Source of the DNA: Desulfonatronospira sp.
GTDB taxonomy: Bacteria > Desulfobacterota > Desulfovibrionia > Desulfovibrionales > Desulfonatronovibrionaceae
Length of the DNA stretch: 48,262 bases
NCBI GenBank assembly: GCA_007125075.1
Contig: SLDX01000063.1
Location: 1 to 48,262 of the forward strand
Direction: 5' to 3'
Positions 1 through 48,262 of the stretch are shown in pieces. The position numbers and the translations under genes are program-made. The notes under the pieces are model-generated. The model was not told the DNA's origin. It saw nothing but the letters and a program-made list of their open reading frames with translations, and made no database searches. Each line of letters opens with the position of its first letter. Position 1 is the first letter of the stretch.

Positions 1-808
1 GATCACGTCCCCGGGTATTCAGCCCGGCGTAAAGCAGAGTTCCTCCCCTGACGACGTTGCCTTCGCTGTCGAGTCTTTCTTCGAAAAGAACCTCGATCCT
101 GTCTCCGGCGCGAATATCGCGCTGAAAGTCGACATCAAAAGAATAGGCCCTGATCACCTGCATAAGCACGTCCATGGGCATGCCCGAGTCCATGGCGGCA
201 TTGTACAGACTGGAATTGATCGGGGCTTCGGCCCTGACCGGCCTGGACTCCAGTTCATGCCTTAATTCCTGAGAAGTAAAGCCGTTTTCAGGACACCTGG
301 TCACCAGGACTTCCCTGGTGACGTCAAGCTTCAGGTTCATGCTCTGAAACTTGGGAGCATGGTCATCCGCATTTTCAAAGGCCAGGACCAGTTCCTGGTT
401 CTGCTGCAGGCGCCTGGGATTGAAGACTTTCTGCAGCGCGGAAATGATGTCATGCGCTTCGGTCCTGCTCAAGCCCTCCCTGACCAGCAGCCCCATCAGG
501 GTGTCGCCGGAGGAAACAGTGACTGTTTTTTCCAGGTTTGGAGTTGAAGATTCCCATGGCCGCTGGTCCATAGCCGGAATGTACGCGTTCAAATCGACCC
601 ATTTGGGGATAATTCCATCGCTGACTTCTTCCGGCCTGTAATCCGCGCTGAGTTCTTTTTCTTCTTCAGAAGCGTCCGGACCGGTGCCTAGAAGAAAATA
701 CGCCAGGACAAAAAAAGAGCAGACTGCAGCGAGAAGCAGATGTTTTTTTGAGCTGCTGCCTCTTTGACTGGTGCGATGTTTTTTGTTCACGTATCTGTTC
801 TGGTTCAT
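1..808 (-). CDS. N-terminal part of a probable M23-family/OapA-like peptidoglycan peptidase (truncated by window edge)
   Basis: Continuous reverse frame from ATG at 808 (MNQNRYVNKKHRTSQRGSSSKKHLLLAAVCSFFVLAYFLLG...EKTVTVSSGDTLMGLLVREGLSRTEAHDIISALQKVFNPRRLQQNQELVLAF...DFQRDIRAGDRIEVLFEERLDSEGNVVRGGELCFTPG) running off the left edge. TM segment plus LysM/OapA-like N-terminal region; AGGAG upstream. The catalytic domain would lie outside the window. Confidence 0.7.
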   Translation of the reverse strand, partial: MNQNRYVNKKHRTSQRGSSSKKHLLLAAVCSFFVLAYFLLGTGPDASEEEKELSADYRPEEVSDGIIPKWVDLNAYIPAMDQRPWESSTPNLEKTVTVSSGDTLMGLLVREGLSRTEAHDIISALQKVFNPRRLQQNQELVLAFENADDHAPKFQSMNLKLDVTREVLVTRCPENGFTSQELRHELESRPVRAEAPINSSLYNAAMDSGMPMDVLMQVIRAYSFDVDFQRDIRAGDRIEVLFEERLDSEGNVVRGGTLLYAGLNTRGRD

Positions 809-950
809 GGTTTGCTCCTATTGCAGGGCTTGCTCCGAAAAGAAAGCAGAAATACTGCGAACGGCCCTGGGCCGGTTCTTGTGAGATGTTTTCGGGCGAT
901 TCAAGGTTTTTTCGCATTTTATCATTCCTGATCCAGTCACAGAAATGAAC

Positions 951-1214
951 CTAATCAATTTCACCATGTTCCTGAATTTTTTCATCCTCATAAGGACTCA
1001 GGAACTTGCGGTACCACTCCAGTTTGGCATGTTCCATGGCGCTTGAGCACATGGAAAGATTATCATAGTTTTTTCCGACGCGCCGGACGATCAAGGCGGA
1101 CAGTTTGAAAATGCAGTAGTTCAATTCGCCCTGAGTCTTAATCTCCCGGGACAGATTTTCCAGAGCAGGGTCAAGCAGGTCTCTTTTTTCCTGAGGAATA
1201 TAGGGCATGGCCAC
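951..1214 (-). CDS. Small conserved hypothetical protein (DUF6899-like)
   Basis: 87 aa ORF, MAMPYIPQEKRDLLDPALENLSREIKTQGELNYCIFKLSALIV...; family recalled from pattern, not searched. Confidence 0.6.
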   Translation of the reverse strand: MAMPYIPQEKRDLLDPALENLSREIKTQGELNYCIFKLSALIVRRVGKNYDNLSMCSSAMEHAKLEWYRKFLSPYEDEKIQEHGEID

Positions 1215-1339
1215 TCCAGTTTTTAGCAGGTTCCATCAAGCCGCACAGATATCCAGGGATATGCCCTGGAACGCTCATGTAAAGCTTGAATTAAAAGTAA
1301 ACATTTTCAAATCCGCAAAAAAGAAATTACGGATGGGAT

Positions 1340-1630
1340 CTATTTATCCTCAAGATTTGCTTTTATCCCCAGCAGCACCCGGTAAGGACCCGGAGTGCCC
1401 GGAGGAATAAGGGCCACCCTGTCTTTGTGCTTCAAAACAGTATCAAAAGACACTGTCCGGCCGTTGACAAAGACAGCCTCCACATCTTCCGGTGCGAGCT
1501 TCAGGCGCTGCATAAGACCCGCAACCGTTTCTCCGGGAAAAATTTCCATGGCCTTTTCGTCAAAAGGCAATCCCGAAGATTTCAGTTTAGGCTGCAGAAA
1601 GGAAAAGGCTTTGAAGCTGATTACAGGCAT
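1340..1630 (-). CDS. MoaD/ThiS-like beta-grasp protein lacking a C-terminal GG
   Basis: 96 aa; ...FPGETVAGLMQRLKLAPEDVEAVFVNGRTVSFDTVLKHKDRVALIPPGTPGPYRVLLGIKANLEDK; typical MoaD/ThiS 'VNG..V....L.DGDRVAL.PP' pattern. Confidence 0.7.
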   Translation of the reverse strand: MPVISFKAFSFLQPKLKSSGLPFDEKAMEIFPGETVAGLMQRLKLAPEDVEAVFVNGRTVSFDTVLKHKDRVALIPPGTPGPYRVLLGIKANLEDK

Positions 1631-1784
1631 TCAAGCTTCCTTAATTTTATTAACTTGCATAAAACAGGTTCCGGAATTTGTCAGAACGGCCGTAAAAACT
1701 CGCTCCAAGACAGACTAAATCAAAATCCCATTCGTGCATGAATCAGAAATCCGCCGGAGATCTTAATTTGCTATATGCTTCAAC

Positions 1785-3488
1785 TCAAATACCCCTCCCG
1801 ACCGGCAGTTCCTCCATGCCGCAGCGTCCGCATTCAGGGCAATCCAGATCAGGACAGACCGTGGTGCTCAGTTTCCGCCAGTACCTGTCCCATTCCCGGC
1901 GAAGATAATCCTTGTTTACTCCGATATCAAGCCGGTCCCAGGGAAACTTTTCATCCAGCGGTCTGGTCCGGTCCAGGTAATCGCTTATATCACCCGACCA
2001 TTCAGTCAGGGCCTTTTTCCATTTTCCCCCGGCCTTTTCCGCCAGAAGCAGCAGGTCGAAAACCCGCTCATCCCCCCTGGACAGAAGCCCCTGGATCCTG
2101 GCCTGAAAAGCGCTTTCAGCACTGAATTTCAGACCTTTGTAATCCGCGCACAGAACCCTGAAGGCTCTGGATTTGCGCTCGAGGCCTTCCTGTGTGTCCA
2201 TGGCCGCCCACTGCAGAGGGGTCCACGGTTTGGGCACAAACATGGAAGCGCTTATACGCACTACTTCGATGCCTTTTCTTCTGCCGCGCATGCCTTCAAG
2301 CCTGGTTTGCTGAAGCCTTTCCAGAAAAACTTCCAGTTCCTGGAAATCGTGCTCATCCTCCCCGGGCAGCCCGAGAATGAAATAGAGCTTGAGGCTGTTG
2401 AACCGCAGAGCGCTTATGCTTTTTACCACTTCAAAGAAATTCTGTTCATCAAAGCGTTTGTTTACGGCTTTGCGCAAATCCGGGCTGATTCCCTCCACAG
2501 CCAGGGTCAGGCTTCTGATTCCGCTGGAACGCAAAAACTTTAAAAAGTCTTCATTAAGTCCGTCCGCACGAATGGAAGATAAAGAAAATTTTATTTTGCG
2601 TTCCTTGAGCCATTCCAGAAATTCACGCAGATCTTTCCAGTCGGTCAGAGCGGTGCCCATCAGCCCCACTTTCCCGGGCCTGTTCTCGATTATCAGATCC
2701 TTGAGATCGTCAAGCCGGGCCATCCGCCTCGGCCTGTAAACAAATCCGGCAACACAGAAACGGCAACCATAATGACATCCCCTGTTGACCTCCACCAGAA
2801 AGCTGTCCCTGAATACTGTCTGATGGGAGACAAAAGCCGAACAGGCCGGTTTTTCCAAAATCCTGCCGGGGGCGCTGTAAATCTGCCTTGAAGTCTTTTC
2901 AATACTTCCCGGGATATGGATGCCTGGAAAACCGGCAATATCCTCAAGGGCTTTCCGCTTTTCCGCGCCGGACAACCACAGGTTTTTTATCTTCCTGGCT
3001 GTCTGTGTAAACCCGTTTTCCGATTCTCCCACATAAATAAAGTCAAGACAGGGCAAGACCGGAAAGGGATTGATAAAAGTAATCGGACCTCCGGCCATGA
3101 GAGCGGGCCATCCTTCCCTCCGGGAGGCATAAGCCGGAAGAGAGTTTGCGTGCAGAGTTCTGATCAGATTCAGGAAATCTCCCTCAAAATTCAGGCTGAA
3201 GCAAATCAGGGGAAAACGGCTCAACTCGGTTCCAAAGCCGGCAGAAACTACATTTTTTTCCTTTCTGTTCCAGAAAAAGCGCTCCAGATAAAAGCCCTCC
3301 TCTTTGTCCAGCTGTCTGTACACCGCCTGCCAGCCCAGTGTGGACAGAGCCAGGGATTTTTCTTCCAGAAAAACCAGGGCCACCGGAAGCCTGCCGCCCC
3401 ATTCCCGGGCTCCGGGCCGGTGATGATGAACGGCAGATTCAGGTTTGACGGTCATCAGTTTGATCCGTTTCTTCAGGACAAAGATCAT
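1785..3488 (-). CDS. B12-binding-like/radical SAM protein
   Basis: 567 aa with radical SAM CxxxCxxC (EVNRGCHYGCRFCVAGFVYRPRR) and C-terminal CPDLDCPECGRCG; paralogous in layout to 28916..31453. Start could alternatively be the ATG at 3455. Confidence 0.8.
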   Translation of the reverse strand: MIFVLKKRIKLMTVKPESAVHHHRPGAREWGGRLPVALVFLEEKSLALSTLGWQAVYRQLDKEEGFYLERFFWNRKEKNVVSAGFGTELSRFPLICFSLNFEGDFLNLIRTLHANSLPAYASRREGWPALMAGGPITFINPFPVLPCLDFIYVGESENGFTQTARKIKNLWLSGAEKRKALEDIAGFPGIHIPGSIEKTSRQIYSAPGRILEKPACSAFVSHQTVFRDSFLVEVNRGCHYGCRFCVAGFVYRPRRMARLDDLKDLIIENRPGKVGLMGTALTDWKDLREFLEWLKERKIKFSLSSIRADGLNEDFLKFLRSSGIRSLTLAVEGISPDLRKAVNKRFDEQNFFEVVKSISALRFNSLKLYFILGLPGEDEHDFQELEVFLERLQQTRLEGMRGRRKGIEVVRISASMFVPKPWTPLQWAAMDTQEGLERKSRAFRVLCADYKGLKFSAESAFQARIQGLLSRGDERVFDLLLLAEKAGGKWKKALTEWSGDISDYLDRTRPLDEKFPWDRLDIGVNKDYLRREWDRYWRKLSTTVCPDLDCPECGRCGMEELPVGRGI

Positions 3489-3607
3489 GGATCAGGGGGC
3501 AGGGAGGAGAATCATGCGCCCGGTAGTTTTGTCTTTGCCCGCCCCGTCCGGTCAACATGCACAGCCTGGGATCCATTCTGCAGGCGCTGCACGCGCGTGC
3601 CCCGGAA

Positions 3608-4837
3608 TCAGTCCGCCTGTCTGCGTATAAAAGACGGGATTTCGAATTCATCCTCATCGAATATAAATTCTTCTCCTTTGGATGTGTTTTTGCTCTCGGC
3701 CGTATTGGGTGACAAACCCTGCGCGTTCCTGCTGCGCCGGATGTAAGCCGGAATATTCAGATTTTCCTCTTCCTCAGGATCGAGATGCATTCCTCTGGGT
3801 TTTGTCCGGGGCCTGCTCTGGCCCTTTTGAATCCTGGTCAGGTCTGTTACTTTGGAATTGACCGGCTCTTGTTTGGCATAAGCATCATCAATGCCTGTGG
3901 CGATGACTGTGATCCGGATTTCATCTTCGATTGATTCGTCAAAAACCGTTCCAAAATAGATCCGGGCTTCTTCATCCGCTGTCTCGTGGATTATTTCAGC
4001 AGCCTCGCTTACTTCTTCAATGGCCAGATCAGTGCCGCAGGTCACGTTCATGAGCACACCCCTGGCTCCGTCAATGGACACGTCTTCCAGAAGCGGGCTG
4101 GTTATGGCCTTCATGGCCGCTTCCCTGGCCCGGCCTTCGCCTTTGGCGATTCCTGTGCCCATCATGGCCAGGCCCATCTCGGACATGACTGCCTTGACAT
4201 CCGCAAAGTCAAGGTTGATCAGTCCCGGGACCATGATCAGGTCGGAGATGCCTTTTACACCATAATAAAGAACCTCATCGGCTTTTTTGAGCATCTCCAG
4301 AAAAGAAGCTTTTTTGGAAGCCAGGGACAGCAGCCGGTCATTGGGTATGGTTATAATGCTGTCCACAACTTCCTTGAGTGAAGCTATACCGTCTTCACCC
4401 TGGACGCGTCTGCGTTTGCCCTCGAAATAAAAGGGCTTGGTAACCACGGCTACGGTGAGGGCGTCCATTTCCTTGGCCACCCTGGCTATGACCGGCGCTG
4501 CTCCGGTGCCCGTGCCCCCGCCCATTCCCGCGGTGACAAAGACCATGTCGCATCCCTCCAGAGCTTCGCGAATCTGGTCTATGCTCTCCTGTGCAGCTTC
4601 CCGGCCGATCTGCGGATCGGCTCCCGCGCCCAGACCTTTGGTCAGCTTTTCTCCAAGCTGTATCTTGTATTCGGCGCGGGAATGCTTCAGGGCCTGCAGA
4701 TCCGTATTGGCCACAATAAAGGTAACCCCCTTCATGGCCGAACAGATCATGTTGTTGACGGCGTTGCCACCGCCGCCTCCGACTCCGACCACCTTGATCC
4801 TGGCGTTGCCTTCGATCTGGATTTCCTGGTATTCCAT
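3608..4837 (-). CDS. ftsZ: Cell division protein FtsZ
   Basis: 409 aa, tubulin signature GGGTGTGA, N-terminal [18 protein letters not shown]-terminal [11 protein letters not shown] peptide. Confidence 0.98.
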
Positions 4838-4935
4838 AAGCTCCTCCTTCCCGGTTTATCTGGAAAAAATGTTGTTCAATTTAAAAATTGCGCATGGTCG
4901 CAGACATTATGTATGCAGACCTTTAAAATCGCTTT

Positions 4936-6162
4936 TTACCTTATATCCACAAACCATTTGCGCATCTTGTTCAAGATGCGGTTGAACATGTTCTTGTCGC
5001 GGATTCTGAACTGATTGTCAGAACTCTCCTTTTCCGCTCCGTAAATCAGTACGCCCACTGCGGTTGCAAACATGGGGTTGTCGACGACGTCCTTAAGTCC
5101 TCCGACCTTGCGCGGATAGCCGGTCCTGGTGGGCATGTTGAAGATCTGTTCGGCCAGTTCCTGGGCTCCTTCTATGAGCGCGGCCCCGCCGGTAAGAACC
5201 ACTCCTGCCCCCACTGAATTTTTGTATCCGGAACGGTTCAGCTCCTGATCCACCAGAAGGAAAAGTTCCTCCATGCGCGGTTCACAGATTTCAGCCAGGA
5301 CATGCCGGGAAAGTTTTCTGGAAGCTCTTCCGCCCACGCTCGGGACCTCGATGTTTTCATCGCCCTGAAGCATGTCCGCCATGGCGCAGCCGTGTCTGAT
5401 CTTGATCTTTTCAGCCGCCAGCATGGGGGTTCTCAAGCCGAAGGCGATATCATTGGTCAGATTGGCCCCTCCGATGGCGATGACTGAAGTATACCTGATG
5501 GAATCGTTCTCAAAAATGGCTACATCAGTGGTTCCTCCGCCTATGTCTATAAGGACTACTCCGATTTCCTTCTCCTCTTCAGTGAGTACCGCCTTGGAAG
5601 AAGCCAGCGACTCCAGAACAATATCCGAAACATCAAGACCTGAACGGTGACATGAGCGCACAATGTTCTGAGCGCTGCTCACAGCCCCGGTGACTATATG
5701 CACCTTGACCTCCAGGCGCACGCCGGCCATTCCCAGAGGATCGGCGATGCCTCTTTGATCGTCGACAATGTATTCCTGGGGAAGAATATGGATGACCTCC
5801 CGGTCCAAAGGAATGGCCACGGCCTTGGCCGCGTCAAGCACCCGGTCCACATCGCGGCTGTTGACCTCGCCGCCCTTGACGGCGATGACCCCGTGACTGT
5901 TGAAACCCTTGATGTGGCTGCCGGCGATTCCGGCATAGACCGAGCGGATTTCACATCCGGCCATTAGCTCGGCTTCTTCCAGGGCTTTTTTAATCGACTG
6001 CACAGTCTGTTCGATGTTGACCACCACTCCTTTACGCAGACCGGTGGACGGACTGGTCCCGATGCCGACGATATCCACACCGTCGAAAGTCATTTCTCCG
6101 ACCACCGCGGAAATTTTTGTAGTTCCCAGGTCCAGGCCCACGATCAGATCAGATTTGGACAT
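4936..6162 (-). CDS. ftsA: Cell division protein FtsA
   Basis: 408 aa, [37 protein letters not shown]-terminal amphipathic helix [15 protein letters not shown]. Confidence 0.97.
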
Positions 6163-6180
6163 ATGCTCATCCCTTCAAGT

Positions 6181-7020
6181 TCAAGGTTTTGTCAGGTGGT
6201 TGAATGCGACCCAGATATTATCTCCGGCAACGGTAATCCTGTTTACTTTATTTATTTCCTTTCTCTGATGCAGATCGCGCCATACAGAGTTCAGCTTCTT
6301 CAGATGACTGTTCAGCTCTGTGCAGCACAAAAAGAGACTTAGATCAGGTCCTTGAACATAGATCTCCACGCGATCGGGCTCTGAAAGTTCGATCCAGGCC
6401 ACTTCCTGGATGGAGAAGGGAAAGTTTCTGCTTTCCAGAGTATCCACAAGACGAATCACGGCTTCAGGCTCCGGATTTCCATGTATATGAAGAACAGGAA
6501 GAGAAATAAACCTGCCCGGGGTAAGCCGGTCAATTATCTCTCCGCTTTTGTCCGCATAATAAAGATCGTGATCGTTCTGCACCCAGAAATAGGCCTGTTT
6601 TTCGCGCACAACAACCTGCAGCTGGTCGGGAAACTCGCGCTTTAAACGGGCGTCTTCAATCCAGGGATTTTCCGTAAGCCTCCTGTGCAGATCAGGCATG
6701 TTCAGCTGGAGCATATTAATTCCAGGACCGATTTCCATCAGGTCCAGAAGCTCCTGATAGCCAAGATGACTGCCGCCCTCGATCTCAATCTCACTGAGGG
6801 CCAGATATTCGCTGCTGGTAGCCAGACGGTAGCCGTGGATCAGGGCTATGCTCACCAGCAGCAGAAAACTCAGGCTGAAAGCCAGAATAAATGAGACCCC
6901 GGCAAAACTCACAAAAGCGGAAAAGAACCTCCTGAACAGGCCTTTTTGCCCGGATCTTTGATACTGAACCCCCCGGCGGGTTTTATTCCCCAGTGTCTTT
7001 TTCAATTCAGGCTCCGTCAC
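6181..7020 (-). CDS. ftsQ: Cell division protein FtsQ/DivIB (POTRA domain)
   Basis: 279 aa, one TM then FtsQ-type POTRA (EIEGGSHLGYQELLDLMEIGPGINMLQLNMPDLHRRLTENPWIEDARLKREFPDQLQVVVREKQAYF); GTGA overlap with murB stop. Confidence 0.93.
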   Translation of the reverse strand: MTEPELKKTLGNKTRRGVQYQRSGQKGLFRRFFSAFVSFAGVSFILAFSLSFLLLVSIALIHGYRLATSSEYLALSEIEIEGGSHLGYQELLDLMEIGPGINMLQLNMPDLHRRLTENPWIEDARLKREFPDQLQVVVREKQAYFWVQNDHDLYYADKSGEIIDRLTPGRFISLPVLHIHGNPEPEAVIRLVDTLESRNFPFSIQEVAWIELSEPDRVEIYVQGPDLSLFLCCTELNSHLKKLNSVWRDLHQRKEINKVNRITVAGDNIWVAFNHLTKP

Positions 7021-7895
7021 ACAACAAGAATTTCCATATCCAGTGAGATGCCGAATATCCTCTGCACATTATTCCCGGCCTCCTGAATCAATTCCAGGGC
7101 CTGGACGCATGTTCCCCGACCCATATTGACCAGGAAATTGGCATGTTTTTCGGAAAAACATACACCGCCCTTGCGCCTGCCCCTGTAACCGGCCAGGTCC
7201 AGAAGTTTTCCCGCGGGTGCGCCCCGGTCGGGATTCTTGAACACGCATCCGGCCGTTGCCGCCAGCACGGGCTGGTTTTTTTTCTTTTGCAGGTAGTAAT
7301 TTTTTGTCCTTTCGAACACCCGTGCCGGGCTGTCCGGAAAGAGGCGTATTTCCACGCTCATTATCAGGAATTCATCGACTTCCGTGTCCGGAGAGAAATA
7401 TCTGTATCCATGGCTGAAATCTCCCTCACTTAAAGTCAATATACCGTTTTCTGGAGTCCAGATTTTAAGCCCGGTCACCAGCCGGCATATCTCCACCTGG
7501 TGTGAGCCGGCATTCATGGCCACAGCCCCGCCTACGCTGCCCGGGATTCCGGCCAGAGCCTCCAGGCCGGATAGTCCTGTTTTTGCGCACCAGCCAACAA
7601 GCCTTGGCAGGGGACAGCCGCCGTCAACCCGGATCACTGATTTTTGTTCACCTCTTTCCAGAATAAAAGGGTCTCTGGCTTCCTGCCATCTGACAAGAAC
7701 CAGGTCGCGGTTGTCCTCGGTAAACAGAATGTTGCTGCCCCGGCCCATGAACAAGATCCGGTCCCCCCACCGGTTCCAGGACCGAGCCAGATCTTCCAGA
7801 TCAGTCTTTTGTTCAGGATAAAAGGCCGCAGCGGCTCTGCCGCCCATTTTAAGGGTGGACAGCCCGGCCAGGTCAGGTTCATGTACGATTTTCAT
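7017..7895 (-). CDS. murB: UDP-N-acetylenolpyruvoylglucosamine reductase
   Basis: MurB motifs ([48 protein letters not shown]). ATG at 7895 forms an ATGA overlap with the murC stop and is preferred to the longer ORF start at 7925. Confidence 0.95.
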
Positions 7896-9277
7896 GTCCT
7901 TAAATAGTTTTCTCCCACCTGCCATACGTTTCCAGCGCCCAGGGTCAGAAAAAGATCCCCTTGTCTGAGCACTTCAAAAAGATTGTTCTGGGCCTCTTCC
8001 AGAGTCTGGTAGAATCTGACATGTGTCCCGGCGACCTGCCTGATACCCTGAGCCAGGCTCTGTCCGTTTACCCCGGGAATGGGGTCTTCCGAGGCCGGAT
8101 AAATTTCTGTGAGCAGAAGAAGATCGGCCCTGGAAAGCACCCGGCAGAAATCACCAAAAAGGGCCTTTGTCCTGGTGAACCTGTGAGGCTGAAACAGAAC
8201 CACCAGTCTGCACTCCGGATAGCAGTGCCTTGCCGTTTCCAGAGTGGCCGCAATCTCCGTGGGATGATGCCCGTAGTCGTCCACCACCTGGATCCGGTTC
8301 TTTATGCCCTTGCGCTCAAATCTGCGTCCCACGCCTCCAAAAAAGGCCAGGGCGTGCACAATGTCTTCTCTGGGTATTCCGGCCTGCATGGCTATGCCAA
8401 TGGCTCCCAGGCAGTTGAGAACATTGTGTCTGCCGGGGTGGTTCAGCCTGACCTGGCCCCAGAAGCCTTCCCGGGTGAAAACATTGAACTCGGAACCCGG
8501 GCTGGAGGTCAGTACCTCCCCTCTGAGGGCATTGTCCGGGCCAAGACCATAGGTCAGAACCGGACGGTTGATCCGCTCCAGTACCTTGCGTACTTCATGA
8601 TCATCCCCGCAGACGACGTTTAGCCCGTAAAAGGGGATGCTGTTCATGAACCGGACAAAGCTGTCCCTTATTTCCTGTATGTCCCGGTAGTAATCCAGGT
8701 GATCGGCTCCAATGTTGGTCACAATGTTCATGATGGGCAAAAGGGTCAAAAACGAGCCGTCGGATTCATCGGCCTCGGCTATCAGGTATTCTCCGGTTCC
8801 TGGTAGGGCGTTGCTGCCGTATGTGTTGAGCCTGCCCCCGATAATCACCGTGGGGTCCAGACCGGCTTCCTTGAAAATTGTTCCCAGAAGAGAGGTGGTG
8901 GTGGTTTTTCCGTGAGTGCCGGCCACCGCGATTCCGGTTTTAAGGCGCATAAGTTCAGCCAGCATTTCCGCTCTGGGGATGACCGGAATATTTCTGGCTC
9001 TGGCCTCCCGGATCTCGGGATTGTCTTCACGAATCGCTGTGGATTTGACCACAACCTGGGCGTCTCCCACATTGTCCTGAAAATGGCCTTGATGCACCCT
9101 GGCTCCCAGAGCCTGCAGATGCCTGACCGGAGGCGCGCTGTTAAGATCAGACCCGCTGACCCTGTAGCCCAGATTGAGCAGCACTTCAGCGATCCCGCTC
9201 ATGCCCGATCCTCCGATGCCAACCATATGTATCCTGTTTATGTAATTGCGCATGTCTGTTTCCGGTTTCATTTTCAT
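7892..9277 (-). CDS. murC: UDP-N-acetylmuramate--L-alanine ligase
   Basis: 461 aa, [31 protein letters not shown]. Confidence 0.97.
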
Positions 9278-10353
9278 TTTTTCAATTTCACCAGCTCTTG
9301 AACAATATTGTCCGCGGCATCGGGGCGGCTCAGTTTTCCGGCGGCCAGGCTCATCTGCTTAACCCTGTCCGGCATGGACAAAAGATCGCCTATGACCCGG
9401 GCCAGGTTGATCTCCCGCAGATAATTCTGAGCTACAACCATGGCTGCTCCTGCTTCCTCCATATACCTGGCGTTGACCATCTGGTGATTTTGCGTGGCAT
9501 ATGGAAAGGGGATCAGCACCGAAGGCTTTCCGGACGCGCAAAGCTCGGAAAGCGTTGAAGCTCCGGCCCGGCAAAGGACCAGTGAAGCAAAATCATAGGC
9601 CTTCCCCATATCTTCAATGAAAGCTTCAACCCTGGCCTGAGGATATTTGTCCTGGTAAACTTCATTAATCCGTTCATAATCGCCATAGCCTGTCTGATGC
9701 CAGATGTTCACTCCCATAGCCTTGAACTCATCAAGGCTGCTCAGCACAGCTTGGTTGATGGCACTGGCTCCCTGACTGCCGCCGAGAACAAGAAGCTTTT
9801 TTTCGCCGTTGTGCAGACCCTGAGTGTGATATCGGCGCTTCAGAAGTTCCGGTCGCACCGGATTGCCTGTAAGAACCACTTTTTCCGGAAGAAAAAAATT
9901 TTGAACATCCTCAAAGGTCAGCATGATCTTGTTTACCTTTCGTCCAAGCACACGATTGGTCATCCCCGGGAGACTGTTCTGTTCGTGCACGGCTGTAGGA
10001 ATTTTCATCCATCCGGCAGTAAGCACAGGCATAAAGCCCGCGTATCCTCCAAACCCCACGACCACTTCGGGCTTGAGGGAGCGAAGAAATCCGTAGCATA
10101 AGATCAGACTCTTGCTCACCCAGAAAAGTGAGCCCAGAGATTTTATTCCTTTGCCCAGAACCCCTCTGGCCGGAAAGGACTTGAACTCAATGCCGGCCCT
10201 GGCAGCCATCTCCTTTTCAGGACCGTATTCTCCACCGGCAAAAACCACCCGGCAGTCGGGGTACAGCTGCAAGATCCTCCGGGCAACGGTCAGGGCCGGA
10301 TATATATGACCTCCTGTGCCTCCTGTGGCTATAAGTATCCGATTCAGCATCAC
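9274..10353 (-). CDS. murG: UDP-GlcNAc:lipid I transferase
   Basis: 359 aa, [59 protein letters not shown]. Confidence 0.97.
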
Positions 10354-11462
10354 CTACTCCTGGACAAGTTCAGCAGAAAGCCCGCACAGAAGAAAGATAT
10401 CAACAGGCTGCTGCCTCCATAGCTGATAAACGGCATGGGCAGTCCCTTGGGGGGGATCACCCCCAGAACTACGGCCAGATTAAAAAGAGCTCCCAGAATA
10501 ATGATCATCCCCATTGCCAGTCCGGCAAACCTGTCAACCAGCTCTTCCTGGGCCAGACATATGACCAGGATTCTCCAAAGCATGATCCCCAGCAGAATAA
10601 AAACCACGGAGATTCCGATAAAGCCCAGTTCCTCGCCCACCACAGCCATTATGAAATCATTGTGTGCTTCGGGAAGAAAGAACAGTTTCTGGCGGCCTTC
10701 GCCAAGACCCATGCCCCACAGGCCTCCGGAACCAAAGGCGTACAGGGACTGGACCAGCTGATATCCGCTGTCCTGGGCGTCCTTGAAAGGGTCCAGGAAA
10801 GAAAACCACCTCCTGAATCTGTAAGGGGACTGCATCACCAGAATGACCGCTGTAATCAGAGCCAGAACAGAGGATGATAGCAAATAGATCATCCTGGTCC
10901 CCCCCACCAGACTGAGCAGAAAAAGCAGCCCGGCCATGTAAACGGCACCGCCGAAATCCGGCTGCAGGAGTAAAAGAGCGCAAAATATCCCGGTGATCAG
11001 GGTCGGAGGCAGAAAGCCCACGCTGAATGTCTTGATTTGCTCCTGTTTGCCGGCGAAAAAACAGGCCAGGTAGATAACCAGAGCCACCTTGGCCAGTTCA
11101 AGGGGCTGAACATTGAACATTCCCAGATCGATCCACCTTGTCGCCCCTCCGGCTGTGTGCCCCCAGGGGCTGAAGACCGTGAGCGCCAGGAGCAGAAGAG
11201 CCACCGCAATCCATAAATAGCGCAGCTGGTACAAAAGCTCCCGGTTCATCCGGTAGCCGGCATACATAACTGCCAGACCCAGCACACAAAAGAGCAGCTG
11301 GCGTTTGAAAAAGAAATATTTGTCGGCATAAAAGCGCTCGGCCATGACCGCGCTGGTGCTTAAGATCATCATCAGCCCCAGACCGCAAAGGATCACCACA
11401 GAGAAGAACAGCCACAGATCAGGGCTTTGAGTTATGGCGCTTTTTTTGCCTGGCATGGTCAT
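10350..11462 (-). CDS. ftsW: Cell division/lipid II polymerase FtsW
   Basis: 370 aa SEDS protein, multiple TMs, LPEAHNDFIMAVVGEELGFIG, GLPMPFISYGGSSLL. Confidence 0.97.
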   Translation of the reverse strand: MTMPGKKSAITQSPDLWLFFSVVILCGLGLMMILSTSAVMAERFYADKYFFFKRQLLFCVLGLAVMYAGYRMNRELLYQLRYLWIAVALLLLALTVFSPWGHTAGGATRWIDLGMFNVQPLELAKVALVIYLACFFAGKQEQIKTFSVGFLPPTLITGIFCALLLLQPDFGGAVYMAGLLFLLSLVGGTRMIYLLSSSVLALITAVILVMQSPYRFRRWFSFLDPFKDAQDSGYQLVQSLYAFGSGGLWGMGLGEGRQKLFFLPEAHNDFIMAVVGEELGFIGISVVFILLGIMLWRILVICLAQEELVDRFAGLAMGMIIILGALFNLAVVLGVIPPKGLPMPFISYGGSSLLISFFCAGFLLNLSRSR

Positions 11463-11550
11463 GAGTCGCTTTTTATAGTGCTTTGATATCCTTTTCCTTC
11501 AATTCCGCCGCATTCAACAGCATCCGATGCCCAGGTCGGGCTGATTCAGC

Positions 11551-12930
11551 TCAGCGTCGCTGTGCCGGTTGATCATTATTTACCAGGCTTACGTTTTCCG
11601 GGCTTGAGCCGGTAATGTTAAGATGTCTGAACACGGCCTGCTTGAACGCAGAGCCTCTGGCCCGGTAATCAACGAACTGATCAAAGCTTGATGTACCTGG
11701 AGCAAGAAGAACGAAATCTCCGGGGCCTGCATCGTCTAAAGCCCTGGTTACGGCTTCCTCCAGTCTTGAACAATATCGCATGGCGACTTTATCCTGCCAT
11801 GCGGATTCAAAAACTTCCCTGCCGGCTCCGAAGAGATATACCTTGGCTACCTTGTCTCTGATAAGCGGGATAAGCAGGGCGTAATCGCCGCCCTTATACA
11901 CTCCGCCGGCCAGCAGCCTTATGGGGCCCTTAAAAGCATTGAGCGCGGCAGCCATGGCTTCAACCGTGGTGGCCTTGGAATCGTTGATAAAGGTGACTCC
12001 TCCGGACTTTAAAAAGACCTCCTGCCTGTGTGCCGGAGGCTGGAAATCCAGAATGGCCCGCTCAAATTCGGCCATTTTCATTTCCATGAATGAGCAGGAA
12101 GCATAAGCCGCCTCCAGATTGTCCTGATTGTGAGCACCCGGAAGAGCAGGGCAGTTGAACCTGTCTTTGGAAGCAAAAAAGGTTGTCCTGCTTATCCAGG
12201 TTCTTGAATTTTCCAGACGGGACTTTAGTGCCTTGGGCAATACTGCCAGATCTTCAGGTGCCTGCCGATCAAAAAGCCGCAGTTTCGCCTGGAAATATTC
12301 CTCCTCATTTTTGTGATGGTCCAGGTGGTTGGCTGAAAAATTAAGCAGCACCCCGACATCGGGCCTGAAGCTTGCGCATCCCTGCAGTTGAAAACTGCTT
12401 GCTTCCAGGACCAGCACATCCGTTTTCCGGCCGGAAAGGACATAATCGCTGAGCGGCGTGCCTATGTTTCCCCCGGTGAACACCCCGCGCCCGGATTTTT
12501 CCAGGCAATGACCGATAAGCATGCAGGTAGTGGTTTTGCCATTGGTTCCGGTCAGGGCGATGACCGGGTCGGAAACAAACCAGGAAGCCAGCTCCAGCTC
12601 GGAAAAAACAGGACCGCGCGGGGCCAGGAGATTTTGAATCGTCGACCAGGGAATGCCCGGACTGACGATTGTCAGATCGGCACCCTGAAAATGTTCTCTT
12701 TTATGTTCTCCAAGAATGAGCTCAACTTTTTCCAGACCTCTTGAGCTTAGTTTGCCTGCGTCAAAGTCGGGGTTTCTTTCCAGAAGCCTTGTTTGAGCGC
12801 CAAGGGAACAAAGAAGAGATGCCGCGGACAGACCGGAACGACCGGCTCCGAGTACTACGGCCAGACGTCCTTTCAGGTTTTTGCTGTTCAACGGCTTGCG
12901 CATCTGAATATCCTTAAATCTGGTTCTCAT
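11551..12930 (-). CDS. murD: UDP-N-acetylmuramoylalanine--D-glutamate ligase
   Basis: 459 aa, [33 protein letters not shown]. Confidence 0.96.
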
Positions 12931-14003
12931 CTGAGTTTCAAGGTGCTCAAGGCCAAAAGGGCGAATAAAATCGACATGATCCAGAACCGGATAATTATTT
13001 TGGATTCCGGCACCCCTTTCATCTCGAAATGGTGATGCAGAGGGGCCATGCGAAATATCCTCTTTCCTCCGCTCATTTTGAAATAACCCACCTGCAGGAT
13101 GACCGACAGTGTCTCTATGACGAAAAGACCGCCGACGATGATCAATAAGAGTTCCTGCTTACAAAGTACGGCAATGAACCCGAGCGTTCCGCCCAGGCTT
13201 ATGCTCCCGGTATCACCCATGAAGATCTGTGCCGGATAGGCGTTGTACCAGAGAAATCCAAGGCCCGCTCCCACCATTGCCCCGCAGAAGACCGTGACTT
13301 CGCCCAGATCGGGTATGTATGGAACCTGCAGATAATCAGCCAGGTGAAAATGACCGGACACATAAATAAAGACTGACAAACATGCCGCGCTGACAATGAA
13401 CGGACCAATGGCCAGGCCGTCAAGGCCGTCGGTGAGGTTTACTCCGTTGGAAGCCCCGATCATGACCACAGCGGCAAAAGGTATATACAGCAGGAATATA
13501 TCCGGTCTTATCTCCTTGAAAAACGGTATCAGAAGCTCAGTGTTGTATCCCGGCATGGTCAGCAGAATGGTGACCGCGCCCAGGGCGATAATGCCCTGAC
13601 CAAGCAGCTTTCCGGCAATACTCAAGCCGTGGTTCTGTTTTTTGACCACCTTGAGATAATCGTCGAAAAAACCGACCAGAAAAAAACCCAGAAAGACAAA
13701 CAGGCACATCCAGACGAATTTGTTGGTCAGATCGCCCCATAAAAGCACACTGACCACGAGACTGAAACCGATGAGCACGCCGCCCATGGTCGGTGTTCCA
13801 GCTTTGTACTTATGGTTGGGCACGTCGTCCTGCACATACTGTCCGCATTTGACTTTCTGCAGCCAGCTTATGAATTTGGGCCCAAGCCAAAGACTGATGA
13901 TCAGGGCGGTCAGCAGGGCGTAAATGCTCCTGAAGGTGATGTAGCGAAAGACATTGAACAGACCTATGTCTTCACTTAAAGGATAAAGCAGATGATAGAG
14001 CAT
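12927..14003 (-). CDS. mraY: Phospho-MurNAc-pentapeptide transferase
   Basis: 358 aa, [39 protein letters not shown]. Confidence 0.98.
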
Positions 14004-15392
14004 TTATTCAGCCCGCGCTTTCAGCAAAACATCCCGGGACTGGAAGGCCCGTAAAAAATTCTCCATCCCGGCTTTTCTTGAACCCTTGAACAGGATCAGC
14101 CCTCCTGAATGAGTCAGCCGGTTCCAGGCTGACAGGAAAGAATTCACGTCCTCGATCTGATGCACCTTTTCTCTTTGAAAATCTTTAAGCCCGGCCTTTA
14201 CGTTGGCGCAATTGACCCCGCAGTAAAAAAGAGCCTTGAAGTCCATTGAGGCCAGATGGCGCCCCAGATCCCTGTGGGCTTCCTCCTCAATCCGGCCCAG
14301 CTCGCCCATATCCCCCAGAACCAGAAACAAATCCCTGGTTCCGGCCATGCTCCGTGCAGCTTCCAGAGCGGCCCTCATGGACATGGGGTTGGCATTGTAG
14401 GTGTCGTCGATAATGGTCCAGGCTCCTCTGTCGGCCACGGACATCCTCTGCCCCGGAAGTCTGACCTTTTGCAGGCCTGTTTTGATCTCTTCGGGGCTCA
14501 GTCCGTATTCCACAGCCACGGCCCATACAGCCGCAAGGTTTTCACACAGATGCTTGCCGGGGAAGGGAAATCTGAAAGCATGTTCAACACCTTGGGTATA
14601 AAGAATGTATTCTTCTTCCAGAATGTGCCTGACCCGGTATGAACTCTCACTGCTTGAGCATGAAAACAGGATTGCGTTCACGCCCGGTCTGGCGAGGGCT
14701 TCCCTGTGCAGCAGGGAGTAATCCGGATTTATAAAAACCTTGTGCTCCTCTTGCAGATGGTCCATTATTCTGGCCTTGGCCGCGGCAACTCCGGCAACGT
14801 CGCCCAGGCCCTGCAGATGGCAGGGACCGACATTTAAAATTATCGCGGCGTCCGGAACCAGAATTTCACCCAGCTCGTCCATGTCCCAGGGGTTGTTTAT
14901 TCCCAGCTCCAGGATCCAGAAATCCTCATCGCCGCTGAAGCTTAACATGGACAAAGGCAGACCCAGCTGATTGTTCCAGTTCCTGTAATTTTTCCCCGCC
15001 CTGAATCTGGTGCCCAGTACTTCAGCCAGAGCTTCCTTTGTTGTTGTCTTGCCGCTGGAGCCGGTGATCCCGATGACTGTTGCGCCGCACTTCTGTCTCC
15101 AGTGCCTTGCCAGCCGGCCCAAAGCCTTCAGGGTGTTGTTCACCAGTAAAACCGGATAATCCTCGAGATCCGGCAAGTGTTTGTGGGCCACAACCGCCAG
15201 GGCTTTTTTCTGGGCAGCTTCCCTGGCGAAGCAGTGCCCGTCGAAGCGCGAACCCTGGAGGCAGAAAAAAAGATCGCCCGGCTTGACCAGCCTGCTGTCG
15301 GTCTGAACCCCGGAGGCGATCAGTTCTTCCTGACCACAAAGATCGCCCACGGCGTTTACCGCTTGAGCGGCTTCGCAAAGTTTAAGCTTCAT
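14004..15392 (-). CDS. murF: UDP-MurNAc-tripeptide--D-Ala-D-Ala ligase
   Basis: 462 aa, GITGSSGKTTTKEALAEVL, IIDDTYNANPMSMRAALEA. Confidence 0.96.
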   Translation of the reverse strand: MKLKLCEAAQAVNAVGDLCGQEELIASGVQTDSRLVKPGDLFFCLQGSRFDGHCFAREAAQKKALAVVAHKHLPDLEDYPVLLVNNTLKALGRLARHWRQKCGATVIGITGSSGKTTTKEALAEVLGTRFRAGKNYRNWNNQLGLPLSMLSFSGDEDFWILELGINNPWDMDELGEILVPDAAIILNVGPCHLQGLGDVAGVAAAKARIMDHLQEEHKVFINPDYSLLHREALARPGVNAILFSCSSSESSYRVRHILEEEYILYTQGVEHAFRFPFPGKHLCENLAAVWAVAVEYGLSPEEIKTGLQKVRLPGQRMSVADRGAWTIIDDTYNANPMSMRAALEAARSMAGTRDLFLVLGDMGELGRIEEEAHRDLGRHLASMDFKALFYCGVNCANVKAGLKDFQREKVHQIEDVNSFLSAWNRLTHSGGLILFKGSRKAGMENFLRAFQSRDVLLKARAE

Positions 15393-16912
15393 TCTATGTT
15401 CATCTCTTTGGACGTATGTTTCCCTGAGTTCCCGGCAGGCGGTTCCAGCAGAGCCTTTTTTATTTCCTGTACGTCGCTGAAGTCATGTCTTGTCCCGTTT
15501 ATTTCCTGGTAGTCCTCGTGGCCTTTGCCGGCCACAAGCATGGCCTCTCCGCTGCCGAGCAGGGAAAGACCCAGTCTTATGGCCTGTCTGCGGTCAGGAT
15601 CGATGTAAACACAGGGATGGTCTTCAAGGCCGGGAATAATTTCGCTGATGATCTGCTCCGGATCTTCAGATCTGGGGTTGTCCGAGGTCAAAACAACAAC
15701 ATCCGCATATCCGGCGACAGCCCGGCCCATAAGCGGGCGTTTGCCCCGATCCCGGTCCCCTCCGCAGCCGAACAAAACCACGATACGTTCAAAGCCGAGT
15801 CCTTTCAAGGCTTGACAAACGTTTTTCAAAGCATCCGGTGTATGGGCGTAATCCACAAAAATGTTTCGGCCGGCAGACCCTGTCACCCTTTCCAGCCGTC
15901 CGGGTATTTTTCCCAGGTCTTCCAGGCATTTGAAATGTGGCGGTTTAAGACCCAGGCACAGCGCGGCTCCTTGAGCGGACAGAAGATTGAGGGCATTGTG
16001 TCTGCCGGGCAGTGAAGATTTGAGCATCCAGGTTTTATCCTGGAAACGGCATTTGAGCCTGTTTCCTCCTGTTCCGCTTTGAAGCAGTTCTCCTTTGAGT
16101 TCAGGGCGGAATCTCTCCTGCAGTCCGTATCTCAGGGGTTTTTCGGCTTCATCCGCCAGAAGACGCCCGTAAGGATCGTCTGTATTCAGCACGCTCCCCA
16201 GAAAACCATTGAAGCTTCTCCGGACAAAAAGTTTTCTTTTGGCCAGAAAATAATCCTGCATGTCCTGGTGATAATCCAGATGATCCTGGGACAGGTTGGA
16301 AAAAACGGCCACATGGATATCGATGCCGGCGACGCGTTCCTGATCCAGGGCATGGGAAGAGACTTCCAGGCAGACGATTTCAACTTTGTCTTTATCCATG
16401 CGGGCCAGCATGCCGTGAAGTTCAAGGCAGTCAGGAGTGGTGGTGCGGGAATGAAGTATAACTCCCGGCCACCGGTAGTTCACGGTACCCAGAACCCCGG
16501 TCTTGAATCCGTTGCAGGAGAACAGGTGTTCGAGCATGTAGCTTGTGGTGGTTTTGCCGTTGGTTCCTGTGACGGCGATAATCTTCAAGCCCAGTCTGTC
16601 CGTTCCGAAATGAGCCCTTGCCAGTGTTCCCAGGGCTTTTGGAGCATGAGGGTGAAAAACTATCCGCCTGTCATCTGTCAGCGCCTGACTGTCTGAAACA
16701 ACGTAAGCCGCCCCCCTGTCCAGGGCTTCGGGAATGTAGAGGTTGCCGTGGTCTCTGGTCCCGGAAAGGGCCACAAAAATATCTCCGGAAATCACTTTGC
16801 GCGAATCCGAGCGCACCGGTCTGCCTTGCCGGGACTCGCTGACAACACGGTTCCAGCTGTTCATGTCAGGCGGCTCCAGGCCATTTTTTGAAGTGTGCAT
16901 CAAATCAGACAT
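15389..16912 (-). CDS. murE: UDP-MurNAc-L-Ala-D-Glu--2,6-diaminopimelate ligase
   Basis: 507 aa, [44 protein letters not shown] (meso-Dap-type DNPR motif). Confidence 0.96.
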   Translation of the reverse strand: MSDLMHTSKNGLEPPDMNSWNRVVSESRQGRPVRSDSRKVISGDIFVALSGTRDHGNLYIPEALDRGAAYVVSDSQALTDDRRIVFHPHAPKALGTLARAHFGTDRLGLKIIAVTGTNGKTTTSYMLEHLFSCNGFKTGVLGTVNYRWPGVILHSRTTTPDCLELHGMLARMDKDKVEIVCLEVSSHALDQERVAGIDIHVAVFSNLSQDHLDYHQDMQDYFLAKRKLFVRRSFNGFLGSVLNTDDPYGRLLADEAEKPLRYGLQERFRPELKGELLQSGTGGNRLKCRFQDKTWMLKSSLPGRHNALNLLSAQGAALCLGLKPPHFKCLEDLGKIPGRLERVTGSAGRNIFVDYAHTPDALKNVCQALKGLGFERIVVLFGCGGDRDRGKRPLMGRAVAGYADVVVLTSDNPRSEDPEQIISEIIPGLEDHPCVYIDPDRRQAIRLGLSLLGSGEAMLVAGKGHEDYQEINGTRHDFSDVQEIKKALLEPPAGNSGKHTSKEMNIE

Positions 16913-16924
16913 AATAAAAATATA

Positions 16925-18892
16925 TCAGAATCCGGAAGATAGTTTAAGGATGATTTTTTTTTCACCCTGGTTCCAGGGACTGCCCGGTTCAGGGCTCTGA
17001 TCATGGACCATTACTCCGGTACCTTGAAGCGACGGAGCGATTCCGGCATTCAGCAGGGCTTCCGCCGCCCTGCGCAGAGGTAAGCCCCTCAGATCCGGCA
17101 CTGTTCCAATATCAACAACCTGGTCCTGTCTGGCACTTATGCTGTATCTGGGAGGGGTCAAAGATATGTTGTCCGTGTTTTGTTCAGTTTCCAGCCTGAA
17201 AGTGCTGCGCAGAGCCACGCCCTGCTCAGAGGCCAGCAGCCGGGTTCCTATGCGTTCAAACGCCGGTGCCGCGACAACCCCCCCATACTGCTGCTTTAGC
17301 GGTTCATCGACCATGACCATGATCATGTGTTCAGGATCAAGCGCGGGAATAAAGCCCACAAACGAAGCAACATACTTGTCTCCGTATCCGCCCCGCGGAG
17401 AGGCTTTCTGCGCGGTTCCGGTCTTTCCTCCGACCTCGATCCCGCTTATCCTGGCTCTGGTGCCTGTGCCGTCCCTTTCCACGACATCTCTCATCATTAC
17501 CAGCACGTCCCTGCTCACTTCACGGGAAAAAATCCTGGGACCGGGAGGGACAGCCCCGCTTTTTTCCAGAAGCAGGTTCGGTTCGGTGTACAGGCCGTCA
17601 TTGGCCAGGGTCAGATAGGCTCTGGCCAGCTGCAGAAAAGAGGTGGCCATACCCTGTCCGAAAGAAATGGTGGCCAGATCGATTCTGCTCCATGTCTGGT
17701 AAGGTCGGAGCAGTCCTCTGCTCTGGCCGGGCAGCGGCAGATTAGTGGGGGTGTCCAGTCCAAGCCTGACCAGGTATTCATACACGTTTGCCGGTCCCAG
17801 TTCCAGACCTATCTTGGCTGTGCAGATGTTGCTGGAATATCTGAGCACCCGGTTTACAGTGAGCCAGTCATGGCCGCGCACATCTCTGATTTCATTGTTT
17901 CCGACTCTCCACCGGCCCTGTTCGCAATAATAAAGCGAATCGCTCCTGGCCAGATTTTCTTCCAGCGCAGCAGCGATTACTAACGGTTTGAGCGTGGAGC
18001 CAGGTTCGATCAGATCTGTTGCCGCCCTGTTGCGCCAGATTGAAGACTCGGCCTGCTGAAACGAGTTGGGATTGAAAAAAGGGTAATTGGCCCAGGCGAG
18101 TATGTCTCCGGTGGGCACATGAAAGACCATGGCAATGCCGTATCTGCCCTGAAATTTTTCCACAGTCTCCGCCAGGACCTGTTCAGCAATAAACTGAATC
18201 CTCGAATCAATGGTCAGAAACACGTCCTGCCCGTCAACCTGCCGGTCGGACTTCCGGGGCATCAAAGTGAATCTGTGTCCGGAGGCATCCCTTTGCATGA
18301 CCATGACCATTTCCGCGCCGGCCAAATGCTCATCAAATGCTCTTTCCAGGCCTTCAAGCCCGGTATTGTCCATGCCCACAAAGCCCAGCACCTGGCCCAG
18401 CATATGCTTCCGTGGATAGACCCGGCTGTGCTCGTCAATGATAAACACGCCAGGCATATTTGCCCGGGCCACTTCATGAGCCACGCGGTCGCTTATTTTT
18501 CTCCGGACCCAGACAAAGCTGCTTTTGCGCTCAAGTCTTGAGCGCACAAAGTCCGGCTCAACGCCTAAAATCCCGGACAGTTCTTCAGATGAGGCCTGGA
18601 TGTCTTTCATCAGGAAGGGGTTGGCATAGATGGATTTGCTGCGCACGCTCTGGGCCAGAACCCTGCCTTCGCGATCGAAGATTTCACCTCTTTTGCCGGT
18701 TATCTTTTCATGGCTGAAATATTGACGGTTGGCCTGAGCGGACAGCTCCTCGCCCCTGATGATCTGGACAAACATGGCTCTGGTCCAGAGTCCACCCCAG
18801 AAAATAAAACAGAAACCAAGCACCAGAACAATCTTCAGTCTGCTGAAATCTCTGGTTTTGCGTTTTGTTTTGCTGGAGGACATATAGACCAT
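16925..18892 (-). CDS. ftsI: Penicillin-binding protein FtsI/PBP3 with a C-terminal PASTA domain
   Basis: SxxK (EPGSTLKPL), SxN (YSSNIC), KTG (GGKTGTAQK) motifs; C-terminal PASTA (VPDLRGLPLRRAAEALLNAGI...). Start at 18892 (MVYMSSSKTKRK) overlaps the ftsL stop as TAATG. The longer ORF to 19141 is frame-open sequence through ftsL. Confidence 0.93.
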   Translation of the reverse strand: MVYMSSSKTKRKTRDFSRLKIVLVLGFCFIFWGGLWTRAMFVQIIRGEELSAQANRQYFSHEKITGKRGEIFDREGRVLAQSVRSKSIYANPFLMKDIQASSEELSGILGVEPDFVRSRLERKSSFVWVRRKISDRVAHEVARANMPGVFIIDEHSRVYPRKHMLGQVLGFVGMDNTGLEGLERAFDEHLAGAEMVMVMQRDASGHRFTLMPRKSDRQVDGQDVFLTIDSRIQFIAEQVLAETVEKFQGRYGIAMVFHVPTGDILAWANYPFFNPNSFQQAESSIWRNRAATDLIEPGSTLKPLVIAAALEENLARSDSLYYCEQGRWRVGNNEIRDVRGHDWLTVNRVLRYSSNICTAKIGLELGPANVYEYLVRLGLDTPTNLPLPGQSRGLLRPYQTWSRIDLATISFGQGMATSFLQLARAYLTLANDGLYTEPNLLLEKSGAVPPGPRIFSREVSRDVLVMMRDVVERDGTGTRARISGIEVGGKTGTAQKASPRGGYGDKYVASFVGFIPALDPEHMIMVMVDEPLKQQYGGVVAAPAFERIGTRLLASEQGVALRSTFRLETEQNTDNISLTPPRYSISARQDQVVDIGTVPDLRGLPLRRAAEALLNAGIAPSLQGTGVMVHDQSPEPGSPWNQGEKKIILKLSSGF

Positions 18893-19179
18893 TATTTCCT
18901 GAGTTTTCTTGTCTGGGTTTCCTCTGGTTTGCCGAGCCCATGCTCCTGTCCCCATTCCTTGAGTCTGAAGGGGGAGAGCAGGTTGTCCCGCTCGATAGTC
19001 AGCTTGATCCGAAGTTCTCTGTTTTCCCGGTACTCCTGCTGCAGCCGCTCCATGCGATAGGCCAGATCCACCCGCTCCACATTCACCCAGACTTTGGCCA
19101 TTCCCAGGACAAAGACAAGGCAGAGCAAAAGAGCCAGCCATCTGTATCCGCCTGAGGATGTGCCTTTTTTATTCATCAA
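18892..19179 (-). CDS. ftsL: FtsL-like cell division protein
   Basis: 95 aa, short N-terminus, one TM (WLALLLCLVFVLGMAKVWV), coiled coil (LAYRMERLQQEYRENRELRIKLTIERDNL), between rsmH and ftsI. Confidence 0.85.
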   Translation of the reverse strand: MMNKKGTSSGGYRWLALLLCLVFVLGMAKVWVNVERVDLAYRMERLQQEYRENRELRIKLTIERDNLLSPFRLKEWGQEHGLGKPEETQTRKLRK

Positions 19180-19235
19180 AAACTCCCGGACGCTTTTTTT
19201 AAATAATGGTCCGGATCAAACGGTCCGGATCTTTT

Positions 19236-20264
19236 TCACGCGTCCTGAGCGCTGTCCGTTCCTTTGCCCCGCTTTCCGGAATCCGTTTTCCGGGCAGCTC
19301 TTAGCTTGGCGCTCCTGCTTCTTGGATTGCGTATCTTTTCAGCGTCAGAAGCCGTCATTGGCTTTCTGGTCAATACGCTGAATTTCTTCTGATGCTTGCA
19401 GGTACAGACCGGGGTTCTCGGGGGGCAGAGACATTCAGAGGCCTGCTTGCGCAGGAAATGCTTGACTATTCTGTCCTCAAGAGAATGAAAGGAGATTATT
19501 ACCAGTCTGGCGCCGGGCCGTAAATTGTCAGGTATCTTGTATAGAAATTTTTCCAGGTTTTCCAGCTCTTTATTTACTGCTATGCGCAGGGCCTGAAATG
19601 TTTTGGTGGCGGGATGATTTCTGGCCGCGCGTCTTCTTTGAGCCGGATATGCCTGCTCCACAATCCGGGCAAGATCCAGGGTGGTACTGAGAGGTTTTTC
19701 TTCCCTGGTCTGAACAATGGCCCTGGCTATCCTGCCGGCCATGGGTTCTTCACCGTATTCGTGGATAATTTTTTTAAGTCTGGCAAATGAGGCAGTCTGT
19801 ACAAGTCTGGCCGCAGGCTCAAAGCCCTGGGCGGTACCCATGCGCATGTCCAGTGGTCCTTCATGGATGAAGCTGAAGCCCCTTTCTCTCGTATCAAGCT
19901 GAAGAGAAGACATGCCCAGATCCAGGAGAGCACCGTCCAGGGCTTCCCAGCCCAGTTTGTGCAGATAGCGATCGAAGCGGTGATAGCTGTCCCGGAATAT
20001 ATGAATACGATTGCTGAATTCTTCGAGATAGTGCCCGGCCAGATCAAGAGCATGTTCATCCATATCCATTCCCAGCACGCTGCACCTGCCTTGGCACGCC
20101 CTTAAGATCTGCAGGGAATGACCTCCCAGGCCCAGCGTCCCGTCCAGATAAAACCCTCCGGAAACAGGCTGCAGGAGTTCCAGGACTTCCCTGACCATGA
20201 CCGGCTGATGGACGGCAGTCCCTGAAGAAAAATTTTCAAGGCTGTTTGGATCCATAACAAACAC
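19236..20264 (-). CDS. rsmH: 16S rRNA m4C1402 methyltransferase RsmH (MraW)
   Basis: 342 aa, HQPVMVREVLELLQP, DGTLGLGGHS, VIISFHSLEDRIVKHFLR. Start may be GTG 20264 or ATG 20255. Confidence 0.96.
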   Translation of the reverse strand: MFVMDPNSLENFSSGTAVHQPVMVREVLELLQPVSGGFYLDGTLGLGGHSLQILRACQGRCSVLGMDMDEHALDLAGHYLEEFSNRIHIFRDSYHRFDRYLHKLGWEALDGALLDLGMSSLQLDTRERGFSFIHEGPLDMRMGTAQGFEPAARLVQTASFARLKKIIHEYGEEPMAGRIARAIVQTREEKPLSTTLDLARIVEQAYPAQRRRAARNHPATKTFQALRIAVNKELENLEKFLYKIPDNLRPGARLVIISFHSLEDRIVKHFLRKQASECLCPPRTPVCTCKHQKKFSVLTRKPMTASDAEKIRNPRSRSAKLRAARKTDSGKRGKGTDSAQDA

Positions 20265-20720
20265 CTAAAATCTTAGCTCAAAACCGTTTTCAGCAAGAGA
20301 ATCCATGATTCCGTCGAAATCCTGTTCCATCTTTCTGCGTTGAGCCTCAAAGCGTTCCAGATCCCATATCTCAAATTTCCTTCCCACACCGGCCAGGGCG
20401 ACTTCCTTGTTCATTCCGGCATAAGCGCGAAGATAAGGCGGCACCAGAATCCGGCCCTGTTTGTCCAGGGCGGCTTCCATGGCCCCGGAAATAAAAAAGC
20501 GGTGAAAGTCCCTGAACTGGCGGCTGGCCATGTTCAGTTGATTAAAACTCTGTTCTATTCTTTCCCATTCCGGTATAGGATAGCCCACAACACAGCCGTC
20601 AAAGTTGGTAAGCATAATCCTTGCTTCCGGGGATTGCTCCTTGATTATTTCCCTGTATTCGGGCGGGAGCATTAGCCTGCCCTTGGGATCTATGCTTCTT
20701 TGGCTGTGACCTCTGAACAT
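20265..20720 (-). CDS. mraZ: Transcriptional regulator MraZ
   Basis: 151 aa, MFRGHSQRSIDPKGRLMLPPEYR and second DKQGRILVPPYLR AbrB-like motif; first gene of dcw cluster. Confidence 0.96.
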   Translation of the reverse strand: MFRGHSQRSIDPKGRLMLPPEYREIIKEQSPEARIMLTNFDGCVVGYPIPEWERIEQSFNQLNMASRQFRDFHRFFISGAMEAALDKQGRILVPPYLRAYAGMNKEVALAGVGRKFEIWDLERFEAQRRKMEQDFDGIMDSLAENGFELRF

Positions 20721-20730
20721 TATTTCTTAT

Positions 20731-20754
20731 CCACTATTTACCACCATTTACCAC
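20731..20754 (-). promoter_or_regulatory. Putative MraZ-box array (three GTGG repeats at exact 10-bp spacing) upstream of mraZ
   Basis: Minus strand reads GTGGTAAATG-GTGGTAAATA-GTGGATAAGA-AATAATG; 10-bp phased GTGG repeats ending about 10 nt from the mraZ start, as expected for MraZ autoregulation. Confidence 0.75.
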
Positions 20755-21034
20755 TTGATTGGTTGCCATGCAAGATAAAGTCAAGTAAAAAAAACAGATT
20801 ATTTTTATTTTTAGTCTTATTTAGTAAATGTCCTGATGATAAGTATTCATGATTCTTAGATAAAAGATTTTTTGTCAATTATGCATTTTTTTGGGTGGTT
20901 GTCTGCTTTTTAAACCATGAATGTACATTAACTTGAGTATCAATGTTTTTTTCATACAGTTTTTTTTTGAATAATGGTTCAGCTTGCATTCCTTGCAGCA
21001 AACTTTAACTGATTGAATGAGAGGATAAATAATT

Positions 21035-22444
21035 ATGCATACCAAAATAATCGCCACCATAGGACCTGCCTGCAGTGAAAAGCACATGATTCAAAGGCTC
21101 GTGGAGCAGAAGGTGAGGATCTTCCGGCTGAATTTTTCTCACGGTGAGGCAGCGGATTTCGAGCCCATTGTAGCGAATATCAGGAAAGTGGAAGATGAGC
21201 TTCAGACCGGCCTGACCATCATGCAGGATCTGTCAGGCCCCAAGATCAGAGCCGGTGAACTCAAAGAATCTCCGATGAACATCAATGTCGGAGATGAAGT
21301 GTTTATGGGGCCATCAGGTGAAATGGACAGGTTTGAAGACTATCTGCCATTCGACCATCCTGAGATCCTGCACGTTTTGAAAAAAGGAGACGAAGTCCGG
21401 CTGAGCGACGGCGGTCTCAGATTTGAAGTCCAGGAAATGCAGGGTGAGGTAGCCAGGATGAAGGCTGATAACAACGGCATCATCACTTCGCGCAAGGGTG
21501 TTACTTTTCCGGGCATCAAGGCGTCCATTTCCGCCCTTACCGACAAGGACAGGGAAGATCTGTCCAATGGACTGGACATGGGCGTGGACGCGGCGGCGAT
21601 GTCCTTTGTCCAGAGCCCTGAAGACGTGGCCAGGGCCAAGGAAGTGATCAGGAAAAAGGGCCGCTGGATTCCTGTTATTGCCAAACTGGAAAGACAGGTG
21701 GCGGTAAACAGGCTGGATGAGATCCTGAAAATCGCGGACGGGATCATGGTGGCCAGGGGGGATCTCGGTCTTGAGACTCCTCTGTCTTCGCTTCCCACTC
21801 TGCAGAAAAGAATCATAGGCGCCTGCAATCAGGCTTCAAAACCGGTCATTGTGGCTACTCAGATGCTGTTGTCCATGGTCAGCAACCCCATGCCCACGCG
21901 GGCTGAAACCACTGATGTGGCCAACGCGGTCCTGGACGGCACGGACTGCCTCATGCTCTCCGAAGAAACCGCCATCGGACAGTATCCGGTAGAGGCGGTA
22001 AAGTACATGCGGGAAATCGCAGAAGAAGCCGAAAAATATTTTTTTGAGCTGGGCATAAGTCCGGTAAAACCCAAACAGCAGAAGGCTTCAGAGAATTTTA
22101 TCGGCTACGGCGCCTGTCTTCTGGCTCAAAATATTGACGCAAAGGCTCTGGTGGCCCATACTGAATCCGGCGCCACAGCCAGGCTGATCAGTTCCTGCCG
22201 TCCGGTTCAGACCATATACGGCCTGAGTCCCAGCCCGGATACCCAGAAATTTCTCAACTTTTCATGGGGAGTGATACCTGTGCTTATCCCTGAAGAACCT
22301 CATGATCATCTGCAGCGCACGGAAAACTTCGTAAACGATTTTTCAGGTTTCATGGACGGCGATGATCTGGTGATAACCGCCGGACACCCCAAGCCCGGGG
22401 TGGATAGATCGCCGACCAATCTGCTCAAGATATATAAAAAATAG
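21035..22444 (+). CDS. pyk: Pyruvate kinase
   Basis: 469 aa, TKIIATIGPACSE, IFRLNFSHGEA, MVARGDLGLETPL, NAVLDGTDCLMLSEETAIGQYPVEAV; GAGAGG upstream. Confidence 0.96.
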   Translation: MHTKIIATIGPACSEKHMIQRLVEQKVRIFRLNFSHGEAADFEPIVANIRKVEDELQTGLTIMQDLSGPKIRAGELKESPMNINVGDEVFMGPSGEMDRFEDYLPFDHPEILHVLKKGDEVRLSDGGLRFEVQEMQGEVARMKADNNGIITSRKGVTFPGIKASISALTDKDREDLSNGLDMGVDAAAMSFVQSPEDVARAKEVIRKKGRWIPVIAKLERQVAVNRLDEILKIADGIMVARGDLGLETPLSSLPTLQKRIIGACNQASKPVIVATQMLLSMVSNPMPTRAETTDVANAVLDGTDCLMLSEETAIGQYPVEAVKYMREIAEEAEKYFFELGISPVKPKQQKASENFIGYGACLLAQNIDAKALVAHTESGATARLISSCRPVQTIYGLSPSPDTQKFLNFSWGVIPVLIPEEPHDHLQRTENFVNDFSGFMDGDDLVITAGHPKPGVDRSPTNLLKIYKK

Positions 22445-22495
22445 AAATCCCGTGCTTCTTTTCGGCTGCTTCAGCCTTAATAGATTTTCAGGGTA

Positions 22496-22521
22496 GGGCG
22501 GGCTTCTCCGAAGCCCAGCCC
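22496..22521. other. Hairpin 1 in pyk/queD convergent intergenic region
   Basis: GGGC-GGGCTTC-TCC-GAAGCCC-A-GCCC. Confidence 0.6.
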
Positions 22522-22554
22522 AAAACCTATCACTACAGTTCATGCATATGAAAT

Positions 22555-22580
22555 GGCCTGCCGCTCGGAGAGCGGCGGCC
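22555..22580. other. Hairpin 2 in pyk/queD convergent intergenic region
   Basis: GGCC-T-GCCGCTC-GGA-GAGCGGC-GGCC. Confidence 0.6.
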
Positions 22581-22615
22581 TGCTGAAGACCTGCTGAGAT
22601 GTTCATATTCGCGTC

Positions 22616-23002
22616 TCAATGCTCACTGTAATAAGCCCTGGAGGAATCTTTTTCGGCAACCATGACCCAGTCCAGATCTACAGGGTAATTCTTAAGTCTG
22701 TCTTTTAATTCCTGATAGACGAAGCAGGCCAGATTTTCCGATGATGGTTCCTTTTTTCTGAAACCGGGCAGATCATTGAGGTGCTTGTGGTCCAGCTGCT
22801 CCAGCACGGCGTTCAGGCTGCTCTTCAGATCCTTGAAGTCCATTAGCATGCCCGATTCAGGATCTACCCGAGTTCCACATACCTGAGCCTCGACCAGAAA
22901 ATTATGCCCATGCAGGTGTTCACACTTTCCCTGATAATTGCGCAGCTGGTGCGAAGCGCTGAAATCGGCGCGCACCCGCAGACAATATTTAGACTGGTTC
23001 AT
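22616..23002 (-). CDS. queD: 6-carboxy-5,6,7,8-tetrahydropterin synthase (QueD/PTPS family)
   Basis: 128 aa, FSASHQLRNYQGKCEHLHGHNFLVEA (Zn His and Cys), GMLMDFKDLK, LDHKHLND, PSSENLA. Confidence 0.9.
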   Translation of the reverse strand: MNQSKYCLRVRADFSASHQLRNYQGKCEHLHGHNFLVEAQVCGTRVDPESGMLMDFKDLKSSLNAVLEQLDHKHLNDLPGFRKKEPSSENLACFVYQELKDRLKNYPVDLDWVMVAEKDSSRAYYSEH

Positions 23003-23047
23003 ATCCGCTCCTGAACTTTTTGAATGAACACGAAAAGATTGCCGGGA

Positions 23048-26000
23048 TCAAAAGTCAAACCCGGCCAGTTCCGCCCAGAATTCCCGGCCCGGAGTGACAC
23101 GGTAGCCCGGACCGAGCATGAGTTTGCACTGCACTCCCTCCTCCTTCAGGGAAAGAACCACATGCACCGGTATCTGTCCCGGATATTTAAGAATCAGCTC
23201 CTTGAGCCGGTTCATCCATAAAGGCTCTTCTTCATTTCCGAGGCTGACCGCTATCTGAACGGGCTCGACGTTTTCGGATACGGCCTGATTAAGGAGAGAG
23301 ACGCTTTCAGCAGTAAACTTGACCTGTCTGGGAGCCTCGGATTCAGTATCCTGAACAGCATGCATGCCCTGATAACTGCTTATTCTGGCCTTCAGCAGCA
23401 GAGGCTGTTCGCTGTCCACGACCTCCCTGCACTGAGCATAGAGATTCCCAAAAAAGGTGACCTCCGCGGTTCCGGTCAAATCCTCGATCTGGCAAAAGGC
23501 CATTTTATCACCTTTTTTGGTCACATGTTCCTTTTTGCCCACGATCACCACGGGCAATTCCACCTGAGTGCCGGGCCGAAGCTCCAGACAATCCTGCAGG
23601 GTGCTCAGGTTCAGGCGTTTAATGTCCTGCCTGAAGGGCAGCAGGGGGTGGCCGCTCAGATAAAAGCCCAGGGCCTCCTTTTCCAGTTTGAGTTTTTCAT
23701 CCTCAGGGTGTTCGGTCAATTCGTTCTCAGGACAGTCAAGGCCAAGTCCGCGGAGAGGGGAGGTATCCTCCACCACCAGGCTGAGCATGGACAACTGTCC
23801 CTGGATTTTGTGTCTGGCCGAGCGTTGCGCTCTGGAAGCGACCATTTCCAGGCCCTCCATAAGACCCCGGCGGGAGCAGCCGAGGCAGTCCAGGGCTCCG
23901 CTTTTGACGAGCATCTCGATGACCCGTTTGGTGACTTTGCGTGAATTCACCCGTTCACAAAGATCAAGCAGACTCCTGAAGGAACCGTTCTTTCTTTCCT
24001 GCAGGATGGCCTCAATGGCACCGCGGCCCACGTTCTTGATTCCGGCCAGACCGAAGCGCACGTCTTTTTCCTCCACAGTGAATTCATACAGACTGGAATT
24101 GACGCACGGGGGCAGAACGCGGATGTCCAGGTCCCGGCAGGCGTTGACATGGGCTATGACCTTGTCGGTGTTGCTTACTTCCGAGGTGATCAGAGCGGCC
24201 ATGAATTCCTGGGGATAGTGGGCCTTGAGATAGGCCGTCTGATAAGAAATCAGGGCGTAGGCCGCGCTGTGAGATTTGTTGAAGCCGTAGCCCGCAAACT
24301 TCTCCATGAGATCGAAGATGTGCTTTGCGGTTTTTTCCGGCACGCCGTGCTTTGCGGCTCCCTGCATGAATTTGCTTCTCTGCCTGGCCATGACCGCGGC
24401 TTCTTTCTTGCCCATGGCCCGGCGCAGTATATCCCCGTCGCCCAGGGAGTAGCCTGCCAGGACCTGGGCGATTTTCATCACCTGTTCCTGATATAGGATT
24501 ACTCCGTAGGTTTCCTGCAGGATCGGCTCCAGTTCGGGATGGGGATACTCCACTCTGGTCCGGCCGTGCTTGCGCTGAATAAAGTCGGTGACCATACCGC
24601 TCTCCAGAGGTCCCGGTCGATACAGGGCCAAAAGAGCGATAACGTCCTCAAAGCAGTTAGGCCTCAGATCAGTGAGCACCTTGCGCATCCCCGAGCTTTC
24701 AAGCTGAAACACGCCGTCGGTCAAGCCCTTACCCAGCAGTTCAAAGGTCCTGGGATCCTCAAGAGGAAGCTTGTCCAGATCCGGAATCTCCTTATTTCCC
24801 CGGAGCGCCAGTTCCAGTGTCTGCTTGATCACGGTCAGAGTCTTAAGTCCCAGAAAATCGAATTTGATCAGCCCGATTTTTTCCACCCTCTTCATGTCGA
24901 ACTGGGTGACTATTTCCCCCTTTTTGCCTCGATAAAGGGGCAGGTGCTCCTGCATGGCCCGGTCGGAAATGACGATCCCGGCTGCATGGGTGGAGGCGTG
25001 CCGCACAAGTCCTTCCAGACGGCGGCAGATATCCATGAGTCCGGCTACGCTTTCATCCTGTTCCACCATCCTGCTCAGCTCCTGTTCCTGTTTCACGGCC
25101 TTGTCTATGGTCATTTTCAGCTCTTCAGGAATGAGCTTGGCGATCTTATCCGTAAGAGACAGCTTAAGTCCCATGGCCCGGCCTACATCTCGGACCACGG
25201 CCCTGGCTTTCATGGTTCCGAAGGTGGTGATCTGGGCCACGCTGTCCCGGCCATACTTCTCCGCGACATAGCGTATGACCTTTTCGCGCTGGTCATAACA
25301 GAAGTCCACGTCGATATCCGGCATGCTGGCCCGTTCCCGGTTCAGAAAGCGTTCAAACAGGAGGTTGTAGCGGATGGGATCAAGATTGGTGATGCGTAAA
25401 GCATAAGCCACAAGGCTCCCCGCGGCCGAGCCTCTTCCAGGACCGACCGGAATGCCGCGGGTTTTGGCCCAGTTGATGAAGTCCTGGACAATAAGGAAAT
25501 AGCCGGGAAAGCCCATGGAGCAGATGATTTTCAGCTCCTCCTCCAGACGCCGGCGATAGACATCCTGATCCACTTCATAAGGCAGCTCTGCAAATCTTTG
25601 TTCCAGTCCTTCCCGGGACAGGGAAATGAATTCCTCATCCAGGGTTTTTTCCCTGACCGGAGCGTAGACGGGAAAATGAAACCTGTCCGTCTCCAGTTCC
25701 AGGCCGCAACGCCCTACTATATCCAGGACGCTTTCCATGGCCTGGGGACAATGAGCAAACTCCTTTTCCATCTCTTCCCGGGATTTAAAGTACAGCTGGT
25801 CCGTTTCAAAGCGCATTCTGGACTTGTCCTGCACCTTTGTATTGGTCTGGATGCACAGAAGAATATCATGGGCCTGCACGTCTTCCGGACCCAGATAGTG
25901 GCAGTCATTGGTAGCCACTACAGGCAGTCCGGTATCCCCGGACATTTCCAGAAGCCTTGCGTTGACTTCTTCCTGTTCCGCGATGCCGTTGGCCTCAAGT

Positions 26001-26506
26001 TCCAGGTAGAACCTGCCAGGAAAAATATCCGCGTATTCAAGGGCTCTGGTTCTGGACCGGGAATAACCCTGCCGGCGCAGGACATGCTGCACTTCTCCCT
26101 GCAGGCACGCGGAAAGGGCGATCAGGCCCTCGGAGTGCCTGCGCAGAATTTCCTTGTCCACCCGTGGTTTGTAGTAAAAGCCGTCCAGCCAGCCTCTGGT
26201 TACAATTTTGACCAGATTGTGATAACCAAGCCTGTTCATGGCCAGCAGGACCAGGTGATATCTGAGCTGTTCGCGGTCCTGGTGATCTTTGGGGGCCACA
26301 TAGACTTCGCAGCCGATAATGGGCTTTATTCCATATTTTTTCGCTTCAAGGTAAAAATTAAGCGCGCCGAAAAGATTGCCGTGATCGGTGATGGCTGCGG
26401 CGGGCATGCCCATTTCCACAGCCCTGGCGCACAGGTCCTTTATCCTGATGGCTCCGTCCAGGAGGCTGTATTCTGTATGACAATGCAAATGAGTAAAATC
26501 GGACAT
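23048..26506 (-). CDS. dnaE: DNA polymerase III subunit alpha
   Basis: 1152 aa, PHP domain FTHLHCHTEYSLLDGA, GPGRGSAAGSLVAYAL, PDIDVDFC, AGYGFNKSHSAAYA. Confidence 0.98.
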   Translation of the reverse strand: MSDFTHLHCHTEYSLLDGAIRIKDLCARAVEMGMPAAAITDHGNLFGALNFYLEAKKYGIKPIIGCEVYVAPKDHQDREQLRYHLVLLAMNRLGYHNLVKIVTRGWLDGFYYKPRVDKEILRRHSEGLIALSACLQGEVQHVLRRQGYSRSRTRALEYADIFPGRFYLELEANGIAEQEEVNARLLEMSGDTGLPVVATNDCHYLGPEDVQAHDILLCIQTNTKVQDKSRMRFETDQLYFKSREEMEKEFAHCPQAMESVLDIVGRCGLELETDRFHFPVYAPVREKTLDEEFISLSREGLEQRFAELPYEVDQDVYRRRLEEELKIICSMGFPGYFLIVQDFINWAKTRGIPVGPGRGSAAGSLVAYALRITNLDPIRYNLLFERFLNRERASMPDIDVDFCYDQREKVIRYVAEKYGRDSVAQITTFGTMKARAVVRDVGRAMGLKLSLTDKIAKLIPEELKMTIDKAVKQEQELSRMVEQDESVAGLMDICRRLEGLVRHASTHAAGIVISDRAMQEHLPLYRGKKGEIVTQFDMKRVEKIGLIKFDFLGLKTLTVIKQTLELALRGNKEIPDLDKLPLEDPRTFELLGKGLTDGVFQLESSGMRKVLTDLRPNCFEDVIALLALYRPGPLESGMVTDFIQRKHGRTRVEYPHPELEPILQETYGVILYQEQVMKIAQVLAGYSLGDGDILRRAMGKKEAAVMARQRSKFMQGAAKHGVPEKTAKHIFDLMEKFAGYGFNKSHSAAYALISYQTAYLKAHYPQEFMAALITSEVSNTDKVIAHVNACRDLDIRVLPPCVNSSLYEFTVEEKDVRFGLAGIKNVGRGAIEAILQERKNGSFRSLLDLCERVNSRKVTKRVIEMLVKSGALDCLGCSRRGLMEGLEMVASRAQRSARHKIQGQLSMLSLVVEDTSPLRGLGLDCPENELTEHPEDEKLKLEKEALGFYLSGHPLLPFRQDIKRLNLSTLQDCLELRPGTQVELPVVIVGKKEHVTKKGDKMAFCQIEDLTGTAEVTFFGNLYAQCREVVDSEQPLLLKARISSYQGMHAVQDTESEAPRQVKFTAESVSLLNQAVSENVEPVQIAVSLGNEEEPLWMNRLKELILKYPGQIPVHVVLSLKEEGVQCKLMLGPGYRVTPGREFWAELAGFDF

Positions 26507-26544
26507 ATGTTCTCCGAAAAAATTAACTGTAAGGAGGACGGACT

Positions 26545-26649
26545 ATGGCAGAAGGTCGCGGGCAGCGTACAGAAGAGGAGGAAAAACAGCCCTGGAAGCT
26601 GTCTGCTGATCCCGGTTATATGCAGGCTTCAATCATGTCCGGCTCCTGA
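26545..26649 (+). CDS. Candidate 34-aa small protein (not in ORF track)
   Basis: AAGGAGG (26531-26537), 7-nt spacer, ATG...TGA encoding MAEGRGQRTEEEEKQPWKLSADPGYMQASIMSGS; lies wholly in the dnaE-LUD gap. Confidence 0.5.
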   Translation: MAEGRGQRTEEEEKQPWKLSADPGYMQASIMSGS

Positions 26650-26672
26650 GTCCTGTTCAATGCTTATGCTGA

Positions 26673-27323
26673 TCAAAGTCCCAGATCTTCATTGATCAGT
26701 ATTACGTTTATCCGGCCTTTGGGAAATGATTTTACCGTAATGGACCATACGTTGCAGATCCTGTCCGGACTGTCGCAGTCGTGGCAATATGCGGTCCGGG
26801 CACAAGGGGTTTTCTTCTTGAGCCGCAGCGCGTTAGCAGGCGCGCTGTAGGTCTTGATCCGGTCCATGGCCGCTTCTACATCGCTGACGATCTTATTTCG
26901 CCCGCACAGGATCAGCACTTTTCTGGGACCGAAGACCAGGGCTCCCACCCGGTTGCCGATCATATCCAGGTTGGCCAGATAACCCTGTTCTGTAATGGCG
27001 TTGGTCCCGGTGATAAACAGGTCCACCAGCAGGGCCTGTCGTCTGAGTTCCAGATTGCCTTCCTGCCCGCGGCTTTTGAATGTATCAAGTATCTCGATAT
27101 CGGAACGCTCTTTGAGCGCGTAGTAAAGACCACTGTCCTTGAATGTACTCGATCCGCCCCAGGAGACTGAAGCGGGATTGAGGCCCGGAAAAATTTCATC
27201 CAGCACCAGAGTTTTGGCCTCTGGGCAGTCCTGAACCAGAAAGCAGTTGAATCCGTTTTCCTGCAGGTTCTGTTGCACCCGTTTCAGTCTTATCTCCCAG
27301 AAATCATTTACTTCCTTGTACAT
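26673..27323 (-). CDS. LUD-domain (DUF162) protein
   Basis: 216 aa, GGSSTFKDSGL, ITGTNAITEQGYLANLDMIGNRVGALVFGPRKVLILCGRNKIV, C-terminal CARTAYCHDCDSPDRICNVWSITVKSFPKGRINVILINEDLGL. Confidence 0.85.
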   Translation of the reverse strand: MYKEVNDFWEIRLKRVQQNLQENGFNCFLVQDCPEAKTLVLDEIFPGLNPASVSWGGSSTFKDSGLYYALKERSDIEILDTFKSRGQEGNLELRRQALLVDLFITGTNAITEQGYLANLDMIGNRVGALVFGPRKVLILCGRNKIVSDVEAAMDRIKTYSAPANALRLKKKTPCARTAYCHDCDSPDRICNVWSITVKSFPKGRINVILINEDLGL

Positions 27324-27335
27324 TTTCGTCTCCTC

Positions 27336-27749
27336 TTACCTGGATTCCCTGGAGGATTTGGATTTCGGAGAAGACCTGGGTTCGGGAGCATCCTTTTCAG
27401 AGCGAATCGTTTTGGGCACCAGCTTGATTTCCGGGACCAGTACCTTGTTGATCACCAGCACCTCCTGCACTTCCTGCAGATGTGACCAGTCCGGATTTTT
27501 GGGATCAAAATCTTCTGGCGCAGGACCAATGGCACCATCTTTTGTCTTGAACAAATACATTTTTTCCCTCCTGAGCTTGAAACCGGTAATTACTTCAACA
27601 AGCAAGCCGCATTCTATATAGTTCTTAATCTGTTCCTGCGTGAACAGAGTACACGGAAAATATTTGCAGACGCGGGCGCACCTGGACACTGTAGTGTAGT
27701 AGCTGCCGCTGAATTTCTTCTGGGTGGCGCAGTAAATACTTCTATGCAT
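27336..27749 (-). CDS. Conserved-looking Cys-containing protein of unknown function
   Basis: 137 aa, MHRSIYCATQKKFSGSYYTTVSRCARVCKYFPCTLFTQEQ...; 12 bp upstream of and co-directional with the LUD gene. Confidence 0.65.
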   Translation of the reverse strand: MHRSIYCATQKKFSGSYYTTVSRCARVCKYFPCTLFTQEQIKNYIECGLLVEVITGFKLRREKMYLFKTKDGAIGPAPEDFDPKNPDWSHLQEVQEVLVINKVLVPEIKLVPKTIRSEKDAPEPRSSPKSKSSRESR

Positions 27750-27767
27750 ATTCGACCGGTTTTTTGT

Positions 27768-27858
27768 CCTTGCCGGCAGGCCGGTACTTTTTCAGGGTTT
27801 CCGGCCGGTCTTTTTCCCGGGCTTTTGACGACACTCTAATCAAGACAGGCCGGCAAGG
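27768..27858 (-). other. Nested inverted repeat / possible structured 5' leader upstream of the 137-aa ORF
   Basis: Outer arms CCTTGCCGGC (27768-27777)/GCCGGCAAGG (27849-27858); inner arms GGCCGG (27779-27784)/CCGGCC (27801-27806). Confidence 0.45.
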
Positions 27859-28044
27859 CAATGTCTTAAGAGCTGCTGAAAAAGATGTTGTTTTGATGTC
27901 TGGAAGTCATGATTCCAATTGGACGGCTCTTGCCGGATGATCCGTGTTTGTCCAGGCTTAGGTGGTCATTGGACCGACATGTTTGAAAAACCTTGAACTG
28001 CGCATTGGTAAAGAATCTGATCTTAAGCATTTACAGATGTATCT

Positions 28045-28120
28045 GCAAAAAGCATGAGATCAATTTTGAGTTTAGTTCTATGCTGATAACCATTTGATTT
28101 TACTGGCCCCTGAATCCTGA
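28045..28120 (-). repeat. Dispersed intergenic repeat, copy A (short heptad end)
   Basis: GCAAAAAGCATGAGATCAATTTTGAGTTTAGTTCTATGCTGATAACCATTTGATTTTACTGGCCCCTGAATCCTGA; aligns along its length with 40182..40273. Confidence 0.7.
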
Positions 28121-28124
28121 CCTT

Positions 28125-28154
28125 GAAGCCTGCAAAAAACTCTTTGCAGGCTTC
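28125..28154. other. Perfect 12-bp-stem hairpin, possible bidirectional terminator
   Basis: GAAGCCTGCAAA-AAACTC-TTTGCAGGCTTC. Confidence 0.6.
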
Positions 28155-28169
28155 TCTTTACATCCTGAC

Positions 28170-28198
28170 AAAAAAAAGGGCCGAAATATTTCCGGCCC
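28170..28198 (-). terminator. Rho-independent terminator of the lipoprotein gene
   Basis: Minus strand GGGCCGGAAATATTTCGGCCC followed by TTTTTTTT, just 3' of 28237. Confidence 0.85.
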
Positions 28199-28236
28199 AA
28201 AATAAAATAGTTATGCACCAGGCAGATCTGCAAACA

Positions 28237-28695
28237 TTAATTGACAATCTTCCACGCCCCGTCATCCATGCGGCATGCAGTACCATAAGCCTGTTCGGTC
28301 TCTCCCCCGATCTGAACTTCAGTTGTGTATTCACGGCAGTACTGCCCTGAGTCAACCTGATAGGTCTTGGTCGGGGTCACCGCGTAAGCAGTCCGGGTGT
28401 CGGGATTTTGCCATTGAGCGGTTGATCCCGTAGGCCTTGTTTCCAGTGCAGTGTTCATCCGGCGCCTGTCCATTTCATCCATGCGGTCCATGTAGCTGCC
28501 CACATAACCGCCCAGAGCGGCACCGAGCAAAGTGCCCCCGATAATTGCCGCGGTCGTACCGCTGCCTTTGCCGATCTGGGAACCTATGACGCCTCCTCCG
28601 ATCCCTCCCAAGGCTGCTCCGCCCACTGTGTGTTTCTGGGTGGTGCATCCCATAAGCAGAAGACCGGCCAGGATCAAGACAAAAGTGAAACGCAT
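28237..28695 (-). CDS. Glycine-zipper outer-membrane lipoprotein (RT0821/Lpp0805-like)
   Basis: 152 aa, lipobox LLMGC, GGAALGGIGGGVIGSQIGKGSGTTAAIIGGTLLGAALGGYVGSYMD glycine zipper. Confidence 0.85.
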   Translation of the reverse strand: MRFTFVLILAGLLLMGCTTQKHTVGGAALGGIGGGVIGSQIGKGSGTTAAIIGGTLLGAALGGYVGSYMDRMDEMDRRRMNTALETRPTGSTAQWQNPDTRTAYAVTPTKTYQVDSGQYCREYTTEVQIGGETEQAYGTACRMDDGAWKIVN

Positions 28696-28915
28696 ATTAA
28701 TATCCTCCCGGGTTTTATGTACAGGATGATTTACACAGACAATAGCTCATCAGAATCTGGATGGCAATGCCTATATCTATGAATCGGATGAAAAAAATGT
28801 GTCCGCGCGTATGCCGTTCTGTCACACAGAACTCGTCTGCAAAAGATCATGCCTGCAGGCTCAAAGGACCTCAGAAAAAACTCTTCCTTAAAGAAGATGA
28901 GATCAAACCGGCTGG

Positions 28916-31453
28916 TTAATCAGACAAAGCAAAGAACTGTCTGGTCTTGGTAATGCGCATCTGCCGCGGGCCGAAATCAGGAAATATGCTTCGCATTATG
29001 AACAGGGGGCTTAAATAATCATACTCCCAGTTGAAAACAATAGTAAGACAGCTGCCCAGCCATCTGGACTCCTGCAGGAACTGGCGCAGATCCTTTATTT
29101 TCCGGCCTTTTTTGGTCCATTTTTCAACATTGAAGTTTTGCGCGGATTCGAATTCATTCCAGATTTCCGCGGCCTTTTCAATTTCATAAAAAGACAGTTC
29201 AAATTCCACCCGGAACTCTTCTCTTTCAGCCTGAGGCTGTCTTCGAGCCGCTCCGATGGTTTCAGCCGCATAGGCCTGCAGGCCTTCCGGAAGGTTCTGA
29301 TTCAGGCTGGAAAGTATCTTCTCTTCTTCCAGGGGCTCTCTTAAATAAATGTTGAACCATTCAGCCTGGCTGGCTACTCCTACAGGCAGGGCCCGGCCGA
29401 AGGTTATCACCGGAGCCGGCCTGAAGCCCCTGGAGAAACTGAGGGGCCATCCGGAGCGGCGCATGGCCCGCTCAAAAAGGGACTGGAGCTCCAATTGGCT
29501 GAGATAGACGCAGAGTCCTGTTTTTTCGTGCCAGACGCGCAAATGAACTGTTTTCAAGCTGAGATCCTTCTGTTCCAGCAGCTGCTCAGCAGTTTTGTCT
29601 TCCTGATCACGGTGATCCAGGTTCAGGACATGTCTCACTGGCTGTTCAAACTCGTTATTCCGCAGAAGAGACTTGCGCCCCTTGCGGTCACACACTCCGC
29701 ACATGCGGCAGACATGGTAGCGGCAGTCCCTTGTCTCCCTGGCTGCCAGGCCCCTTTTCATCTCAGTCAGGAGAAATTTCCGGTCTACTCCGCTGTGCAG
29801 ATGATCCCAGGGCAGAGGCTGGTCAGGATTTCTGGCCTGGAGGTAAATGTCCGCGTCAAATCCTGATTCCTCGAGTATTTTCAGCCAGGGTCCAAGCCGG
29901 AAGCTGTCGCTCCAGCTGGTGAAGAGCTGGCCCATGTGATAGGCACGCTCCACAACCGGGGACAATTCACGGCCTCCTCTGGAAAAGATGCCTTCCAGGA
30001 AGCTCATTTCCGGATCATGCCATTTAAGATTCAGGTATTTATGAGCCCTGAACAGGTCTTTAAGCAGATAAAGCCTGTTTTTGGTTTCATGCAGGCTTTC
30101 CTGGCGCTGCCATTGAAACGGGGTATGCGCTTTGGGCACAAAGGGGGCTATGGAAGCAGTGACTTGCGGTCTGATTTTCCGGTCGCGACCGGTTTTCAGA
30201 ACCTTCAGACAAAGATCCCTTATTCCCAGTATGTCTTCTTCAGTCTCTGAAGGCAGGCCGATCATGAAATAAAGCTTGACCCCTTTCCAGCCCAGATCAA
30301 AAAGATGTCCGGTGTGTTCAAGAAGCTCTTCTTCAGTAATGCCCTTGTTGATCACCCGGCGCAGCCTGGGGGTGCCGGCTTCCGGAGCAAGTGTGGCCTG
30401 AGTCCGCCGGATGCGGGCCATGAGCCGCATAAGGCGTTCGTTGACCGAGCCTGCCCGGATGGAGGGAAGAGACATGGCTACCTGTTCCTGCTGGCATCTG
30501 GCAAAACTTTTGAAAAAAAGTTCCTCCAGGGCGGAAAAATCTCCGCTGCTCAGAGACAGAAAGGAGAGTTCCTCATGTCCGGTGGCTGCCAGACCGGCTT
30601 GAATATCATCCATGATCCGGGCAATGCTTCTTTCGCGCACCGGGCGATAAATAATTCCCGCCTGACAGAAGCGGCAGCCGCGGGTGCAGCCGCGGGCGAT
30701 TTCCACGCTCAGGCGGTCATGGATTACTTTTCCATAAGGCACTATCTGGTCGGTGGGGAAGGGTTGCTGATCAAGATCAGGGACCAGGGCTTTGCGGACC
30801 AGAGTGTATTCCCGGTCAACCGGCTTTAAGGGCAAAACGGTCCCTTGAAAGAAACCGGGCACGTAGACGCCGGTGATATTTTTAAGCTCATGCAGCTGGG
30901 CCTGTCTGTCGAGTCCGGCTTTCCCGGCTGCAGCGATTTGCTTAAGGATTTCAAGCATGACCTGCTCGCCGTCTCCAAGGACCATAAGGTCGAAAAACTC
31001 GGCCACCGGCTCGGCGTTGAAGACCGCTCCTCCGCCGGCAATGATCAGTGGATCGGACGCGCTGCGTTCAACCGCCCTGAAGGGCAGGTCTGCCAGGTCC
31101 AGCATATAAAGGATATTGGTGTAACAAAGTTCGTGAGTCAGGCTGAAGGCCAGAACATCCAGATCTTTAAGCGGAGTGTCCGTTTCCAGGGTGCACAGGG
31201 GCGAAGAATGTTCGCGCATGAGCCTGGCGGCTTCCAGTGAAGGGGCAAATACCCTTTCTGCGTAAAAGTCGTGCTGATCATTTATGCGGTGATAAAGGAT
31301 TTTCTGGCCTAAATAGGACATGCCCACTTCATAAACGTCGGGAAAGGCAAGTCCCACGTGTACGGCGACGCGCGCTTTATCCTTGTGTACCGCGTTAATT
31401 TCCTGACCAAGGTAGTGACTGGGTCTGGGAAGTAAAGGAAGGAGTTCTTTCAA
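28916..31453 (-). CDS. TIGR03960-family B12-binding-like radical SAM protein with C-terminal TIGR03936/DUF2344-like domain
   Basis: 845 aa, KELLPLLPRPSHYLGQEINAVHKDKARVAVHVGLAFPDVYEVGMSYLGQKILYH; radical SAM ARGCTRGCRFCQAGIIYRPVRER; C-terminal RVWHEKTGLCVYLSQLELQSLFERAMRRSGWPLSFSRGFRPAP. TTG start. Confidence 0.9.
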   Translation of the reverse strand: MKELLPLLPRPSHYLGQEINAVHKDKARVAVHVGLAFPDVYEVGMSYLGQKILYHRINDQHDFYAERVFAPSLEAARLMREHSSPLCTLETDTPLKDLDVLAFSLTHELCYTNILYMLDLADLPFRAVERSASDPLIIAGGGAVFNAEPVAEFFDLMVLGDGEQVMLEILKQIAAAGKAGLDRQAQLHELKNITGVYVPGFFQGTVLPLKPVDREYTLVRKALVPDLDQQPFPTDQIVPYGKVIHDRLSVEIARGCTRGCRFCQAGIIYRPVRERSIARIMDDIQAGLAATGHEELSFLSLSSGDFSALEELFFKSFARCQQEQVAMSLPSIRAGSVNERLMRLMARIRRTQATLAPEAGTPRLRRVINKGITEEELLEHTGHLFDLGWKGVKLYFMIGLPSETEEDILGIRDLCLKVLKTGRDRKIRPQVTASIAPFVPKAHTPFQWQRQESLHETKNRLYLLKDLFRAHKYLNLKWHDPEMSFLEGIFSRGGRELSPVVERAYHMGQLFTSWSDSFRLGPWLKILEESGFDADIYLQARNPDQPLPWDHLHSGVDRKFLLTEMKRGLAARETRDCRYHVCRMCGVCDRKGRKSLLRNNEFEQPVRHVLNLDHRDQEDKTAEQLLEQKDLSLKTVHLRVWHEKTGLCVYLSQLELQSLFERAMRRSGWPLSFSRGFRPAPVITFGRALPVGVASQAEWFNIYLREPLEEEKILSSLNQNLPEGLQAYAAETIGAARRQPQAEREEFRVEFELSFYEIEKAAEIWNEFESAQNFNVEKWTKKGRKIKDLRQFLQESRWLGSCLTIVFNWEYDYLSPLFIMRSIFPDFGPRQMRITKTRQFFALSD

Positions 31454-31459
31454 TGTACA

Positions 31460-31515
31460 GGGTTTAGGGTTTAGGGTTAAGGATTATGGATTATGGGTTA
31501 AAAGTTTAAAGATTA
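31460..31515. repeat. Degenerate heptanucleotide tandem array (8 units), copy C
   Basis: GGGTTTA GGGTTTA GGGTTAA GGATTAT GGATTAT GGGTTAA AAGTTTA AAGATTA. Confidence 0.9.
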
Positions 31516-31602
31516 TTTTTACTATAAAAAATTTCTAAGAAATGTCAAAAGCTTATATTTAACTTTGATCCTGAAAAGTCCGAATCCTGATCCTTATTTA
31601 CA

Positions 31603-32283
31603 TTAAAAACCTGCTTCCAGTCCGGGACTGACCAGGGCCGGATATCCCTGTGCCTCAACAGCTGCAGGATCGGGGGGGTCTTTAACCATTACCTTTCGAC
31701 CATGAATTTCAAGCCGTCCCTGGGCAAGCCACTGTATCGCCTGTGGATAAATCCTGTGCTCCAGAGCCAGAATGCGCGAACCGAGCGTCTCTTCATCATC
31801 GTCGGCCATTGCCGGAACAGCGGCCTGGATGATTATCGGGCCATGATCCATTTTATCGTCCACAAAGTGTATGCTGCAGCCCGAAATTCTGACAGCGTAG
31901 TCAAAGGCCTGCTTCTGGGCGTTTACCCCGGGGAAGGCCGGCTGAATGCTGGGATGTATGTTTAAAATATTGCCGGAAAAGGCATTGATCAAAACAGGGG
32001 TGACAATGCGCATGAACCCGGCCAGAATGACTCCCCGGGCTCCCCTGTCCATTATCGCCCGGACCAGAGCGGCGTCAAAATCCTCTCTGGCGGAATATTT
32101 CCTGTGGTCGATGACCAGCGTGGGCAGCCCATGCTTTGACGCCCGCTCAAGACCCCCGACTCCTGGCTTGTTGCTGATGACCAGACTTATTTCAGCATGA
32201 AGAGCGCCCTGTTCTATGCGATCTATGATGGCCTGCAGATTGGAACCCGAACCTGAAATGAGCACCGCTATGCTGTATGCCAT
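31603..32283 (-). CDS. purN: Phosphoribosylglycinamide formyltransferase
   Basis: MAYSIAVLISGSGSNLQAIID, VILAGFMRIVTPVLINAFSGNILNIHPS; start set to ATG 32283. The longer ORF (to 32481) runs into the upstream gene. Confidence 0.93.
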   Translation of the reverse strand: MAYSIAVLISGSGSNLQAIIDRIEQGALHAEISLVISNKPGVGGLERASKHGLPTLVIDHRKYSAREDFDAALVRAIMDRGARGVILAGFMRIVTPVLINAFSGNILNIHPSIQPAFPGVNAQKQAFDYAVRISGCSIHFVDDKMDHGPIIIQAAVPAMADDDEETLGSRILALEHRIYPQAIQWLAQGRLEIHGRKVMVKDPPDPAAVEAQGYPALVSPGLEAGF

Positions 32284-32308
32284 GATTTTGTTCCCGTGTT
32301 TTTTCCGG

Positions 32309-33829
32309 TCAGTTCTGCCGGACATGATCAAGTATGGCCTGGACCATTCCCGGTATGGTATATTCCCCGGGCATGATGTCCGTTTTAAGCCCGAAGCCTT
32401 CAAGTGTTTTTGCGGTAACAGGACCGATGCAGACAAGTTTAAGCCCCTGATTCTGAAAAGAGCGGACCTCTTCGGGTTCAATCAGGGAAAAGAAGTTTTC
32501 CACAGTGGAGGAACTGGTAAAGGTAATATAATCGATCTCGTCGCCGTGCATGAGCCTTACGATCTCCCTGCCGCTTTTCTGGGCCAGCCCGGTCTGATAG
32601 ACCGGCAGAATCTTCACGTGCGCGCCGGCCTTCTGCAGCTCAGCGGGAAGAACCTCCCTGGCCTTCAGTGCCCTGGGAATAAGCACCCACTTGTTCTTTA
32701 TTCCCAGATCCAGAAGACCCTGGACCACTGACTCGGCCACATATTTGTCCGGGACAAAGTCGGGGTGTATTCCTTTTTCCTTCAGGGCCTGCGCCGTGGC
32801 CGGGCCGATGGCGGCCACCCTGGCGGCGCAGAAGACTCTGGCGTCCAGACCGGCCCGTCTCAGTTCAGACCAGAAGAAGCGTACTCCGTTGACCGAGGTG
32901 AACACCAGCCAATCGAATTCCGACAATTCGAATATGGTATCCTGAACCAGAGCATAGCTTTCAAGGGGCTGTATTTCAATGGTGGGAAACTCATAACAGC
33001 AGGCTCCCAATTCCCGCATCTTCTCCAGCAGCCCGCTGGCCTGCTCCCTGGCCCTGGTGACCACTACCCCCTTGCCCAGCAGGGGCAGTTTTTCAAACCA
33101 GTTAAGCTCATCCCTTAAAAGAACCACCCGTCCGACTACCAGCAGGGAAGGGGGCTTAAAATTTTCCTCAATCGCCTTCCGGGGAATTTCTTTTACAGTG
33201 GAGACCATGGATTTGTGCCGGCAGGTTGTGCCCCAGCGCACCAGCGCCGCGGGCATTTCCGGATCCATCCCGTTTCGGATGAGATTTTCACAGATATGCG
33301 GCAGGTTTTTCACGCCCATGAAAAAGACCAGGGTGCTGGTTCCTGTGGCCAGGCTGCGCCAGTTGTGGGAGCTTTCAGGCTTATCCGGATCTTCATGGCC
33401 AGTGATGAAGGAAACCGAGGAAGCATAACTGCGGTGCGTCAGGGGGATTCCGGCGTATGCCGGAGCAGCCACTGCCGAGGTCACCCCGGGAACGATCTCA
33501 AAGCTGATTCCGGACTGCAGCAGCTCCTGGGCTTCTTCGGCTCCTCTGCCAAAGATGTATGGATCTCCTCCTTTGAGCCTGGCGACAATTTTTTGTTCAG
33601 AGGCCTTCCGCACCAGAAGTTCGTTGATTTTTGCCTGGCTCAGGGTATGCTCTCCGCCTTTCTTGCCCACGTAAATCAATTCAGCTTCCGGTGGGCAGAA
33701 TTTAAGAAAGGCTTCATTGGCCAGGTAGTCGTAAACCACCACGTCCGCTACGGACAGGATATCTCTTGCCTTGAGGGTCAAAAGTCCGGGATCTCCAGGT
33801 CCGGCCCCGATCAGATATACCTTGCTCAT
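32309..33829 (-). CDS. cobA/hemD: Fused uroporphyrinogen-III C-methyltransferase / uroporphyrinogen-III synthase
   Basis: 506 aa, N-terminal SUMT (VYLIGAGPGDPGLLTLKARDIL, RLKGGDPYIFGRG, VPGVTSAVAAPAYAGIPLTHR); C-terminal HemD (VVVTRAREQASGLLEKMRELG, YITFTSSSTVENF). Confidence 0.95.
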   Translation of the reverse strand: MSKVYLIGAGPGDPGLLTLKARDILSVADVVVYDYLANEAFLKFCPPEAELIYVGKKGGEHTLSQAKINELLVRKASEQKIVARLKGGDPYIFGRGAEEAQELLQSGISFEIVPGVTSAVAAPAYAGIPLTHRSYASSVSFITGHEDPDKPESSHNWRSLATGTSTLVFFMGVKNLPHICENLIRNGMDPEMPAALVRWGTTCRHKSMVSTVKEIPRKAIEENFKPPSLLVVGRVVLLRDELNWFEKLPLLGKGVVVTRAREQASGLLEKMRELGACCYEFPTIEIQPLESYALVQDTIFELSEFDWLVFTSVNGVRFFWSELRRAGLDARVFCAARVAAIGPATAQALKEKGIHPDFVPDKYVAESVVQGLLDLGIKNKWVLIPRALKAREVLPAELQKAGAHVKILPVYQTGLAQKSGREIVRLMHGDEIDYITFTSSSTVENFFSLIEPEEVRSFQNQGLKLVCIGPVTAKTLEGFGLKTDIMPGEYTIPGMVQAILDHVRQN

Positions 33830-33866
33830 GTAATGTCCTTGTAAATGTTAAGCCCGATGGCGCGCA

Positions 33867-36539
33867 TCAGTTGTCCGCTATTTCCAGAAGCCTTTGCTGC
33901 AGGGCCATTAATTTTTCTTTTTCTTCGCTTATGCGCCCGGCCCTGGCTTTTTCTTTTTCCACGACTTCGGCCGGGGCTTTGCTTAAGAAACCCTGATTTT
34001 CCAGCTTTCCGGCTACTATGCTCAGATCTTTTTCCAGTTTGCCCAGTTCTTTATTCAGCCTTTTCAGTTCGCTCTGGATATCGACCACGCCCCTTAAAGG
34101 AACGAGCACTTCGTAGCCCTTGACCACGGCGGCCGCGCAGCCTCTGGGAGGTTCAACCTCTTTTCCGGTGTGCATCTTGTTCACTCCGGCCAGACCCGTG
34201 ATCATCTCCCGGTGTTCTTCGAGAATTTCACGGTCTTTGCCTTCAGCCCTTATGATCAGGTCAAGCTTGAGGCCCGGAGCAACATTGAGCTCACTTCTGA
34301 TACCGCGAACAGCGGTAACCACCTGCTGCAGAAATTCCATGTTTTCAGCCGCTTGCGGAAAACTGCATTCGGGTCTTTTTTCAGGGAAAGGGACCCGGCT
34401 CAGATCCGGCTGTGTTTTTCCGGGCAGCCTGGACCAGATTTCCTGAGTGACAAAAGGAATCATGGGATGCAGAAGGACAATTACTTCCGAGAGCACCTGG
34501 AGCAGGTTGCCGCGTGCTTTTTCTTTAAGTTCCGGGTCATCGCCGTAAAGTTCAGGCTTGATCAGTTCCAGGTACCAGTCGCAAAACGAATGCCATACAA
34601 ACTGATACTGGAGCTGGGAAGCGTCGTTGAAGCGGTAGGCCTTTACGGCCTCATCCGTGCGCAGCTTAATTTCTTCAAGACGGTGCAGGATCCATTGGTG
34701 GGCCAGCCCCTCGATCTTCTCTCTTGAGCCTGATTTCCCGCTGTCCTCATTAAGATGCATCAGGCTGAACCGGGCGGCATTCCAGATTTTATTGATAAAA
34801 TGCCGGTATCCCTCAACCCGGTCTTCACTCATCTTAATGTCCCTGCCCATGGCGGCCAGCGCGCTCAGGGTGAACCTGAAGGCATCCGTGCCATACTTGT
34901 CCATCATGAGCAGCGGATCAATAACATTACCCTTGGACTTGCTCATTTTCTGTCCGGACGCGTCCCGGACCAGGGCGTGGATGTACACGTGCCGGAAAGG
35001 GACCTGATCCATGAAGTGTACGCCCATCATCATCATTCTGGCCACCCAGAAAAAAAGGATGTCAAAAGCGGTTACCAGCACAGAGGTGGGATAGAATTTT
35101 TCCAGTTCCCTGGTCTTCTCCGGCCAGCCCAGAGTGGAAAACGGCCACAGAGCGGAGGAAAACCAGGTGTCCAGAACATCCTCATCCTGGATCAGGCTGG
35201 AGCTGTTGCATGCCGGGCAGCTGGCGGGATCTTCCCTGGCCACGATCAGCTTCCCGCATTCCATGCAGGTCCAGGCCGGGATGCGGTGTCCCCACCAGAT
35301 CTGTCTGGAAATGCACCAGTCCCGGATGTTGTCCATCCATTCAAAATAGGTCCTGGTCCAGTGTTCGGGGAGAATCAGGGTTTCTTTTTCGGCTACGGCA
35401 TCGCGCGCCCTGGCTGCCAGAGGTCCAACCTTGACGAACCACTGCCTGGAGACGTAAGGCTCTATGACCGCCGCGCATCTATAGCAGTGACCGACGCTGT
35501 GCCGGTAGTCCCGGACTTTTTCCAGAGCATCTGATTCCTTAAGGGCGGCAAGAATTTTCCTGCGGCACTCCACGCGGTCCAGCCCGGCAAAATGTTCTCC
35601 GGCTTCTTTGGTCATCTTTCCCTGATCGTCGATGACCTGAATTATTTCCAGACCATGCCTGCGGCCCAGCTCAAAGTCATTTGGATCATGGGCGGGGGTG
35701 ATTTTCAGGCAGCCTGTGCCGAAATCCATGTCCACGTATTCATCGCCGATAATGGGCAGTCTGCGTTTTAAAAAGGGCAGAAGCGCGTGTTTGCCGATCA
35801 GGTGTTTGTAGCGGGGATCTTCAGGATTGACCGCCACCGCTGTGTCGCCGAGCATTGTTTCCGGCCGGGTTGTGGCCACGACCAGATATCCGGAGCCGTC
35901 GGCCAGAGGATAGCGCAGGTGGTAAAGACCTCCTTCGATCTCGGAATATTCCACCTCCAGATCTGACAGGGCGGTGTGGCAGCGGATGCACCAGTTGATG
36001 ATGTAGTCCCCCCGGTAGATAAGGCCCTGTTCATAAAGGCGGACGAATACTTCGCGCACCGCCCTGGACAGTCCTTCGTCCAGAGTGAACCTGAGCCTGG
36101 TCCAGTCCACTGAAGCGCCGATACGGCTTATCTGGTTCAGGATTTTGCCCCCGTATTCATCCTTCCACTGCCAGACGCGGCGGATGAATTCATCCCGGCC
36201 GAGATCCTGCCTGGTCTTTCCTTCAGCGGTCAGAGCCTTTTCCACCACGTTCTGGGTGGCGATCCCCGCATGGTCTGTACCTGGCACCCAGAGCACATCA
36301 TAGCCCAGCTGGCGATGGTGGCGGCAGAGGATGTCCTGCAGGGTCAGATTCAGGGCATGCCCCATGTGCAGGGATCCGGTAACGTTAGGAGGAGGAATAA
36401 CTATGCTGTATGCCGGGCGGTCCGGATCATCAGAAGGAGTAAAGCTCTGGTTTTCGTTCCAGTATTTTATCCATTTCTGTTCAACGTCTCTGGGTTCATA
36501 CCCCTTGGGCAATTCCCTGTCAGGCATTTCAGGCTCCAT
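33867..36539 (-). CDS. valS: Valyl-tRNA synthetase
   Basis: 890 aa, PPPNVTGSLHMGHAL (HIGH), GQKMSKSKGNVIDP (KMSKS), C-terminal coiled coil. Confidence 0.98.
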   Translation of the reverse strand: MEPEMPDRELPKGYEPRDVEQKWIKYWNENQSFTPSDDPDRPAYSIVIPPPNVTGSLHMGHALNLTLQDILCRHHRQLGYDVLWVPGTDHAGIATQNVVEKALTAEGKTRQDLGRDEFIRRVWQWKDEYGGKILNQISRIGASVDWTRLRFTLDEGLSRAVREVFVRLYEQGLIYRGDYIINWCIRCHTALSDLEVEYSEIEGGLYHLRYPLADGSGYLVVATTRPETMLGDTAVAVNPEDPRYKHLIGKHALLPFLKRRLPIIGDEYVDMDFGTGCLKITPAHDPNDFELGRRHGLEIIQVIDDQGKMTKEAGEHFAGLDRVECRRKILAALKESDALEKVRDYRHSVGHCYRCAAVIEPYVSRQWFVKVGPLAARARDAVAEKETLILPEHWTRTYFEWMDNIRDWCISRQIWWGHRIPAWTCMECGKLIVAREDPASCPACNSSSLIQDEDVLDTWFSSALWPFSTLGWPEKTRELEKFYPTSVLVTAFDILFFWVARMMMMGVHFMDQVPFRHVYIHALVRDASGQKMSKSKGNVIDPLLMMDKYGTDAFRFTLSALAAMGRDIKMSEDRVEGYRHFINKIWNAARFSLMHLNEDSGKSGSREKIEGLAHQWILHRLEEIKLRTDEAVKAYRFNDASQLQYQFVWHSFCDWYLELIKPELYGDDPELKEKARGNLLQVLSEVIVLLHPMIPFVTQEIWSRLPGKTQPDLSRVPFPEKRPECSFPQAAENMEFLQQVVTAVRGIRSELNVAPGLKLDLIIRAEGKDREILEEHREMITGLAGVNKMHTGKEVEPPRGCAAAVVKGYEVLVPLRGVVDIQSELKRLNKELGKLEKDLSIVAGKLENQGFLSKAPAEVVEKEKARAGRISEEKEKLMALQQRLLEIADN

Positions 36540-36780
36540 AAGTGCAAGGACCGGTCTTAAAGGCCGGCAACCCCGGCTAAGTTCAACCGGTAGTTATCTT
36601 AATGTATAATTTAAACAGCAAAAAGTGTATTTATATCCCCAATGCCGGCAATCGTCAATTATCGCGAAGCAAGCTCGATTATAAGAAGCAGGTGTGGAAA
36701 AGATTATGGCAGGAAATGATTGGGATCAACACCAGCACTTTTAAATACCGGAAAGAAAGATTTTCGGGATAAACAGAATA

Positions 36781-36815
36781 AAAAAGCCATCCCGGACCGG
36801 CCGGGATGGCTTTTT
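36781..36815. terminator. Strong bidirectional rho-independent terminator
   Basis: AAAAAGCCATCCCGG-ACCGG-CCGGGATGGCTTTTT, 3' of the RRM gene. Confidence 0.93.
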
Positions 36816-36837
36816 GAGCAAATATAAAAGTCCTTGA

Positions 36838-37092
36838 TTAGAAGCGGGACTCTCTTCTGGGTTTGGCCACATTGACCTTGATGTTACGTCCATCGAACTC
36901 CTTGCCGTTCAGGATTTGAACAGCTTCATCCGCTCCGCTTTCCATCTCCACGAACCCAAAGCCTCGTGAACGGCCGGTTTCCCGGTCTTCAATGATTTTT
37001 GCTGAAATCACTTCTCCATGTTCGGCGAATGAATCGCGCAACTGAACCTCGGTCATGCTCCAGGGCAGATTGCCCACGTACAAATTGGTCAT
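36838..37092 (-). CDS. RRM-domain RNA-binding protein
   Basis: 84 aa, RNP-2 NLYVGNLPW and RNP-1 RSRGFGFVEM. Confidence 0.95.
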   Translation of the reverse strand: MTNLYVGNLPWSMTEVQLRDSFAEHGEVISAKIIEDRETGRSRGFGFVEMESGADEAVQILNGKEFDGRNIKVNVAKPRRESRF

Positions 37093-37124
37093 AAAAATAA
37101 GTCTCCTGAAAAAATAAAAAGAAA

Positions 37125-37172
37125 TTCATCAGCCCAAGCTTCGCCATTGCAACCTGTACATAAACTGATGAA
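37125..37172 (-). other. Inverted repeat in the leader of the RRM gene
   Basis: TTCATCAG (37125-37132)/CTGATGAA (37165-37172), just upstream of the SD (AGGAG). Confidence 0.4.
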
Positions 37173-37304
37173 CAAAAAATAAATATATCTGAAATATAAA
37201 AAGATGGCAAACTTTTTTTTATTTTTGTTCCTGGATCAGTGATCCTGCGCTTATTTTCTGGCTGCTTCAGTCTTGAGAATGAATAAATAATCTGGTGATC
37301 AGAG

Positions 37305-37748
37305 TCAGGCCGATTCATCCTCGCGCGGTCCGGGTTGAGCGGGCAGAACAAGTTCCGGCCGGCCCTTCCCGCGGCGCAGACGATTGATCATCCGGATCAC
37401 CGGCCCGCGGGAGACAATCCATCGTTCCAGCTTAAATTTGCCCGGGAAGTTCATAAGCGCGATGCCCAGCATTATAGTCAGCACCCCCTGCCCGGGAAGT
37501 ACCAGCATGGCGATCCCGGCAAGAACGAGCAGGAAGCCCGCTATGTTTTTAACCGTCAGGAGCAGGACGTGCGTGATGGGCGAACGCCTGTATTTGAAAT
37601 CTTCAGGCCGTTTATGTCCGGCAAAATAATCTTCGGGTATGCGCACCACCAACCAGGGAACAAATGCCAGGAAGGCTGTGAAGATGAGAATGGAAAGGAC
37701 AGCTGCCCATAAAAAGAGCGGCTCATGCGTTTGAATCCATTCGAGCAT
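37305..37748 (-). CDS. PGPGW-type putative transmembrane protein
   Basis: 147 aa, AGIAMLVLPGQGVLTIMLGIALMNFPGKFKLERWIV. Confidence 0.75.
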   Translation of the reverse strand: MLEWIQTHEPLFLWAAVLSILIFTAFLAFVPWLVVRIPEDYFAGHKRPEDFKYRRSPITHVLLLTVKNIAGFLLVLAGIAMLVLPGQGVLTIMLGIALMNFPGKFKLERWIVSRGPVIRMINRLRRGKGRPELVLPAQPGPREDESA

Positions 37749-37833
37749 GCAGGTCCTTCAGGCAGCTCAGGCTGACGGCAGTAAAGCGGGTCCGGTCAAA
37801 AAAGCCGGACTGAGGGGGTTTAATATTGAAAAA

Positions 37834-37872
37834 TAGTTTCCATCCGGAGAAAGTCTTTCCGGATGGAAACTA
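37834..37872 (-). terminator. Terminator of the hydrogenase operon
   Basis: TAGTTTCCATCCGGA...TCCGGATGGAAACTA, 15-bp stem, then ATTTTTC on the minus strand, 16 bp 3' of the large-subunit gene. Confidence 0.85.
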
Positions 37873-37887
37873 AATACACTTTGCGGT

Positions 37888-39306
37888 TCAATCTTCGCGC
37901 ACGAATTTTACCATGGAACGGCCTTCGGACTGCGTATGCACCAGATGAGTGGAGCAGGAGATGCACGGGTCATAACCCCTGACCAGCATGCTCAGCCTGA
38001 GCTCGATGTCCTGAGGGTCAAGCCCGGACAGTTGAGGCTTAAGGGCGTCCATGTCCTTTTGAATATTGGCATGGTTCTGATTTGTGGGAATGACGCAGTC
38101 CGCAGAGATGATCCTGCCGTCCTCGCCATACTGATAGCTGTGAAAAAGGATCCCTCTGGGCACTTCTATTGCTCCCACGCCCCTGCCGGCATTTACCCTG
38201 ACCCTGGCCGGCTTTTCCTCCCTGAGGCCGTTACTGAGCAAGCCGGAAACGATCTGCTGCGAATCCTCCACTGAATGGACGCATTCCACCAGCTGAGCTG
38301 CTGTGTTCAGATAAGGGTTGTGTACCGGCGGCTCAAGCCCCAGTTTTCCAGCAGCTTCCCCAGCCCGGGGGGAGAGCAGCGAGTGGTTGATGTTGAATCT
38401 GGCCAGAGCGCCCACCATATAGGAGTCCCGCACATTTCTGGTCCATTTGGCTGTGGACTGCGGCACGCAAAATTCATTGGTGACCTGATCGTACATGGCC
38501 GCAGGTCTTCTCTGATCGATAGAACTCTGGATCTGGCCGCTGTATAAGGCATACTCTTTAGGAGAAGAAAGGGCCACATACTCTGTGGGTCTATCGAATT
38601 CAGGCCACTTGTCACTCAGGGCGGCGAAAAGATCAACAATCCTGTCCAGCTGCTTAAGACTTGTTTTTAGCTTGGCATTTAAATCGGAAAGCTCGCCGTT
38701 TCCCGGAATCCTGGCCATTCCGCCCACCACAAGCCGCTGGGGGTGGGTGGTCCGGCCGCAGATGATCTGACTGAACTCATTGGCCATGCGCCTGCAGGCC
38801 ACCAGATTCAGAAGCTCTTCCCTGTGCGTTTCAGCCAGGGGGAGCACCGAGTCAACGCCCAGTAAATCCGGAAGCACCAGGTAACCGATATGCAGCAGAT
38901 GGCTTTGCAGGTTTTCAGCGTGCAGAGCCAGCTTGCGAAGTTCAAGTGTCTGATGGGAGACCTCCAGATCAAAAGCGTCCTCGGTAGCCTGTATGGAACA
39001 GAGCTGGTGACCGATGGAGCAGATGCCGCAAATTCTGGACACGATGTGATGGATGTCCGTATAGGGCCGTCCATGGACCATGGCTTCAAAGAACCTGGGG
39101 GCTTCAACAACCTCCCATGTGCAGTCCAGGACCGACCCCTGAGAATCCAGACGGACGACTATATTGCCGTGTCCCTCCACCCGGGTCAGATGATCGACTT
39201 TTATTGTTCCGGGTTTTGAAGAGGAAGGTTCTTTATGTTTCTGAACGTCTTTTTCCTGAACGTTCTGTTCCTGCATGTTCTGTTCCTTGATCTTTTTTTT
39301 GCTCAT
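37888..39306 (-). CDS. hydA: [NiFe]-hydrogenase large (alpha) subunit, group 3b/sulfhydrogenase type
   Basis: 472 aa, RVEGHGNIVV, RICGICSIGHQLC, C-terminal YDPCISCSTH followed by LVHTQSEGRSMVKFVRED tail. Confidence 0.93.
   Translation of the reverse strand: MSKKKIKEQNMQEQNVQEKDVQKHKEPSSSKPGTIKVDHLTRVEGHGNIVVRLDSQGSVLDCTWEVVEAPRFFEAMVHGRPYTDIHHIVSRICGICSIGHQLCSIQATEDAFDLEVSHQTLELRKLALHAENLQSHLLHIGYLVLPDLLGVDSVLPLAETHREELLNLVACRRMANEFSQIICGRTTHPQRLVVGGMARIPGNGELSDLNAKLKTSLKQLDRIVDLFAALSDKWPEFDRPTEYVALSSPKEYALYSGQIQSSIDQRRPAAMYDQVTNEFCVPQSTAKWTRNVRDSYMVGALARFNINHSLLSPRAGEAAGKLGLEPPVHNPYLNTAAQLVECVHSVEDSQQIVSGLLSNGLREEKPARVRVNAGRGVGAIEVPRGILFHSYQYGEDGRIISADCVIPTNQNHANIQKDMDALKPQLSGLDPQDIELRLSMLVRGYDPCISCSTHLVHTQSEGRSMVKFVRED
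39241..39285 (-). repeat. In-frame 15-bp tandem repeat (3 units) in the 5' end of hydA
   Basis: CTGAACGTCTTTTTC/CTGAACGTTCTGTTC/CTGCATGTTCTGTTC encoding EQNMQ-EQNVQ-EKDVQ. Confidence 0.85.
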
Positions 39307-39351
39307 AATGCATTTCTCCGGGCAGTCGAATATATAAAAAGGCAGCGCGGG

Positions 39352-40104
39352 TTATCCAGGATTGAAAGCCCGGTCTGTACAGCCAAAATAAAGCCTGAGT
39401 CTGTCCTGAGCGTTGAGCCTGGTAAAGCCATGATCTTCCATGATCCTGGCGGCGGCATCAAGGTTGGCTTCGGGAGCCATGCCCCTGCAGCCCCAGCAGA
39501 AACTGCCTTCGGTTACACAGCAGGCTTTGCATCCGGCCCTGGTGACAATGCCCAGGCAAAGCTGCCCCTGCTCATAGCGGCAGATATTTCCTGCCATCTT
39601 GCACTCGGCGCACACCGGATAATCAGGCGGGGTATAGATTTTGCCCAGCAACAGCTCTTTGACTGCAGTGGCGAATTCGTTTTTGTCGATCGGACAACCA
39701 TGAATGTCCATATCCACCGGAACCACAGCTGAAAGAGGTCTTGAGGCGTAAGTGGAGTACCAGCGGGCTGAGGATCCGTAAACAGTGGACCTGTATTCGG
39801 ATTCGTTTATGAAATTTTTCAGGCAGTTGATGCCGCCGATGGTGGCGCACGCTCCAAGAGCCACCAGTATTCCGGCGTTTTCGCGGATCTCTTTCAACCG
39901 TTTTTCATCTTCCGGTCTGGTGATTGAGCCCTCAACAAAGGCTATATCATAATCATCCGAGTGTTCGGTCTTGATTTCCCGGAAACTGACCACCTCGATA
40001 TGTGCCAGAATGTCAAGAAGCCTTTCCTCAAGGTTGGCCACCTGCAGCTGGTCTCCTTCGCAGCCGGCGAAGTCAAAAAAAGCAACTTTCGGTTTTACCG
40101 CCAT
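39352..40104 (-). CDS. hydD: [NiFe]-hydrogenase small (delta) subunit
   Basis: 250 aa, FFDFAGCEGDQLQ, GACATIGGINCLKNF, HGCPIDKNEF, CAECKMAGNICRYEQGQLCLGIVTRAGCKACC cluster-binding motifs. Confidence 0.92.
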   Translation of the reverse strand: MAVKPKVAFFDFAGCEGDQLQVANLEERLLDILAHIEVVSFREIKTEHSDDYDIAFVEGSITRPEDEKRLKEIRENAGILVALGACATIGGINCLKNFINESEYRSTVYGSSARWYSTYASRPLSAVVPVDMDIHGCPIDKNEFATAVKELLLGKIYTPPDYPVCAECKMAGNICRYEQGQLCLGIVTRAGCKACCVTEGSFCWGCRGMAPEANLDAAARIMEDHGFTRLNAQDRLRLYFGCTDRAFNPG

Positions 40105-40181
40105 GTATCTCTCCTTTCTGAATCAAAGCCGTACTTTGTGAAAAGGCAAGATTCGTATCTCGACAGGAACCTGCCGGCATC

Positions 40182-40273
40182 GCAAAAAGCCATGAGATCA
40201 AAATTTGAGTGCAGTCCATCTTTGACAACCATTTGTTTTTACTTACCCCTTAATCCATAATCCATAATCCTGA
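40182..40273 (-). repeat. Dispersed intergenic repeat, copy B (three extra heptads), inside the hyd operon
   Basis: GCAAAAAGCCATGAGATCAAAATTTGAG...GACAACCATTTGTTTTTACTTACCCC-TTAATCC-ATAATCC-ATAATCC-TGA, homologous to 28045..28120. Confidence 0.75.
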
Positions 40274-40275
40274 AT

Positions 40276-41106
40276 TTAAAAAGCCTCAGGCAGATTGGCG
40301 ATTTTGGTATAGCAGAAAACAGGCCCGTCAGTGCAGCAGTTGATTCCGTTGATCTGACAGTGTCCGCATTTTCCAAGGCCGCATTTCATTCTTCTTTCCA
40401 GGGAAACGTATATTCTTTCCTGGGGAATTCCCAGTTTGGCACACTCATCAATGACAAATCTGTACATGACCGGAGGACCGATCATAGCCACATTGGTGTT
40501 TTCAGGATTAATCCTGATTTTGGGAAACAAGGTGGTGATCACTCCCACATTGCCCTGCCAGCTTTCATCAGGCACATCCACTGTTTCCAGCACATGGACG
40601 TCGCTGCGTCTGCTGATTTCCTCCAGCTGATCGGTGAAAATTCGCTCCCGGGGATGCCTGGTGCCCACAAGCAGGATGATATCCCCGTACTCTTCCCTGT
40701 GTCTGAGCATATAGTAAAGCACGCTGCGGATAGGAATATAACCAAGACCTCCGGCCGCAAACAAAAGATCCTGGCCCACGAATTTCTGCATGGGAAAATA
40801 TGACCCGTAAGGTCCTCTGATGCCGACTTTTGAACCTGTCTGCAGATTGTGCAGGGCATTGGTTACTGAGCCGGTCCTGCGCACAGCCAGTTCGAAATGG
40901 TGATGATCGCTCTGGGGAGGTGAACTCACTGAAAAAGGAGCCTCTCCCACGCCGTAGATAGAGACCTGAATGAACTGCCCGGGTCTGTGGGCCAGGGTCT
41001 TGCCGCTGTCCTGGGCGAATTCAAAAAGGGTCACATATTCGGATAAGGTGTTTTTGGCCACCAGTGTAGCAGGCCTGGGAACATAAGGTGAAAAATCAGG
41101 CTTCAT
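40276..41106 (-). CDS. hydG: Hydrogenase gamma subunit, FAD/NAD(P)-binding, ferredoxin reductase-like
   Basis: 276 aa, HRPGQFIQVSIYGVGEAPFS, LLFAAGGLGYIPIRSVLYY, C-terminal 2Fe-2S CGLGKCGHCQINGINCCTDGPVFCY. Confidence 0.9.
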   Translation of the reverse strand: MKPDFSPYVPRPATLVAKNTLSEYVTLFEFAQDSGKTLAHRPGQFIQVSIYGVGEAPFSVSSPPQSDHHHFELAVRRTGSVTNALHNLQTGSKVGIRGPYGSYFPMQKFVGQDLLFAAGGLGYIPIRSVLYYMLRHREEYGDIILLVGTRHPRERIFTDQLEEISRRSDVHVLETVDVPDESWQGNVGVITTLFPKIRINPENTNVAMIGPPVMYRFVIDECAKLGIPQERIYVSLERRMKCGLGKCGHCQINGINCCTDGPVFCYTKIANLPEAF

Positions 41107-42145
41107 TCTTGATCGCCTCCCGGATCTCGCTGAAAACTACCTTGGGATTGGCTATCTTAGCGGTACAGGCTTTGACGCAGCGGCCGCAGCCCACACACCC
41201 AAGCTCACCGATTCTATCAAAAATATATTTGCCCTTGCGCATATATCTGTGCCTGTAACGCTCCCAGGGATTCGGCCGGAAATTCAGTCCGCCGGCAATT
41301 CTGGAAAAGCCCTCGAGCATGCAGCCGTCCCATTGCCGGTAGCGTTTACCCTGTTTGAGATGGTCGTCAGTTTCATCCTGGATGTCAAAGCAGTAGCATG
41401 TCGGACAGACAAGGTTGCAGGAACCGCAGGAAAGACAGGTCTTGGCCTTTTCCCGCCAGTAGAGTTTTCGGCTGTAAAATTTGTTCATGAATTCGGGCAC
41501 CTGGGTCCAGGTGAATCCAAGGCCCTGCTTGTCCGCCCTGGCTGCTGCGCGCAGATGAATTCTTCTGGCTGCTTCTTTTTCCGCTGCTGTGGCACTGGTA
41601 ATGGATGATCCCATCTTCAGCATTTCTTCGCCCTGGGCGGAACCTACTCTTACCAGAAAAGCTCCGGGGCTTATCCTGGTCCAGAACAGATCGAAGCCGA
41701 AATCCACCCGGGCTGCATCAACCCCTGCCCAGAAAGCTGTTTCAGCCACTCTGGCGGGCTCCAGGCCGAAGATGACAGTGTTGTCCCGGAGGTTTTGATA
41801 ATTGACGTCAACCCCGTCCATGCCCATAAGCTGATCAAGCTGGTTTATGGCCTTTATATCGTAGGGATGTACTCCAAACAGCAGCTGTCTGGTCTTTTTT
41901 ATAACCGGGGAAGCTGTGTAGTTATGCAGATCAAAGTGAATAAGATCTTCTCTGGGAGGCATGAAGAAAACTTTGAGAGGAGAATAGGCCAGATCATAAT
42001 CCCAGGCGATGTGCGTTTTCTCCTGCCAGGGTCTGAATTCATAAAAATGTTCTTCCACCCGTGTGGGCACATAGACGTCGTAACTGCTGCTCCACTTATG
42101 CAACAGCTCAGGAATCTGCTGCAAGTATACAATATAAGCTACCAT
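41096..42145 (-). CDS. hydB: Hydrogenase beta subunit with 4Fe-4S motifs (sulfhydrogenase beta type)
   Basis: 349 aa, CLSCGSCNLVCPTCYCFDIQDE and CVGCGRCVKACTAKI. Confidence 0.9.
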   Translation of the reverse strand: MVAYIVYLQQIPELLHKWSSSYDVYVPTRVEEHFYEFRPWQEKTHIAWDYDLAYSPLKVFFMPPREDLIHFDLHNYTASPVIKKTRQLLFGVHPYDIKAINQLDQLMGMDGVDVNYQNLRDNTVIFGLEPARVAETAFWAGVDAARVDFGFDLFWTRISPGAFLVRVGSAQGEEMLKMGSSITSATAAEKEAARRIHLRAAARADKQGLGFTWTQVPEFMNKFYSRKLYWREKAKTCLSCGSCNLVCPTCYCFDIQDETDDHLKQGKRYRQWDGCMLEGFSRIAGGLNFRPNPWERYRHRYMRKGKYIFDRIGELGCVGCGRCVKACTAKIANPKVVFSEIREAIKNEA

Positions 42146-42220
42146 GACCCGCTCCGATTTGGATTTGAGTAATAGACAAACAATTTATTCTTAAGCACTA
42201 ATTTTATTTTTTGTAAAGCA

Positions 42221-42236
42221 TGTTATTTTTGTAACA
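42221..42236. promoter_or_regulatory. Palindrome TGTTA-N6-TAACA between hydB and the MBL gene; candidate Crp/Fnr-family or Rex operator
   Basis: TGTTATTTTTGTAACA in the divergent intergenic region. Confidence 0.5.
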
Positions 42237-42335
42237 GATATTTTGTATCAAAAAATTCAAAAAACAGGTTTTAAGTGCTTCCCTGGTTTGAATTAAACAT
42301 GTAGATAAACTGCCAATACAAGGAAACGGTGGTTT

Positions 42336-43181
42336 ATGCGAATTATCTGCTGGGGAACCAGAGGATCGGCTCCTGTCTGCGGTCCTGAATTCATAAAATA
42401 CGGGGGGGAAACCTCCTGCCTGGAGGTCCGGGATCCCGGATCAGGTCACAGATTGATCATCGACTCAGGTACAGGCATAAGAAAGCTGGGTGATCTGCTC
42501 ATCAGGGAAGGGGCGCTGGAAGCGGATCTTTTATTCACTCATGTTCACTGGGACCATATCATGGGGCTGCCGTTATTCAGGCCTTTGTACAGTGAAGCAT
42601 TCAGAATTAATCTTTACGGCCACTCTGGAGTATACGGCAATACCTTCAAGCTTGTGTTCAAGGATATTTTCAGGCCGCCACATTTTCCGGTCCGGCTGGC
42701 AAAGCTGGCGGCCGGAATCGATTACCGGGAAGTTCAATCCAGATTCGACATCGGCGACTTTCATCTGAAAACCATCCCCCTGTCCCATCCTGATCGGGGT
42801 CTTGGCTATAAAATCAGTCTGAAGAACACGACCCTGGTCTTACTTACGGACAACGAACTGGGGCATCGCCACAGGGGCGGCAGAAGCTTTAAGGATTATG
42901 TCCGGTTCGCGGCAGGGGCTGATCTGCTCATTCATGACAGTGAATACCTGCCCGGAGAATATCCGGAGAAAATGAAATGGGGGCACTCAACTTATCTGCA
43001 GGCCATGGAACTGGCTTTCGAGGCCGGGGTAAGCCGGGTGGGCTTCTTTCATCACAATCAGTACCGAACTGACCAAGACATGGATCTGCTGGTGGAAGAG
43101 GCGCGCGCGACCGCAAGGAACAGATTCCCGGCCCTGCACTGCTTTGCCGTGGAACAGGGCCGGGAGATTGAGCTTGGCTGA
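42336..43181 (+). CDS. MBL-fold metallo-hydrolase
   Basis: 281 aa, THVHWDHIMGLPLF (HxHxDH) and downstream LSHPDRG, LLTDNELGH, HHNQYRTDQ. Confidence 0.88.
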   Translation: MRIICWGTRGSAPVCGPEFIKYGGETSCLEVRDPGSGHRLIIDSGTGIRKLGDLLIREGALEADLLFTHVHWDHIMGLPLFRPLYSEAFRINLYGHSGVYGNTFKLVFKDIFRPPHFPVRLAKLAAGIDYREVQSRFDIGDFHLKTIPLSHPDRGLGYKISLKNTTLVLLTDNELGHRHRGGRSFKDYVRFAAGADLLIHDSEYLPGEYPEKMKWGHSTYLQAMELAFEAGVSRVGFFHHNQYRTDQDMDLLVEEARATARNRFPALHCFAVEQGREIELG

Positions 43182-43183
43182 AA

Positions 43184-44182
43184 TTACAAATTTTCACTCG
43201 CCTTGACGACCAGTCTGAGCAGCTGGTGGCAGAACCCGGCCTCATTATCATACCAGGCGATAACCTGGACAAAGGTATCGTCTATGACCGAGGTCAGCAG
43301 CCCGTCGACCACTCCGCCGTATATGCTGTCATTGTAGTCAACCGAGACCAGGGGAATTTCAGTGTACCCCAGACTGTCCTTGAGCGGGCCTTCAGCAGCC
43401 GCCTGCATGGCCTGGTTGACTTCCTGGATGGTGGTCTTTTTTTCCACCTCTGCCTTGAAATCGACCAGAGACACGTTGGGCGTGGGTATGCGGATGGCGA
43501 ATCCGTCGACTTTGCCTTTCAGTTCGGGAATGACCACGCCGACCATTCTGGCCGCGCCTGTGGTAGTAGGGATCATGGACATGGCCGCCGCCCTGGCTCT
43601 GCGGATGTCCTTGTGCGATCCATCGAGTATTCTCTGAGTCATGGTATAGGCATGTATGGTGGTCATAAGCCCGTGTTTGATGCCGAAGCTGTCCTGAATG
43701 ATCTTGGCTACGGGTGCCAGACAATTGGTGGTGCAAGACGCGCTGGAAAGGATTTTGTCCTCCGGGCTCAAGATATCATCATTTACTCCCATGACGATTG
43801 TCTTGTCCGGTTCTTTGGCCGGAGCGCTGACCAGTACTTTTTTGGCTCCGCAGGCCAGATGCTTTTCACAGCTTTCCCTGTCGGTGAATTTTCCAGTGGT
43901 TTCCAGAACCATATCCACGCCGAGCTCGCCCCATATCCATTCTCCCGGGGCTTTCCTGGTCACAGTGACCTGTTTTCCGTTGACCACAAAACCTTCTTCG
44001 TTGTCCTGAACATCGTGATCGACAATGCCGTGCACGGAATCATACTTGTACAGGTGTGCCAGTTGTTTATTGTCGGCCCGGGCATTGACCGCCACAAGCT
44101 CCATATCAGGATGGTTGACGACCAGCATGGCCACGTATTTGCCTATTCTTCCGAAACCATTGATGCCTATCTTGATTGCCAT
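43184..44182 (-). CDS. gapA: Glyceraldehyde-3-phosphate dehydrogenase, type I
   Basis: MAIKIGINGFGRIGKYV, SSASCTTNCLAPVAK; ATG 44182 has GGAGAG upstream, preferred to 44197. Confidence 0.96.
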   Translation of the reverse strand: MAIKIGINGFGRIGKYVAMLVVNHPDMELVAVNARADNKQLAHLYKYDSVHGIVDHDVQDNEEGFVVNGKQVTVTRKAPGEWIWGELGVDMVLETTGKFTDRESCEKHLACGAKKVLVSAPAKEPDKTIVMGVNDDILSPEDKILSSASCTTNCLAPVAKIIQDSFGIKHGLMTTIHAYTMTQRILDGSHKDIRRARAAAMSMIPTTTGAARMVGVVIPELKGKVDGFAIRIPTPNVSLVDFKAEVEKKTTIQEVNQAMQAAAEGPLKDSLGYTEIPLVSVDYNDSIYGGVVDGLLTSVIDDTFVQVIAWYDNEAGFCHQLLRLVVKASENL

Positions 44183-44215
44183 ATCTCTCTCCTTCATAAT
44201 ATCAGTTTTAAAAGT

Positions 44216-45139
44216 TTAAACCCTGCCTGAAGAACCCAGTACGTTTTTTATCTTGTGCCGGACCATATCCCGTACGGCCTCTCTGGCCTGGCCAAGATAT
44301 TTCCGGGGATCGAATTCTTCCGGCTTCTCGTGGAAATACCTGCGAATGACCGCGGTCATGGCCAGGCGGATATCTGTATCGATATTGATTTTACAAACAC
44401 CCGAGGCTGCCGCCTTACGCAGAAAATCCTCAGGCACCCCACTGGCTCCGGAGACCTTTCCTCCAAAATCGTTGGCCATCCGCACATATTCGGGAAGCAC
44501 TGATGAAGCGCCGTGCAGCACCAGGGGAAACCCCGGCAGTCTGGCGGCGATCTGCTCCAGGCGTTCGAAGTCAAGTCTGGCCTCACCCTTGAACTTATAG
44601 GCTCCGTGGCTTGTACCTATAGCCACTGCCAGTGAATCGCAACCGCTTCTCTCCACGAATTCCAGGGCCTCGTCCGGGTCGGTCAACACGTTTTCTTCGG
44701 AGCTGACTTCATCCTCAACACCTGCCAGACGTCCCAGTTCAGCTTCCACCCAGACACCCTGTTCATGGGCGCAGTCAACCACCTGTCTGGTCAGGGCGAT
44801 GTTTTCCTCAAAAGAAAGGTGAGAGCCGTCTATCATCACCGAAGTGAAACCGGCCTTAATCACTTCCTCACATATTTCAAAATTCTGTCCATGATCGAGA
44901 TGCAGAACTACGGGAAGATCCGAGTCTTCCAGAGCCGCCTCCATGAGTTTTTTGATATAGGTTTGTCCCGCGTACTTGCGCGCCCCCGCGGATACCTGCA
45001 GGATAAGGGGCGAGCGTTCGGCTTCTCCGGCGGAAATAATTCCTTGAATAATTTCCATGTTGTTCACATTGAAAGCACCTATGGCATAACCGCCCTGATA
45101 TGCTTCTTCAAACAGTTTTCCAGGTGAGACCAGCGGCAT
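44216..45139 (-). CDS. fba: Class II fructose-bisphosphate aldolase
   Basis: 307 aa, YAIGAFNVNNMEIIQGI, VVLHLDHGQNFE, FTSVMIDGSHLSFEENI, LHGASSVLPEY. Confidence 0.94.
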   Translation of the reverse strand: MPLVSPGKLFEEAYQGGYAIGAFNVNNMEIIQGIISAGEAERSPLILQVSAGARKYAGQTYIKKLMEAALEDSDLPVVLHLDHGQNFEICEEVIKAGFTSVMIDGSHLSFEENIALTRQVVDCAHEQGVWVEAELGRLAGVEDEVSSEENVLTDPDEALEFVERSGCDSLAVAIGTSHGAYKFKGEARLDFERLEQIAARLPGFPLVLHGASSVLPEYVRMANDFGGKVSGASGVPEDFLRKAAASGVCKINIDTDIRLAMTAVIRRYFHEKPEEFDPRKYLGQAREAVRDMVRHKIKNVLGSSGRV

Positions 45140-45287
45140 GAATCCTCCTCATTAATGATGCAGTGATGTAATTTATTCTCTGAGAGTTTTCCGCGTAACT
45201 ATCAAGCTATTTACGATTTTTATTTTTGCAAGTCATGCGTCAGGTAAAATCAGTCTGCTTATTCATAAGCGCCTTTTCATGATTGAG

Positions 45288-45321
45288 AATTCAGGCAGAA
45301 AAATCCATTTTTTCCTGAATT
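45288..45321. other. Inverted repeat in surE-fba intergenic region (possible surE terminator)
   Basis: AATTCAGG...CCTGAATT with inner A/T-rich complementary segment. Confidence 0.5.
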
Positions 45322-45379
45322 GAAAATCAGCAGCCCCAATATACAGCGGGATTTATGGTTTTCCTGATGCAGCGTGCCT

Positions 45380-46144
45380 TCAGAAGTCACTTGCGTAAAG
45401 CGCTTCCTGCAGTTTGCTCATGATATTCAGGTTTGTAAGTTCGAACTGAAGGGGGGTCAAGGTGATATGGTTTTTGCTGAGCAAGGCCCGGTCTGCTTCT
45501 GGATCCACCAGATGCATGGGGATTTCTCCACCAAGCCAGTAATAAGGATTTCCTCTTGGATCATTGCGGTGATTGTAATGATCTTTATAAACTACAGTGG
45601 TCTGGGGGCAAAGACGAGCTTCCCTGGCTTCATGAAGAGGACATGAGGGAAAATTTAGATTGAGTACATTCTGGAGGGGCAAGAGTGACCAGTCAAAACG
45701 CTGAATAAATTTTCGAACCCACTGCGCATGATCTGTCAGATCCGGAGGCCTGAAGTGATCAATGGATACGGCAAGAGAGGGTACGCCTGCAAGTGCGCCC
45801 TCAGTAGCCGCGGACACAGTCCCGGAATAGAGCACGTCAATGCCTACATTTGCTCCGCTGTTTATGCCCGATATTATGAAATCGGGCTTTTTGGGCAGAT
45901 GAAAATGCATCGCCCATTTGACACAGTCTACAGGAGTACCGGAGAGAGCCAGTCCGTGGAAACCATTCTCCTGGATGCTTTTAACCCGCACAGGAGAAAA
46001 AATGGTTACTGAATGGCCTACGGCACTTTGTTCGGTCAGCGGGGCTACGACATGCACTTTGAAGCCCGCTTCGGAAAACGCCTGAAACAAAGATTTCAGT
46101 CCCGGGGCATGGATGCCGTCGTCATTGGTCAGCAGAATTTCCAA
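45380..46144 (-). CDS. surE: 5'/3'-nucleotidase SurE
   Basis: 254 aa, MEILLTNDDGIHAPGLKSL, SGINSGANVGIDVLYSGTVSAATEG. Confidence 0.97.
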   Translation of the reverse strand: MEILLTNDDGIHAPGLKSLFQAFSEAGFKVHVVAPLTEQSAVGHSVTIFSPVRVKSIQENGFHGLALSGTPVDCVKWAMHFHLPKKPDFIISGINSGANVGIDVLYSGTVSAATEGALAGVPSLAVSIDHFRPPDLTDHAQWVRKFIQRFDWSLLPLQNVLNLNFPSCPLHEAREARLCPQTTVVYKDHYNHRNDPRGNPYYWLGGEIPMHLVDPEADRALLSKNHITLTPLQFELTNLNIMSKLQEALYASDF

Positions 46145-46355
46145 TTTTATCCTTGTTAACTAACGAATATCCTAGTAAACGGGCATTGAAGATGCCAGGG
46201 GCATGAACTTCCGGAGAATAAAAGCATAAGTTTTTAAAGAAATATTTTAGGCAGTTCATGATCAACTTGATCTCTGCAGCTGCGAAATACATACGAAAAC
46301 GCCGTTTCCGGGAATAATTTGACACTTACCTTAAGGTTTTGGATTTGACAACACC

Positions 46356-47396
46356 ATGCATCCCAAAAAAAATTTTGTTCAGGACATAAAAGCCGGCAGT
46401 CAGATATCCGACGTGTTCATGGTTGTTCAGTGCAGACAGGCTCAGGCCAAGAACGGTCCATACTGGCAACTGACTCTTCAGGATAAATCCGGAGAAATTC
46501 AAGCCAGGATCTGGAGCCCCCTGAGCGCCAGGTTTGCGGAAATAAGTCCGGAGCAGGCGGTATTGGTCAAGGCGGGAGCCCAGCTCTTCGGTGAACAGAT
46601 TCAGCTGAATATCGAGGCCATGGAGTTTATAGATCCTGAGAACATTGATCTGAGCCTTTTTCTGCCGGTATCCTGCATTTCTCCTGAAGAGCTGCATCTT
46701 AACCTGCTTGAATTCCTGCAGCAGAATATCGATTATCCGCCCTGGAAAAAGCTGGCCAGAAAAATTCTGACCCAGAAAGAGATTAAAAGCGCTCTTTTGA
46801 CCGCTCCCGCGGCCAAAAGTATCCATCATGCCTATATGGGCGGTCTTCTGGAACATACACTGAGTGTCTGCAGGATCTGCAACGAAATATGCGGCATCTA
46901 TACGGATCTTGACCGTGATATCCTGCTGACCGCGGCAGCCCTGCACGACCTGGGCAAGATCCGGGAAATTTCCCATGGCCTGAGCCGGGAGTATTCTGAT
47001 GAAGGAAAGCTTCTGGGACATATCTTTCTCGGTCTGGAAATGATCGAACCATTTCTGAGCAGAGCTTCCGGTCTTGATTCCGGTCTTGTGCTTCATCTTA
47101 AGCATATTATCACCAGCCATCATGGAGAGCTCGAATTCGGTTCCCCCAAAAGACCCAAGACCGGCGAGTCTTTTGTGCTTCATTTTGCGGACAATCTCGA
47201 TGCCAAGCTGAATACACTTGAACAGGCTCTGGGGAGCAGGAGAAACGCGGAAGGCGAGGCAAGCGGAGTATGGTCGGAATACCTGAGATCTCTGGGAAGA
47301 TATGTGTACCAGCCTCCAAGAACGCCGCGCAGTCCTTCTACAGGATTCACCACCGGAAAAAAGGAAGAACAGTGTTTATTACCTTTGAAGGAATAG
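46356..47396 (+). CDS. OB-fold plus HD-domain 3'-5' exoribonuclease (YhaM-like)
   Basis: 346 aa, N-terminal OB fold (GPYWQLTLQDKSGEIQARIWSP), HD domain (HHAYMGGLLEHTLSVCRIC, AALHDLGKIRE, HIITSHHGELEFGSPKRP). Confidence 0.85.
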   Translation: MHPKKNFVQDIKAGSQISDVFMVVQCRQAQAKNGPYWQLTLQDKSGEIQARIWSPLSARFAEISPEQAVLVKAGAQLFGEQIQLNIEAMEFIDPENIDLSLFLPVSCISPEELHLNLLEFLQQNIDYPPWKKLARKILTQKEIKSALLTAPAAKSIHHAYMGGLLEHTLSVCRICNEICGIYTDLDRDILLTAAALHDLGKIREISHGLSREYSDEGKLLGHIFLGLEMIEPFLSRASGLDSGLVLHLKHIITSHHGELEFGSPKRPKTGESFVLHFADNLDAKLNTLEQALGSRRNAEGEASGVWSEYLRSLGRYVYQPPRTPRSPSTGFTTGKKEEQCLLPLKE

Positions 47397-48022
47397 AAGG
47401 CTGCGGAAAATCAACACAGGCTAAGATGCTCAGAGATTATCTTCAGGGCCTGGGTCATGAGGTTCTGCTTACCCTTGAGCCGGGCGGGAGCAGGCTTGGG
47501 GCTGAACTGCGAAGAATGCTCTTGTCCATGGAGAATATGGATCTCTCCAGGGAGGCTGAACTGTTTTTGTATCTGGCGGACAGGGCTCAGCATGTCCGGA
47601 AAGTGATCCTTCCGGCAATAAAGACCGGGAAGATCGTAATTTCAGACCGGTTCGCCGACTCAACGGTCGTGTATCAGGGTTACGGCCGGGGGATGGACCC
47701 GGAGGTCCTGCATGAAATGAATCTTCTGGCTGTTGACGGGATATGGCCGGATATTACTTATCTGCTGGATCTGCCTCCGGAAATCGGATTGAAAAGAGCC
47801 GTGCAAAGGAATACCGAGACTAATCTCACGCGCGCGGAGGGCCGCTTCGAGGCCGAAGCCATGGACTTTCATGCCCGTGTTCGCAGAGGATATCTGGACT
47901 GGGCCTCCAGGAACAAAGAGCGTTTTGTTCTTGTCAGCGCCTTGAAAGATGAAGCAGGTGTTTTCGCTGCAATCAGGTATGAAATTGACTGTTTCCTGAA
48001 AAAGATGAAAAAAATAGATTGA
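47372..48022 (+). CDS. tmk: Thymidylate kinase
   Basis: VFITFEGIEGCGKSTQAKML, VISDRFADSTVVYQGYGRG; GTG start at 47372 with AAGGAAG upstream, overlapping the yhaM-like gene by 25 bp. Confidence 0.93.
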   Translation: MFITFEGIEGCGKSTQAKMLRDYLQGLGHEVLLTLEPGGSRLGAELRRMLLSMENMDLSREAELFLYLADRAQHVRKVILPAIKTGKIVISDRFADSTVVYQGYGRGMDPEVLHEMNLLAVDGIWPDITYLLDLPPEIGLKRAVQRNTETNLTRAEGRFEAEAMDFHARVRRGYLDWASRNKERFVLVSALKDEAGVFAAIRYEIDCFLKKMKKID

Positions 48023-48057
48023 CAAACTTACCGGCATTATTTAAAAAATTTTTTCCA

Positions 48058-48133
48058 GGGCGGATAGCTCAGCTGGGAGAGCATCGGCCTTACAAGCCGA
48101 GGGTCACAGGTTCGAGCCCTGTTCCGCCCACCA
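48058..48133 (+). tRNA. tRNA-Val (anticodon UAC), CCA encoded
   Basis: Cloverleaf: acceptor GGGCGGA/TCCGCCC, anticodon loop CTTACAA, T-loop GGTTCGAGCC, ends ACCA. Confidence 0.97.
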
Positions 48134-48148
48134 TGTTTGGAGACACGC

Positions 48149-48225
48149 GGGGCCGTAGTTAAGCTGGTTATAACGCCGGCCTGTCACGCCGGAGGGCGCG
48201 AGTTCGAGTCTCGTCGGCCCCGCCA
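48149..48225 (+). tRNA. tRNA-Asp (anticodon GUC), CCA encoded
   Basis: Acceptor GGGGCCG/CGGCCCC, anticodon loop CTGTCAC, T-loop AGTTCGAGTCT, ends GCCA. Confidence 0.97.
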
Positions 48226-48262
48226 TTAAATTTCAGGATCTTTATGACCCGACATACAAACC

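Follow-up and report, generated by a model that had tools for sequence, protein, structure and literature searches.

Among the described bacterial MITEs, the Correia elements of Neisseria insert at TA and, to our knowledge, contain no heptad module. Like the element reported here, they belong to a class of MITEs frequently situated between genes or ahead of them, with the capacity to alter transcripts (PMC10969869), but they differ from it in sequence and in their length of 204 bp. The Chunjie MITE of Geobacter uraniireducens is likewise short and non-autonomous, with one copy inside an operon (PMC10969869). Its resemblance to the present element extends to terminal repeats, target duplications, many intergenic and many truncated copies, and the operon copy itself, whereas Chunjie is 178–235 bp long, belongs to another lineage and is described without mention of heptads in the review on whose description the comparison is based (PMC10969869). 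MITEs in operons are known already, and the new part here is a heptad module with a fixed 7-bp step. Heptameric repeats of variable number have also been described in their own right, namely the STRR sequences of cyanobacteria, GGGGAYT of Nostoc and GGGAATC of Xanthomonas, for which polymerase slippage was proposed (PMC4692102). As in the present element, these are intergenic 7-bp tandem repeats; they form free arrays, whereas the heptads of the MITE are a fixed module between core and hairpin, though free arrays also occur.

The window, that is, the whole 48,262-nucleotide stretch analysed, contains two segments, at 28045–28120 (copy A) and 40182–40273 (copy B), which a sequence-only reading had regarded as two copies of a small mobile or amplifying intergenic element ending in a variable number of heptads, copy B sitting in a 171-bp gap between hydG and hydD. 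Alignment over the full length confirmed the pair, the heptads were exactly as read in copy B and, at 28111–28120, in copy A (TGAATCC-TGA), and the gap (40105–40275) measures exactly 171 bp. The element is indeed mobile, present in many copies and located in an operon; its heptads, however, are internal rather than terminal, because a terminal hairpin comes after them in intact copies, which copy A keeps and copy B has lost. Both segments are copies, but each covers only part of a MITE (Table 1). Copy B is very probably a decayed member of a dispersed MITE family with terminal inverted repeats, 6-bp target duplications and 7-bp length steps. This family of soda-lake sulfate reducers (haloalkaliphilic Desulfovibrionales) is new and previously unnamed, and no bacterial paper containing its terminal sequence was found within the limited literature searched.

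Table 1. Positions in the window of the parts of copies A and B and of the genes flanking copy B
Feature	Position	Strand	Remarks
Copy A, left target-site duplication TTTACA	28030–28035	.	
Copy A, complete element (L087)	28036–28156	+	121 bp
Copy A, left terminal inverted repeat GATGTATCTGCAAAAAG	28036–28052	+	exact pattern match
Copy A, short heptad zone TGAATCC-TGACCTT	28111–28124	+	direct reading
Copy A, right-end hairpin GAAGCCTGCAAA-AAACTC-TTTGCAGGCTTC, then TC	28125–28156	+	contains right terminal repeat
Copy A, right target-site duplication TTTACA	28157–28162	.	
hydD-like gene	39352–40104	-	downstream of copy B; delta subunit; Pfam, NCBIfam
Copy B, decayed left terminal repeat GCATCGCAAAAAGCC (consensus GATGTATCTGCAAAAAGCC)	40177–40191	+	alignments
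Copy B, core	40182–40249	+	antisense to hyd operon
Copy B, heptad array TTAATCC-ATAATCC-ATAATCC-TGA	40250–40273	+	reaches hydG stop codon; direct reading
hydG-like gene	40276–41106	-	upstream of copy B; sulfhydrogenase / AsrB-like gamma subunit; Pfam, NCBIfam

The two copies of the sequence-only reading are not the only ones in the source genome. BLAST with copy B as query returned further copies, down to E=9e-16, the consensus core gave 19 matches at E<=1.3e-5, and a sequence-only model detected about 26 copies at E<2e-6 in 2.17 Mb, eight of which had not been used in building the model. Nearly all are intergenic, 25 of the 26 by ORF-based placement, as are 33 of 38 copies in the near-complete relative G005 (ORF-based gene call). 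Beyond the source genome, matches at E<=1e-4 occurred in 16 of 297 genomes of Desulfovibrionales. Desulfonatronospira contributed all seven of its genomes, another genus of the same family five, and two genera of a second family together four. The other genomes of the genus carry a sister form of the element; with its consensus (E<=0.01, partial copies counted), 25–85 matches were obtained in each of G001, G002, G003, G005 and G006, and three in the incomplete G004. A copy from the second family (G027) retains the box and the heptads as well as the terminal repeats, and is flanked by the 6-bp duplication TTACCA. No copy was found in the plasmid collection.

Intact copies in Desulfonatronospira relatives are about 118–147 bp long, contain no transposase gene and carry terminal inverted repeats GATGNNNCTGCAAAAAGTC of 17–19 bp at both ends. 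The left terminal repeat, GATGNNNCTGCAAAAAG(TC), is followed by a core of about 50 bp, which begins with (GATGTAT)CTGCAAAAAG in copies aligned with their flanks and has a conserved TTTGWTTTTACTGAC box at its 3′ end, by 1–6 tandem heptads, and by the right terminal repeat, which lies within a hairpin; many copies show after the heptads the terminal hairpin end GCCTGCAAAAAG..CTTTTTGCAGGC(TTCTC). In copy A, this hairpin (28125–28154) lies beyond the segment first described, and the whole copy folds with z=-3.6. Target-site duplications were assessed for 70 distinct bounded elements: exact duplications of 6 bp were present in 43, of 7 bp in two and of 5 bp in two, against matches of at least 5 bp in 1.2% of controls with flanks mis-paired between elements. 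The duplicated sites are A+T-rich, with 20% G+C versus 40% in the flanks. These data define a MITE family with exact ends, a target preference and a candidate transposase (described below). In the proposed mechanism, an IS1182-like transposase encoded elsewhere would cut at the shared terminal repeats and paste the element, for the most part, into intergenic sites rich in A+T.

The heptads account for the variation in steps of 7 bp. Box and hairpin are separated by 7, 14, 21, 28, 35 or 42 bp in 60 of the 62 copies that could be measured, most commonly by 28, and lengths of 118, 125, 132, 139 and 146 make up 47 of the 70 elements. The heptad of most Desulfonatronospira is TGAYSTC, that of the source genome TAATCCA or TGAATCC, and both CTGACTC and CTGTCYC occur in another genus; its sequence thus drifts (TGACCTC, CTGTCYC, TAATCCA), and the period of 7 stays. 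One turn of the DNA helix is 10.5 bp, with which a 7-bp step is out of phase. The idea that heptad number serves as a helical-phase spacer was rejected on this ground, and the length steps presumably reflect slippage rather than a spacing constraint. The heptads would grow and shrink via strand slippage in replication, perhaps aided when the polymerase pauses at the hairpin next to them. It is conceivable, though rather unlikely, that a built-in slippage module of heptads beside a terminal hairpin has been maintained across two bacterial families for some role in transposition or transcript control and is not a mere by-product. Because the heptads occupy a fixed place and can be counted in dozens of copies per genome, the family lends itself, as a clean natural system, to the question of why bacteria so often carry 7-bp repeats.

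Roughly half the source genome's AATCC heptad arrays have no recognisable element around them, so that heptads may also spread or persist independently. A third array in the window, on the minus strand at 31470–31501 (GGATTATGGATTATGG in plus-strand reading), has no recognisable core, and two assembly contigs start within a free AATCC array. The longest array seen, of about 13 CTGTCYC units, belongs to a copy from another genus (L370, G010:C78) whose right end is absent. Separately, short palindromes (for example GTCACGCGTCTTCGCGTGAC, or GTGAAACAGCCC...GGTTTCAC) are located within the core or heptad zone of several copies, L078, L099, L252, L256, L286, L291, L035 and L041. These copies come from more than one genus, and the pattern would suit a zone in which another palindromic repeat lands.

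A candidate for the mobiliser is an intact 1,900-bp insertion sequence in G005 (L185:482–2381), bounded by the terminal repeats GATGCGACTGCAAAAAGTC / GATGCGTCTGCAAAAAGTC. Inside this inward-facing pair it encodes a 567-residue DDE transposase with DUF772 and DDE_Tnp_1_6 domains, whose best family hit is IS1182 (NCBIfam NF033551; 173.8 bits, below the family cut-off of 270). The MITE and the insertion sequence have in common a terminal repeat of about 19 bp, in which the 12-bp block CTGCAAAAAGTC is identical, and the right end of the insertion sequence recurs in partial copies of it from G005, G001 and G016. At the right end beyond the terminal repeat, the similarity between the two is suggestive only (shuffle p ~0.07). 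Moreover, CTGCAAAAAGTC is located about 90 bp upstream of the open frame for three transposases of other genera, 44–48% identical to that of L185, and a 2-base variant of it accompanies a fourth (45% identical). Since the block is kept upstream of such divergent transposases, it is probably a feature of the L185-type transposase group. On the strength of the shared terminal repeats, an IS1182-like element is likely to be the mobiliser of the MITE.

Alternatively, the mobiliser of this MITE could be another transposase, one whose insertions produce 6-bp duplications, and the IS1182-like element would share no more than the terminal sequence. IS1272, which belongs to the IS1182 group, inserts by replacing hairpins and leaves the target unduplicated (PMC5678879), unlike the MITE, and the insertion sequence of L185, the only one found intact, is itself without a matching 6-bp duplication (flanks ttccaa / tttgtt); the transposase link is therefore made through the terminal repeats only. 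No L185-like transposase was detected in the source genome (a 97%-complete draft), or in G002, G003 and G006 despite their many MITE copies. Against these points stand the extent of the shared terminal repeat, the exactness of the 12-bp block and its retention beside related transposases, and no different transposase was present in the other inward-facing repeat pairs opened in G005, the sole near-complete relative. We thus consider a different transposase unlikely, if still to be reckoned with, and retain the IS1182-like element as the candidate. Two further pairs in G005 were rejected as mobilisers. One, of 1.2 kb (C1:156424–157607; L184 ~525–1708), surrounds a polysaccharide-deacetylase-like gene and has no target duplication, and may represent either cargo or two separate copies; the other, an 8-kb pair in C4, contains host genes.

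Retention of the element for a useful function as RNA or terminator, in which the hairpin would end or protect upstream-gene transcripts and the number of heptads would tune the spacing, is quite improbable. The hairpin of intact copies is indeed stable (z=-3.6 and -4.8), and among 36 copies between co-directional genes the hairpin end points towards the upstream gene in 25 (p=0.029), but this trend is weak, was pooled post hoc and depends on a crude ORF-based gene call. Furthermore, the core has no conserved structure, RNAalifold finding zero pairs, the copy between hydG and hydD is without hairpin or terminator-like site, and tight selection on spacing is unlikely because the 7-bp step is off the helix turn. 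At gathering thresholds, Rfam models matched two tRNAs only in the window. Even less probable, to a degree that we give it very little credence, is a REP-type palindrome, moved not by cut-and-paste but by a Y1/HUH (RAYT) transposase. A short palindrome at one end and the intergenic position of the copies would suit it, but the copies have symmetrical repeats at both termini and 6-bp target duplications that match exactly instead of a single palindrome without duplication. Such a combination is not expected from single-strand HUH transposition.

The MITE reading also accounts for the hyd locus. Domain searches support a minus-strand four-subunit operon of sulfhydrogenase type, with NCBIfam scores under the curated cut-offs. 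Copy B matches the consensus core with 85% identity (E=1.3e-18) and the sequence-only model with E=2.1e-17. Its left terminal repeat is decayed, the sister species reading gcAAAGCC at the orthologous position, and its right terminal hairpin is gone; as it lacks both intact ends and a detectable target duplication, we assign it to the family by its core and heptads. RNA folding of copy B is no better than that of shuffles (z=+1.4), and no terminator-like site was found at the copy. With neither a predicted RNA structure nor a terminator, copy B is most likely an inert, tolerated relic, which accounts for the hydG-hydD gap in a sulfhydrogenase operon with no need to assume regulation.

The nearest relatives by HydD are Desulfonatronospira MAGs with 98% (sister species) and 83% identity. 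In the sister species, the hydG-hydD gap is 419 bp and holds an orthologue of copy B, with the same heptad count adjoining the hydG stop in a gap-free alignment. The next relative (83%) has a gap of 117 bp, from which the copy is absent, and the corresponding gaps in other genera are 10–130 bp; the segment is therefore not an ordinary conserved spacer. This and a restriction to two copies genome-wide were the outcomes that would have refuted the sequence-only reading, and neither was observed. Indeed, an ordinary operon spacer or a chance likeness of two intergenic regions is virtually excluded, being refuted by the many copies, the target duplications and the lack of a copy in the corresponding gap of relatives. 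Since the copy is present in the sister and missing from the next relative, the hyd insertion appears to be ancestral to the two species and not ancient, and the operon has later taken a second insert. The MITE would thus have come to lie between hydG and hydD before the source species and its sister diverged, and the copy would then have lost its right end to become an inert, transcribed spacer.

In the sister species, the orthologue of copy B is cut by a 257-bp element (L104:2126–2382) with 14-bp terminal repeats CCTGAATCCGTGAA and a long internal inverted repeat, an unrelated second small mobile element in the hydG-hydD gap.
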